Of a stretch of DNA of 64,000 bases, positions 1 through 64,000 are shown in pieces. The notes beneath the pieces are model-generated. The model did no database searches and had not been told where the DNA came from. It worked only from the letters and a program-made list of their open reading frames with translations. Within the stretch, counting starts at the first letter, position 1; each line of letters opens with the position of its first letter. The position numbers were made by a program, and so were the translations under genes. This DNA is from Clavulina sp. PMI_390 (lineage: Eukaryota; Basidiomycota; Agaricomycetes; Cantharellales; Hydnaceae): contig WIDE01000002.1 in assembly GCA_015039315.1 (NCBI GenBank), positions 755,391-819,390 of the forward strand, given 5' to 3'.

Positions 1-145
1 GCGACATTCACTTGGCACTGCACTCCAGAGGACGCTAGGCATATTACTTCTGCTGCCCCGTCGCTGCCGATCGGTGTTCAAGCGCGACATTCACTTGGCA
101 CTGCACTCCAGAGGACGCTAGGCATATTACTTCTGCTGCCCCGTC
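1..145. repeat. Two direct copies of a 62-bp sequence at the window edge
   Basis: Bases 1-62 recur without a mismatch at 84-145, separated by 21 unrelated bases, giving a period of 83. The first copy begins exactly at base 1, so more copies may lie upstream or the sequence may be a contig end with a collapsed or duplicated assembly edge. I see no ORF or known element in it. Function unknown. Confidence 0.85.
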
Positions 146-669
146 CTTCATAGCATCAAGCCATCCAAATTTCCAAAGTCAAAGCCCTTTGTCTGATTTC
201 GGGGACGAGGAGTCCGATACCCGTCGTTCGCCGGATCGGTGCCATCACCTTTTTGCTCAATCGAGCTTACTCTCGGCCCCTATTCTATTTCCTGGGACTC
301 AGTCCCTTCTGCTTGCTTCGCTGTGCAGAGGCATTGCGTAAATTAAGGCCATCTTCACCGAGCTATTTCTGCCAAACCCCTGCAATCCACTACCTGTGAT
401 ATAGTCAACAAGCTCGTGCGACGACCATCAAGTACTGCAGAGAGCTCTCTCTCTCCCCTCTCTCCATCGTCTCGTCGGCTATATCTTTGTTTATTTCTCT
501 TCACCCCTTGCACACTCTCCTTCCCACTCTCTGCTGAAACCCTCTCTCCTTAATCCTTCACGCTTATTTCTTTTGTCCTTCAACATCTCTTGAAGTCCTT
601 TCTTGCTCCTATAATCTTTTGCGAATCCCTTCCCCAACCCATCGACAGCAATATCCGCTACTAAGCCAA
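146..669. other. Upstream/leader region of the DHX29-like helicase gene
   Basis: No coding region supported. The last 250 bases are rich in C and T (CTCTCTCT runs near 443-460), as is usual for basidiomycete promoters and 5' leaders. No clear TATA box. Probably promoter plus 5' UTR of the helicase gene. Confidence 0.5.
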
Positions 670-3600
670 ATGGCGAAGAAGAAGAAGACACAGCTCAAGC
701 CTGTTGCTCGCCCTATCGCGACAGCATCTGTTCCCAAGAAAGTCGTGCCTGCCGAGACGGCAACAGATGAGGTGGCTTCAGATGAGGTTGTTGTTGACGC
801 CGATGCAGCGGACGGTGCTGGCGCCTCTGGTGGTAATGCCCCTGATGTAGAGCCTGAGTCCGAGGAAGTTAAAGCTCTCAAGGCCGAGGAGAAAGAGCTA
901 CAAAACCTTGTTGAAAAACTACAGGACAAAACGGAGAAGGAGATCAACAGGACTATCAAGGTGCGCTGGCGAAAGCCTTCCCAACATTGAGTTCTGACTC
1001 ACCCACACAATCAATAGGCCCTGGAGTATGAGCGAAGAATGTCCAAAACTTTGCCTTCTCTGAATCTGGATCCTGTACTAAGGACAAGAATTTTGAAGCT
1101 CTACCTTGAGGAGGAAACGGAAGCAGACTGTATGTGAGCTGAAGTTGGAAGTCCCTGCCAATAGACTGATAGCCACCTTAGCGTCTGGGCTACCGCCAAT
1201 CGACGACCCATTGGAGAAGATTTTGGTTCGAGTTGGGATAACTTATGGGGTCCTTATGCGCTCGGGATTTACAGAGGACCGTGTCCTTGAGTGCCTCAAG
1301 CTGAGTCAATCATTTGAGCTCGATGAAGCCTTCGATTGGGTGAGTAACATGTTGATTCCGGTTGCAGTCTCGCCGTTGACCTTCATCTTGCCAGCTTTGT
1401 CTGCATTGCGATGAGGAGGAGCTAGAGCTGGACAAGGAGAAAGGTCCGTATCCAAGCCTACATAGTTTCAGGTGTACTATTCCAGTGGGATGTTAACAAG
1501 ATCTTGCTCCCAGAGATACCTGAAGAGCCTAAAAGCCCTGTCTTGCCGCAAACGCCAAGAACTCCTCAGGCCTTCCAGACCCCATCCGCCCTATCGGTTA
1601 CTGCTCCAATGACCCCCTCGCCTCTCAGTCGGCAGGAATCTGTTACTTCATCCATTGCGGCGGTCCTCGATGCTGCTAACACCCCAACAACACCTACCCC
1701 TCAGGACCTGAAGTCACGAGTGCTGACTGCATACCAGAAGAGCCAAACGGACGACAGCGACACCCGCTCAATCAGCACCTCGACGTCCACGTCTGACATG
1801 CTTGACCTTGACCCTAACGCCGAGTTTGCCCGACTCAAGCTTAAGATCTTCCAGCGAGGACTGGAGAAAGGCACATCATCCCCTGAGTTCGCAAAGCTGA
1901 ATGCGGCAGACGAAGCACGTCTTGCGGAGTTACGAAAGCATTACTTCTTCAAAGAGAAAGATGCTGAACTGATGTTCCGCCACCTCAAGACTAGTGCGAT
2001 AGCTGCCGCAAAGGAGGCTCGACTCAGAGATTTGGACTCGCCAGCGCCTTCATCATCTGTTAGCTCGAACCTCTCCGCCCTCGGTGCCAGCCCTTCAAAG
2101 AAAGGGAGTCGGAAAGATCGTGCTCGTCCCCCTAGCCTCGCCACTCCCTCGAGGTCGACGCAAGGTAGTCCCAAGAAGCCTGCCATCAATGTATCCAATG
2201 ATTCGGGAACTGATGAGAGTGAGGGGGCTGGTGGCATGTTTGGCAATCTGCTTGATGAAATGCCTGCTTCAGAGACCATAGTGGGCTCGAACGGAGCCAA
2301 TACTCTCATTCGTATCCGAGATATGTCTCTCCCTAAACAATGGGGTGGCCGCACGCCGAAACTGCTTTTGATGGAGGTAGCCCGCAAACTGGATCGCTAT
2401 TCTGCCCTGACGTATTCTGTCATCAATGCGGGATCAAGCCGCGCTGTGCGATGCGCTCTCAGCATTCGATGGGGTGCAGCTGGAAGACAGAAGCAGCTAC
2501 CTGAGGAATGGGTCATGAACGAGGACGGATGCCACGATCAAGGGCAGGCCGAGCAGTTTGTCGCAACTCTTGCCCTGCACGCTCTTTCCTTTTTGCCGGT
2601 GCCTGGCTTTGCAGCTAGTGTCACTTCAGGAGGCGCTGGCTCAAGCGGCGCCGCACAGTCTCATTTCCGCGTCTTACCCCCGATTTATCGTGACTTGTGG
2701 GACGAGCTTGAAGCTAAGAGAAAGGATTCCGAAGATTCGGCCAACCGTGGAATCTGGAGAAGACTACGAGATATCGTCGAGCCTCGAGTAGGAGCCATCT
2801 CCAAGGTCCGTGGCTTTCTTTTTTCAACAGGGCTACATCGCGCCCCTTTGATTGGAAATGTGGCTTACTTGCGCGCGCTGGTCTGTTATGTAGTCCGTGA
2901 AATCAGTCAAGGCGCCTGTAGTTGTCGATGATACCCCGGAGCACTGGGAATCGCGCGCGGCGGCTTCAGACCAACAGGTGATTGACAACTTCCGCGCGCG
3001 TCAGATGACGCGTGCATACCAGGAGATGTTTGTAAGTATAGCAAGTTTGATTCCCATGTTCTCAGGCACTAAATTAGGATTCACCAAGGTCCACCGCATG
3101 AACCTTCCAATTGCGCCGTTCCGGAATGAGATCGTCACCATTCTCGATAACAATCAGGTTATGGTCCTCAGTGGTGAAACAGGCTGGTGAGCATGCTCTT
3201 TTTCCGCATCTCCATAGTGATAATTCATTCTCGTTTGCAGCGGAAAGAGCACTCAGGTTCCAGCCTTCATCTTGGAAGAGCAACTCTCTCGCGGATTACC
3301 CTGCAAGATTTACTGTACGGAGCCCCGTCGGATTTCCGCCATCTCCCTTGCACAGCGAGTCTCGCAGGAACTAGGTGATGCTCCTGGTGCTGTTGGAACC
3401 AATGCATCTTTGGTTGGTTACTCGATCCGTTTGGAGAGTAACACATCAAGAAATACCAGGTTAGCGTATGTTACCAATGGTATCGCGCTAAGGATGCTCG
3501 AATCTGGAAGCGGGACGAACGGGAAAGATACAGCATTCGACGAGATCACGGTGAGCATATAGTTTGCTGGTATGGAGTGACTGGCTAACGGGTGGCATTC

Positions 3601-6325
3601 GCATAGCATTTAATTGTAGATGAGGTTCGATGTCATTTTTTTTTGTTACCTTCATTCTCCTTGGACATTCTGCTTACACAGCTTTCTAGGTTCACGAACG
3701 TTCGATAGAGAGTGATTTCCTATTGATTATTCTAAAGAGTCTCTTAGAACAACGCCCAAATCTTAAGTCAGTCACTGAGCTCATCAGGGAGTTTTGGGCT
3801 CACATGTTTGGCATAGGGTTGTTCTCATGTCTGCTACACTTGACGCCGAGAAAATTTCGGACTATTTTGGCGGCTGTCCAATCCTGCGGGTTCCTGGCCG
3901 AACTTTCCCTGTCGACGTCCGTTTCATGGAGGATGCTGTCGAGTTGACTCGCTGGTCTGTTCAAGAGGGATCAATTTATGCGAAACGATGTATGTATCCT
4001 ATTCCTCCACTCTATCCATATCATGCTCAATGGTTTTTTTCTTCGGATCTAGTGAACGATCCTTTCCATAAGAACAAACAGGCTCTCGAATGGAACGAGG
4101 AAACAGCGCTTAATGAAGACGATGAGGAGACGTCTGACGGTCCTTCTCCTTCCAAATTAGAACCTCGTTACTCTCAATCCACTGTCAGCACTGTGAATCT
4201 TTTCGACGAACGTACGATCCCGTATGATTTGATCGTCAGACTCATGGAGGTGATATGCTATCAGAACGAGCAGTATATCCCATTCTCCGCAGCCATCCTC
4301 GTATTCATGCCCGGGATGAACGAGATTCGGCGTCTGCATGAAATGCTGACAGAGCATGAGGTCTTTGGAGGCGATGCGTTCCAAATTCACCCACTCCATT
4401 CTACCATTTCTACGGAGAATCAATCGCTTGTCTTTGAATTACCTCCTGTTGGAGTACGGAAGATAGTGATAGGTACGTTGATTGGCAATACACAACTGAC
4501 TCAAAGATTCATATTCTCCATTGTTAGCCACCAATATTGCGGAGACTGGCGTGACAATCCCAGATATCACTTGTGTGATAGATACGGGCAAGCACCGTGA
4601 GATGAGGTACTGGTGCTTTTTATGCTTTGTTCCTCGATAGCTGAACACTCTGCCTCCAGGTTCGATGAGAAACGACAAATCAGTCGCTTGGTTGAGACTT
4701 ATATTGCGCGAAGCAATGCGGCCCAGCGTCGTGGTCGAGCTGGTATGGATCCAGCTCCCCTTCTAACCCATAACACTATCTTATATAGTCAATGTTCTTC
4801 TTTTCATAGGTCGCGTTCAGTCCGGCCTTTGTTTCCATCTCTTCACAAAGTTCCGCCATGACAATCTTGTGGGTTGGGAAGTGGTGGAAGCTATAGATCC
4901 TCGTTGACCTTTCCTTCGTTTTTCATTAGATCGCTGAACATCCTCTCCCTGAGATGCTTCGTCTCAGCCTGTCTGACCTTGCTCTACGTACCAAGATCTT
5001 GAAAGTGAAGTTGGGCGGAACAATAGAAGAAGTATTGTCCAAAGCGCTTGACCCGCCAGCTGCCACCAATGTGCAGCGAGCCGTTGCTGCGTTGGTAGAA
5101 GTGAAGGCTCTTACAGCAAGCGAAGACATTACCCCAATGGGTCGCCTCCTCAGCAAATTGCCTACCGACGTTCACCTCGGAAAGTTTTTGTTGACCGCTG
5201 CTGTCTTCAAATGTTTGGATCCAGCGTTGACTATTGCTGCAACTCTCAACTCCAAAAGCCCATTCTTGGTTCCATTTGGGCATGAACAGGAAGCTGAGCG
5301 AGCCAAGAACTCGTTCAAAGTTGGTATGTGTATAGAAAGGACCATGATGGACATCAGCAATTAACACCCGTCTTTTTATCCTCAATATAGAGGGATCAGA
5401 TTTCCTCACGCTCCACGCTGCATTCTCAAGCTGGAGACGCGCGTGTGCGAGCCCAGGGAACATCCGCGTATTCTGTAGGAAGAATTTTCTCAGTCATCAG
5501 AATTTGCAGCAGATCGAGGAGCTTCGGCAGCAATTCCTTGGGTTCGTGCTTCATTTCTTCTGTCGTGTCAGGAAATTTTACCTTCCCTTGCAAATATCTA
5601 GCTACTTGATCGATTCATCATTCATCCGTGTCGACAAAGCCTTCGAACGTGAACTGTCAAGAACACGATTTGGGCGTGGCAAAGTCCGATTTGTTGCTGT
5701 GCCCCCTCAATTTGACCAGAACGCAGGCCAAGAGAGCATTCTGAATGCCGCGCTCGTGGCGGGTCTCTATCCGAAAGTGTTGACTATAGAGCCAGGCTCT
5801 GGGCAGCTTCGAACTTTGTCAAACAATCAACCGACGTCGTTCCACCCGAGCTCTGTCAACTTCCACCGACGAGCAAAGGACTTTGGGGTTAACCACTTGA
5901 GTTACTTTACACTGATGCATTCCAAGAAGCTCTACGTGTGGGAGTCGGGTCCAGTAGATGATCTTGCAATGTTCCTCCTTTGTGGTGATGCTGATTTCAA
6001 GGTACGCGGTCCCATTTGCTCTACGTTTCTGAAAATTGTATCTCACGACGTCCGACAAATTCCACAGCTCTCAGGAAACTCGGCATTCCTCGATCGCAAG
6101 ATCAAATTCTCCGCAGTTCCCAAGTCCAACATGGCAATCAAGATCCTGCGTACCCGCCTGGCGACCGTCCTCTCAGCTCAGATGCGCGGGAAGCCACTCT
6201 CTGCGGCGCAGGTACAGTGGAGCGAGCTCGCACTGTTAGTACTATCCAGAGTGCCCGTGGAGCTGGATGGAGAAGATGAAGCTGTCGTCGTGCGCCAGCC
6301 ACCCTCAGTTGATCTCAAGTTCTGA
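670..6325 (+). CDS. DHX29/Ucp12-type DExH-box ATP-dependent RNA helicase
   Basis: Large superfamily 2 helicase predicted to unwind RNA using ATP, probably in translation or ribosome-associated work if the DHX29 assignment holds. About eighteen short introns. Translation starts MAKKKKTQLKP. A UBA-like helical segment lies near 1190-1440 (GFTEDRVLECL), then a Ser/Pro-rich part, a dsRBD-like segment near 2335-2590 (WGGRTPKLLLMEVARKL), and the helicase core from about 3090: motif I GETGCGKST split by an intron at 3188, motif Ia TEPRRIS, motif II DEVH, motif III SATL, motif V around ATNIAETGVTIPD, motif VI QRRGRAGR. The winged-helix/HA2 and OB-fold regions follow (about 4930-6320). The Lys-rich start and dsRBD-like part resemble DHX29 and fission yeast Ucp12 rather than the splicing DEAH helicases. 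The exact orthologue among DHX29, DHX57 and DHX36 is not proved. Confidence 0.88.
3607..3624 (+). other. 18-nt microexon encoding part of helicase motif II
   Basis: Between an intron ending tag at 3606 and a donor at 3625 sits an exon of only 18 bases reading HLIVDE. It joins upstream FDEIT (ending 3550) and downstream VHERS to complete the motif DEVH. Both flanking introns keep phase 0, and without this exon the Walker B motif would be lost in frame. Confidence 0.8.
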
Positions 6326-6580
6326 GGTAGTTATGCTTGAATACCCTCCTAGTAGTATAGCGCTTGTAGACATACTATATTGTTGGCGTATTCTACTAGC
6401 TAACGACAGCTTTCCCTTTCCCTTTATCTTTCCATGGTATCCGATCTTTCTTGTCACCGTCCTCTTCATCAACAAATGCAACAGCTCGTTGAGATGGTCG
6501 AATCACACGACTGAGTTTCTCTTCTGATTCTTGAATTACGATTGACATCTATGGCCGAAGATCATGTGATGAGAATGCTT
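6326..6580. other. Short spacer between convergent genes
   Basis: About 255 bases between the stops of the helicase and REV7 genes. Presumably both 3' UTRs and terminators. No ORF or RNA gene seen. Confidence 0.5.
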
Positions 6581-7624
6581 TCAGGCTTTAGGGGGAGATG
6601 TGCTGCGCACGTTAATAACTCCCGTTTCTACGGAACGGACAGGGTGTAACTGGGTTTTCTCTGATTTCTGGCCTGTATCACCTTTTTGAGCTGGGACCCA
6701 AGGAGTCGGGCCACCCTGTACATGATTGACAAGTGAGTGGCAAGTGGGGAGATGCGAATGATGCACCAACCGGATCTGATTGCGATGCGGATGGGATAAA
6801 GCCTGGTCGGCATTCAATTACAATGGCGAAATTCAACTCATCTGGGCCGCAGTTGGTACAGCGAGTCAATGGTGACGAACTGAGAGAAAGCATGTAAGGG
6901 GCCAACACACCTGAGGGCTGTAGTTCTTCAAGCTGCGATTCCATTGACGAGATCTTGATCATGAACGCTCGGAAGTATTGATCTAGGGTTTCTTGTGTAA
7001 GACTATTCTCGATCCTGCAGCAGAGACAAGGTTCACAGGAGGACGCCCAGATGAATAGCGAAGTGCATACGGCTGATCCACATCATCGTGGTCGATAGAG
7101 ACAACAAAGTCCAATGAGAACACAAAGCGTTCTAGCGGCCGATCCAGCTGATCTCGAATGACGACAACGACGTGCTGCAGCACTCCCTAGGATAGCAGAT
7201 TGTATGCAACAATGAATGACCTTGGGTTCAGTCGAGACAACTTAGGAATAAGACTAACGAGGAGCATCTCTTCTCCTATGGCTATTACCGCTCCTGTAAT
7301 GTATTCGTTCAATGCAGGGTGCCGTGACTGGTAAACAGGTGCATCATAGCGCCGTCTGAGAATGAAGAGATCGGGAGGATAGACTTGGCGAAGACGCAAG
7401 ATTGTATGAATCGCAACCTCGACTATTCGCGCGAGACGGGCCTTAGCAGATCCCCGAATCGCTGTGGTTCAACTAGTAAATCTGAGACACGCACTGAAAC
7501 CTGTCAGGGCTTTGGTAGTCTCTGTAGTCAGTGCATGAGTTTTGGTGACTTAGACACAAAGGGATTCAAGTAATGCACCCCTATAGCTAAGGCCTTTTGG
7601 GATAGGCTCTGGGGACGTAGTCAT
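6581..7624 (-). CDS. REV7: REV7/MAD2B HORMA-domain protein (DNA polymerase zeta subunit)
   Basis: HORMA-domain adaptor of translesion polymerase zeta (partner of REV3 and REV1), acting in the nucleus in DNA damage tolerance. It has to be assembled from several exons on the minus strand, so no single ORF exposes it. The start at 7622-7624 gives MTTSPEPIPKGLSY. The next exons read ARIVEVAIHTILRLRQVYPP, then DLFILRRRYDAPVYQSRHP and LNEYITGAVIAIGEEML; after an intron comes VLQHVVVVIRDQLDRPLERF, then TQETLDQYFRAFMIKISSME, and finally PWVPAQKGDT to the end SPPKA at 6581. The order matches MAD2L2/REV7 throughout (VREVYP, HPELNQYI, VVVILDKEHRPVEKFVFE in the human protein). Length about 230 residues against 211 in human. 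The exact donor after the first exon is uncertain. Confidence 0.87.
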
Positions 7625-8278
7625 GATGCGATTTGCTTGTGGTCTGAAGGCACGTCGGGCAGGATGGCAGTGAGACTGTCACGGTGACGGTGTTGAAATG
7701 TTTGCTCGTCACGTCGCGTCCGTTATATGCATGTACTCTCACTACGAACAGGTGGTAAACAGTATAGTATGGATGCTATTTCGCCAGTCCCCCGGGGCGC
7801 TATATCCTTTTAATGATCAATTAACGCTTGTCGCTGGGCTCCTGCGCGCTTCATTGTACATGTATGCCTTGACAGCACGTGATCTCAGTGTGCCTCGAAA
7901 CCTTTTGCGCCCAGCCTCGTGTTATTTCCTTGGGGCTGTTCATTGACTACAGGTTGACTCATCTTGATTACTTCTGAACATCCCTCGGGCGCCTCCTGAG
8001 TTCCTCCCTGTGGTCTTTACCCCTCCGATCCTCCCTCAGTTTGTTTACACTGCACCGGCCGCGGCCATCGCTAATCACGCCGAACGACGCACAGCGTGGA
8101 GCAGACCCCACACTCCAAGTCCTGCCACATCCCCCTCTTCAGCCAGAGGCACTAGTCGTTGGCCGCTTTCGTGTCCTGGTTCCTTCAGCAATCGTGGAAG
8201 CGAGTCTTGCGCTAGGTTGGCGCTAGGAGGCTCTGTTCACCCGCTTTCGAGCCATTATCTTTATCCCCTCATAACTCA
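7625..8278. other. Divergent intergenic region REV7 / Zn2Cys6 factor
   Basis: About 650 bases between two divergent starts. Only short chance ORFs. Likely holds both promoters. No TATA box or operator that I can name with confidence. Confidence 0.5.
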
Positions 8279-10470
8279 ATGGCCGCCGACGCCTTGGTAG
8301 TCGCATCTCCTCGCCGAATATGCGCTCATTGTCGAAGAATTAAGAAGGTGGGTCTCCTCAAAGGGGGAGTTCACTCTTAGTCTTCTGAGCTGAGCAGTTG
8401 CTTCTGGTCTCTAGAAGTGCGATGGCGGCTCGCCTTGCCGACGTTGCTTACAACGCAAGGTTCCATGTGTGTCATCTGACAAGACCCCTCAATCGACCAC
8501 CTTCAATGCCTCCATCGAGCTTCTCCTTGTCGCACTCTCGGACGCTTACGACAATAACATCATGCCTGAGAAGCTCGTTGACAAAATCCGCGCTGTGAAC
8601 CTCACTGGAGCTCATGACCACCACCACTCCGCCGCCCCGTCGGAGCTCCCTGTATTTCCAGTGCCAGATGGTAGTGGACCATTTCAAGGAGTGAATCGCT
8701 TCCTGTGCCCGCGCCGTCAGATTTGCTCAACCGAGACCCAAACGGGTTACTTTCCCGTGGCTCCCCGCGACGAGCTCGATTCAATGTGGGACGAGGAAGA
8801 TCCAGAAGCGGTTGTCGCTTCTCCTGCGAACCGACTGAAGCTGTAGGTCCCCCTGCCTTCCTTGTCATTTCGCCTTACGTGAGCCCCAATTTTGCTGACG
8901 CTAGGTTCTTGTCAGCATTCTTATTTTCCTATCCCACCGACTATATTGCTCGTTTACCATGGATCTCAGTCGATTTTTTGACATGCTCCAGCGCCCCCCT
9001 GACGACCCGAAGAGCATTCACCCATCTCTACTATATGCTATCTACGTCGTGGCTTGTGCCATCTCCGGCGGCCGTGCAGCCGAGCAGTGCGATTATTATT
9101 GCATTCGCGCTCGTGCTGAAATGACAAACTCGCTCCGTGATCTTGACCGGCTCACCCACTTCCTATGGGCAAGTGTGGTCCTGGGATCGTACGGCACGAA
9201 CTGCGGACGGATCACCGAATCCTACGTGTATCTTAGCACTGCTGCACAGTTCGCGGTTGCTCTGAATCTCAGACCAAGCACGACATTGCGTGGTCGACCG
9301 CTTCGCCCTGACGAATCATCCATTCTACTGCCGCCTTCCACCGACCCAGAGGAAGATCTCGACAGATACAACCTCTCCCGTGCCCTATATATGGCTGAGA
9401 GGGCTATATCGATGGTGACAGGGTTACCGACCGTGATTTCGGATCAGCCTGACGACCTGGCGGCTGCCCACCCAGCCCCAACTGTCGCAAACGGAGCATT
9501 AAATGTAAAGCCCCTCATGGTGGACAAGCTGTCTTTTTTCCCTGCCCTCTGACCACGTGTCTTTGTAGGAAATCCACCAAGAACTTGCGGACACTATACG
9601 GAGCGACCCCTCACCGTCCTACAAGTTCCTCAGGCTTTATGATCGCATCGAACGGCTGGCGCTCAGAACGAACGGTCAGTAGGTTTTATATGAACCTAGT
9701 TTCTATCTCTATGCCCAAATCATGACTGCGCTTCTTGACTGAGACCTAAATTTGAAGGAAACATCAAAAGCGCTACAGACCACGTGGAGTTTTCTGTCCT
9801 GGAAGCTCTCCTCAATGTCTCTAGCAGCACTCTACCCCAACTCTCGGATGTAACAGGTCTCGAGACAGATGAGGCATCTACCCTTGTCAATCCCCACCTC
9901 ATCATCTCCTGTACCACGTATCACGCGTGTATCTTGTTGCTGAATGGTATGACCATTTACGGGAAAGCAAATCCCAAGTCAAAGGCATTGCAGTTCCACG
10001 CAGCAAAAACACTGGCGGAGTTGTTCGGCCAGATCCGTGGTGCTAAAGGCACGCCCAAAGTTAGGAGCTTCATTGTACCAGCCGTAAGTGTTCATCTCTC
10101 TCTCTTTTGCAGCACAGACACCCTGTCTAATCGCTTCGATATACATAGCTCCATGCCCTGAATGCTGTTCGCTTCTTCACCGCCTACCTACGACAACCCG
10201 ACGTCCAGCGCGATAACCGAGTGCTTGCGACCTGCTACCGCTCGCTTACAATCATAACAGACTACCTGCTCGAAGTGTATGGACACTTCCCATCCTGGGG
10301 TATGTTCTCTGCTATTCCCAACTTAATCCTTGGGCTGATCTGACCTATCGTTTCTAGGCGCCCTTGTGGGATCCCTCAAAAATCTCGTCCTTGACGATCC
10401 ACTTGCAACCTTTCCAACGCCACCTTCCTCCAGAGCCTCGGCGTCTGGCAGCTCTCCGGGCAGTCACTGA
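8279..10470 (+). CDS. Zn(2)-Cys(6) fungal transcription factor
   Basis: Nuclear DNA-binding regulator of unknown target. The start gives MAADALVVASPRRICAHCRR; an intron splits the zinc cluster after KK and the next exon supplies KCDGGSPCRRCLQRKVPC, so the full set is CX2CX6CX5CX2CX6C, the fungal binuclear cluster. After several introns, the segment around 8959-9552 (RITESYVYLSTAAQFAVALN, then MAERAISMVTGLPTVI) resembles the fungal transcription-factor middle homology region. The last exon begins GALVGSLKNLVLDD and ends in a Ser/Pro-rich tail with TGA at 10468-10470. It faces Ku80 tail to tail and has no obvious pathway partner here. Confidence 0.85.
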
Positions 10471-10653
10471 TATATATGCGTCCATGTTGTACAGCTTGTG
10501 TTATGATTATATTTGGGCTGCAGAGCAAAAGTACATTGTATTGAGCCAGATGATGGTCTTGGGTTTGTGGGTAATGCGACCGTCATACAGATTGTACAAT
10601 GGTGGGGAGGGATGAAGTGCAGTAGCCAAGCTGACGCTTCGGGACGGACAAGA

Positions 10654-13600
10654 TCAACTTTCAATGAACTGGTTGCAATGGTCCAGAATGCAGGATCTTG
10701 TCAACGAGTGTGCCACCATGAGTATACCACGACAAGACTTACCCGCTGAGTTCCACGTCTCGAAACATCTGAATCTTGCTGTTCTCCATCGTGGATAAGC
10801 GAGAGTGACATCCCTTTAGCCTGTATCAACTTCCAGAAATCGGCGTTTGGAGCATTTGCTTGCGTAAGTGCTGCCTTGAACCGCTTCATGAATCTATTCA
10901 TGTATGAGAAACTTTGCACAGAGAGAGCTACGAGTGGGGAATGACAACTCACGAATTCCATTCTTCCACTTCATCTTCCTGAGACCCAATGGAAGGATGC
11001 ACTCAGCAGGGTCCATGACTCAGCTGAGAACGACATTCAGATCTTACCTCAACAGCTGTCCTTCGCATCGCTTTCATGCATTCAATTGCCTCTTCGTAGC
11101 GCGAGTCACCAAATGAATCCGCGATAATTTCGGGGATTACCTGTCCCATGCCGACTACTGCCTGCGTGACGAGATCGCCTCGCTCAAGGTTCTGCTGGAA
11201 GTCGGAAAGTGGTGTCGCGTTTCCAATAATACGGCTTCCTCGGCCCCGTGGACGGGCACTTAGAACCTCAGGTTTCTTCAAAGGTTGGACAATAGGACTC
11301 TGGTCGATGTCCATCTTCTCGCCTTCTGCCTCGTCTTCATCTTCTGTCACTTCGCCGTCATCTGATTCGACCGATCCAGAAGGTTTTACTCGGCGCTTCT
11401 TGGGACTCTTGGCTGGCGATGATGATGGGACTGCTCCTGCGACTGGCTTCTTCGGGCTCGCTGATAACGGTGCGGGATTCCAGTCTGCCCATGTTGACTC
11501 AACTGCATCCCCACCAAGCAATTCAGCCAAAGAGAGCGGAACATTTGCATCTGTCCCCAGGGCCTCGGGGTTCGCTTTCTTTTTGCGGAATGCCACACGT
11601 GGAGGGACTGTCATGAGGAGGTCAGTATTCTGGACAACATACAACTTGACCTGTCGAAATAACTCGTACCGAGGCTCACGTTCAGTAGCTCCTTACACTT
11701 TTCGGCGGCCTTCAGAGACCGGGTTATCACCCGTTTGGGGCGTTCGAAATATTTCGTGACCATTGGGTGGGGGAGAGGAACTGGCTCGGCCTGGAGATCG
11801 TTTGTAGTCGCAGCATGGAATATCGCTTCCTTCATCCTGTGATGGGCAGGATGCACAGCGTCAGTTGGCTCGTACCAAGAGGTTCGCACCCTACACAACA
11901 TAATATTCAGTATATGCGAAGAAAGATATTGTGCGATGGAGGACGACACACCCGTCATCGTCCTTGGGGCCTGCGTCCTCGAGGCTACACGCTAGCACGA
12001 GCTCATCCATAGCATCTTGCATTTCCGTGGTAGGTATAGAGCTATGGGTGGTCTTGGGCTTCCCCGCCTTATCTTTGATGATGTCGAGCGAGGGAAAGTT
12101 GTACTGTCGTAGGTCTTCAGCAAAGGGCATCTAAGCGACACGACTTAGTAGGCCTTTCGGTTTAATAAAAAATGTGATTGATGATACCTTTACGAAGACC
12201 ATATAGTCGACTTTTTCCAGGGATCTCGCAATGGCGATGCCCATCTTTGGGTCTGAACCATCTCTCGATACATAGCGCACAATAGCCATCATTGGATCCG
12301 AAACTTCATCGCCGTCATCGCCTTTGCGAGTGAAGTTCACCATGGCTTGGACAAGTGAGCTGAACGCGACTTGCGATTTAGGTGTGCCCTTGTCGCCAAA
12401 GATATAATAAACCTCGCCCATACTCCAGTCACGGACAAACTAAGAGAACATTATAAGAGAGGGTGGGATGCAGCGGCATAGCGCATGACTTACGGAGGAT
12501 TGATACGCAAAACCGATGATCTCCATGCCCTTGAGGGTGGGCAACTTGTCAGAAGAGTCCTCTATCGGAACCCAAGTGAGACCATATTTGTATGCCTTGA
12601 CAAGCTCATCCTTCTCAAGCACTGGTAGGTCAAGCATAATGTCGCTAATTTCCTCCTTTGTCAACTTGGCTTCATCTGATTCATTAACGTCATCGTCATC
12701 GAGTCCTCCAGTTTTGCTAGAGCGCGCTTTTGCTGCGGCGGCCTCGCGTTCCCTATCTTGTGCTGCCTCATAGACCGAGCGAAGGAGATACTGGGGACGA
12801 ATCTCAAGTGGGACATATTCGCTGAGCGGGCTTGCCTGGTTTTCGTCTGTCGCTGCTTGGGACCCGGCTGGCTGAGTTGACTGAGAGGGATGTTCTGCCT
12901 CGCTAGCACTTTCACCTTTTCGAGGTTGTCGACGAAGAAATTTTTTCAGAGGAACGGGAGACAGCGTTGATGTGGCTTTGGCCATCTGGATATTGATCGC
13001 AATCGAATCATCTGGCCGGTTGTGATAGTCACCAATGGTTAGAGTGTTGCCCATGAGTGTCGATTTCGTGCTCTTGATTTCTGGTTCACGAACAACTTCA
13101 ATGGCCTGGGCGCATGTGCCAACCTTGCCATAACATGCGTCGCTGGTATTGTGGGTAATTTTGTTCGCAAATTCATGGTAAATTTCTTCATTTTGGCGCT
13201 GGAAAGGCAATGAAAATCTGGACAGTGACAGAAACTCTGAAAAACTACCTTGATGTTGGATTTATCCGCTTCCTCGTACCCATAGTCGGGATCATCAAAA
13301 TCCACGCCGCTATGGTAAGATCAGCCTTCGAATGAGAAGCAGGTGCATGTGATCGGACATACACTATAGTGAGCTCAACCTTTGACTCATTTATTTTCGC
13401 TAGCGTCGCTTCTATGTCATTGTCTTCAAGCTCCATGGGAGACTCGCCATCGGTGATAAGTATCGCCTTTCGCGTCCATGATGGCTTGTTAGAGAGGTGG
13501 CTGTTTTGGATGTACAGCGCCACGATCAGGCCATCAAGGACTAAACAGGGCGTGAGCGAGCTTATTCAGGAAGAATGGGATAATTAAGCACGAACAGTCA

Positions 13601-14197
13601 GCATGAGATGTGGAACCCTGGATCTGGTCAAGCGCTGCAATTGTACGAGTCGTAGGCGTGTGAATAGGGAAAAGCATCGATACATGATCATATCCCCCAT
13701 GATCGTCACTATTAAGAGTTAAGTATCTATCCAGAATAACCTTCAAAAAGTCTTGCATACCTGACGGGATTATCGGTCCCTGTAGTGGCCATAATTGAGA
13801 CGTTCGTGAAGATCGCCACGATAATAAGGGTTATGGTAGACTCACCCTCAGTACCATATAATACTATGCCACACATATCCGTCTTTCTTCCCGTAAAAAT
13901 CTACATTGCGGTCAGGCCGTGGGCTGCTTAACTGTGTGAGCAACTCCGTAAGCTTTGGATTTCATACCATTTGCTGAATCTTGAGTTTCACGTATTTCAA
14001 AGCCCACTCCAGATTAGTCATTTCAATAGAAGATTGCTCTCCATCAGGGCCAGGAGGGAGCTCAACAAGACGCGTCGTCCCCATTGAAGGGGAGACATCG
14101 ATGATGAACATCGTCACTGTATACTATGAAACGCGTCAGATGGTATCGAGCAGCGATCGATCGTCCGCTCACGGACCCCGGCGCGTTCTTTTGACAT
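10654..14197 (-). CDS. KU80: Ku80 subunit of the Ku DNA end-binding complex
   Basis: Partner of Ku70 in binding DNA ends for non-homologous end joining and telomere upkeep, in the nucleus. The start at 14195-14197 gives MSKERAGVL, then after a GTGAGC intron TMFIIDVSPSMG, the vWA-like N-terminal domain. The Ku core is seen in STLMGNTLTIGDYHNRPDD, STLSPVPLKKFLRRQ and, after the middle exons, VDYMVFVK and MPFAEDLRQYNFPSLD. A Lys/Glu-rich acidic stretch follows near 11300-11400 (reads DDGEVTEDEDEAEGEKMDID), then KRFKAALTQANAPNADFWKL, which resembles the C-terminal domain near the DNA-PKcs-binding region. The final exon is uncertain: I prefer a last intron from a GTAAGT donor and the ending FIES (stop 10654-10656); reading through instead gives a stop at 10701. 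Divergent from aconitase with 210 bases between starts. Confidence 0.88.
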
Positions 14198-14407
14198 TTC
14201 AGACAGCTGTAGGTGCTTGGTTCGTGTTATGCCCAGATGACTTCACCAAATGTGTGGTTATTGCAAACAAATGATGCTTCCTCCAAACAAAGCAAGCGTG
14301 AATCGTGGGAATCTCGAAGCCTGGAAGATTTCCACAATCACAGCAAATAGCCTTCACCCGATTGGAGCCATAAGTTGACTCTTGCTCTACGAAAAATCTC
14401 TTTGGCC
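14198..14407. promoter_or_regulatory. Compact bidirectional promoter, Ku80 / aconitase
   Basis: The two start codons are 210 bases apart on opposite strands, so both promoters and 5' leaders must share or overlap in this stretch. I cannot identify individual elements. Confidence 0.5.
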
Positions 14408-17400
14408 ATGTTGTCGGGAGTTCGAAGGACGTCGCGTACTTTCGGACTATTTCGGAGATATCTGGCGACGCAAACTCCAAACCCGCAAAAGGATTGCACT
14501 ACCCTCACTCCGCCCTACGATGCTCTCATAAAGAAACTAGAAGGAATTAAAAAATCTTTGCTCGGTGGCCGGCCTTTGACTTTGGCAGAGAAGATCTTGT
14601 TTGCTCATCTCCATGACCCCGAACAATCACTTGGTGGCCTTGGGACCGATGGAAAAGGACAAATCCGCGGGGAGCGTTATTTACAGCTCAAGCCGGCCAG
14701 GGTCGCTATGCAGGACGCGTCGGCTCAGTGAGCACGCCTTTATCTTTCTGTTCTCGACGCGACTGACACGTTGAACCGTTCTAGGATGGCATTGTAGGTG
14801 CCTTCGATATACCCCCTCTCAATGAATGCTCAACAGCAATAAAATATCCTAGGCTTCAATTCATGACGTGCGGGCTGACTTCTTCAGCTGTTCCGACTTC
14901 AATTCATTGCGACCATCTCATTCAAGCTAACACTGGTGCTGACGCCGATCTCCAGGTTCGTGCTCCAGTTCATGCGTCATATCCAGTATCTAGGCTGACT
15001 TTTGTGTATTAGAGATCTATATCCAATAATAAAGAAGTTTTCGATTTCCTCGAAAGCGCGGCACGGAAGTATGGCATTGAGTTTTGGGGACCTGGATCGG
15101 GCATCATACACCAGATTGTTCTCGAGAACTATGCTGCCCCCGGGAACCTTATGCTCGGAACGGACTCACATACTCCTAATGCTGGTGGTCTTGGGGGTCT
15201 CGCCATTGGGGTGGGAGGTGCCGATGCTGTGGATGCGATGACTGATACTCCCTGGGAGCTCAAAGCACCCAATGTCATTGGTCAGTATACGGATGCTAAT
15301 AGACGCCAACTCGGGCTCATCCTACTTCCTAGGTATCCACCTGACTGGTGCTCTCAATGGTTGGACCACGCCGAAGGATCTGATCTTGCATCTCGCAGGG
15401 AAGCTGACCGTCCGGGTACATCACCTCAGTCTAACTGAGCTTCGTTGCAGCTAATAATTTACTGGCACTAGGGTGGCACCGGGAGGATTCTCGAATACTT
15501 TGGTCCTGGGGTTGAGGCTCAATCGTGCACTGGGCTCGCTACTATCTCGAATATGGGCGCTGAAGTTGGTGCTACGACGTCATGTTTCCCTTATACCAAG
15601 AATATGGGATCATATCTACGAGCCACCGGCCGTGCCCCTGTCGCGGACGCTGCTGACCGAGCAGCCAGGGCAGGTTTCCTGTCAGCTGACAGCGGTGTAG
15701 AATATGACGAGGTTATCGAGATCGTAAGTCTTTGCGCTCGCCTATGGCACCGAGTATTTAATGTGCCCCGCCTATTCAGAATCTCTCCGATCTTGAGCCT
15801 ACAATCAATGGTCCCTTCACTCCTGACCTGTCTACTCCCCTTTCGAAATTCGGGGACTTTGTTGCCCAAAATGGCTGGAAAGACGAGCTGTCTGCTGGGC
15901 TGATAGGTTCATGCACCAACAGCTCGTATGAGGACATGGTATGATCTGTCTTAGGAGTGAGATTCACGACATTTCGAAATTAATACGCGTTTTGCGCAGT
16001 CTCGTGTTACCAGTATCGCAGAGCAGGCCCGATCTGCAGGCCTAAAGGCCAAGGTACGTGAATTCATCGCAGGCACCTTATTAGTTCCCTGAACCACAAT
16101 CCTATAATCACCGAAACACTCTAGGTCCCGTTCCTTTGCACGCCTGGTTCAGAACAAATCCGCGCCACGATCGAGCGTGACGGCCTGACCGAAACTCTTG
16201 AGGACGTCGGCGCCGTCGTCCTGGCAAACGCTTGTGGCCCGTGCATCGGCCAGTGGAAGCGCGACGAGAAGCAAGGCGAAGAGAATGGTAAGTGTAACCC
16301 TGCAGGCGAAGTTTGCCCATTGTCTAACTGCCGTTCATGCAGCCATTTTGACATCCTTCAATCGGTGCGTGTCACCTCTCCGCGGATTTCCGCTGTGTCA
16401 CAAACCGAGATTTGTTCCAGGAATTTCAAGAGCCGAAACGACGGAAACAGTAAAACAATGAATTTTTTGGCGTCGCCAGAGATCGTTACGGCCATGGCGT
16501 TCTCCGGTCAGCTTTCCTTCAACCCAATGACGGACTCTCTGATCGGCGCAGACGGTACCCCGTTCAATTTCAATCCACCTTCCGGGAGCACCCTCCCATC
16601 CAATGGATTTGCGCTAGGTGCGCCTTTTTTTCTGATGCCCGGGACTATCTTTGGTGGATCTAGATCTCAACGAAGTTTTCTTTGAATTGGATGTTTATCT
16701 TTGAATCGTGCAGGTGATCTCTCGCTCACCCCGGCGCCTGCACCCACTCCGCAACCAGATGCCGAAGTGGTTATTTCCCCAACATCAACTCGGCTAGAGG
16801 TTCTGCGGCCCTTCCCATCACATTTTTCTTCAGGCGCCTTAGAACTGCCGCCGATGACGACACTGATCCGCGTGCGGGGCAAATGCACCACCGATCATAT
16901 TTCTGCTGCGGTACGTATGTACACATGGCCAACGTGGCCATAAATGTGCTGCTACTAATCTTGTGTTCCCACATGGCTCTAGGGTCCATGGCTGAAGTAC
17001 AAGGGTAAGAAATCACACGATTTGACCGTTTTATGAAAAAGCAGCCGCTGAACGATGCGCCCAATGATTGGGTGAATCTCACTTTCTTGGTTCGTGCAGG
17101 TCACTTGACCAACATCTCTGAGAACTTCCTCATTACTGTGAGCAAGATAAAAGTTCCTCGCTCTGCAACCTAAATTACTGAATACGATCCTATCTCTTCC
17201 ACGATTGCATTCATGTCGGACGGTCTATGACGCCGGCTACGACGACTACCCGATACCGACTGGACCATGTGTTTGAATGCGCCGCTGTTACGCGCTTCCT
17301 CGGTCTGTATAGGCCACGAATGACGAAGGCGGCGATGTCAATGTCGCATTCGACTACCCAACTCAAGACTCTGAGGCCATTTCAATGACCATCCCAGAGG

Positions 17401-18209
17401 CCGCGAAGGCTCTCAAGTCGCGTTCACAGCCGTGGGCAATCGTCGTGGACGAAAATTATGGTGAAGGTAGCGCCCGTGAGCATGCTGCCATGCAACCCAG
17501 GTTCCTCGGCTGTGCCTTGATCGTAGCACGAAGTTTTGCCCGGTATGTTTAGACTCTCCCGCGCCCTCCGCGCCTCACCGTGCGCTATTAGGAGTTTTTT
17601 CTGATCCCAATTTTTTTTTTATTTCTCCGGCGGGGTTTTAGGATCCACGAGACCAATCTCAAGGTATGTGTTACACGATCGCATATTCTGATCCTGTTTC
17701 GCTTGCCAGTGCTGACACCGAGGATCTACGGTGACTCTCCAGAAACAAGGAATCCTACCGCTCTGGTTCGCCAAGAAAGAAGATTATGGGCGCATCGCTT
17801 CAGGTGACATGATCGAGACTGTCGGTCTCACTGAGGTACGTGATTCATTTTATTGATCAGACTCTATGTCCGTGCGCCCGGTAGGAGCTTTTCCCGGGGT
17901 ACTTGGAAGATATCCTGTGGGGGATTTCCCCACGTATCGATCCACTCCCTCGGGTCTGGACTTTATCTGCATGTGGAAGATAGTTCTCTCATTTCAGTAG
18001 CACAGTACATGTACTGATTTGAGCCTGCTTGAAACGTACAGGTATTCAATGACCCTGCGGCCAAGATCAGCCTTCGGGTAACGAAACTTGGTACTGGAGA
18101 GGTCTTCATGATCGAGACGAAGCACACCATGTCAGCGCCTCAGTTGAGTTGGTTGCGTGCTGGGTCAGCGCTCAATGCCATTCGCGACGCTGCACGCAAG
18201 ACCTCATGA
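14408..18209 (+). CDS. Mitochondrial aconitase (Aco2-like aconitate/homoaconitate-type hydratase)
   Basis: [4Fe-4S] hydratase that isomerises citrate to isocitrate; Aco2-type forms also serve the homocitrate step of fungal lysine synthesis. The start gives [20 protein letters not shown], a basic, hydroxylated mitochondrial presequence. About a dozen introns. Visible motifs: [31 protein letters not shown] with one cluster cysteine, and [10 protein letters not shown] with the other two, so all three Fe-S ligands are present. [20 protein letters not shown] is the swivel-domain entry. The C-terminal domain shows [27 protein letters not shown] and the end [11 protein letters not shown]. The choice of Aco2 rather than Aco1 rests on general resemblance only; a second aconitase elsewhere would settle it. 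Confidence 0.9.
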
Positions 18210-18929
18210 CCGGACGGCGGGCGAGGCTTCAGGTCTATTTTCGCGTAATTGCGAGGTACGCCTGTCAGTAGCTCCGTGCCTAGGTACCTCATCACGATCG
18301 GTGGGGCGGAGTCTCCCATTGCATGACCGGCTCTTTTCTTTCTCCTTGGGTCGGCAGAACGTTTATTATGCGCCTCCGATCAGCGACACGTGCCACAAAT
18401 AATAATTATTCTTGTCTCTTTTTCTACCTTAATGGGATTTGGTTCCGCTAGGTTTCGCGTGGAGGCCCGTTTGTTGACGGGGAGTGAGTCTCAGACCAAA
18501 CAGGAGGAACCTTTATGCGGGCCCACACCCCCGTCCTCTCCCGTGCTCCGCGCCGGATGGATTACACACTGCTGACGCTATAGGTTTACCACGAGAGCAT
18601 GAGCGCCTTGGTCCTTCAGGAGTGAGGACGAATAGCTTTTTTTTTTTCCCAACGACACAGCCAGTGCTCGATCGATACAGTCAGGTGAGGAGAAGGAGCC
18701 CCGTAGATAGAATTAAATCGCAAAGTGTATAGCACGTTAGGCTTAGCACTTGAATTAAATGGGCAAATGTATGGTGTAATCTCTTTATCCCTTGGGCTCG
18801 GCAAACTTCATAGGTGCCTAATCCTTCTGATCATTCGCACCTGTATATATAGACCCTCTAGGTGCTGGAAAACCCCCCACACCCCCTCCTCCCCCACATT
18901 TTCCCCCCTTCCTCCCTTCCCCGTACCCC
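18210..18929. other. Intergenic region and C-rich leader upstream of aquaporin 1
   Basis: No gene seen. Bases 18870-18925 are a strong pyrimidine tract (runs of C and T) just before the aquaporin start, a common basidiomycete promoter/leader feature. A TATATA stretch lies at 18844-18850, 80 bases upstream of the ATG. Confidence 0.5.
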
Positions 18930-20562
18930 ATGTCCGACACCCACTCAAGTCCAGAGATGGAGAAGACCTCGATCAGCCACATGGAGAACAACACTACGGT
19001 GCTCACTCATCATTCTGAGCAATGGGAGCGCGATCAGGCCTACTACACGGCCTATCCTAACCGCTGGGCATTCCTTCGGAATCGCTATATCCGTGATTTT
19101 GCTTCTGAATTCCTAGGTAAGTTTAGCGGTTTCGCACAAGATCCTCCGCCCCCGCCGCTCCCCCCCACTCCTGTGCAGACGTCATTGCCGTTGGTACTAA
19201 CCCACACTCTTCCCCAATCCCCTCCTTGTTCTTCAACTATGCATAGGTACCATGATGATTATCATGTACGTCCTGAAACTACTTGACACTTCCGACGTCG
19301 GTCGTGGGCGCATCGCTGTTTCATTCACACGTTTTTCTTGCTTTTCGGGTCGCTAATAGATTCGGAGCCGGTGAGTGGTGACTTGTTTGATATGCGTGGA
19401 GCGACTATGACGCTCATCATGGGCCTCTCTGTTCCTTGCTTGCAGGTGTCGATTGCCAGGTAGTCTTGTCTGCGAATACGGGGGTGGCATCAAGCCAGAA
19501 GGGGGTGAGTTTGCTGCGATTTTTGCTGAATTTTTGTCCCTGTGCTACGTACTGAACAGCAGCGCCGACTCCACTTCTAGTCTTATCTGTCGATCTCGTT
19601 CGGATGGGCGGTCGGAACTGCTATCGGTGTCTGGGTTGGCGGTGCTAGCGGAGGTCACATTAACCCTGTGGTATGTGTACAACTGCCGAGACTGATCAGT
19701 GACGCGATCATTGCTGATGAACCTTCCTCGCCTGTGCAGGTCACATTGATCCAAGCCATCTTCCGTGGCTTCCCGTGGAAGAAGGTCCCTGTCTACATGG
19801 CCGGCCAGCTTCTGGGCGCATGGACCGGTGGACTGCTCATCTATGCCAATTACTCGCACGCAATTGCCATTGTCGACCCTGGCAAGACCCAAGCCACTGC
19901 CTCTCTGTTCACCACCTACTCCCTCGACTATATGCCCAGTGGTGCGTTGCGAATCCTAGAATGCTAATCGTATCATAAACTCACCCGTCTCCTTGCTATT
20001 CTAGTTGCCTGCTTCTTCTCTGAAGTCCTCGCCACTGCCATCCTGCTGATTGCTGTCCTCGCTGTCACTGACAAGCGCAACGGCCCTCCCCCTGATGGAT
20101 TGGTTCCCCTCGTCTTGTTCATCCTCATTCTCGGAGAAGGTGCTGCGCTCGGTATGGAGACAGCTTATGCCCTCAATCCCGTGAGTAACTCCCCCTGGAC
20201 GAGCAAGAGAGAAGGCACGGCGTCTGACTTCCGATTTTCACCTGGGTCTTTAGGCTCGTGATCTCGGTCCCCGTATCGCATTGGCCATGGTTGGTTACTC
20301 CAAGGAGGTTCTCTTCGATTATCGTCATCAGTACTGGCTCTGGACCCCGATTCTGGGTCCCATCACCGGTGGCATTCTTGGTACAATCGTTTACGACGCA
20401 TTCCTGTTCACTGGCGACGAGTCGATCTTCAACAAGCCCAACGCTGCCGCGCGTCTCCACCACGCTCACTCCAAGCACGCCGAGGCACTCGTTATTGGTA
20501 AAGGTCACCCCATCGAGATTGAGAATGTCCACGGTCGCCACCCCGCCCACGACATTGTTTAA
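18930..20562 (+). CDS. Aquaglyceroporin (MIP family), NPV-NPA type
   Basis: Membrane channel for water or small polyols such as glycerol. The start is [14 protein letters not shown], then [20 protein letters not shown] leading into TM1. Introns are short and frequent in the first half, where tiny exons read FGAGVDCQ and VVLSAN. The first pore box is GGHINPV (NPV rather than NPA) and the second is ALNPARDLGPR; Asp after NPAR is the glycerol-facilitator sign. Six membrane segments can be traced. The hydrophilic C-tail contains several His ([23 protein letters not shown]). Paralogue of the gene at 23160-24537, with which it shares most intron positions. Substrate not known. Confidence 0.87.
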
Positions 20563-20969
20563 AATGGTGCTAGCGAGACATTTCCTGCGAAACCTTGACT
20601 TCCATCCCCTCCGTCATCCCCATCCACTCGCGCCTTTTTTCGTTCCTCTTTGCCAAGCAGCTTCTCGTTACGTGACGATGCGATGACCACATTCACGCTC
20701 TCATGCCTTTTCCTTCCTCTTGGGATTCTTCTTACAGCTTCTCACTCTACCTCCCCTACCTCCCCATCGTGCATCACATCTGTTGCTTTATCTCCCTTAT
20801 CACACTATTTATGCACGCCCAAAACTTGGATCTACGTCTATGACGGACCATCGAGTCTCCCTAGTGCCTGTACAATAATACGAAATGTTGTTGTGAATGA
20901 CTTCTGCATCATTATTATATTCTCGGGATGCTCAAGAAGAATGACTATTACATGTGATAACGTGAATCT
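20563..20969. other. Spacer between convergent aquaporin 1 and ClpP
   Basis: About 400 bases of AT-rich 3' sequence with no gene. Presumably both 3' UTRs. Confidence 0.5.
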
Positions 20970-22279
20970 TCAGCCCGACTTCTCCCCTGCGGTACTTGTG
21001 GACCGACTCTCAACAATTCTATCAATAATGCCAAATTCGAGGGCTTCTTCGGCTATAAAGATAGCAGCGTCAGCGAAAAAGGAGTTTCACATGAGAAGAT
21101 TATGCAGGCGTACCGGTCATAAAGTAATCCCGTTCCAACGCGGTCTCGAAGCGTGCGGAAGCTTGGCTTGCGGTCTCTTTCTCCTCCGAATGAGCAGCAG
21201 CTTTTGAAGATCTCGACTTTTTCTCTGGTGCTGGTGGCGAGGGAGCGGCAGCGGCTGAGAGCGCTGCTGTAGAGCTTAAAAGAGCTGGAGACGGTCCGTC
21301 CTTGATGCAGTGTTTTACGTAGATATCGGTGAGCCTCGTGCGCCAGCGTAGGATCTCTTTAGCATGGATGGCTATATCAGATGCCTGCCCAGATGCACCA
21401 CCCGATGGTTCTATACAAAGAAAAGCGATGATTTTTAAGGGACATCATTTAGGCGAGAAGGCGCATTCGACAGAGTCTTCAATGAAAATCACTGACGGTG
21501 AATCATGATGCTGGAGTTCGGTAACGCTTGCCGATGTCCTTTTGCCCCTTCATTGGATTATTAGATCAATCGATCAATTCGGTGTCGGCTGCTACTCACC
21601 AGCGGCCAGAATGAGACTACCCATCGAACATGCTTGACCTATGCAATATGTGTGAACCGGTGAAGAGATGTACTGGAAATGAGGGACAGTTAGTTCGGCA
21701 CAATGATCGATTTCGCACGCCGAACCTGCATCTATGGGGTCCAAGGCGGCAAGAATTAGTGATACAATCAGTGGCGGTGGTATTTTGATCCTCACAGTAT
21801 CATAAATGGCCATGCCGGCCGTCACGCTACCACCAGGCGAATTAACATAGAGATGAATTGGTTTTTGAGATTCTTCTGCCTCGAGGAAGAGAAGCTGAGC
21901 GACGAGGAGAGATGCTACACTATCGTTGATCTTCAGGACGAGCAGGTTCAGAAGATGAGTAGGGTGCAAAGAGAACAGAAGCAAGCAATCTCACTCCTCC
22001 ATATAGCATAATCACTCGTTCTCTGAGCAATCGTGAGAATATATCATAGGAGCGTTCCCCTCTTCCCTATACGATAAATGAAGACTTGAATTTTTCGAAC
22101 AGCTGAGCAGTTGTCGAATGGGCACACACGGTTTGCTCAATGACGATTGGGACGAGGCCAGAGGCCATAGGATTCAGGCTAGACCCTGAGCCGAACCATC
22201 TTGATGTATTCCTAAGGCAACCTCTCTGCGCGGAGCGAAGGCCACAAAATCCGAGATGTCTAGGTGTCTGGAGGAGCAT
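20970..22279 (-). CDS. CLPP: Mitochondrial ClpP peptidase with a low-complexity insertion
   Basis: Proteolytic subunit of the ClpXP protease in the mitochondrial matrix. The start at 22277-22279 gives [20 protein letters not shown], an Arg-rich presequence, then [29 protein letters not shown] and [17 protein letters not shown]. The catalytic Ser lies in GQACSMGS, His in SIMIHQPSGG and Asp in FGIIDRI, so the triad is complete. Between DIYVKH and [13 protein letters not shown] there are about 45 extra residues rich in Ala, Ser, Pro and Lys ([24 protein letters not shown]) where human ClpP has about ten. It sits on the opposite strand between two aquaporin paralogues. Confidence 0.9.
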
Positions 22280-23159
22280 TGCGTGGGAAGTGTACGTGTT
22301 TGGTCTTATTGACGCGTCCCTTCAACATAATGAATTGGGCCATCCTTTTTCGTGAGCCCATACTAAGCCGCAGACTTCGCAAGCCGTTTGCTTCTCCCTA
22401 TCTCTGCCTAAATACCTCTATCGGCACTATCGGGGCCAGGCTCGTGGACTTGCGATTGCCCTGATTGGTCTTCCTTTCCTAGGACTCTTCGCTTTCTGGG
22501 GTTCGCAGACCCTTCTCCGTATTCACATTCACAGTCCCTTTGAGTCCCTTTGGATCCGAATTCCAACCCCTGAATCATTTTTTCCCATTTTGAGAACATC
22601 TACCACGGTTCAGCCGGGATCCCGATATGTTCACACCAGATCGTCGACAAGGCGCCTCGAGGCGTCGGCATCTGCTAAGCTTCATGCGGTTGAACGTGGA
22701 ACTTATCTATGTCAATCCCTTGTGAGAAGTCTACCATGTCTCGTTTTCATGCTTCCCCCTCAAGGCGCAAGTCTCCCGTGACCTTCCCACTCTGACTCTT
22801 ATTCATCGGGGACGGACAAGTAAATGCCTGAAAAAGTCACTTGAGCGCTACCAAAAAATCGCCGCAATCCCTTTCATTGCAATTACCGCACTAACCCTGC
22901 CCATTGGACATACTGGCGGCCTGAGGATGTGTGCCGCCCATCAGGAACTGCATATAAACAACCCTTGGACCCATCGCAGCTGTTCCAAGGTCTTGAGACG
23001 TCTCATGCAACAAAGGGTGTAGTTCGTGAAAAAAAAAATACCATTCTACGGATCGTCCCTTTTTGGGGTATATTACGCGAATGAAAATTTTCCTCAAACC
23101 GCGCTCTGGAGCCTACTCCCCCAACCCCCCACCTGTCATTTCTCGCTCCACCTGCCACC
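22280..23159. other. Divergent intergenic region ClpP / aquaporin 2
   Basis: 880 bases with only chance ORFs. The final 60 bases are C-rich like the leader of aquaporin 1. No RNA gene seen. Confidence 0.45.
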
Positions 23160-24537
23160 ATGTCTACGACCAGCATTGACGAAAAATTACCGGCGGCTCC
23201 ACAAATGTCCATCTCGGAAGATGTCATCTCCACTACTCGTGCCTTCTACCAACGATATCCGAACCGTTGGTGTTATGTTCGCGACCGCTACCTGCGGGAG
23301 GCGGCTTCCGAGTTTTTTGGCACAATGATATTACTTATGTCTGTGTTCCTTGGCATGTCGGTCTCTACTTTCCGTGCTGATAGATGCTGTGACCCCCTTG
23401 ATAGTGTTGGCGCAGGTGTGGACTGTCAGGTCACATTGTCTGGTACGCCCACATTGTCATATGCTATACAATGCATTACCCTGACTTGTTATCGCGCTTA
23501 GCCTCGAGTGCTGTAGCTTCGAGTCAACGCGGAGTAGGTTCTCCTTTGATCCGCTCGGGGTAGTTTGTCCTGATTCGGATTTCATAGTCCTATCTATCGT
23601 GCTCTTTGGGATGGGCAGCAGGGGCCGCATGTGGGGTGTGGGTGGCAGGTCCTAGTGGGGGTCACATTAATCCTGCGGTACGGTCATAATTCTCCGTATT
23701 CGCATCGAGTGACTTCTCTGATCGTGGATATTTTCACTATCAGGTGACCCTTGTCATGGCAGTGTTTCGTGGCTTCTCTTGGAAGAAGGTGCCAGTCTAT
23801 GTTCTTGCACAGACCCTTGGGGCTTGTGCTGGGGCTTTGATTGTGTATCTTAACTACTATACGGCAATTGGCTTGGTGGACCCAGAGAAAACTATTGCCA
23901 CCGCAAGTCTCTTCTCAACTTATGGTTTGCAATACGTCCCTTCTGGTAAGCGGAATCTCAGCAGTGCCTTTTTCCAGTTTGTTAACGTGAATATATCAGG
24001 TGTCTGCTGGTTCAACGAGTTTATCGGGACCGCATTGCTTTTGATGGTTGTATTTGCGACCGCCCAAAAATCACCCGGAGCTCCCCCTGCCGGGCTAGTG
24101 CCGCTCGTGATATTTATTGCATTGACAGCTATCGGCACTAGTCTCGGCATGCAAACTGGCTACGCTCTGAACCCCGTGAGTTAGCTCTCGCAATTTCACT
24201 CGGTCCAGTATGTTGACGTTGCTCCAGGCGCGAGACTTTGGCCCGCGCCTCGCGCTTTTAATGGTTGGCTATTCTCCTAAGCTATTGTTCCGGTTCCGTT
24301 CGTTGTATTGGCTCTGGTGTCCTATTATTGCGCCAATTGTTGGCGCGTTGACTGGCGCAACGCTGTATGATACCTTTCTTGCCGACAGCAGCGAGAAAAA
24401 TTCTCCCCTGAACCATCCGTAAGTTGTTTCTCTGTATCATACTCTGGCCATATCTGACACAGTAATGCGTTAGTAACAGGGAAGCTTCCAAATATCCAGA
24501 GGATTTCAAGATTGTGGATATTGGGACGATGGTTTAG
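23160..24537 (+). CDS. Aquaglyceroporin (MIP family), NPA-NPA type, paralogue of the gene at 18930
   Basis: Membrane channel related to the gene 2.6 kb upstream: RYPNRWCYVRDRYLREAASE parallels [20 protein letters not shown], and VMAVFRGFSWKKVPVYVLAQ parallels [20 protein letters not shown]. The exon at 23609-23677 reads WAAGAACGVWVAGPSGGHIN followed by PA, so the first box is the canonical NPA; the second is ALNPARDFGPR. The C-tail is short and lacks the His-rich end of its paralogue, finishing FKIVDIGTMV. Apparent breaks in the ORFs around 23500-23680 are introns, not frameshifts. Likely an old duplicate that has diverged in pore and tail. Confidence 0.86.
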
Positions 24538-24761
24538 AGTCTCAAATACGTCTGGGCCCGTGCCTTGTTTTTGTTTCGGGGTTTTTGGTTCTTCAACAGA
24601 GGTTATGCAGTGTAGCTTCTCGTGATGTAGAACAGAATACTTGGTTTATTTATGCCAACCGCCGTGCCAAACAAATCACGCTGTCACAAACCATTGCAAC
24701 CTTGCCCTCACTACGCTTGCACGATTCATCATCCTTGAGCGCGATTCATAGTCTTAACACT

Positions 24762-26380
24762 ATGCGACGTTTTGAGCCACGTTCAAAACACGCTCCCATG
24801 GACTTTACGTACGACAGCCAAAAGCCTCGTGGTGTAACCATAAGCTCGCCTTATGAGGACCAAAAGACTCGTGGTGGAAGTCCCTTTCACTTCGGAGGGC
24901 CACAAAACGGTATGTTCTTACGGCACAATGAGATCAGATCTTGTGTCGCTCATTCTTAGCACTTCATATATGCGTGTTCTGCTGCCATGCATTTCGTGTT
25001 TATGCGGTTAGGTCATACAACATTCACTTCACCATCCACAGCGTCTAGTAGCACATTCAGCGCCTCATTCGGGCAGTCCTCTGCGTTCAATCCGAGACCT
25101 TCTGGCTCACCCAGTGCCAATGCTCCCATACCTCCATTTTCGTTCTCCCAAACACCTACAACATGGACCCCTCCACGGGGCTTCACTCCAGACCGTGCAT
25201 TCCCTTCTCAGGCTTCCCAGCCATCATCCGCCCCAGACACTGATATGGGAGATCTATCAATGTCGACTGCTGGATCCATAACCCCTGAGCCATCACCGTC
25301 ACGGCTATCGCGTCGCGAAAGAGCTGGAAGCTCAGCAGCATTGGAAGCTTCTGGTAGCCCTCTGAGGAAAGCTACCTTCAAAACTCGCGATCGAGACCGT
25401 AGTCGGGAACGAGAACGCGTTCTGGAACGGAGGAGGGGCTTGTCGCGACCACGCGATGACGAAAATGAGGGCCAAAACGGAGTGGTTGTAAGTTTATAAC
25501 TGCTTTGCTATTGTAGCTTGATCCTAACCAAGATTTGATTAGAGCACTCGTGGTAATGGTGATCATCAATATCATTTCCACCTCCCAGCAGCAAAAGTCA
25601 GCCATGGCGACCTTCCATATATACTTTCGAGGTACGTGGTTGCCAAACTTCCTGAGAATTGCACTCATATTCGTGTTATTCTTAGCTATGTGCAATTCTT
25701 CTTCAATCTCTCTCTCTTGCTCCTCTTCCTTTATCTCTTGGTGGTCGTCGTCAACACGATACGGATCGATGTGGATCACAAAGTCGCGGAATACTCAGCA
25801 AGTAAGTCACCCACACCCTAGTCGGGAGCACGAGCTCATGTAAATCATGTTTAGATGCAATGCGAGAGCGGACACAATGCACCTCAGCGTATATTGTTAA
25901 CAAATGTGCGCCTGAAACACGGATACCGTTAATGGAAACAACGTGCCGACAGCTAGAAGAGTGCATGGAACAGGACCCTAGCGCTGTTGGACGGACCAAA
26001 GTAGCAGCCGAAATCTTTGCGCAGGTTGCAAATAGCTTCATGGAAAACATCAGCTGGAGAACTATGGTGAATCAGATCGCTAAGAATATCATTTGGCGAT
26101 CGCAGCCCAACTGACTGCATTTTCCGCTTAGGCGTTCTCATTAACTTCCCTAGCGCTTTTCGTTTTCTTTGTCAACGCATCCCTTAGCCTTTATCGTTCT
26201 CGCCATGCCCCTGTTTACGCGCCTCATTCTCACACTCCTCTCGGCACTCCACAATTTCCAAATCCTCAGATTCCGTGGGGCGCTCCTCCCTGGTCGGTAG
26301 GAGCGCCACTCGCCGTACCAGACGTGTCGAGAAGGGAAAAAACCCCCTCATTACTGATGCCCCCCGACGATTCATCTTGA
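24762..26380 (+). CDS. Brl1/Brr6-family nuclear envelope protein
   Basis: Integral protein of the inner nuclear envelope; in yeasts this family works in nuclear pore assembly and membrane lipid balance. The N-terminal half is disordered and rich in Ser/Pro, with Arg-rich repeats (KTRDRDRSRERERVLERRRG). After introns comes the Brl1_Brr6 domain: YVQFFFNLSLLLLFLYLLVV (TM1), then IRIDVDHKVAEYSA, and the lumenal part with four Cys (TQCTSAYIVNKC and TTCRQLEEC) and ENISWRTM. Splicing over gtgaatc...ttag then adds AFSLTSLALFVFFVNASLSL (TM2) and a Pro-rich C-tail, stop 26378-26380. Without that last intron the protein would stop near 26114 and lose TM2. The start could also be Met at 24798. Confidence 0.87.
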
Positions 26381-26839
26381 CGTCTGGGTTGACCCTGATG
26401 CTGGGTTCTTGATGACTGCTTGCATGCTCCTTTGTTTACTATCGGCAACACTGCCAGGCCGAGCCCTGTTTGGCATTAGCGATACAAGCAAGTATATGTT
26501 GACAATCAGCATCTCTTTTGGATAGAATGTTTGTTTAATGTACACGTCGCGCCCAGGGCTGGATGGTGATGGCTGCCATGACTATTTTTGGGAATTATCT
26601 CGAAGATCTTCAGGATAACAACGATACATCAAGGATAAGAGTCGGCTCCAAGGCTTGGAACCGTGCTGTAAATGCGTGAAAGCCTCGTGCATATCACGGC
26701 AAAGAGATCGGCACAATGTTCCTCCTCCCTGACCCTCGAGCACAACACTGGCCAACTGTAAAAACATTGTGGGCTGTTTCCAAAGCCTTATTGCCCTTGA
26801 GATTCATTCTTTCCTCTGAGAACGGCGTGGTCGCACTCT
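26381..26839. other. Intergenic, nothing identified
   Basis: About 460 bases between two genes on the same strand. Only short ORFs with no family resemblance. Confidence 0.4.
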
Positions 26840-27555
26840 ATGGGACCTATTGATGTTTATATTACGTTCTCCAGCAGAGGGAACAGCGACGAAGGCACCG
26901 AATGGGGATTGTGTGTCCGACGCGAATCCAGCGTTAGGGATCAACCCCCCATTCTCTTCACATACACCATCACCCTAGTCGCGCCGGGGACAGACAGATG
27001 GATAGAGGCGTACCAGACGCCTGCTGAACAGGGGTTTTCCCGCTCAGAGAGGCTGCTCGGGGCCTTACTCCTGACGAGGTCGGAACTTTTGGACGAAGCC
27101 TCGCTCGAGATGGTCGACTCGTTCATTAAGAAGTCGGAGGGCTCGCATCCTGATAATCCATCGCCCGCTCGTACGTGAAATCCCCGTATAGTCGCCTCGA
27201 AAACTATCTCCACCAGGGCATTTGCTTTGTCTCATTTCTCCCCAACCCATATGGGCTCTCGATCGCAGGCTCCGCATAGCCACCCTCATGCTGATTCTTT
27301 TCACCCCGCTCCGCGTTTTTCACAGGTATCCCTGACTGGGGTCCGGAGTTGTGGATATCAGCAAGGGTCGCACAACTTGCAATGGCGGAGTGGATCCTCC
27401 TGCCCTCCGCTGCCGCTTTCGATTTCGACTACGAGTACCACGACTACAAACGCCTTCGGGATCGCATTGCTGCTAGGCGGCTTCTTCTAAGAGCTCGAAG
27501 TAGCGAACTAGGCCTCCGAGGCTGGGAGAATGTCGTGACGTTGGATTCCGACTAG
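26840..27555 (+). CDS. Uncharacterised two-exon protein
   Basis: Not recognised. A first exon of 110 codons (MGPIDVYITFSSRGNSDEGT) ends at a GTACGT donor near 27171. The second exon, after an unusually long intron of about 155 bases ending ttcacag, keeps the frame as RIPDWGPELWISARVAQLAM and continues AAFDFDYEYHDYKRLRDRIA to TLDSD and TAG at 27553. The joined reading gives about 185 soluble residues with an acidic/aromatic patch and an Arg/Leu-rich helix (RDRIAARRLLLRARSSELGL). No signal peptide or membrane segment. Open reading on both sides of the intron and the intact splice sites are the only support for coding. Confidence 0.55.
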
Positions 27556-28515
27556 TCTAGCGGCAACCCACTCAAGCCCGCACGTCCGCTAAAGAAAAAC
27601 TACTCGTACGTCCGCGTTTCGATCTCCATCTTCCCTGCATTCAGGTCCTGGTCCAACACTGAAACGGTCCTTCAGATCATGCCACAGGCGTATTAGTTCA
27701 ACATAATCACGTTATAACTCGCAACCCCACATACATATACCCAAATACCAGGGCACAACGCCAGCGCTTTTCTTCCCTCTATACCACATCATCATATGCT
27801 CTTTTTACTATGCCGCTGTTTTGTCGAAAGTTCCTAGTTTACGATTCCCTTTTTTTGGCCGAACTTGACCCGCGTGTACTCTAGCATTGCTGTCTACCGC
27901 CTTCTAATGAAGAACAATATTTCTCACTTGTGCCCATGGATCATCCGACTACCGTCCCTCTGCCTCGGAGGAACGAAAAGATTGCCGTGACCCTGATGTC
28001 ACAGTTACCCCGCTATCCATTTTCGGCTCTGCGGCGTACATCCCATCTGAGATCTATTGAACGGAACATTGCAATCAATGTCTTCGGTCCGAAATTCTCC
28101 TCGCAGAGTTGATATACGGTATATGGAGATGCGAAGATCTATTGACCGGCGTCTCAGGGACTGGGGCGTGAAGTCCAGCTGCAGCGTTCTACTCCGGGGT
28201 TGGGGTCGTTGTGAGTCGGCATCGGAGCATTGTTATGATGATCAGAGCCGCCACCCAGCCGCGCACTAAGCAGTATTTGTTTTAGCCACCAAACCACCGC
28301 CAGCATCGTCGCTATTCATCCGCGCCAGGGTGCTCAGCATTTGCTTTCAGATACCCTTGGAGCTCTGTTGGGTGCAAACGTTTCAGATATATGCGCTGAA
28401 GTCTGGAGGATATTTTCATTTCTGGCGAGGAGTATGTGGAAAGAATCTTAAGGTAACTTATGAAAGTCGCAAATGAAAGGTGTAAAATGGGGACATTGCC
28501 AAAGACCCTTGCGTG
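27556..28515. other. Intergenic region carrying repeat copy A
   Basis: Between the unknown gene and the DJ-1 gene. The only notable content is the repeat at 27983-28273. The small ORFs here are chance. Confidence 0.45.
27983..28273 (+). repeat. Diverged direct repeat, copy A
   Basis: About 290 bases that resemble 31079-31390 in the same orientation. Shared blocks include ccctgatgtcaca, ggctctgcggcgta, gagatctattgaa, ccgaaattctcctcgc and gccgcca. Spacing between copies is about 3.1 kb and they flank the DJ-1 gene. I cannot see terminal inverted repeats or a coding domain; it may be an old short dispersed element or a segmental duplication. Confidence 0.75.
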
Positions 28516-30061
28516 TCAGGTTTGTGGACGGACACCCCAAACAGAGGCAAAAGGGTCGTCAGACGCGTTGGTTCGAGGTGTATATTCCATCATGATAGCT
28601 GCCTTGGTCGTTGCCACCTCCCCGTACAGGTCAATGCTCAGGGCATTGACAGCATCCAGACTGGAAGCCGTACCAGATGTGGTCCAGACATTGCCATCTC
28701 TCACCCAGCGACCTGCCGTCCAAGTGATATTGTGTCCATGAAGGAATGGCGCAGTAGCAGGACGGAACAGCGCCTTGCTTGTGGTAGCTTGTCTGCCATC
28801 AAGAAGGCCAGCGGCAGCAAGCAGCATGCTTCCAGTCCCAACACTCAAAACGTGTTTCAACGTTGGATACGTCCTTTGTATGAATCTGACAATCTCATCA
28901 TGGTAGGGGAATGGGCCAGCCGACGTCATTCCTGGAATAACCAAGACGTCGAGACCGGATGGAGGATTGGAAAAAGTGTGGGTTGGGACTAGGTGTTGAC
29001 CACCATTGAGAGCAAGACTCGCAGTTGGAACATCATCCAGCGTGTGAGCGATGAGTGAGATGTTGCCCGGGAATGCAGCTTGCAGAGAGACATATTCGAT
29101 GTATGCTCCTGCACCAACCATATCGAGGCCGACGAATCCAGGGAAAATCACGATACCCCATTGAGAGGTTGAGGTGATTTGCCGGCGGAGAGGCGAGTCG
29201 TAGATGGCTGCAGCAGAGGGGGTGGTCAGATTGTATAAAGCAGCGAATGGATCATACGAGGAATTGGTGATTGGGATATATTCGATGAAGTTCGTGATGC
29301 TCTCGGCGAGATGTTCACCGTAAATCGCGCTGACGAATGCGTATGCCATATCTGTTCCTGCCTCAACTCCTGATGATAGTATCATATCAATAGATGATCC
29401 TCGCTGTACGATTGGATGCTTTACGTACCACTCGAGGTCCAGATATTTCCGTCCACGACCCATCTGGCCACTTTCACCCAATCAACATTTGGGCCTTGCG
29501 ACATTACCCAAGTGAAGGCAGCCTTATTTGTTGTCGCTCTCCTCCCATCAAGCACCCCCGAACGCGCGGCAATAGAGGCTCCAGTGCATACAGAATAGAG
29601 GTATTGCAGCTCTGGATAGACTCGGGCGACAAACTGTTCCCATCGAGGATCTGTCACAAGGCGCCTAGTGCCACCTCCTCCGGGGATAATCAAAACATCC
29701 AAGGGAGGTGCATTATCCATAGTGTATGATGGTCGGTAGAACTCCCCGCCAAATCGCTCGTTACTGAAGGACGAGACATTTCCAGTTGGGACGGGAGAAA
29801 GCGTGTCGTGGATGAAGTAGATCTCTATACCAGGGACGTGATTAAAGAATGAGAGCGGCCCCATAAAGTCCAAAGTAGTGGGGTCATCGAAAAGAAGGAC
29901 GCCATAAACTTTAGGCAGTGTTTGGCGAGTACGAGCAAGTGCAATATTTGGCCATGTCTGAAAAGAATATTATCAGCACAGATCGGATCCATAGATCACG
30001 ATTCACTCACCACTCCGAAAAGAACAGTGGCGAAGAAGCACAAAGACCTCCAGAAAGCCAT
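28516..30061 (-). CDS. Secreted protein with tandem DJ-1/PfpI domains
   Basis: Two class-I glutamine-amidotransferase-like (DJ-1/PfpI) domains in one chain. The start gives MAFWRSLCFFATVLFGV, a signal peptide, then after an intron TWPNIALARTRQTLPKVYGV. Domain 1 (about 29880-29430) has LLFDDPTTLDFMGPLSFF, IPGGGGTRRL and the nucleophile elbow SVCTGASIAARSGVLDGRRA. A GTACGT intron follows. Domain 2 (about 29170-28600) repeats the pattern: GIVIFPGFVGLDMVGAGAYI, DVLVIPGM and SVGTGSMLLAAAGLLDGRQA, where Gly replaces the nucleophile Cys. Both domains share the WVxDGNxWTxSG signature. So domain 1 may be catalytic and domain 2 is probably structural. The substrate is unknown; several N-linked sites (NIS, NSS, NAS) fit secretion. 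Confidence 0.85.
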
Positions 30062-30216
30062 TGCCAGCAGGTCAATGAGGTTGGCGACCAGAGCCAAGCC
30101 TTATGAAGGCTGAAGCGGGAAGGAAAAAAAAAACTTTTCAGCTTGGCGACGAGTTGGACTTACGGGCTAGCTTGGGCGAGGCCCATTCAAAAGATGCCAA
30201 GAACGGGCCAGACATC

Positions 30217-30689
30217 TCAAGGAGCTGGTAAATGACCACAGTCCGCCGGAGTGTAGACCCGCTGGCACCGACATATTCCCGCGATACTTGCACTCGCTGT
30301 TGTTGCGGTACTGGTGACAGTTCGCCACGGGCTGGTTGAAACAAATGAGAGACGTCTCAGAGACTCGAAACTGATCTTCACTATTGTGGGAGTTGGAATA
30401 ACGCCTTGCAGAGTCAAGCGGCTGGCATTTACCAGAGACGGGGGAAGGGAGACGTGTGCATGGTATCTAGTACCACAGGCATCGACATTGAGCCACATAT
30501 TTCAACGATCTCGGCAATGAGAGAGAATATACTGTCAGGAAGTGCCATGCATGTGGACCACACCGCTAAACGCACTGCTCTCAGCCGTGAATAAAAGCAA
30601 AGAGAGATTCCCACAGTGAAAAAGATGGTCTCAATATTCATCGCCGAGGGTAGTTTATTGACTAAGTGAAGAGATCCTAGGTAGGTCAT
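30217..30689 (-). pseudogene. Possible degraded or unresolved small gene
   Basis: Two overlapping minus-strand frames look protein-like: one starting MNIETIFFTVGISLCFYSRL with a hydrophobic N-terminus and continuing FSLIAEIVEICGSMSMPVVL, and another frame reading VNASRLTLQGVIPTPTIVKI and KISFESLRRLSFVSTSPWRT. They meet around 30475 without a plausible intron, so joining them would need a frameshift. I do not recognise the family. It may be a broken gene or chance. Confidence 0.2.
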
Positions 30690-31078
30690 CAGTCATCTGG
30701 ACGATGAAAAGTGGTGTTAACCTGAGCCATGGAGGGAAGTAGCTTGGAGCCAAATCGAGGTTCGCAGAGGACCCAGCGACCACCCTTTACCCTGTCATGA
30801 TGCCACACACGCGCATGGGCGGCACACAGGTAACGCGCTTGTTTCGTTAATGCTAGCGCCTCGGTATAACGTTGGTCTTGTAAGAGCGGGCAGTGTGCCT
30901 GAGGGTTACGAGCTTCGCACCTTTCTTGCTGGAGGAATTACAGGTAATAGAGTTGGTTTAGTGGCGTTTTTGACGTCAAGCCTCAAAATTGAATGGTAAT
31001 CAGTCGATGTGGACATGTGGTCGGCGCGGAAGGGCTGAAAATCCTTCCTCCCCACCAACCTGAGCGCTTTCTTTGGCG

Positions 31079-31390
31079 CAGTGTAACCCTGATGTCACAA
31101 CTCCCCCGCTATTCTTTTTGGCTCTGCGGCGTATACGCCATCGGAGATCTATTGAAACGGGGCATTATGATCAATGTCTGCGGACCGAAATTCTCCTCGC
31201 GAGTTGATATATGATATGCGGATATATATACATATATTTCAGATCGCTTCCTATTGGCCAAATCAGGGGCTGGGGCACAAAGTCCGGCGCTCCGTACTGT
31301 ATTCGGTGCCGGGATCATTGTCCTCCTGAGTCGACAAAGGAACAATGGTTTGACTATCAGGGCCGCCACAAGGCGCGCACTGCGCAAGTA
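31079..31390 (+). repeat. Diverged direct repeat, copy B
   Basis: Counterpart of 27983-28273 in the same orientation. An AT-rich insertion (atatatatacatatatttcag, near 31220-31241) distinguishes it from copy A. It lies between the DJ-1 region and the start of the ORF at 31531. Confidence 0.75.
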
Positions 31391-31530
31391 GAGACTCTCT
31401 TTCATCCCCACCATCATCATCATTAGTACCACCACCACCACCGTCCATTTGCGCCAGCATCGTTCAATAATAGTTCACTCAGCCTTGTGATTTGTGAAAC
31501 GCCGACGAGACTCCACTCACTTGCGCACAC

Positions 31531-32997
31531 ATGGCGGGCTCATGCTTCGCTTCCGGCCCCAATGGTCCTGCCGCCATCGGCTTACTACCCATTAGATCTG
31601 CCCTGAACAGACACAGGACAGGCGCATGCTTGGATGCCGACAATGGGCTCACACCGGTAGATGCACACCGTGTGGGACGGCGAACAGATCCGGCCGCGGC
31701 GCATCTCGGGCATTCCACAACCACCACTACCATCCCCACCACTACCACCACAACAGACCCCTCAGATATCCACTTGACGACCATTGGACTATCCTATCCT
31801 AATTATTCATCCACCTTGGCCTTTACTTGGACACCGCCATTGACTAATATGGCTGTGGCAGGCAGGAATGATAACTGCGCCACCCTGCAGTCTGACTACA
31901 CACAATCCACTCTCGCTTCTCCTCTTAACCCCCTGTACCGCTATGATGTACCCGAGCTGATGCGCCCTTCTACCCTGCTAGACACCGTCTACCCACCCTC
32001 ACTGGTTGCGGAGTCTTCGATCTCGAAGCCACCACATGGCGGCTCAGATGTGCGGCCACTACCACGCCCATCCGAGCCTCTCTTAAACCCCGCTCTTCCG
32101 AATGAAAAGCCCTTCTGGCCCCCTCTTGTTCCTTCCTTTCTACCCCAAGGGTCCTCCATCTCGCCGATACCTTTAGAGACCCAAGAAAATCTAGACACGC
32201 TGTCTACCTCCCTCCCAGCTCCCCTAACATCCTCATCGGAACCGAGCCCCTTGCACCTCTTAGAGCTACCATCAGCTGACTCCGAGATATCCCCCTTCTC
32301 CTTTTATCATCCCCGATCCCCTGCCTACCCCACAATTACGACCCCTTCCTCACCGTATTGGAACCCGTGCACGCCAATGGGCCAGCCTAGTGCATACCGC
32401 TCATTCTCTCCCCAAATCTCTCGTCTGCACTCATCATCCTCATCGCGCCAGAAACTGTCTAATGCGCCAATAGCCCCCGCATTCGAGCCTACTGGTGAAA
32501 TGCTCGCAGATTGGGAACTCATCTGTCAAGGATTCGCATCCCCTGACAGCGACATCCCCTCCCTCGCCTCCTCTTCCTCCTCCTCTTCCCTATCGTCATC
32601 CAACTCGTCTCCCTCGTCTGGCATATCGGAACTTGGTCATGGTCATCTTGTTACATCCATGACACCATATCCGCCTCGAAACGTCTACGGCGCACCGGAC
32701 CCCGCCGATGATTTTTATCATCACGGGAGTGTCATTGACCGTCTCCTGCAAGCCCATGGTGATTGCTTCGAGGGGCAGCGCCTGTCAGAAGTCGATTTTG
32801 GGCTCGTCATGCTCGACAGGATGAAGGATGGTCCGCTTGTGCTCTCGCCGACCGATCGGTTGCGGTATCCAGAGCCCGAAGAATCACGCATCAGGACTGA
32901 GAAGAGGAGAAAGGAGTCGCACGAGCTTTTGCTCTGCTCACGCTTTGACCCAATTGGTCCACGGCGACCATCGAAACGACGACGCATCGTCGTATGA
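31531..32997 (+). CDS. Large uncharacterised Ser/Pro/Thr-rich protein
   Basis: Intronless ORF of 488 codons, unusual here for its length without introns. Not recognised. Most of the chain looks disordered: a run of Thr (TTTTTIPTTTTTTDPS) near residue 70, many Pro and Ser, and a Ser run (SSSSSSSLSSSNSS). The C-terminus ends in a basic cluster, GPRRPSKRRRIVV, that resembles a nuclear localisation signal, preceded by RIRTEKRRKESHELLL. It may be a nuclear regulatory protein, but no domain is seen. The first Met could instead be at 31850, because the first 100 residues cover triplet-repeat sequence. Confidence 0.6.
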   Translation: MAGSCFASGPNGPAAIGLLPIRSALNRHRTGACLDADNGLTPVDAHRVGRRTDPAAAHLGHSTTTTTIPTTTTTTDPSDIHLTTIGLSYPNYSSTLAFTWTPPLTNMAVAGRNDNCATLQSDYTQSTLASPLNPLYRYDVPELMRPSTLLDTVYPPSLVAESSISKPPHGGSDVRPLPRPSEPLLNPALPNEKPFWPPLVPSFLPQGSSISPIPLETQENLDTLSTSLPAPLTSSSEPSPLHLLELPSADSEISPFSFYHPRSPAYPTITTPSSPYWNPCTPMGQPSAYRSFSPQISRLHSSSSSRQKLSNAPIAPAFEPTGEMLADWELICQGFASPDSDIPSLASSSSSSSLSSSNSSPSSGISELGHGHLVTSMTPYPPRNVYGAPDPADDFYHHGSVIDRLLQAHGDCFEGQRLSEVDFGLVMLDRMKDGPLVLSPTDRLRYPEPEESRIRTEKRRKESHELLLCSRFDPIGPRRPSKRRRIVV

Positions 32998-33671
32998 TGA
33001 TTTATCTAATTATTTTTTGGGTCTGTGTGAGTAGCTTGACGCGCTATGCAATTCGTTCGACGAACTGAAGGTTCTCCATTTACAGTGTAGCTTTGATGCT
33101 TTGCTTTTCTCTCCCTTCATCCATCCCCATTGCATGTTGTAATATCCATATCATCATCTGTCCATCATCATTATCATCATCCCTGCATTCTTCAATTTCG
33201 CTGTTCCTTATACAAGCCCTAGAATGGTAATAGCATCTCCAAGTGTTTGAGTATCCGATCCATTATTGTTTGAACCGTGAAATATGCCGGCCTGGCAGCA
33301 TACGACTGTGTGAAAACCGAGTGCGAGCTGCTTGATTTGGTGGATCTGTTTGGACTTGTTGACGTGTTTGCTCGTTTTACTAGCACGAGGCGACAAGCCG
33401 CGCTGCCTCCGACACCATCCTAACCACCACTCAAAGTGCACTTGCTCATCCCCCCAGCACCTTCCTATGCCAATTTCCACCGATTAGAAGCGCATCTATC
33501 TCCCCAAGCAGTGTTTCATCCACTAGACGTAAACTCCCACAACATTCACTGTGTTAGACTCGGCATCGCTGCCTGCTTCTCGAGGCGAGATCGTACATTT
33601 TAACGGTTCCAGACCCTCCTCAGGGCTCTCTATGCTTTGACACCACCTCTTCATATCACCCTCCATCCATA
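32998..33671. other. Intergenic, with CAT-rich microsatellite
   Basis: About 670 bases without a gene. An imperfect cat/atc triplet run lies near 33150-33185. The rest is the 3' end of one gene and the promoter of the GH16 gene; no element identified. Confidence 0.45.
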
Positions 33672-35675
33672 ATGAAACCTCCAGTACTCCTCGGAGTTCC
33701 TGGACTTATGTTGCTATGCCTTGCACACCTCCCACCTGCTTCCGCAGAACTTTACGATCCTCTATCTATAACATACTCATATGCCCAGCATCTCGCTGGC
33801 GATCTTCGTACTTCCTGGCGAAATATGCGAGGGTGGCCTGTTCGAGGAAAGAGACATATGTTGGCGAAACGTGGTACATCGAGCCCAGGAAAATGCCAAT
33901 TGCGACTGGAGAACCCCTTTAACAGCACTTCGCCCGCCACGAGCACTCGCTCTTCTTCCCAGTCCCATACTTCGTCCTTATCCTCCTCCGGGCAGTCCAA
34001 CACGCGCTCGACTTCAACACCTACTACCACCTCGGCTGGAGCCCCCCTTACAACAAGCACCACCTCACAAGTCCAAGCCACTACAACTACTACGACCTCC
34101 TCGAGCTCGATCCAGAGAACAACAACATCCACATCCACAGCTACGTACCCAACATCCAGTCTCCATCTCAAGCAGACCTACGTGAGTTCTTCCGCAGCAC
34201 ACCAGCTTAATCATTGCTGAACCCTCCCCCTCCCTAGAATGGCTCTTCCTTCTTTGATGGCTGGGAATTCTTCACGGGAGCGGACCCCACGGCTGGCAAT
34301 GTGAATTTCCTTGACTCTGCGACCGCAGTAAGAAGCTCTCCTAAAAAGAAGCGCAGTCGAGATACTGATATCCTTATTTAGTGGAGCTCAGGCCTCGTGT
34401 CCATAAACTCTGCAAACCATGCTATTATGGGAGTTGATACCACGCAAAGTTAGTCTCAGGTCTTTGGCGAGGGTTATGACATATTTGCTCATTAAGCGTA
34501 ATTAGCTGTTTCGGGAAACAGGAACGCCATCCGACTCAACTTTGCCAACACGTTTAACGGAGGTTTACTCACTGGTAGGCTCTCTAAGTCTGCTTCCCTG
34601 TTGTTGAATCGCTCATCCAGATGTGCAGCCGACATATACCATGTCCCGACTGGGTGTGCTGTTTGGCCGTATGTCCGACCCTTCCATTTTTCGACTATTG
34701 GCCATTCTAACGCGATTATGTAATCGTACAGTGCGTGGTGGACAACAGGGCCGGACTGGCCAACTTATGGAGGTTAGTTCCATCATCAGGCAGAAACTCC
34801 GACTCATTTTGACTCAATGAGACACATTTTTTAGAGATCGATATCCTGGAAGGTGTCCATACGTCCAACCAGAATCAGGTGTGTTCTGTTACCTATTGAC
34901 TTGAGTATCTCCTCCTAAATGCTTCGCCATTCGCTCAGGTCTCGCTTCATACGGCGGCTGGTTGTGCCATCTCTTCCACCAGTGGGTTCTCGGGTACTGT
35001 TGTGAATGGTGACAACTGCGGCTCTACTGATGGCTCTAACACGGTGAGTCGTTCTTTTGTTTGTCACTTGGCCTATTGCTCATGATTTGATTGATAGGGA
35101 TGCGGCATCCTCGCCTATGATACGGCCAGTATGGGGACTCCGTTCAATGACGGTCAGGGAGGCGTATACGCGAGTGAGTTGACCTAATCTTGGGTATTAC
35201 TTGGATACTGACGCCACCATTTAGTGCTATGGGACAACAATGGGATCCGAATTTGGCTCTTCCATCGAGGCAGCATACCTGCCGATCTCACTCGAGACGC
35301 ACCACTCCCAGATACGTGGGGCGAACCGATGGCATACATTACGTCCGCCCAATGCAATCCTTGGCAGTATATGCAGAATCATGTCGCTGTTCTTGATACA
35401 ACCCTCTGGTGTGTCTTTCTGGATCAAACATGGCCTTTGGTTTCCTCATCCCCATATTCTCTTTCAATAGTGGTACGTGGGCTGGTTCCGCTGGATCATG
35501 GGATGCGGGGTGTGCAGCGAGCACTGGATATGCGACCTGCACTGAATTCGTTCAAGCACAAGGCTCAGCATTTGATAACGCATGTGAGGCAATCGAAACG
35601 TTTCCACTCCTAACTGATCGCTGACTTCCATCTACGATAGATTGGGAGGTGGCAAGCGTCAAACTGTATCAATAG
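33672..35675 (+). CDS. Secreted GH16 family beta-glucanase-type glycoside hydrolase
   Basis: Extracellular beta-glucan hydrolase or transglycosylase. The start gives a signal peptide (MKPPVLLGVPGLMLLCLAHL, cleavage probably after PASA). Residues about 75-165 are a Ser/Thr-rich linker. The catalytic domain begins NGSSFFDGWEFFTGADPTAG; small exons follow, with CAADIYHVPTGCAVWP, WWTTGPDWPTYG and, at 34835 onward, EIDILEGVHTSNQNQ, which carries the GH16 motif ExDxxE with both catalytic Glu. The C-terminal half shows VSLHTAAGC, GIRIWLFHRGSIP and, after a GTGTGT intron at about 35412, CGTWAGSAGSWDAGC, ending WEVASVKLYQ. Cys-rich, fitting secretion. Around ten introns. The apparent frame change at 35400 is an intron. 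Confidence 0.88.
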
Positions 35676-35851
35676 ATCTCTCATCGAACACACACGGACT
35701 AGGACTGCACATCATGGGGATGGATAACATCCTCAGCTCACTGTATTCTACTAGCATCAGATTTGTCCGGGTATCAATCACTTAGAGCTAACGGTATACA
35801 GTAATACATGCGATCGTTCTGCTTGCTACTCAAGAGCCGTGTCGAGTTATT

Positions 35852-36978
35852 TCAGCTGAGTCGCTTGTTAGCATCCGTGTCCCACAGCTCCGTGCGCACT
35901 TCGCCCTTGTCGGTCGTCACCTCCCGGATGGCGAAATTCCTCGTCCGAAACCCGATGAAGACGCCATACACACGCTCCGTCTTTCCCGCCGGTGACAGGT
36001 GCTCATTAATCACCTTATTCGCTTCGGCGTTCTCTTTCTTGGTTCTTCGCGCGGCGAGCTTTGTGACAAGCGTCGTCCCCGCGGACAGGGCCGCCTTTCG
36101 GGTGCCTTTGAGCGCGGCAACGCCGCCAACCGAGCCGGCCGATATAGCGGTAGAGAGGGCGTTCAGAGATGTTTGAATTTTGCTGGACTTTTCGGGAGGG
36201 AGCCCAGTGTCTTCAGAGATAGCTTCTAGAGCTGTTGCTGTCAAGGTGGTGGCTGATGGAAGAGGTCAGCTTGAATGATCATGTGGAGTTGAACAGAATA
36301 CGCAGGACGACTCACCCGCATACGAGCTAAACGCGATAGCTTCGGCGGTGCTTGCAGCTGTTAAGGTAGCACTACTAGCCAAAAGAGATGCGGCGGTAGT
36401 CTGCAGATCATATGATTACGAGGCAGGGACGTCATCATATCCAATGATAGTGGGTACAAAAACCATCGACAGGGGAATGCAAACCCCGCCAGGAACGAGA
36501 GTGGAATCAGAACTCAGGGGCAGTGGAGTACGAATAAGACCAACTTACACTGCCTGCTGCTGCTGCTGCGGTCAATGCTGCAGGACCAGCCAACGCCACG
36601 AGCGACAACCCGGCGGCGCTGACTACCCCGATCGTCTTGGCACTTTTCGCTGCAGAGTATCTATTGCTATGGGCGAGGACACGTTTCAAGGTGCGACCAT
36701 CCAGAGTAAGGGCCCGCTGAGGCACGTTGTCCACGCGCCATTCCACGGTGAACCAGACTGAACCTGTATGAGTCTTGAAGACGTCACCTGCATGTACAAA
36801 GCACACGACCAGGAATGAACGATCGACAGTGTTTAATCAGCATGGAAAGGATAATCCGCAAAGAGGGAATATAGATATTACCCGGTAGCACTTGGTTTGA
36901 GAAATGCAAAGGCGCGATTTGGGAGAGCGCAATGTTGAGGGGCTGCGAAGTCTCGTTGGTGATTCTGACGTCAGGCAT
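35852..36978 (-). CDS. Uncharacterised protein with Ala-rich, helical C-terminal part
   Basis: Family not recognised. The start at 36976-36978 gives MPDVRITNETSQPLNIALSQ, then after an intron GDVFKTHTGSVWFTVEWRVD, a beta-rich segment that could be a sandwich domain. A hydrophobic Ala/Gly stretch follows (GVVSAAGLSLVALAGPAALT), then small exons and TTLTATALEAISEDTGLPPE. The last exon reads SVGGVAALKGTRKAALSAGT and ends with EVRTELWDTDANKRLS. Possibly one or two membrane-inserting helices. About four exons; open frames and GT-AG junctions agree. Confidence 0.65.
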
Positions 36979-37295
36979 AGACGAATGTTCAGATGAGGAG
37001 ATTTTATAGAATATAGGGTTCTAGAAAGCGGCAAATAGGCCTTTAGGCACTGAGCAAGAGTGCAATCGCGAGTGGTTGGTAGTCGGAGCAGCCATCGCAA
37101 GGCAACCTCTGGATCGATCACGTGCTGCTTCTCCTGAACAACAAAGCTGCTCATTCACGACATTTTATTAGCGAACAATTAACCCAGTCGGATACAGCCA
37201 ACTCGCAAAATGCAGCAGCGTCCAAGTTACAGCTTGATATACATCCAAGCACCCAAGGAAACCGCTCCAGCTATGGCATCATCAACAAACACATA
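36979..37295. other. Short intergenic spacer
   Basis: About 317 bases between the start of one minus-strand gene and the stop of the next. Nothing identified. Confidence 0.4.
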
Positions 37296-38751
37296 TCAAA
37301 CACTGAAGACTTGATGAGTGATAGACTCGCTTAGGGCCCAGAGACGTTCTCCGTCCTCCTACAACATATAAATTAGCATTTCAGCTGCGAGGATTTCAGA
37401 AACGCGGCGCATACATACCTGGGATTTAGCGTGGTCAGCACGATCAGCGATATCAGCATCCTCCAAGTAAGCCCCGGAATATGGGACTACACTGGGATCG
37501 AATGCAGCAACAATGTACCTGTCGATGAAAAAACTCTGGTCAGATAACCCATTCACCAATTTCCATAGCGAATCTACCCACGTTGCAGCACCCTGTTGTG
37601 AAGTCTTGTGAGGGACAATGATCTCTCCTTTCTCGTTCATTGCACCAAGGCCAACGAAATCCGCAACGTTCAAGTGTGGAGCCAGATTTGTCGTGAAAAT
37701 ATCTTAAAGAAGAGGGTCGCGACTTAACCTACGACGAGACAGAGATTGGGACAAGATACTCACTCCCAGGATGCAATGAGTACGCAACGACATTCAAGCC
37801 TTTCTCCTTCGATCGCCTGGCCAACTCATTTGCAGTCAATATGTTCGCTGTCTTGCTCTGCGCATAAGCTCCCCATCGATCGTACACTTTGCCATCCTGG
37901 AATTCCAGATCATCAAAGCGGATAGGGCTCATCCTGTAGCCTGCACTAGAAACATTCACGATACGAGCAGGGAATGAAGGAGTACCGGAGCGTGCGAGAA
38001 GAGGGAACAGGAGCATGGTGAACAGGAATGGGCCGAAGTGGTTGATTGCCATGTGGGACTCAAGGCCATCCACTGTTTTGGAGTAAGGAACTGCCATAAC
38101 GGCCGCGCTATTGATTAAGACCTTGCAAGGACAAAAGTTAGGCCATCCGCCTTGACGGGTAGAGAATTTCCTAATCCAGCACATACGTGAATCGGTTCGT
38201 TGAGAGCAAGGGCTTCCACAGCTCCCTTACGAGCCCCATCCAGGCTACTGAGATCGAATACGAGTGGATGTACATTGGCCGAAGGGGTGCTCTCCTTGAT
38301 CCATTTGATCGTCTCATCAATTCTAAGGCATGATCAAGTCAGTAGACCGAATGACGATGGATACATCTTGAACATACTTTGATGGGGTCCGCCCACCAAG
38401 AATGATAAGATTGGCATACTTGGCTATCGACCCAACAACCTCGGCCCCAAGGCTACCAAGAGTGGCCCCTACGGGTGGAGATAATTTCAAAGAGGATCAG
38501 ATCAAATAAGGATTGATAATAAGGTTTGCTTACCGTTTACTAAGACTAAGTGCCGCAAGAAGTAAACGTGATGAGTGAGCAGGTATTGCCCAGCAGTGTG
38601 GCCATACCATTCTTCCCAAGGATTTCCGTGGCCAGGGCCTCAGTAACCTGTTGCAACGTACTGTTACGACTGTTGGCAGGAAGCACAGCTGGTCAGAGTG
38701 GCTTGCCTCATCAGCAGTCGAGTGAACGTTGAATTTAGTGACCCTCGACAT
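37296..38751 (-). CDS. Short-chain dehydrogenase/reductase, tandem copy 1
   Basis: NAD(P)-dependent oxidoreductase of the SDR superfamily, retinol-dehydrogenase/TIC32-like in general shape. The start gives MSRVTKFNVHSTADE. The nucleotide-binding turn is VLVNGATLGSLGAE (NGxxxGxxG, where most SDRs have TGxxxGxG), followed by YANLIILGGRTPSK. The catalytic part shows INSAAVMAVPYS (in place of NNAG), NVSSAGYRMSPIRF with Ser, and the Y-x3-K motif in AYAQSKTANI. The C-terminal part has VAYSLHPG, YIVAAFDPSVVPYSGAYLED and the end LSESITHQVFSV. About six introns. First of three tandem copies in the same orientation. Substrate unknown. Confidence 0.86.
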
Positions 38752-38813
38752 GTCTCAAAGTTGAGAATAAGAGTATGATTCAAGTGTGCCCTCGGAGCTG
38801 AGGTCGAGAAGCG

Positions 38814-38823
38814 TTTTTATAGG
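38814..38823 (-). promoter_or_regulatory. TATA box of SDR copy 1
   Basis: On the minus strand the sequence reads CCTATAAAAA, about 65 bases upstream of the start codon. An equivalent TATA box stands upstream of copy 2. Confidence 0.6.
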
Positions 38824-38886
38824 ATCGTGTAAGGTGGAGGTGGAGGCCCACTTGTACGAAGTTATAATTTGAAGGAATTCGGGTCG

Positions 38887-38904
38887 TCTCATGTGATGTC
38901 AAGT
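38887..38904 (-). promoter_or_regulatory. Conserved 18-bp promoter element, SDR copy 1
   Basis: tctcatgtgatgtcaagt on the + strand, about 140 bases upstream of the start. The same 18 bases occur upstream of copy 2 at 41157-41174. It contains CATGTGATG, which may be a regulator binding site. Confidence 0.55.
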
Positions 38905-38987
38905 AAATTACGACCCGTACGATTAACTCGCACGGTTAATGCTCAAATATAGTTAGCGTGCGAGCTCAGGGCTCTTGAATCCTACAT

Positions 38988-39302
38988 TTGACTATTCAGG
39001 TTGTCGCTGAACAAATGTTCATGACAGGTTTGCTGTACAAATGCGATCCAGCTTCCTACCTAACGCCAGAGTCGATTAATCAGGAAACAGTTTATAGGCT
39101 TCTTTACTTGGGACCAGTCGTGGGTCTGCTGATTATTGGTGTCATCAGAACGTTCAACATGAAGCGCAAAATGCGGCCGCAACGTAAGGAAGCGAAGAGC
39201 AACGGACAATACACCTCATCGGAAGCCGACCGCACATTGAATGCGCGAGCTGTGGAGAGCCCAGTGTTGAGACGGCTGCAGTGCGGAGAAACTCAAATAT
39301 AG
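38988..39302 (+). pseudogene. Possible membrane-protein remnant
   Basis: A plus-strand frame between two SDR genes reads YRLLYLGPVVGLLIIGVIRT followed by a basic tail KRKMRPQRKEAK. It looks like one membrane helix and a cytoplasmic tail from the end of a larger protein, but there is no recognisable family, start or intron structure. Could be chance. Confidence 0.25.
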
Positions 39303-39533
39303 GCGTTGAGCGATAGCTTAACCATTGGATGCTACCGCAAGTGAGAATGGAATGGCACTGTCATATCGGTGGCATGCTAGCTCCTACCACTGCGACTTGC
39401 TCAACTGCTTCGAGACACTCCCGATCTATCAATCGCTGGCTCGAACCACATTCAATCAAACAGAAAATATGTAGAGATATTTATTACAAAATTGATTAGA
39501 CTTCAGAGGCGGCAAATTATCAACAGATACACC

Positions 39534-41003
39534 TCATACACTGAAGGTTTGGTGGGTGGTAGCCTCGCTCAGAGCCCAAAGACGTTCTCCATCTTCCTGC
39601 GGTACGAGAAGTGATATATTAGATAGATATACTTATACGACACAGTTACACTCTGCTGCGTATGCACCTGTGATTTAGCATGTTCGTCACAGTCCGCGAT
39701 GTCGGCATCTTCCAAGTAAGCTCCAGAGTACGGGATTATACTAGGGTCGAATGCAGCAACAATATACCTGACAATGAAAAGATATCGTCAGCTGTTTCAT
39801 TCCCAACCGTCCAGACAGCTCAACATACGTTGCAGCACCCTCCTGTAGACTCTTGTGAGGGATAAGGGGCTCACCCTTCTCGCTCATTGTCCCATTGCTG
39901 ACAAAATCTGCGACCTTCAGGTGTGGAGCCAGGTTTGTCCAGAAAATATCTTGGAAAAGAGGGTCGCTGGTTTAGCCACAAGAAGACAACGAACAGCGCA
40001 GCGACTCACTTCCAGGATGCAAAGAGTAGGTAACGATATTCAGGCCATTCTCCTTCGATCGCCGAGCCAACTCATTTGCAATCAGAATATTGGCAGTTTT
40101 ACTCTGCCCATAAGCCTTCCATCGGTCGTAACCTTTGCCATCCTGGAATGTAAGATCGTCGAAACGGATGGGGCTTAACTTGTAGGCCTCGCTTGAGACG
40201 TTGATGATACGAGCAGGGGATGAAGAAGTGCCGGAGCGAGCGAGAAGAGGGAGCAATAGCGCGGTGAACAAGAATGGGCCGAAATGGTTGATAGCCATAT
40301 GGGATTCGTGACCATCAACTGTTGTGGAATATGGAACCGCCATAACAGCTGCACTATTGATCAACACCTTCCAGGACAAAACGTGAGTTATCGAGCTTCG
40401 TAGTGGTATGAATGCCTAGATCTGACGCTCACATGAATCGGTTCGTTCAAAGCAAGAGCTTCCGCACCTCCCTTGCGAGCTCCATCAAGACTGCTGAGAT
40501 CAAAGACGAGTGGAAGGACATTAGCTGAAGGTGTCTTCTCCTTAACCCACTTGATTGTTTCATCGAGCCTGAAGGCCATGTGTCAGCAGAGCGAATTGTG
40601 ACGAGCGGGTATTGGCTATACTTTGATGGGGTGCGACCACCGATTATGACGAGATTGGCATATTTCGCTATAGAGCCGGCAGCTTCGGCACCAAGACTGC
40701 CCAAAGTGGCTCCTTTGGAGTGCGAGGAACAGAGACAATCAGAAAAACGGAGGCGAATTGCAAATATCACGTACCATTTATCAGAACTAAGGATAGAAAC
40801 AAGCAAATCTGAGTAGTGAAAAGTTACTCTTTGGGAGCTCAGGCCTACCATTCTTTCCGACAACCTCTGCGGCCAAAGCTTTGGCGACCTGTCCGTAAAG
40901 TTTGTATCACGATGTCTGATAAATGAAAAAGGAACACAGACTAATCATTGTCACTCACCTCATCGGCAGTTGAGTGGAGGTTGAAATTTGTGATTCCAGG
41001 CAT
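39534..41003 (-). CDS. Short-chain dehydrogenase/reductase, tandem copy 2
   Basis: Close paralogue of copy 1 with the same exon plan. The start gives MPGITNFNLHSTADE. The cofactor turn is LINGATLGSLGAEAAGSIAK, followed by YANLVIIGGRTPSK. INSAAVMAVPYSTTVDG, IINVSSEAYKLSPIRF and AYGQSKTANI carry the catalytic Ser, Tyr and Lys. The end reads EDGERLWALSEATTHQTFSV. Differences from copy 1 are scattered substitutions, suggesting both are under selection rather than decaying. The promoter shares a TATA box and an 18-bp element with copy 1. Confidence 0.86.
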
Positions 41004-41073
41004 AATATCGTAGGGTCTAATCAAGATCAAGTGGGTGGTTCAAGGTTGCCCGGAAACTGGTGTCAGGATGGGG

Positions 41074-41081
41074 TTTTATAG
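41074..41081 (-). promoter_or_regulatory. TATA box of SDR copy 2
   Basis: The minus strand reads CTATAAAA about 75 bases upstream of the start codon, in a segment that aligns with the copy 1 promoter. Confidence 0.6.
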
Positions 41082-41156
41082 ACCTTCAAAGCTGGCGGTG
41101 GAGGGCCATTCGCACAAGGTACTGATATACCAGCACTTCGGGGTATCTGCCCAAGT

Positions 41157-41174
41157 TCTCATGTGATGTCAAGT
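41157..41174 (-). promoter_or_regulatory. Conserved 18-bp promoter element, SDR copy 2
   Basis: Identical to 38887-38904, about 155 bases upstream of the start. Retained while the surrounding sequence has diverged. Confidence 0.55.
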
Positions 41175-41284
41175 GAATTGGTTACCCAACACAAGGGTAT
41201 ATAGCGCACACATTCAATACCGATAGATTGGGAGGATAACCCTAGAAACGGAACCCAATTGAACCAATTTCTAAATTTGACTCT

Positions 41285-42754
41285 CTAGATGTCGAAAGCC
41301 ATTCTAGTAATAGACTCGCTGAGAGCCCAGAGATCTTGCCCATCTTTCTATAGGATAGCAGAGCCACGTAAATGCTCGAGTCGGAACGAAATATCCCGAT
41401 TTCCTTACCAGGGACTTGGCGTGAGGATGTTGACTATCTGTGATATCTCCGTCTTCCAGATACGCTCCAGTGTAAGGAATGACATCGGGATCAAACGCGG
41501 CGACGATATAGCTGGAGGGACGAATCAGGATAATGGCTGCCAGTGTCAAGGAAAAGGTGCTTACGTCGCGGCGCCTTGTTGGGGCGTTTTGGTAGGTGCA
41601 ATCACCTCGCCCTTCTCATTGGTTGCCCCAATATACATGAAATCGGCATTTGTCAGATGAAGGAACAAGTTGGTTCCCAGGATGCCTTTTGACACGATAA
41701 GCTTGGTAGATAGTCGACCATTGAGAGATTTGGGGCAATTCACCTCCAGGATGTAATGAATACGCGACGACATCCAGTCCCTTTTCGTGGGACCGCCTGG
41801 CCAGCTCATTGGAGAATAGAATATTAGCGGTTTTACTTTGTCCGTAAGCATCCCAGGGGTTATAATCTTGTCCATCATGGAAGTTCAGATCCCCGAAGCG
41901 GATAGGGCAGCGCCTGTGTCCTAGAGCGGAAACATTTACGATTCGAGAGGGAAACGAAGAATCACCCGAACGAGCAATAAGTGGGAACAAGAGTCCTGTG
42001 AATAGAAATGGGGCGAAATGATTGATGGCCATATGGGATTCGAGCCCATCGACAGTTGTGGAGTATGGGACCGCCATCACGGCAGCACTGTTGATCAATA
42101 CCTGCTCGGCAGTGTACGAACGCATGTGAACCCATTGGCTAGGGAAAATTCCAGACGAACGCTCACATGAATCGGCTCACCGTAAGCAAGCAATTCTGCT
42201 GCTGCTTTACGAGCGCCTTCGAGATTGCTAAGGTCGAACATCAGGGTACGCAAGTTTGCGGATGGAGTCCGCTCTTTGATCCACTTGATCGTGTCCTCTA
42301 GCCTGTAGAGCAGATTAGGAGGGCAGGTAAAGACTTCAGCTATTCCGAAGATCGAACGTACTTGGACAAATTGCGACCACCGAGGACAACTAGATTGGCA
42401 TACATTGCAATGGAACGAGCAGCCTCTGCACCAAGACTACCCATAGTGGCGCCTGCACTACAGTAGTGAATAAATTGCACAGAATCCGCCCAAATCTCCC
42501 CTTACCACTGATGATAACTAGAAGATTGTGGGGTAGCGGGGTGATACGTCATGATCTCAAAGTGGCAAGCCGAGCGCTACCAACTTACCATTCTTTCCAG
42601 TGATTTGTGATGCTAAGGCTTCGGCAACCTAGGCACGGAATAGAATAACGGCGTTAAGGAGCTCACCAGTCAGAGTTGGTACGGTTGGGAAGATTGATCA
42701 CAGCTCACCTCATCAGATGTTGACTGTGCGTTGAAGGATGTGATTCCTGGCATA
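41285..42754 (-). CDS. Short-chain dehydrogenase/reductase, tandem copy 3
   Basis: The most diverged of the three paralogues. The start gives MPGITSFNAQSTSDE. The cofactor turn reads SGATMGSLGAEAARSIA, and the following segment is YANLVVLGGRNLSK. INSAAVMAVPYSTTVDG, IVNVSALGHRRCPIRF and AYGQSKTANI are present; the catalytic Ser position reads SAL where copies 1 and 2 have SSA or SSE. The end reads KDGQDLWALSESITRMAFDI. Its promoter lacks the 18-bp element and TATA box of the other two, so it may be regulated differently. Confidence 0.84.
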
Positions 42755-43120
42755 TCGAGGATGACGTAGAAACCTCGTAGAAGATGAAGGAGGGGTTATT
42801 TGGTATGAGGAATGAGGAATGAGATCGACGCCTCATACTTAAGTTCAAGGCGTGTGTGGAGGACTATGTGGAGGATGTGGAGGCCTCACGATAAGTCGAG
42901 TTGATTGGACAGTAATCGGGCGAAAGAGGTCCGACCTCGCGATAACAGCTTTGACCCTTGAATCACACATTTATAGGCTCTTAACATCGAAGGCCATTGT
43001 TTGATCGATACGGGGTATATTTCACGTTATTTTGTTCAAGTCCACACATTCTACTAGCCTTTAGCAGGAGACTTTAGCCCATCAGTTATCGTAGAAGCGG
43101 GTATGCAACTCACAGGTCTA
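42755..43120. other. Promoter side of SDR copy 3 and 3' side of the acyltransferase
   Basis: About 365 bases with no gene. A GTGGAGG-rich stretch (42850-42885) is repeated several times. Nothing else seen. Confidence 0.4.
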
Positions 43121-44736
43121 TTACACAAAAGGAGCAAAGGTGCTGTTGCCATCGAGAGTCTCCCAGACATCGCTTCTCAACGACAAATTGACATCAATAC
43201 CTCTGGCATGTTCATCCGACCCGGACAGCGGTGGTGGGGATATGAAATACGCCAAACCATCACAGGCTAGCCACACAGGGTGGAAAGGAGGCCACACCAA
43301 TGCTGGTTTCACGATATCGTCATCGTTTGAGTTGAGACTAAGCTCTAGGCCGTCGTACATCCCAAACTTGTTCCACTGACTAACCTGGAAGCCTCCAGCT
43401 CCGGTCCGAAATGGAATGCGTACTCGCCCGAGGTCGGGCTGAACTGCGAGCCACTGATTTGTTTCTTGCACTACATTCGGCAGGGAAGTGCAGGATGGGA
43501 TTGGGTCTGGCAGAGCATGGACTGCAGTGGCAAAATCACCGAGCGTGGCTTCCGACAGAAGTTCAGCGGATGGAGAAAAGGATGGGACCAGGAGAGCATT
43601 GCCAAAGTAGCTTGACGGAAGACTGAGGGCACGGCGGATGTTCACTGAAGTCAGAATGTCCGTAATAAGACCTGTTGTGCTTCCGCCGTTGATCTGCACT
43701 CGAGATTGGAAAACAGCTTGAGCGATGAATGCTACCAACGCGTCAAATGTCGAAATCCACATGTGATCAGTGGAGTGGGTCCGCGAGCTCATCGCTCGGG
43801 ACTTGATTTCGCTCAGTTGATTCGAAGTAAAGTGCAGCACGCGCCCAACTATGACAGGTCCCGCGGTCTCTGACTTGTCGGGTACCTCAAACGTTGCCTT
43901 CACTTCAGACGGAGCTGCAGTCTCGAGGGGTGGAGGTTCGAGAGAAAACCACTGGGACCCATATGAACGGGCTTTGACGCGTTCTTCCTCTGTCATGTCA
44001 TCTTCAAGGGCGAGGTAGGGGCGGATTGAGGGTGGTTCCTTGAGGGTGACTTTGGTGGTCACTTCGCCTGATCGGAGCTCTGAAGAGAGTAATCGATATA
44101 TCTCCATCAGGTGTCTTGCGAGCTGGAAAAAGCCTTGCGCATCGCAGATGACATGAGAGATACGTAGTCCGAGCGCCACACTACCACATGCAAAGCGGGT
44201 GTGCTGAACGCAGAACACGGGCTCGGTGCACGCAGCCGCAACCGAGAATGGTTCCACAGAGGTAGGAAGGAGCGAATTGCCACTCCCTGGTAGTTTGGTT
44301 CCATCTAATGAGGCAGAGATAAAACATTAGTATTATCAAACGGATTTTTTCAAGGTCAATGCAGGGAAGTACCGATCCGAGTCGAAGGTGAAACGAATGA
44401 TTCTAGTGGGTCGTCACACGAGGCTTCAAGCAGTTCACTGCCCGCATCAAGACGTTCAATCATCCAGGATCCATTTGGTGCCCTTTTAAGACGGCCAGTA
44501 AGGTGTGGATAGTGATCAAAGAGATGCGAGAGGGCCTTTTTGAGACGGTCAATAGGGATGAATGGATTGGAGGATAGAGGTGCGTGATAGACGAAGATGA
44601 CAGCGATAGGGACAAACGGGGGGCAGCCACTTCCCATGGGGCCCAATCGAAAGGGAAGCTTGATGGATTCGAGGGCATCTTGGTTTGCGCACCAGAGGGT
44701 GTGGCAGGTATGGATGGAGACCTTGGAAGACGCCAT
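43121..44736 (-). CDS. BAHD-type acyltransferase (transferase family)
   Basis: Predicted CoA-dependent acyltransferase of the plant/fungal transferase family (the group that includes trichothecene 3-O-acetyltransferases). Two exons: the first starts MASSKVSIHTCHTLWC and has RLKKALSHLFDHYPHLTGRL, the classical N-terminal region; the second joins as DGTKLPGSGNSLLP. The catalytic HxxxD motif is in RISHVICDAQG. The usual DFGWG structural motif near the C-terminus is replaced by NKFGMYDG. Length about 515 residues, slightly long. Product unknown; adjacent to three SDR genes, so a small tailoring-enzyme group is possible, though no core synthase is present in the window. Confidence 0.82.
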
Positions 44737-45252
44737 CGCTGTGGCGATGCTCCGAATTTGACTACGGAGGCTAGTCTCTATGACCAGGCACAGTACAGTT
44801 GTCTCAGGTCATGGTGCCAACTTCTTATGAGGAAGCCCAAAGCAGTCTCTTGAGTCATTATCACTGGTGTTTGGCGGCCCCGAGGATTCGGGTCCGGACG
44901 GTCCGGTACCATTCTGCTCCCTGAACCAAATGGGCAGCTTGCCATCTCCCATCAGAAACTCATGTGAATCCATACCTCTCGGCGCTTGCGATGCTATTTC
45001 TTTTCCACGAGGCTCTCGCGGCGAGTAGCACTTTAGTGGTGATTTGCATGTAGCATAACTCATTGCAGGTCTGACTTGAAGTGCTCAAACTGGGAGTATC
45101 GATGCTTCCGGTCTGTCATAACTCGCTGGTGCTATCATGATGTGCATATCCAATATTAAGCTTTCTACTTGATTAATCAACCTCCGCTCTCCAATATGAG
45201 CTCAGGTCTGTCAAAATACAGGCAAACTTCCGCTTCAGGTTAGCGACCCACA
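44737..45252. other. Intergenic, nothing identified
   Basis: About 515 bases upstream of the acyltransferase and downstream of the first F-box gene. A minus-strand frame at 44809-45063 has no family resemblance and low-quality composition. Confidence 0.4.
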
Positions 45253-46713
45253 TCACACAACCTCAGCGATTTGGCTATCATAAATGACTTTCAAGGTGGG
45301 GCGGTTCTTCGCAAGCCGGGCTACAGCAGCATCCACCTGACGGCACTCCCATTCATGATTCCAAATTTGTTCTACCTCTTCAAATCCCTCGCTGTTGTCC
45401 GGCTGTTCTGGTTTTGGATTCGGTATGATGACAAGCTTATGGAGGAGCGGGAGGACCACCTGGACCTCATCAGGGTTATCGGCATCCCACGGACCAAGCC
45501 AGTTTAGGTGGTGCAAATGCTCCACGACATCACAAGTAGGAGAAAATGACAGTTCGTGTATTGTTCCATAGATGCCGTAGCAATGCACGAACTCCATTAT
45601 GTTGATTGCAACGCCGCACATGGCCCACATCATCTCTCGGACGATTAGACCACCGGTTGAGTCATGAGCCAAATAGTCAAATTCAAGAGGGCAATCAACG
45701 AATGCGAATCTGGAGAGGGCATGAATCCCGCTCATCGCTTGGTTCAGAAAAAGGCGCGGCCATCTGTTCTCCCGGTAGGGTATGCAAGAAGACACTCGAT
45801 GCCACTCAGTTTGTTCCAGCCCGCGGAGCGTTAGCTGCGACAATTTTGGTGTTCGGAGGTTGACTGAGAACTGGGGGAAATTGGTGTCGAGAATCTCCAG
45901 CTGAGACAACTCGACGCGAGTGATCTCATCCCAGGACTGAGGCAAATCACCCCGCGCAAATACGACAGAGAGGTGTTGGAGTAGGGGGAATCTGCTCAAG
46001 GACTCGATCAGCCGATCCCACCACAATGAATCGGGAAAGACAACCTCAAGGTGGCAAAGAGATGGGGCAATGGGGAAGGGATAGAAATCAAGGGGCTTGA
46101 TATACATGAATTTTAGGGTTCTGAGAGACTCGCAGGTGAGGCCATAGTCATTGATGTCATCCTCAAGAACAGGGGACGGTGCTCTCGCGAGAGTCATTGG
46201 TCCGGTGTATGTGTTTTGGAGTGATAAATACTCGAGAAATTCGAGCTTCGCGCTAGAAATCTTCTCCCACAGGTTGCGGGCATCGAGATGCGTGCATTTG
46301 AGGGTGAGCTCTCGGCATCGGGACAGGTGAGGCACGAATGAACGGATGGCTTCCCACCAGTGCTGTCGTCGATCCTTGATGGATGGCACCAGAGGTGCTA
46401 TGGAAGGGAAGCAGGTGTTCTCAATGAGGATCTCGATGGGGGCAGAGCGTGATCTCTCGAGAAAAAGTTGTGCTCGTTCAGCTATCCTCTGTGCAGATTC
46501 TCGGAGAACGAAGCTCTCTTCGGGCCCATAATATACTCTTGTCCAGAGAGATGGAGTGGAAATGGCAACTGAGCGCCAGTACGAGCACACAGAGGTGATA
46601 GTGAGGAGTGTCTGAAAGACTTGGGAAGTGGACGACTCGGACGTCAGGATAAGCAACTCAAAGACTCCCGAAAGGAGTTCGGCAGGGAGCCGCTGTATAT
46701 CTAGGCGATGCAT
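45253..46713 (-). CDS. F-box-like protein, tandem copy 1
   Basis: Intronless, 486 residues. The N-terminal F-box reads RLPAELLSGVFELL, TLLTITSVCSYWRSVA and PSLWTRVYYG, which would bind Skp1 in an SCF ubiquitin ligase. The rest holds irregular leucine-rich repeats (ELTLKCTHLDARNLW, LEFLEYLSLQN, LCHLEVVFP, LQHLSVVFA, QLEILDTNFP, LSQLTLRGLE) that probably bind a substrate. Very similar to the gene at 47317-48768. Agaricomycetes carry large families of such genes. No substrate can be proposed. Confidence 0.85.
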   Translation of the reverse strand: MHRLDIQRLPAELLSGVFELLILTSESSTSQVFQTLLTITSVCSYWRSVAISTPSLWTRVYYGPEESFVLRESAQRIAERAQLFLERSRSAPIEILIENTCFPSIAPLVPSIKDRRQHWWEAIRSFVPHLSRCRELTLKCTHLDARNLWEKISSAKLEFLEYLSLQNTYTGPMTLARAPSPVLEDDINDYGLTCESLRTLKFMYIKPLDFYPFPIAPSLCHLEVVFPDSLWWDRLIESLSRFPLLQHLSVVFARGDLPQSWDEITRVELSQLEILDTNFPQFSVNLRTPKLSQLTLRGLEQTEWHRVSSCIPYRENRWPRLFLNQAMSGIHALSRFAFVDCPLEFDYLAHDSTGGLIVREMMWAMCGVAINIMEFVHCYGIYGTIHELSFSPTCDVVEHLHHLNWLGPWDADNPDEVQVVLPLLHKLVIIPNPKPEQPDNSEGFEEVEQIWNHEWECRQVDAAVARLAKNRPTLKVIYDSQIAEVV

Positions 46714-47316
46714 AGCTTTGAGATTGGGCGATATGTATCCCTTAAATCATAGACCTGGAATGGAAAAAAGGCCGAAGCAGTGTCCAGTCTGATTAGGTAT
46801 GAGAAAGTGAGTCCCGTGACTCGAAAATGGAATCGGAGAACCGTGCAGTGCCATAATTTCATCCCTATGTTCAGGTCTATACTTATGTCTGTCTAATAAT
46901 TACCCCTGGATTTGATACTGTGATTCGTATCACAGTATCAGCTAAGTAACTATCCCTTGGTTTGCGTTGGTCTCCACGCCTGGCATGTTGTTGACACTCC
47001 CGGACTAATCTTCGTGACTGCCTAATTCGCCCAGGAGGCGCTATTTTGATCAAGGAGTTTCAATAGTAATGAGCGCTTCCGTGGTCATTCGAGCGAACGC
47101 ATGATATTTCAGTGTGGTCTCCTAGTTCAGGATGCTCAAAGTGTTGACGGCTCTGGGGCCCCTCATAACTCATTGCGTCAAAATCACGTACCTCACTCAT
47201 TCGTACAACCATGAAGCTTTTGGCGTCCTTGTGCCATAGAGCGCTCCACGGCAAGAGCCGGAATTATCGGAATGGTCCAGACATAAATCAGAAATGGGAA
47301 CCCACACTATACATTG
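46714..47316. other. Spacer between F-box paralogues, part of the duplicated unit
   Basis: No gene. Bases 46789-46842 match 48835-48890 (shared block gtgagtcccgtgactcgaa), showing the duplication took the promoter region as well as the gene. The rest is unremarkable. Confidence 0.5.
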
Positions 47317-48768
47317 TCAGTCATTCTGGTTGTCGTAGATTACTTTCAAAGTGGGTCGGTACTGAGCAAGCCGGGCCACAGCATTATCCACTTGTCGGCG
47401 CTCCCATTCTTGGTGCCGAAATTCTTCTAGCTCTCCGCCTTTCTCAACGTTCGCTGGCGGCTCTTTTCTTGGTTTTGGTACAATAACGAGCTCGCGGAGA
47501 AGAGGCAGGAGCTCATTGGTCGCATCATTAGCCTCGCTATCCCATGGCCATGAGCCAAGGGCGTGTGGGTGGCTTCGGTGCTCCTCCATATCAGAAATGG
47601 GGGAACGGGACAGCTCATGGAGTATTCCATAGATGCCATCGCAGCATAGGAATTCCACTGTGTTGATGGCAACATTGTGCAGTGATGCCATCATATGCTG
47701 GAGGACCAAAGCACCAGTCACATCACGAGTTCGATTCTTGTATTCCAGTTCGCAGTGACTGAGTGTGAGTTTCGAGAGATTGTGGATTCCACTCATCTCC
47801 GGGTCCAGAGAAGGGTGTGGCCATCTTTTTTCTAGACACGGCTCGCTGTGAAGCACGTCATCCCATTCCTCTAAACCGTGGAGCTTTAATTGCGATAATC
47901 TTGGTGTTCGGAGGTTGACAGAGAACTGGGGGAAGTTTGTGTTGAGACTCGCAAGGTGAGATAGCTCGATGCGGGTAGTTTCATCCCAAGATGATGGCAG
48001 ACTTCCCCATACAGATATGACACAAAGGTGTTGGAGGAAGGGGAACTCCCTTAGAGCATTGACAAGAGCGTCCCACCACGTCGGAACGCAAAATACAACC
48101 TCGAGGTGGCAAAGGGATGGGGCAATAGGGAAGGGGTTGAATTTAATGGGTGTGCTATGCCAAAACACCAGAGTTTTGAGAGACTTGCAGGTTAAGCGGT
48201 CATCACTAGTTTCATCCTCGAAGACAGGGGAGGGTACCCCCGTGTCAGTCATTGGATGATTGTATCTGTCTTTGAACGATAAAGACTCAAGCAGCCCGAG
48301 GTTCGCTTTGGAAAGTCTTTCCCATAGCGACCTCGAATCAACATACGTGCAGTTTAGGGTGAGCTCTCGACATCGCGACAGTTGGGATATGAATGGACGG
48401 ATGGCAATCCACAGCCGCTGGTCACGGATGGTTGGCACCAGAGGGGCTATGGAAGGGAAAAGTGTGTTCTCTGCGAGGATTTCGATAGGTAGGGAGCGCG
48501 ATCTCTCCAGGAAAACTCGCGCCCGCTTAGATATTTTCCGCGCTGACCTCTGAGAAACTAGACTCTTTAGAGGTCCATAATACACTCTTGTCCAAAGTGA
48601 TGGAGATGAGATAGCGAGTGAGCGCCAGTACGAGCACACAGAGGTGATGGCAAGGAGTGTATGATGGACTTCCGGTATGGAAGTTGACCCAACGAGCAAC
48701 TCAAAGACTCCCAGAAGGAGTTCGGGAGGGAGCCGACGATGCATGGATCTGAGATTAAGGGACATCAT
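47317..48768 (-). CDS. F-box-like protein, tandem copy 2
   Basis: Intronless, 483 residues, paralogue of 45253-46713. F-box segment RRLPPELLLGVFELLVG, TLLAITSVCSYWRSLAIS, PSLWTRVYYG. The repeats align throughout with copy 1 (RCRELTLNCTYVDSRSLWE, NTNFPQFSVNLRTPRLSQL). Most differences lie in the C-terminal repeats, where substrate choice would be set. The first Met of the long frame is at 48766; a second Met nine codons later (MHRRLPPE) matches the start of copy 1. Confidence 0.85.
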   Translation of the reverse strand: MMSLNLRSMHRRLPPELLLGVFELLVGSTSIPEVHHTLLAITSVCSYWRSLAISSPSLWTRVYYGPLKSLVSQRSARKISKRARVFLERSRSLPIEILAENTLFPSIAPLVPTIRDQRLWIAIRPFISQLSRCRELTLNCTYVDSRSLWERLSKANLGLLESLSFKDRYNHPMTDTGVPSPVFEDETSDDRLTCKSLKTLVFWHSTPIKFNPFPIAPSLCHLEVVFCVPTWWDALVNALREFPFLQHLCVISVWGSLPSSWDETTRIELSHLASLNTNFPQFSVNLRTPRLSQLKLHGLEEWDDVLHSEPCLEKRWPHPSLDPEMSGIHNLSKLTLSHCELEYKNRTRDVTGALVLQHMMASLHNVAINTVEFLCCDGIYGILHELSRSPISDMEEHRSHPHALGSWPWDSEANDATNELLPLLRELVIVPKPRKEPPANVEKGGELEEFRHQEWERRQVDNAVARLAQYRPTLKVIYDNQND

Positions 48769-48960
48769 TCTTCACTGACATGTATGGGAGGGGGAACTTT
48801 GTCGGAAGGACTTCGCTCAAAACGCCTTTTGAGGCTGATTAGATATGGGAGAGTGTGAGTCCCGTGACTCGAACGGATCCGGAGAACTCCGTTCGGCAGG
48901 TTCGGTGCCTGCGCACATCACAGCTTTGCTCTTCTCATCACCCATCGAGCACAGTGAACG

Positions 48961-50214
48961 ATGCCACCTGCGAACCAGATTAAGGTCAGCAAACCTCATG
49001 CTAGTCTTTGTGTATATACCTCGTCTCACGGTAGGTGTTCTTACACCCTCGATCGGCGACTCGTTTCGTGGGCTGTGCGGTGTCATCATTACACCTCTAG
49101 CCCAAGAAGAGCCATGGCTGGGCAGTATTAATCTTCATCCTTGGGACACTGTTTCCGCCGCTGGGTGAGTCTGCAGAACTCGGTCGTCCTTCTTAAGGGT
49201 CCCTTCTCACCTATACTGTCACAGCTGTCGCTGCCCGTTTTGGCATCGGCAAAGACTTTTGGATCAACTTACCCCTCACTATCTGTGGCTATATCCCTGG
49301 TCAGTCTTTCCTCCCCCTGCCAACAGTCAACTTTGTGACTCGCCTGTTCTAACTGTGTTTTTCTACTTCTATATATGCACTTTATGTTCTTCCAGGCCAC
49401 GTCCACAACTTTTACATCCAGGTTCGTATAGGGGATCATATCTCATATCCTACCAATTGACGCTGAACTAATTCAACCGCCCTCATCGCAATCAAATTTA
49501 CTGTCCAACAAATCGCACCGTCTGCTTGCGCCACCCAACCCATCACGTTCATTCGCCGGAACCCCAATCTGCTCTGTCTCCGACTTTTAGAACATCCGTA
49601 ACAACAAAACCCACGCACGAACGCCAAAATGGGCAGTCCGGTACGGCCTTGTCGATGACTCCAAGATTCGGCGCAATGCTAGGCGCTCCGAGTGGGCCAA
49701 CCGCTACAATGATCGCGAGGCCGGCGACGACTATGAGAATCAGCCCGTCGAGGAAGGCCAGATCCCCGACGCTCCACGACCACCTCCCAAGACGGGTACT
49801 TCAGCTACCAATGGTGAAGCTCCTCTATGGGGAGCCGAAGACGAAGGGTATTACAACGATGATAATGGACGGCGGGCGACTGGCTCTGTCCGGTCTGGGG
49901 GCAGTAACGGTGGTGGTAGCCGGTGGCACTACCCTGCCAACTTTGATGACGCCGTCCTCCCCGCTCCTTCTTCGTCCAAGCCAAAGAAGTCAAAGAAGAA
50001 GGACCGATGGGCGCGCGCCGAGGAGGCTCGATTGGATGCCGCAAGTGGAGATAGGAGAAAGAAGAAAAGCTCAAGGAGCCGTACGAGCTCGTACACTACG
50101 GACGGGGGTTTCGACGGCCCTGAAAGCGCCACTGGTGGAGGCTATGGGTCAGGAGCAAGGAGCGATAGTGCGCCGGTGACGGCGGACCCTGAGACTATGA
50201 ACCATGAGTTCTGA
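48961..50214 (+). CDS. Pmp3/RCI2-domain membrane protein with long hydrophilic tail
   Basis: Five exons (48961-48984, 49101-49164, 49225-49299, 49396-49421, 49591-50214) give 270 residues in a continuous frame. The first part, MPPANQIK then KKSHGWAVLIFILGTLFPPL and AVAARFGIGKDFWINLPLTI, CGYIPGHVHNFYIQ, is a Pmp3-type two-helix proteolipid domain, which in yeast tunes plasma-membrane potential and salt tolerance. Ordinary Pmp3 proteins stop after about 55 residues; here some 190 more follow, starting NIRNNKTHARTPKWAVRYGL, rich in Gly, Ser, Lys and acidic residues (PKKSKKKDRWARAEEARLDA). The tail is cytoplasmic and disordered by composition. Divergent from F-box copy 2. Confidence 0.85.
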
Positions 50215-50851
50215 TGTGCCCCCTCCCTTGATTGATCCACTCCCTCTCTCCACCCGCCTTCCTCAATCCAGGATGCACTCTTTACCCATTCCCAAACCAT
50301 CCTTCACACACACAACTTCCCCAAACACCAAGAACAACCCTCGCTTCCTTTGCCTCTCGTTACGTTTCTTTTTTCATATCTTCCGATTCTGGACCATCGA
50401 TCCTGCTTTCCGCCTCGCTCTTTCTGACTCACTTTCTGCCTACTTTTCTCAACGGATACTTATAGTATTAAGAAAGACGCTCAAATGAATAGCCTTTGGG
50501 TTCTTCAGACCTTTTCTGTGAGAACAAGCGTGAAAACTTTGAAGATATCTGGACCGACACTGTTGTTGAAACAGTGTACAGCTCCGCAGTCGTTCAAATG
50601 GCTATGCTACGGTGGGTGTGTACGTACATATACAATTGTTGAAATTATCATCTCCAAAAAAGACAGAGGGCCCCAAATCACATTTGGAAGCAAGCAGAGC
50701 GGGGTGGTCATGGCAGGAGAAGAGATAGTGGAATAAGATACGGTATTGTGAAGGGAGCGAATGGAATGAAGGAAAGGAATAGCAAGCATGCTGCTTGTTG
50801 GATGACCAGTCAAACTGGTTCAGATGGGGTAGCAGACTCTTCTTCTGGTGC
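50215..50851. other. Intergenic between convergent genes
   Basis: About 635 bases of 3' sequence with no gene seen. Begins with a C/T-rich tract. Confidence 0.4.
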
Positions 50852-53800
50852 TCAGAACAGGCCATGCACATTGCCTTGCTCGTCCAGGCTGACCTCCCAG
50901 AAACCGGGACGTGTACCCAGACCAGGCATTGTTTGCATATCCTAGAGGAGAGATGCAGGTAAGGAGACAGAAAACAACCAGGTAAAAGAGAGAATACGTA
51001 CTCCGAGGATAGGTGTGATGAACCCGGCGCCAGCGGACATGCGAACCTCACGAACGAAGATGGTAAACCCTGCGTGATTTCATATGAATCAGTATGTGTA
51101 GCGAATGTGAAGTAAACGTTAACCACGTACCTGTTGGTGCACCCTTCAGCTTACCATCATGCGAGAACGAGTACTGTGTCTTTGCAACGCAGACTAGATG
51201 TGACGAACACAAATATCAGAAAGAGGCGCCAGGGGAATGGGTCATCTTAGTGAACTATAAGATGGTGCGTACTTGGCAAGTTGCTGTATCCCTGCTTGGT
51301 GTAGTTTTCCAGCTGCTTCTTTGCAAGCTCGCTGTACTCCACACCATCAGCCCGATAGATCTCCCGGGCAATCGCACCCATCTTGTCTTCCAAGCTTGCG
51401 CTCTCATCATACAAGAACTTGAAAGCAGTGTTGCCATTGGCGAGCTCCGGAGAGCCCTCGCAGACGGCGATGGTTGCCTCGGCAAGAGCCTTGGCACCTT
51501 TGCCGCCTTCAGCCCAGTGGTTTGAGACGACGGCGGCATCAGCACCAGCTGTCAGAGACTCGGAACGGATGAGCTCAAGCTCAGCTGGTGTATCCGATCT
51601 GGAAGGCAAAGAGAACCGAGGTAAGTCATTGAGTAAACCATATGCCCACTGTCAAAAGGATTCTGGACGTACGAGAACTGGTTGACAGCCACGATGACCT
51701 TGAGGCCAAACTTCTTGGTATTCTCAATATGCCTCGTCAAGTTCTTGAGACCCTCCTTGAGCGTAACCAAGTCTTCCTTCAAGTACGTATCGTGCAGGGG
51801 CTTGCCAGGCGTGACGTCGGGACCTCCTCCGTGCATCTTGAGCGCACGCGTCGTCGCGACAATGACCGCCGCATCAGGCTTCAACCCACTGACACGGGAC
51901 TTGATGTTGACGAACTTCTCCAGCCCCATATCAGCGCCGAAGCCACCCTCGGTGAGGACGTAGCCTCCCGCAGAGGCGTCCTCATCGGGCTCGGTACCCG
52001 CGAGCTTGAGGGCAACGCGATCGGCGAGGATAGAAGAGTTGCCGTGCGCAATGTTGGCGAAGGGGCCAGCGTGCACGAAGACGGGTGTGCCTTCGAGGGT
52101 CTGCATCAAGTTGGGCTTGATGGCGTCCTTCATCAGGACGGCGAGCGCGCCAGAGACGCCAACATCGTCGGCGGTAATAGGTTGACCAGATTTACTTGTC
52201 GCCACAACCATGTTCCCGAGTCTACAAATAAGCCCGTGGAGTGAGCGAGACTTTTCTTCCTTCTGGGGAGCGAAGAGATGTTACTTACCGCTCACACATG
52301 TCCTTGACGTCCGTGCTGAGGGCAAGAACAGCCATGCACTCGCTCGCTACCGAGATATCAAAGCCAGTCTCACGAGTATGGCCCTGTTCGCTTGGTGCCT
52401 GGCCCACAGTGATCTTTCTGAGATGCCTGTCGTTCACGTCAATGACGCGGTTCCAGGTGATAGTCTCGGGATCAACATCCAGCCGCGAAAAGGCGTTGGC
52501 TTCCTCGGGTGTGAGCTCATTCGGGTCCGTCTTGGTAATCCCAAGCTTCTGGAGGCGCTTGAGCTGGAGCGGCGCGAATTCACGCTTGCCCTTCTTGGTG
52601 GGGACGAGACGGGTGTACAGTGACTACATGCAGAATCATAGGTTAATTGAGCATTGCATACATGAGCAGGTGCTGCTGGGATCTGCATACCTTGTTTGGG
52701 GTCGTCGCTTCGTGGAACATACGAGCATCGAGAGCGGCAGCCAGCAGGTTGTTCGCAGCAGTCACGGCGTGAATGTCGCCCGTCAGGTGGAGGTTGAACT
52801 AGAACAAAGCTGTCAGCGTTTTACGCCAGCCCCTCATCATGCGAGAAGAACACACCTCATCCATAGGGATAACCTGGCTGTAGCCACCACCAGCGGCACC
52901 ACCCTTGATACCGAACGTCGGGCCCTGACTAGGTTGCCTTACACAAGCAAATGCGGGGCGGCCAAGATGCGCGCCCAATGCCTGAGCCAGACCGATTGTG
53001 GTCGTAGACTTGCCTTCACCGAGAGGGGTAGGGGTAATACTAATTCCGCGATGAATCAGTTTTCGCAAGCAAGAGAGGCAGGATATATCGTAAATACGTA
53101 CCCAGTCACAATGATATACTTCCCATCTCTCCTATGCCCTAACCTGTCCAGCACACTCAACTCCACTTTAGCCTTGAACTTGCCATAACTCTCCACCTCG
53201 TCTGGGACCAACCCAATCTCCTTTGCCAGATCAACGACACGCTTTGGTGTCTGAGCTTGTGCAATCTCGATATCGCTTGGAACCTTCTCGAGGAGATCAA
53301 GTGGCAGGGGTGTAACGATGCTACGGGCACGCGAGCGCTCGAAGAGGCGTTGGGCAGAGGTGAGTGTGTTGGACATGAGCATGGCGACAGTCATGGGGCC
53401 CACACCACCTGGGACAGGGGTGATATGGGAGGCAACGGGCGAAGCGGACTCAAAGTCGACGTCACCAACCAGACGCTGGCCGGACTTCTTGGTAGCATCT
53501 TCAAGGAGGTCAGATAAGTTTGAGTATACGTAGACGTGGTGCAAATATAAGATGGTGAGGGAGACAAACCTGGAATATAGTTTGTGCCAACGTCGATGAC
53601 GACGACTCCGGGTTTGAGCCACTCGCCCTTGACAAACTGGGCCTTTCCAATCGCAGAAACCAGGATATCAGCTCCTTTGATCTGTAAAGATAATCATGAG
53701 AATTAGGAAGCATAGAGTTCTGGTCTTTAGCAGGGGCTCATCAGAGAGATTAACATGAAAATGTCTTACCTTCTCCTCAAGGCCAACTGTCCTGCTGTGG

Positions 53801-54858
53801 CATTGTGTCACCGTAGCATCCCTCTTACGCAGCATAGCAGCGACTGGAGAGCCGACAATGTCGCTCCTGCCAAGAACAACGACGTTCTTTCCAGCAATGG
53901 GAACGTTGGTGCTATCAATGAGAGCAATAACTCCCGCTGGGGTGCAAGGGGTGAAGAGCGGGTTTGAGGCACGCGAAGAGAGGTGGCCAATATTGTACGC
54001 ATGGAAGCTTTGTGAAAAGCAAGGCGGATCGCGTTAGATCAAGCTTGGGGAGGGTGTGTATTGATAAGAGGCCGAGCCCTGACTCACCCATCCACATCCT
54101 TCTCGGGGCTGATCGCCTCTGTCACCTTGCGCTCTCCGGCTTCATCAACATGGTCTCCCAAGGGGAGCTGCACGAGGATGCCGCTGACGGTCTCGTCAGC
54201 ATTTAGCTTTTGGACGCGACGCACGACCTCGTCGACGGATGCCTCGGCTGGGAGCTGGACGTGGGTGTACTTGATGCCGACTTCGGCACACGCCTTCTCT
54301 TTCATGCGCACATAGACGGACGAGTCGGGCCTGGCGCCCGCTTGGAGGATGACAAGATGGGGCTGGAAACGCGGGTACTTGGATTGGGATTGGGAGATTG
54401 TGGCAGCGACTTGCTCGCGGATCGTTCTGTGAGCACACCACAGTGCAGAAAGATGATAGGATGGTCGCAAACGATGACAACGCGTGCAGTTTCACGCAAG
54501 CAACACAAGAGATGACGCATAGATCGAGCAATCAAAGGTCCAGAGAATCGGAGAGTCAGCTTTTTCGATCGTATTGATGGGAATAGAGGCAGAGAGAATG
54601 ACTCGATGTGGTTGTCAATGGGGAATGAACGCACTTTGCAATGGCAGTGCCATCGATGATATTGCCAGTAGCAGCCATCGTCCTGCTCGCGTTCACAGGA
54701 TGAAGGTTCAGATTTGGATTGCGATAGGACGTTTTTTTGGCTGTGGCGAATGAATGCGCGAATCGGACTCGGTGAACGCGTCCACATGCCAGGGTTAGCA
54801 GGCCTTTTGGGGGTGCTTGAGCTCGCACAGCGAGCCGTGAGCTAGCGAAAAGACGCAT
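50852..54858 (-). CDS. C1-tetrahydrofolate synthase (trifunctional), possibly dual-targeted
   Basis: Trifunctional enzyme: 5,10-methylene-THF dehydrogenase, methenyl-THF cyclohydrolase and formyl-THF synthetase, feeding one-carbon units to purines and thymidylate. The first Met at 54858 gives [20 protein letters not shown], an Arg-rich mitochondrial-type presequence; an internal Met about 60 residues later begins [14 protein letters not shown], the usual cytosolic start. The dehydrogenase/cyclohydrolase part shows [20 protein letters not shown] (Tyr and Lys in place), [30 protein letters not shown] and [20 protein letters not shown]. The synthetase part has [20 protein letters not shown] (ATP site), [36 protein letters not shown] and [20 protein letters not shown]. 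End [10 protein letters not shown]. About ten introns. Confidence 0.92.
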
Positions 54859-55937
54859 GGTGGTGAGTGAGGCTCTAGGTGCCTCGTTCTATGCGGAAGT
54901 TGTCTATGATGGGGAGAGAGTCGAGTCAGGGGATGGAAAGAGCGTCGAGGCGCTGGCCACTGAAAACGTCTGAATTGACGGACAAACTTTTTTTCAGAGC
55001 CAATTGTCAAGTCGGACTTGCGCTCCGTTTTGAACCGTCGCTGACTATTCCGCGCTCGTTGAGCAAAAGGGAAAATGTAGTACCAAAATGCATACTCAGC
55101 AGTCGCAGTCCTTATAACGATTCGCCACGTCGCCGCCACAGTGGGGAAAGGGGAATTCCCCGTGGTCGGAGTCACTCCGCAAAAAGATACTATCGGCCGA
55201 TGGCGTGCTGGCCCACTACGACTGGAAAACTTCATCTTATTTTGATATACCGAGCTACGCTGCGAACGCACGGTTGTTAATATGGTCGCTGGTCGCCTGC
55301 GCCTGTAGATCACAGCGCCGATGTCTCGATGTCGATGGCGATGGCAATGCAATTTGTAGAGAATAAATATATACGCATATGTATGGAATTCGTGATGCCC
55401 ATCGCCGGCTATGTATACCCCCTCCCACCCACAATGAGATGTAATAAATATCATGGTATAACTGTGCCCTCTCGCCTTTTGCCCCGAGAGAGAGCGGGCA
55501 TGGAGAGCTTAACGGATCGCTTCCGACGCGGCGCCTAAGCTCGGAACACACCGGCGTAACCTCGGTCGACTCATGTCAACCTCGAGGCAACGCAAGGCAC
55601 ACGGAGACAAGACAAGTCTCTTGGAAAGGCACAATTTGTGGATCTGAATGACTCGTTTATTGTCAACGCACCAGGGATGATAGCGCACTGTATTTCTGCT
55701 CATTGCGGCAAGAACGATAAGCCCTCTGAATCGTCACAGCCACGCGCATTAATATACCCCGGATTATAGTATCGATCATGAACAAACTTCAAGTGACATT
55801 TCCATTCCCCCCCGCGCTGCGCCACCCAGCAGCTGCTTTCTCTCTCTCTCTGTCCCCCTCTTCCACGTCATTCCAGCAAGGGGCTCGGCCCTAGCCCCCC
55901 ATCACTCGCACGCACACCGCTCTCGGGCAAACCTGTG
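54859..55937. other. Divergent intergenic region, folate synthase / repressor-like gene
   Basis: About 1.08 kb with no supported gene. Includes tct/ct-rich stretches just before the repressor-like start (55838-55866) and an AT-rich block near 55360-55385. A long minus-strand frame here is stop-free by chance. Confidence 0.45.
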
Positions 55938-58900
55938 ATGACCTACACCCCAATGCCCCCAATCCAGGCGAACCCAATCTCGCCCCGGTCCCAATACCCG
56001 AGAAATGCCTCCATCGTTCTCATCGGCATGCGCGGAGGTAATGTCATCTGGTCTCCTTTGTCGTTTTAGCACCCCCTAACCACCTTTATCGCTGCCCTTT
56101 CCGATCATTCCTGTACTCTTTGGGGGGGAACACACGAACTATAATAACCAAGTTGGCAAACGGTCTCTCGCATCCCTGACCGCCAAGGCTCTCGGCTGGG
56201 ATGCTCTTTTTGCCGACCAGATATTCGCCGATCTTGCCAAACAGGATGTCCTCTCCTATGTCAAGATGCATGGCTGGGACGACTTTCGCGCCAAGGAAGC
56301 ACAAATCATTGCCTGGCTGCTGTCCCACCATCCCACAAACAAAGTTATCGCCTGCGGCGGCGGCGTCGTTGAGCGGGAAGACTCCCGACGACTTCTCAGA
56401 GAATTTGGTCGTACCAAAGGACCTGTCATCCATGTCATGAGAGAGAAAGATAAAGTTCTCAGCTTCCTGGAGAGTAATGCCAACGTCTACCCTTCGTACA
56501 ATCGCTCTACCGCTGGTGAGCGATGGGACGCCCGAGAAGAATTCTACTTTGAGTGCTCGAGCCACGAATTCTTTGCCCTCTCCGTCGATATGCCTCCTCG
56601 ATCACGCTCGCAATCTTCCTCGTCCTCATCCACCCCCACATCAAATGTCCCCCTCAACCCTAAGCCGAGCTCCTCCGGCGAACCATCCTCGTCTTCGAGT
56701 CATGGTGGGCTTTCAGAGCTCACAACCTTGGCACTGAAACCTGTCGAAGCCTCGTTCCTCCGTCTCCTCCGCTTTATTGTCGGCCTAAGCACTAACCATC
56801 TTCCCCTCACTCCATCACCAACTTACCTTCCCTCCGTCTCCACTCTCCCCAATCCCCCTCGCTCCTACATGCTCTCGCTCACGTTTGCAGACGTCTCGCA
56901 GGCTTTGCCCTTGCTAGACGAGATTAGCATCGGCCTCGATTGTTGGGAAATCCGCGTGGACTGGTTGAGAAGCGTTCATCACACCTTTATCGCTCAGCAG
57001 ATCGCTCTGCTCAGGCGGTACAGCGAGCTGCCCATTCGGCTGACGACGCGCACTGTCGGCCAAGGCGGGCGCTTCCCCGACTTTCAAATACCTCCACGAA
57101 CCACTCATCCGTATCACAATCAGCCCCATACCTTTGACGAAGTGACGATCGATGCTCAGCGCCAGCGCCAGCTCTTTGACCTCGTCGTCCTGGCGTTTAA
57201 GCTCGGGTGCGAGTACGTCGATATCGAGCTCACTTGGCCAATTGCAATGCTTCAAGCGCTCATTTCCCATCCGCTCCGCGGGCACACGCACATCATCGCC
57301 TCGTACCATGACACTATCGGACGGCCCTGGACCGGGCGCGAGATGCGGGAGATGTACGAGCGTGGGATGCAGTTGGGGGTCGATCTAGTGGAGCTGATTG
57401 GCACGGCGAGGGTCAGCGAGGACAATATTGCACTAAGGACCTTCAAGGAGAGCATTGGTGCAGTAGGCGGTCTGTCGGGCGTTGCCCCCGGTGGGAGGAT
57501 CCCCCTAATCGCGTTCAATATGGGGCCAGAGGTAAGCCAGAGAGCTCACTTCTTTTATCGCTCCACGGTTTTACTGATCGCGTGGGGCAACCCATCACCA
57601 CCACTCCTGCTCTTTTTCTTATTTTGGCATCGGAACTCCGTCAAACTCAACCGAATCCATACATAGGGAAAGCTCTCGCGGATATCGAACCAGACGCTCA
57701 CGGCTCTTTCCCATCCAGCCCTCCCAAGCGTGGCCGCCCCAGGGCAAATTTCCTACGCGGAAACACAATCGACACTATACCTTATCGGGTCCCTCCCCGC
57801 ACAGACCTACTACCTCTTCGGATCGCCCATCGGACACTCACTCTCCCCACTTTTGCATCGCACGGCGTTCCGTGCCCTGTCGCTTCCCCACACCTTTACA
57901 TCCATCACCCTCGGGTTCGGTTATTCTCATCCCAGTAACCCACACATTAACGAGGCTGGCGGTGGCGGGGCAGTAGGGAACGAAGCGGAGGACATGGAAC
58001 GCCTGAGAGAAGTTGTCAGTCGGCCAGACTTTGGAGGCGCCGCGGTGACGATTCCCCTCAAGGTGCCCGCGGTGAACCTGTGCTCGCGCGTGTCCCATCA
58101 CGCACGCGTCATCGGTGCTGTCAACACCCTTATTCCGATCAATACGCCAGGTTTGCCGCCCTCAATGTCCCGCTCCAACTCGAATCCAGGACTGGGCGGA
58201 AGTGCAAACTCGTCTGGTCAGGGTAGCAGCATGAGGCCGCTTCCGGGGCTGTACGGCGAGAACACGGACTGGCGAGGGATCAAAACTTGCATTGAGAGGC
58301 GGATCACACCTGTCAACGCGCCAACTGCCCGGACCACTGCGCTCGTGCTTGGTGCTGGCGGTACGTCGCGTGCAGCGATCTATGCACTGCATCAGCTCGG
58401 TGTCGCCAACATCCTTGTGTGGAACCGATCCCTGGATAAGGCTGAAAAGCTCGTCGAGGAGCTAGGTCGGCGAATTAGGGATGTGGAGGGCGACGGGTTC
58501 TTGAGATTGGGTGTACTGAGGGGAGGATTGGACGCTGAGAACGTGAGGAGGGCATTTGAGCCATTGGCCCCACCCACGATCATCATTTCAACGATCCCAG
58601 CGTCAGTGCACTTGCCCCCTCAGCCTTCTGGACCTATGGACGTAGAGGGGTACGACCAACGGAACCGCGACTACGATCGCATTGGTACCATACCTGATAT
58701 TGGCCTGCGCCGGGAGCTCCTTGACCTCTCTCCTGCAGGTGGTGTCGCCGTCGAACTCGCTTATCAGCCACGAATGACCCCACTCCTCGCACTCGTTGAG
58801 CAAGTGAATGCCTTCCCTATGCCACTCATGGGTAGCAGGCCCGCGAGCCCTGGTGCGATCGTCGCGTCCAATGCACCGGTGCCTTCCTCTTCATCGACGA

Positions 58901-59193
58901 GATTACCCGTGAAACATTCACGAACCTCATCGCCTCCTAAGGTCCCCTCACCCCCGCCACATTCCACATCCTCACCTACAACTCCACCCAAATCCGACTC
59001 GAACGCGCACATGATGCGCATCTTGGGTGGAAAGACCTCTGCGCCCTGGCTAGCTGTTGAAGGCGTCGAGATCTTGCTCGAGCAAGGGTACGAGCAGGTA
59101 CGCCTCTGGACAGCGCGGAGAGCTCCACAAGCTCCAATCCGGAGGGAGGTCATCCGCGAGTTTGAGAGGAGGGTGCGCGAAGGGTTCGCATGA
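55938..59193 (+). CDS. Quinate-repressor-like protein (shikimate kinase-dehydroquinase-shikimate dehydrogenase fusion)
   Basis: Three-exon gene (55938-56037, 56153-57531, 57667-59193) of 1001 residues that mimics the last three domains of the AROM polypeptide. Domain 1 is shikimate-kinase-like: GMRGVGKRSLAS at the P-loop (Lys followed by Arg, not Ser/Thr), HGWDDFRAKE and VIACGGGVVE. A Ser-rich linker follows. Domain 2 is dehydroquinase-like: DCWEIRVDWL, IIASYHDTIGRP with His, but VDLVELIGTAR carries Glu (57391) where the Schiff-base Lys should be; PLIAFNMG then GKLSRISN. Domain 3 is shikimate-dehydrogenase-like: LFGSPIGHSLSPLLH, GAAVTIPLK, GAVNTL and YGENTDWRG, with two Ser/Pro-rich insertions. 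In ascomycetes the quinate repressors QutR and Qa-1S have exactly this design and are not enzymes. It lies next to ring-cleavage genes, which fits regulation of aromatic catabolism. A true but unusual enzyme cannot be wholly excluded for domain 3. Confidence 0.82.
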
Positions 59194-59696
59194 ACTAGCT
59201 CTCTTACTTTCTTTTTTATTCTTTTATGGCTGGCTTTCATGGCGATAGGGAGTCACCTAATACCGTGGTTGTCATCCCCATGTTGTGTTTCTGTGGCTCT
59301 AAGATCGTGACATCCTAGTCCATCAGAGCATCTATCTTATGTGTCCCCAACTCCTTGTACAAGTAGAGCATTTTGATAACAAAGCAATACCCCCTTGTCC
59401 CATACATTCGTTGTACCTGATAGGTATCTCATCTTTCGTAGTCATTTCACACTACGATCACAACAATGCCAAATGAAATGACATCAGTTCATCTCGCCAC
59501 ATATAAGCCTCGTCGTATACAAGTGATAAATTTGTCGATGGGCGTGAGTGGGGGAGGTAAAGTACAGATGAGTGTGTGGTAGAGAATGCTTGTTGACGAG
59601 AGATAGCGTAAAACCCAAGGATGACAGAGATAACGTAGATAGTGCAATCCATGACCTTGGATAACGTATGGGAGAGCCTCGGACGAGGGAAGAGGT
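59194..59696. other. Intergenic between convergent repressor-like and dioxygenase genes
   Basis: About 500 bases of 3' sequence. No gene seen. Confidence 0.45.
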
Positions 59697-61112
59697 CTAC
59701 TTTTTGGTTTCCGGCTCGAGCCCAGTGTTCAGCCAAGCATCTTCGAAGGACGCGCTCATATTCAGCGTCTATAAGTCGAGGAAACGGAAAGGGAGGATGA
59801 ATCGATAAGAGGTCCAAGCACGAGGAGGGAAAGTGATCTCACCATCGTAATGTAAGCGACAATACCCTGTTGCAAGACACCACCAAGCAAGTAAGTCTCG
59901 AAGGTGCTGTGATATCCATCGAGGTGAGCATCCCAGAAGATGTTGAGGGAGTCGTCCCAGTTGCGTGTGCGTCCGCGGTTGGGGAGGTTGGCGATGGGGT
60001 TGGTGTTGTACGGCCAGAGCTTGTCGACTGCCATGTTCAGGTCATCCTCAAAGAAGAACTGGCCAGTGTGTACTAGACGACCGCCAGAGTATGACCCATT
60101 CTGCAGAAGGGTCCACTCGGGATGCACCTTGACATGGACGTCTGCAGAGAAGGCGAAAAGAGGGAGATCAGAAATGTGCTTGGGCAAGGCGATGTTACGG
60201 AAATTGACATACGAGTTGCGCGCCCAGTGTAGTAACCTGGGAAGATACTTGTAAACGTCGAGACACCGTTCTTGTTTGTTGGCCATGCGCCTCGTCCAAA
60301 GGTCTCGTCAAACTTGGTCTTGGGGAAGGCAGTGAGGAGACCCTTGCGCTTCCCAGTGGATGCTGGTTGCTCATTAACGAGGTGCGCTGCGGCTTCCGGA
60401 TGACCAGAGTAGTGGCCAGTGGCATTGGCCTGCCAGATATCGACGAGGACGTCTGGGACGGGTTGGCAAGTCTCCACATCGAGAACACCAATGTTGTAAA
60501 TCTATGCACGGGTATGTCATTATATGGCAAATCAGATCTTCCGTGGACCGGGCAGAATGTGCAAGCGGGCGAGTCATGGGGTCAGACGTACAGTGAGGAG
60601 GCCAGGTTCATACTCTGCAATGTTTTGGCGAACTGGGTGCTCGAATCGTTCGTAATAAGGACCCGAGGTAACTTCGGGGGCTGTTGATCAATGAGGAACA
60701 GAACGGCGATGCTATCAGTGTCCGCAGAGAGATAGACACGTGCAGAGCGAGAAAAAAGGGGAAGGGACTTACTTAGCACACAAGTGTTGTTCCTGATCTT
60801 GGTTTCTTGAGCATCGGCGCACTCCATGAACTTTTGACCGGTCCCTTGCTCATACTCGTCCAAGAATAGATCGCTGGCGGTCAGGCTGCTTCCATCAGGG
60901 ACACCACCCATAACATGTTGGGCAAATGCGCGCTTTCTCTGGGCCTGGTAAGCTTCTGCTTCAGGTGCGCATGCCCAGGCAGCTTGCTGCAGATCCTGGT
61001 AGACACGGAACTGCTCAGTGGTCTTTGGCCGCTGATTGTTGTGAGCAGAGACGACGTGGAAAGAGGCAGAAGAGGCGGCGAGGGCCAGGAGAGTGGAAGA
61101 AGAGACGAGCAT
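59697..61112 (-). CDS. Secreted intradiol ring-cleavage dioxygenase
   Basis: Non-haem Fe(III) dioxygenase that opens catechol-type rings between the two hydroxyls. The start gives MLVSSSTLLALAASSASFHV, a signal peptide. The first exon carries a Cys-containing N-terminal part (QAAWACAPEAEAYQAQRKRA). Next come APEVTSGPYYERFEHPVRQN, TLIYNIGVLDVETCQPVPDV and VDIWQANATGHYSGHPEAAA, the intradiol core, then SIFPGYYTGRATHVHVKVHP, which holds the second Tyr and the two His ligands of iron; the first Tyr is in the GPYYER segment. Then GQFFFEDDLNMAV and LQQGIVAYITM; splicing the last intron adds TLNMSASFEDAWLNTGLEPE and a stop at 59697. Similar secreted forms are known in lignocellulose-decaying fungi. 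The true substrate is not known from sequence. Confidence 0.87.
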
Positions 61113-61353
61113 GGCGTCGAAGACTGGAGAGTCTGGGGTAAAGTGAGGGGAAGGATGAGGAGAGGATGGAGGTGCCTATAAGAGCACTTGAGGCCTTCCC
61201 CACAAATTCGCACGATATCGTTCTTCCGGTGGCAGTGTCCCCTTGTCGGATGGGCCAACATCCTTGTGGTCCTTAACTTAACATCCATCCTCCAGTAGAA
61301 TAAGGATCATTGGTACTACCGTCTGAGGCCCTCCCGGTTTGATCCTATCTCCC
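61113..61353. promoter_or_regulatory. Shared divergent promoter region, dioxygenase / muconate cyclase
   Basis: The starts of the dioxygenase (minus) and the muconate cyclase (plus) are only 241 bases apart and divergent, an arrangement that favours co-regulation. I cannot point to a repressor binding site. Confidence 0.5.
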
Positions 61354-63178
61354 ATGGCATCATCTGTGCGCTTCCAGCAGTCATTCCGCAACGTTTCTCA
61401 GAGTTTCCTGACGCTTGATCGCTCCATATCCAGGCACTAGACGTGGTCCCAGAGACCCTCTACATCATCACAGGTACATTAAACACTACTCCATAAGTGG
61501 ATGCGAACAGTAACGAGCCGGGACTTCAGGGAGCTTCAGTGCCATCTTCCTCTACATACTTGCTTTCAACACCCACACGCGGCAGCTCTCTGTTCTCTCT
61601 CAACACGATGCTTTTGGACCCCATCAGTGGCTAGTCCTGAATTCAAGGCTCGATCGTCTATACGCCACTAGCTGGGCATGGCCTCCGCATCTATACTCCT
61701 GGAAGGTCGTCGCCAGTCCAGATGACGTCCCAACACTCGAATTTATTAATGATGCGCCCATTAGTGAGTAATTCTATCCAATCCATGCTCACTCATTGGT
61801 ACTATTATGCTCATTTTATTTCTCTCTCAGGCGCAACATCATCTTACATCGCCCTTACCGACACTCATACATACTCCATTGGTGGACCGTCTGGAGAAGT
61901 TCACGCCTTACGCTCAGATGCTGGCTATGGAGATAAAGTGCAAGAAGTGCTCTATGTCTCTCCCGAGGAATTCAAGACAACAGATAAGACGAGGAAAGCA
62001 CTCGTAAGCCCTTCCCCGTACTTTGCACGATCCCCACAATTATTCATGGCCTTCTGTTCTAGAGGGAAGGGTCACACGGCATCGAGTTTACCAAGGATGG
62101 TTTAGCCTTCGTGCCTCATCTGTAAGACCTACTTCTGATGTGTCTCCTCGCTGGTGATATCACTGAATCCCACTTTATTACCTTAGTGGGACGAATTCCA
62201 TCTGGATCTATCAGCTCGATGCTGCTTCAGGGAAGCTCGACTTGCTCAGCGAGGTTCAAAGTATTAGAGAGCACGATGCTCCAAGGCATGCGCTTCCGCA
62301 TCCGAATGGGAGATACCTTTATGTGGTAAGTCCGATGGTCTGCTTGTAGCCTAAAATATTGCCTACTCTAACATCGCCGCCAGGTGACCGAGCACACCTC
62401 CTTCCTTGACGTATACGAGATCTCCAACAAAACGCTCCTTCACCGACAAGCAGCGAGCCTCATTCCGGCAGGTGAGTTTTCTCGTCTCTTAAAGCGCAAG
62501 ATCATATTTTCATCTGTCAAACGATTTCTCTCGTCTACTTTTACCTTCATAAACGTAGATCGATCACCCAGCGATTTCAGAGGAGATACCCTTCGCTTGT
62601 CGCGGCGTAGTGAATTCGAATCGCCAGGAGAAGAATCTCGGCCCCAGTTTCTATTTGCCACGACGCGCGGAAAGACAACGGCCACCAGAGGCTTCCTCTC
62701 AGCCCTCGAGCTGGACGCAGACGGATTGATCGTCACATCTTCTCTTTCCACTCCACACGAAGACGCCGGCAGCGATGCGCCCTTAGAGATGGCCATGGGT
62801 GATGTACCTGTTCCGCCATCCTTCCAAGCCATCCAACAACCCCTCCAACACGGGCCCTCGAAGATGGTACAGCCGACAAGCCTATGGGAAACCCCAACGA
62901 GCGGTGGTAAAGCCAATGCCATCTCGCTTGCGCCGTACTCACTTCCCTCCTTCTCTTTTGCGTCTACATCGCCTTCGGGCGAAGAAGTAGCGAGAGAAGG
63001 AGCGGTAGAGTGGCTTGTTCTGACTGATGATGAGCAAGGCTTTGTTTTCATTGTAGAGTGGGATAGTGCGAGTGGGCGGTTCGAGGAGGTGAGCCGCGTT
63101 AGCTTGGGGGCCGACGATCGGGCGGGGGAAGGGAGTGGAGAGAAGGTTATGGCGAGTCATGCCGTTTGGTTGGCGTAG
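61354..63178 (+). CDS. 3-carboxy-cis,cis-muconate cyclase (fungal beta-propeller type)
   Basis: Intracellular seven-bladed propeller enzyme that lactonises 3-carboxymuconate, the product of protocatechuate 3,4-cleavage, in the fungal beta-ketoadipate pathway. Short first exon: MASS, then an intron with a GTGCGC donor, then ALDVVPETLYIITG, joined to SFSAIFLYILAFNTHTRQLS. Further segments resemble Neurospora CMLE: GTNSIWIYQLDAASGKLDLL, DAPRHALPHPNGRYLYVVTE and TPTSGGKANAISLAP, ending VLTDDEQGFVFIVEWDSASG and MASHAVWLA. Insertions near 62570-62880 are Ser/Pro-rich. About six introns. Divergent from the dioxygenase with a shared promoter region. The family also holds bacterial-type lactonases, but the TPTSGG and DAPRH motifs point to CMLE. 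Confidence 0.85.
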
Positions 63179-63482
63179 CATGAAGTTGACTAGCCTTAGA
63201 TCGAAGCACGAGCTGTAAAACAATAAATTGAACTATCATTGGTTTAATACAAGCCTCAACCGTCCCATGTATTCTTGCCGTCGATATTCATTCATTGACA
63301 CATAGATAGTTCGTCTTGAGCATTCGTATCGAGACTCTATCCATAATAAACCATGTAGCAAATCTGACGCTTGCTACACATATCATTTACCACCAGAGCG
63401 AAGTAGCCAGTTTGCGTGCTATACCCGCATACGTAACTGCACGACAAAATCACTACTTCCAGGACCAAATCACGAGTCTAAA
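63179..63482. other. Intergenic between convergent genes
   Basis: About 300 bases of 3' sequence with no gene seen. Confidence 0.4.
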
Positions 63483-64000
63483 TTACCAGATGACAACCTG
63501 ACCATTCTGGCCTCTCTGATCAACCAATCTCCCAACAAAGCCCTTCCCTCTCTGGCTCGTCCCTCCTCCCTCCTGCTCACTTCCAATTCCCCAACCACTA
63601 TGCCCAGTCCACGTCCACGGCGCACCCCACGAACCGCTCAAACTCCCTCCTTGCACGTCCTTCGTGACGCTCGAGTTCGTCGCGCTCACGTCGCGCGTGT
63701 AGCTGTTCCCTTTACCATCGGTATAGGAGAACGTCTCGGTGGTGGTACCATTGGCGGTGACGACGTTGGTGATGGAGGATCGGAGCCAGGTTCCAGAACC
63801 GGATTGTGAGGTCGAGATGTGGGTGGAGATGACGTCGAGGAGTGGGGAGGGTGTGAGGGATCGAGTGTATGAGTGATCAAGCGCAGTGTACCCTAGAATA
63901 TGGAATGGTTGTGTCAATAGATGGGGGTCAAGGCGCGACGAAGCGAGAAGTGCATACATCCGGACGCGTTGGGGGTGACGAGGTTCGAGTAGTCCACATA
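63483..64000 (-). CDS. Uncharacterised protein, C-terminal part (cut by the window end)
   Basis: Family not recognised. The window edge gives YVDYSNLVTPNASG, then after an intron (GTATGC donor) WYTALDHSYTRSLTPSPLL, DVISTHISTSQSGSGTWLRS and VTANGTTTETFSYTDGKGNS. The end is a Gly/Ser/Trp-rich low-complexity tail with WGAPWTWTGHSGWGIGSEQE and stops at 63483. Many NXS/T sites (NGT, NSS) suggest a secreted or lumenal protein. The N-terminus lies outside the window. Confidence 0.6.
   Translation of the reverse strand, partial: CGLLEPRHPQRVRMYALLASSRLDPHLLTQPFHILGYTALDHSYTRSLTPSPLLDVISTHISTSQSGSGTWLRSSITNVVTANGTTTETFSYTDGKGNSYTRDVSATNSSVTKDVQGGSLSGSWGAPWTWTGHSGWGIGSEQEGGGTSQRGKGFVGRLVDQRGQNGQVVIW

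Follow-up and report, generated by a model that had tools for sequence, protein, structure and literature searches.

We propose that a QutR-like protein encoded in a 64,000-nucleotide stretch of the Clavulina sp. PMI_390 genome (the window) is a ligand-relieved repressor derived from AROM, which in some Agaricomycetes probably helps control two genes beside it, one for an intradiol dioxygenase (IDO) and one for a carboxymuconate-cyclase-type protein (CMLE); to this reading, drawn from sequence, we give a probability of about 0.5. We read the locus as a variant, new and basidiomycete, on the repressors of the QutR/GaaX/TanX kind, with a presumed regulatory role. All three genes of the sequence-only reading are present in Clavulina sp. 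PMI_390, a coral mushroom, and their models match the deposited proteins apart from one start codon. Their coordinates in the window are as follows:

55938-56037, 56153-57531, 57667-59193, plus strand: QutR-like gene, three exons, 1001 aa, splicing without stops
61112-60773, 60680-60592, 60501-60213, 60141-59843, 59768-59697, minus strand: IDO, a secreted-type intradiol dioxygenase, five exons, 362 aa
61113..61353, no strand: IDO-CMLE gap, 241 bp between both start codons, from the sequence and the models
61354-61365, 61434-61473, 61530-61763, 61831-62003, 62063-62121, 62187-62325, 62384-62471, 62559-63178, plus strand: CMLE, a carboxymuconate-cyclase-type propeller, 454 aa

The deposited counterpart of the QutR-like protein, P0001, differs from our model in its start alone, beginning five codons later (55953), and the IDO (59697..61112, minus strand) and CMLE (61354..63178, plus strand) models are identical to P0241 and P0121, respectively, each free of stops after splicing. 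IDO and CMLE are arranged head to head, 241 bp apart, and the gap is a possible shared divergent promoter. It contains no CGG-N(0-15)-CCG pair, and the QutA-type palindrome has zero occurrences in the window. Seven scattered copies of the GaaR-type motif CCNCCAAT are found in the window.

The QutR-like protein exceeds the Pfam cut-offs for all five of SKI, DHquinase_I, Shikimate_dh_N, Shikimate_DH and SDH_C, and carries shikimate kinase (SK)-, type I dehydroquinase (DHQase)- and shikimate dehydrogenase (SDH)-like domains in AROM order with the N-terminal half absent; its AlphaFold2 model, compared against the PDB, matches AROM SK-DHQase-SDH structures. Its family (n=25) forms a single clade with full support in a tree composed of AROM and basidiomycete family members only. 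Published AROM-derived repressors come from ascomycetes; among the best 120 of 254 QutR-like matches there is no recognisable ascomycete QutR, GaaX or TanX. By the binding and catalytic roles assigned to the scored positions, family members retain the residue in 221 of 223 substrate-binding cells and in just 47 of 99 catalytic ones, whereas the AROM side of the comparison (31 sequences) retains both in full (276/276 and 122/122). The kinase LID arginine is gone in all 24 readable members; in the DHQase domain the histidine is gone from 18/25 and the lysine retained by 18/25, with both catalytic residues present in only three of the 25. Binding residues are thus kept and catalytic residues lost, as a sensor would have them. 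A separate AROM lies on contig C144 of the same genome, where its C-terminal half retains the scored residues, and a search of the Clavulina genome turned up no further QutR-like gene.

Across the family, 141 of 148 cells for the SDH-like domain still show the expected residue, and because of this retention an enzymatic role for the domain is conceivable. The protein would then be an enzyme whose SDH-like domain serves as a catabolic shikimate or quinate dehydrogenase feeding the adjoining aromatic pathway, the other domains acting as scaffold, and the Lys/Asp pair present in the Clavulina protein agrees with this. We nevertheless consider it distinctly unlikely, as the genome already holds AROM and, on C144, a stand-alone SDH/quinate-dehydrogenase-like gene, the SDH lysine itself is gone in 2/24 members, and the losses of the LID arginine and the DHQase histidine also argue against it.

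IDO recovers intradiol dioxygenases 6bdj and 5vg2 in a PDB search (E about 1e-21); it scores 24.4 bits against Dioxygenase_C, under the cut-off of 27.3, and the protein database assigns PF00775 to P0241. Iron in intradiol dioxygenases is held by two tyrosines and two histidines, and in IDO Y174, H240 and H242 are conserved in 120/120 relatives among the matches listed, while either Y234 (119/120) or Y233 (117/120) could be a further iron ligand. IDO has a hydrophobic N-terminal leader by a crude hydropathy measure, which gives 1.8 for IDO and 2.4 for CMLE in Clavulina and does not discriminate between them; its secretion is therefore argued from a typical leader and the family pattern. CMLE scores 74.8 bits against Lactonase PF10282 (cut-off 21.7), and its profile matches the Neurospora crassa cyclase 1JOF at E 3.3e-29, the next solved lactonase being weaker at 3.8e-17. 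H158, R206, E222 and R285 are invariant in 24 relatives and align with N. crassa positions 148, 196, 212 and 274, which we take to be active-site residues. The two proteins share a propeller family and these residues, but CMLE has longer loops, carries SGGK in place of the SGGH motif and, unlike the N. crassa entry, is paired with a secreted-type dioxygenase. No other CMLE-like locus was found at E 0.1 when the CMLE protein was searched against the Clavulina genome. Other Lactonase loci, on C79 and C236, look like 6-phosphogluconolactonase-type proteins, judged by eye only. Searches of the genome with PF00775 and PF04444 gave no match despite the real IDO, as intron-broken genes escape such searches.

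The scheme put forward earlier, from quinate through protocatechuate and 3-carboxymuconate to the cyclase, is weaker than first stated at its secreted dioxygenase step, since the protocatechuate dioxygenase of Aspergillus niger is described as a non-secreted enzyme (PMC10406623). IDO and CMLE may instead lie outside the protocatechuate branch, with secreted IDO cleaving other catechols or hydroxyquinol-type compounds extracellularly, an arrangement compatible with the QutR-like protein being a repressor, an enzyme or an uninvolved neighbour alike. Besides that A. niger enzyme, the N-terminal leader, crudely measured as it is, and the hydroxyquinol cleavage via TvHDX1 described for Trametes versicolor (PMC12915361) speak for such substrates; the greater closeness of CMLE to the N. 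crassa cyclase than to the next solved lactonase, the invariance of its four active-site residues and the widespread IDO-CMLE pairing speak against them, and on balance we hold the idea possible but doubtful.

Among the matches listed, 25 of the 36 basidiomycetes show linkage of IDO and CMLE, against about 1.3 expected by chance, and the two look like a widespread basidiomycete pair. For the QutR-like gene, 14 species among the matches listed could be compared: in four of them (Clavulina, Cantharellus, Bondarzewia and Gymnopus) its contig also carries IDO and/or CMLE, and in the other ten it lies on a different contig from IDO and/or CMLE, so that the expectation of conserved gene order held in some relatives and failed in others. 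Chance sharing would amount to 0.29 of 11 species for IDO and 0.19 of 8 for CMLE, and the neighbourhood exceeds chance. It extends beyond Clavulina to Cantharellus anzutake, with all three proteins on contigs of equal size, and to Bondarzewia mesenterica, where locus numbers g2238, g2239 and g2242 place the three genes within five numbers. Linkage was inferred from printed contig size and locus numbers rather than from read gene order, in homologue lists holding the best 120 of 254, 205 and 343 matches, and counts cover rows with a species name and species in more than one list, with chance expectations summed over all compared species. Where Marasmius fiardii CMLE and Pseudohyphozyma IDO had two rows each, the row on the shared contig was taken; Rhodosporidiobolus nylandii, whose contig sizes differ, was scored linked from locus numbers 61 and 62, and Ephemerocybe, Hypsizygus and Lentinula edodes, whose assemblies may be mixed, were scored unlinked.

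Signs of this neighbourhood in some other mushrooms suggest a possible regulatory switch. Linkage is no proof of control, since for such regulators linkage to targets has been argued to be unnecessary (PMC12610400). The IDO-CMLE pair could be real and the QutR-like gene its neighbour by inherited order, exerting no control over it and perhaps controlling unlinked quinate genes, as would fit the separate contigs in 10/14 species, the candidate quinate genes and activator on C144, and the often unlinked targets of such regulators in A. niger (PMC12610400). We think this rather unlikely given the tight Bondarzewia trio and contig sharing, above the 0.2-0.3 expected, in two Cantharellales, one Russulales species and Gymnopus.

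A Zn2Cys6 activator adjoining the QutR-like gene was found neither by Pfam on open frames nor by a PF04082 genome search. The frame scan, which could miss a short or intron-broken gene, covered 19/27 window frames of at least 190 aa and 10/14 frames of at least 170 aa in the next 20 kb. The nearest Fungal_trans match, at 8905-9552 in the window and about 46 kb upstream of the QutR-like gene, is the only one on C112 among the matches listed in the PF04082 search. A Zn2Cys6 regular expression had no match in the window and carries no evidential weight, because it also missed the C144 activator used as control. The activator adjoins the repressor in the four A. niger modules (PMC10512348), and for want of such a neighbour the Clavulina locus is not classed as a QutA-QutR-type module. 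The earlier interpretation is supported in part. On C144, a contig beyond the reach of the sequence-only reading, lies a candidate cluster for turning quinate into protocatechuate, together with a Zn2Cys6 activator. PF01220 (type II dehydroquinase) had no match in the Clavulina genome, a weak result as intron-broken genes escape the search, and a PF02627 search gave two sub-threshold matches.

Together, these observations are compatible with a model where the QutR-like protein would descend from the SK-DHQase-SDH half of AROM, its kinase- and DHQase-like domains having lost catalytic residues and retained the substrate pocket. Most likely it would keep a Zn2Cys6 activator inactive until bound by a shikimate-pathway-type acid (dehydroquinate, dehydroshikimate, quinate or shikimate); in some Agaricomycetes its gene would have come to adjoin an older IDO-CMLE pair and probably help control both, with candidate genes for making protocatechuate from quinate elsewhere in the genome. 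Ligand binding, repression, the partner activator and the control of IDO and CMLE are what we infer here. For the known repressors, catalytic inactivity is given as a working hypothesis and the inducer-binding model is graded highly speculative by the TanX authors (PMC10512348), and a basidiomycete branch with the pocket kept and catalysis lost would be an independent test of that model. More broadly, and only tentatively, basidiomycetes may have an AROM-derived, ligand-relieved repressor family of their own that in early agaricomycetes was placed at the ring-cleavage step (secreted dioxygenase and cyclase) and not at the quinate step. If so, an enzyme that cleaves rings outside the cell would be gated by a shikimate-type sensor in the cytosol, and a regulated 3-carboxymuconate branch would exist in basidiomycetes alongside the hydroxyquinol route described for white-rot fungi. 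The IDO-CMLE pair itself points to a basidiomycete route of ring cleavage and lactonisation, which bears on the processing of plant and lignin aromatics by mushrooms.

In Aspergillus, the use of quinate, galacturonate and gallate is controlled by AROM-derived repressors that share this domain order (PMC10512348, PMC12610400). AROM itself resembles the QutR-like protein in domain order and in the fold of its C-terminal half, but the latter has neither the DHQ synthase nor the EPSP synthase half and has lost catalytic residues. GaaX, the A. niger galacturonate repressor, is of the same AROM-derived kind with an inducer-relief model; it acts in a different pathway and several of its Pfam domains are no longer recognised (PMC10512348), whereas all are in the Clavulina protein. 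TanX, the A. niger gallic acid/tannin repressor, is likewise an AROM-like repressor tied to aromatic catabolism, and two ring-cleavage enzyme genes rise in its deletion strain (PMC10512348); it adjoins TanR, and the two induced genes are not described as lying next to it and are dispensable for growth on gallate. With QutR and QA-1S of Aspergillus and Neurospora, the Clavulina protein shares the three domains of the AROM C-terminal half and an aromatic-acid catabolic setting, a likeness drawn from domains and setting; unlike them, it belongs to a basidiomycete, and its gene adjoins not a Zn2Cys6 activator or quinate genes but those for ring cleavage.

The three-gene locus first recognised from sequence alone is borne out in the 39.4-Mb Clavulina genome, where the window lies on contig C112 (1,148,514 bases). 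Spliced models of the secreted-type intradiol dioxygenase (IDO) and the carboxymuconate-cyclase-type propeller protein (CMLE) are 100% identical to deposited Clavulina sp. PMI_390 proteins, and the deposited QutR-like protein agrees with its spliced model except for a start five codons later. The QutR-like gene and IDO are oriented tail to tail, IDO and CMLE head to head with their start codons 241 bp apart, and pieces of a further gene lie on the other side of the QutR-like gene:

Features of the locus (window coordinates)
~51.6-53.7 kb, minus strand: C1-tetrahydrofolate synthase gene pieces
55938-59193, plus strand: QutR-like gene (spliced model compared with deposited protein)
61112-59697, minus strand: IDO (spliced model equal to deposited protein)
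61354-63178, plus strand: CMLE (spliced model equal to deposited protein)

Elsewhere in the window, two adjoining minus-strand frames of ~490 aa apiece (45253-48771) both carry an F-box-like domain, and minus-strand frames with Ku_PK_bind and Ku beta-barrel matches (11003-13261) probably represent a Ku80-type DNA-repair gene.

The QutR-like protein exceeds the Pfam cut-offs for SKI, DHquinase_I, Shikimate_dh_N, Shikimate_DH and SDH_C, and its AlphaFold2 model (29 sequences; mean pLDDT 77.2, pTM 0.77, pLDDT below 50 at 214 of 996 residues) finds its best solved matches in the AROM SK-DHQase-SDH structures 7tbv and 7u5u (target-normalised TM 0.84-0.86). A separate AROM is encoded on contig C144 (~368-376 kb), and its C-terminal half retains the usual catalytic residues. 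We compared 25 family proteins (P0001, the Clavulina protein, to P0024, and P0026, excluding the two-domain piece P0025) with the C-terminal halves of 23 AROM proteins and with 8 additional three-domain proteins, using the residue roles and numbering of bacterial enzymes. Across the kinase-like and dehydroquinase-like domains, substrate-binding positions are retained in 221/223 family cells versus 276/276 in the others, and catalytic positions in 47/99 versus 122/122. The kinase LID Arg, present in 0/24 family members, ranks lowest in retention among 133 near-invariant AROM columns and the DHQase His (7/25) fourth lowest; the DHQase Lys is kept in 18/25, the P-loop Thr/Ser in 22/25, and both DHQase catalytic residues together in three members (P0009, P0010 and P0024). 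The Clavulina protein itself has Arg for the P-loop Thr, Tyr for the LID Arg and Glu for the DHQase Lys, and retains the DHQase His together with the Lys/Asp pair of SDH. Judged by these residues, two of the three domains look like binding modules without catalysis, and the SDH-like third, whose positions are retained in 141/148 family cells, could still be an enzyme.

The 25 family proteins form one clade (support 100/100) on a long stem (0.71), which groups with basidiomycete AROM (95/95) in a midpoint-rooted tree where the eight other three-domain proteins are dispersed among AROM. The tree covers AROM, other three-domain proteins and the basidiomycete family, and is compatible with either a shared origin with the ascomycete repressors QutR, GaaX and TanX or an independent one. 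Other three-domain proteins among the protein matches listed, at 38-57% identity, come from Cantharellus, Mycena, Moniliophthora, Gymnopus, Bondarzewia and others. One of them, P0018 from Mycena venus (1741 aa), is listed with helicase domains and named ATP-dependent RNA helicase by one source; the join may be either a fusion or a gene-model artefact.

Linkage in other basidiomycetes was read, as an indirect measure of gene order, from the contig size and locus number given with each listed match, IDO and CMLE being counted as linked on contigs of equal size or at locus numbers no more than 10 apart. Among the matches listed, they appear linked in 25 of the 36 species found in both lists, versus ~1.3 (40-Mb genomes) or 2.6 (20-Mb genomes) expected at random placement, with locus numbers exactly one apart in nine. 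The linked species include mushrooms and Pucciniomycotina yeasts, with Sporobolomyces, Rhodosporidiobolus and Pseudohyphozyma among the 25. The pair merits study even without any regulator, and a search of titles and abstract openings in the open-licence literature found no report of it, nor of a QutR-like protein in basidiomycetes.

The wider three-gene neighbourhood recurs in only part of the related species. Among the matches listed, the QutR-like gene shares an equal-size contig with IDO in 4/11 species (Clavulina, Cantharellus, Bondarzewia and Gymnopus androsaceus; 0.29 by chance) and one with CMLE in 3/8 (0.19 by chance), the Bondarzewia locus numbers being g2238 (IDO), g2239 (CMLE) and g2242 (QutR-like). 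It lies on a different contig in ten species (Mycena vulgaris, M. maculata, M. epipterygia, M. alexandri, Mucidula mucida, Collybia nuda, Stygiomarasmius scandens, Collybiopsis confluens, Moniliophthora roreri and Paramarasmius palmivorus), some of which may have an extra IDO or CMLE copy outside the matches listed. Linkage of the QutR-like gene to the ring-cleavage genes is thus patchy across relatives. The sequence-only reading had the QutR-like protein sense a shikimate-pathway metabolite and control IDO and CMLE; we infer such regulation of the ring-cleavage genes, a reading that the residue pattern and the shared contigs of some relatives help to support.

The best solved relatives of IDO are the intradiol dioxygenases 6bdj and 5vg2, and Tyr174, His240 and His242 occur in 120/120 listed relatives, Tyr234 in 119/120 and Tyr233 in 117/120. 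An N-terminal hydrophobic stretch in 114/118 full-length listed relatives makes secretion likely rather than certain, since CMLE of Clavulina scores positive by this crude measure too. The genome has further IDO-type genes, seen as weaker matches on C106, C68 and C6, and a protein search with CMLE returned no match there besides itself. With a profile built from 24 CMLE relatives, the best hit is 1JOF, the cyclase of N. crassa (E 3.3e-29), followed by YbhE (3.8e-17); four 1JOF residues that we take to be its active site align to the family-invariant His158, Arg206, Glu222 and Arg285.

On the contig of AROM, a candidate quinate/shikimate-to-protocatechuate cluster spans ~22 kb (C144 392267-413627):

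Candidate genes on C144
392.3-395.1 kb: Zn2Cys6 activator (PF00172 21.8 bits, cut-off 21; PF04082 29.9 and 44.5 bits, cut-off 23)
397.6-398.8 kb: SDH/quinate-dehydrogenase-like gene (PF08501 32.2 and 23.5 bits, cut-off 27)
~410.4-411.5 kb: 3-dehydroshikimate-dehydratase-like gene (PF01261 45.7 bits)
413 kb: CoA-transferase (PF01144 86.6 bits; PcaJ/ScoB 77.4 bits, below 243.6)

These remain candidates because single exons fall short of curated cut-offs. The SDH/quinate-dehydrogenase-like gene scores 23.7 bits for PF01488, slightly below 24.3, and 71.9 bits for the NCBIfam AROM-type SDH, below 196; the dehydratase-like gene reaches 78.7 bits for NCBIfam QuiC across 54 residues, far below the full-length cut-off, and matches PDB 5hmq, labelled 4-hydroxyphenylpyruvate dioxygenase and presumably a bacterial QuiC fusion. 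The CoA-transferase may just as well be of the ordinary 3-oxoacid type. A search of the Clavulina genome, which an intron-broken gene could escape, gave no type II dehydroquinase; according to PMC12610400, AROM is suggested to stand in for this enzyme in A. niger strains that lack its gene.

The QutR-like gene and the candidate quinate genes thus occupy separate contigs (C112 and C144) of one genome, and the C144 Zn2Cys6 protein is, by position only, a candidate for the activator partner of the QutR-like protein, if it has one. A plus-strand frame at window 8905-9552 (PF04082, 29.7 bits) is the sole Fungal_trans match seen in the window and, among the matches listed from a genome search that gave at least 50 exon-level PF04082 matches, the only one on C112; none occurs in the 10 frames scanned among the 14 that reach 170 aa in the following 20 kb of the contig. 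According to PMC10512348, the activator adjoins the repressor in all four A. niger modules, whereas on Clavulina C112 the nearest Fungal_trans match lies ~46 kb upstream of the QutR-like gene.
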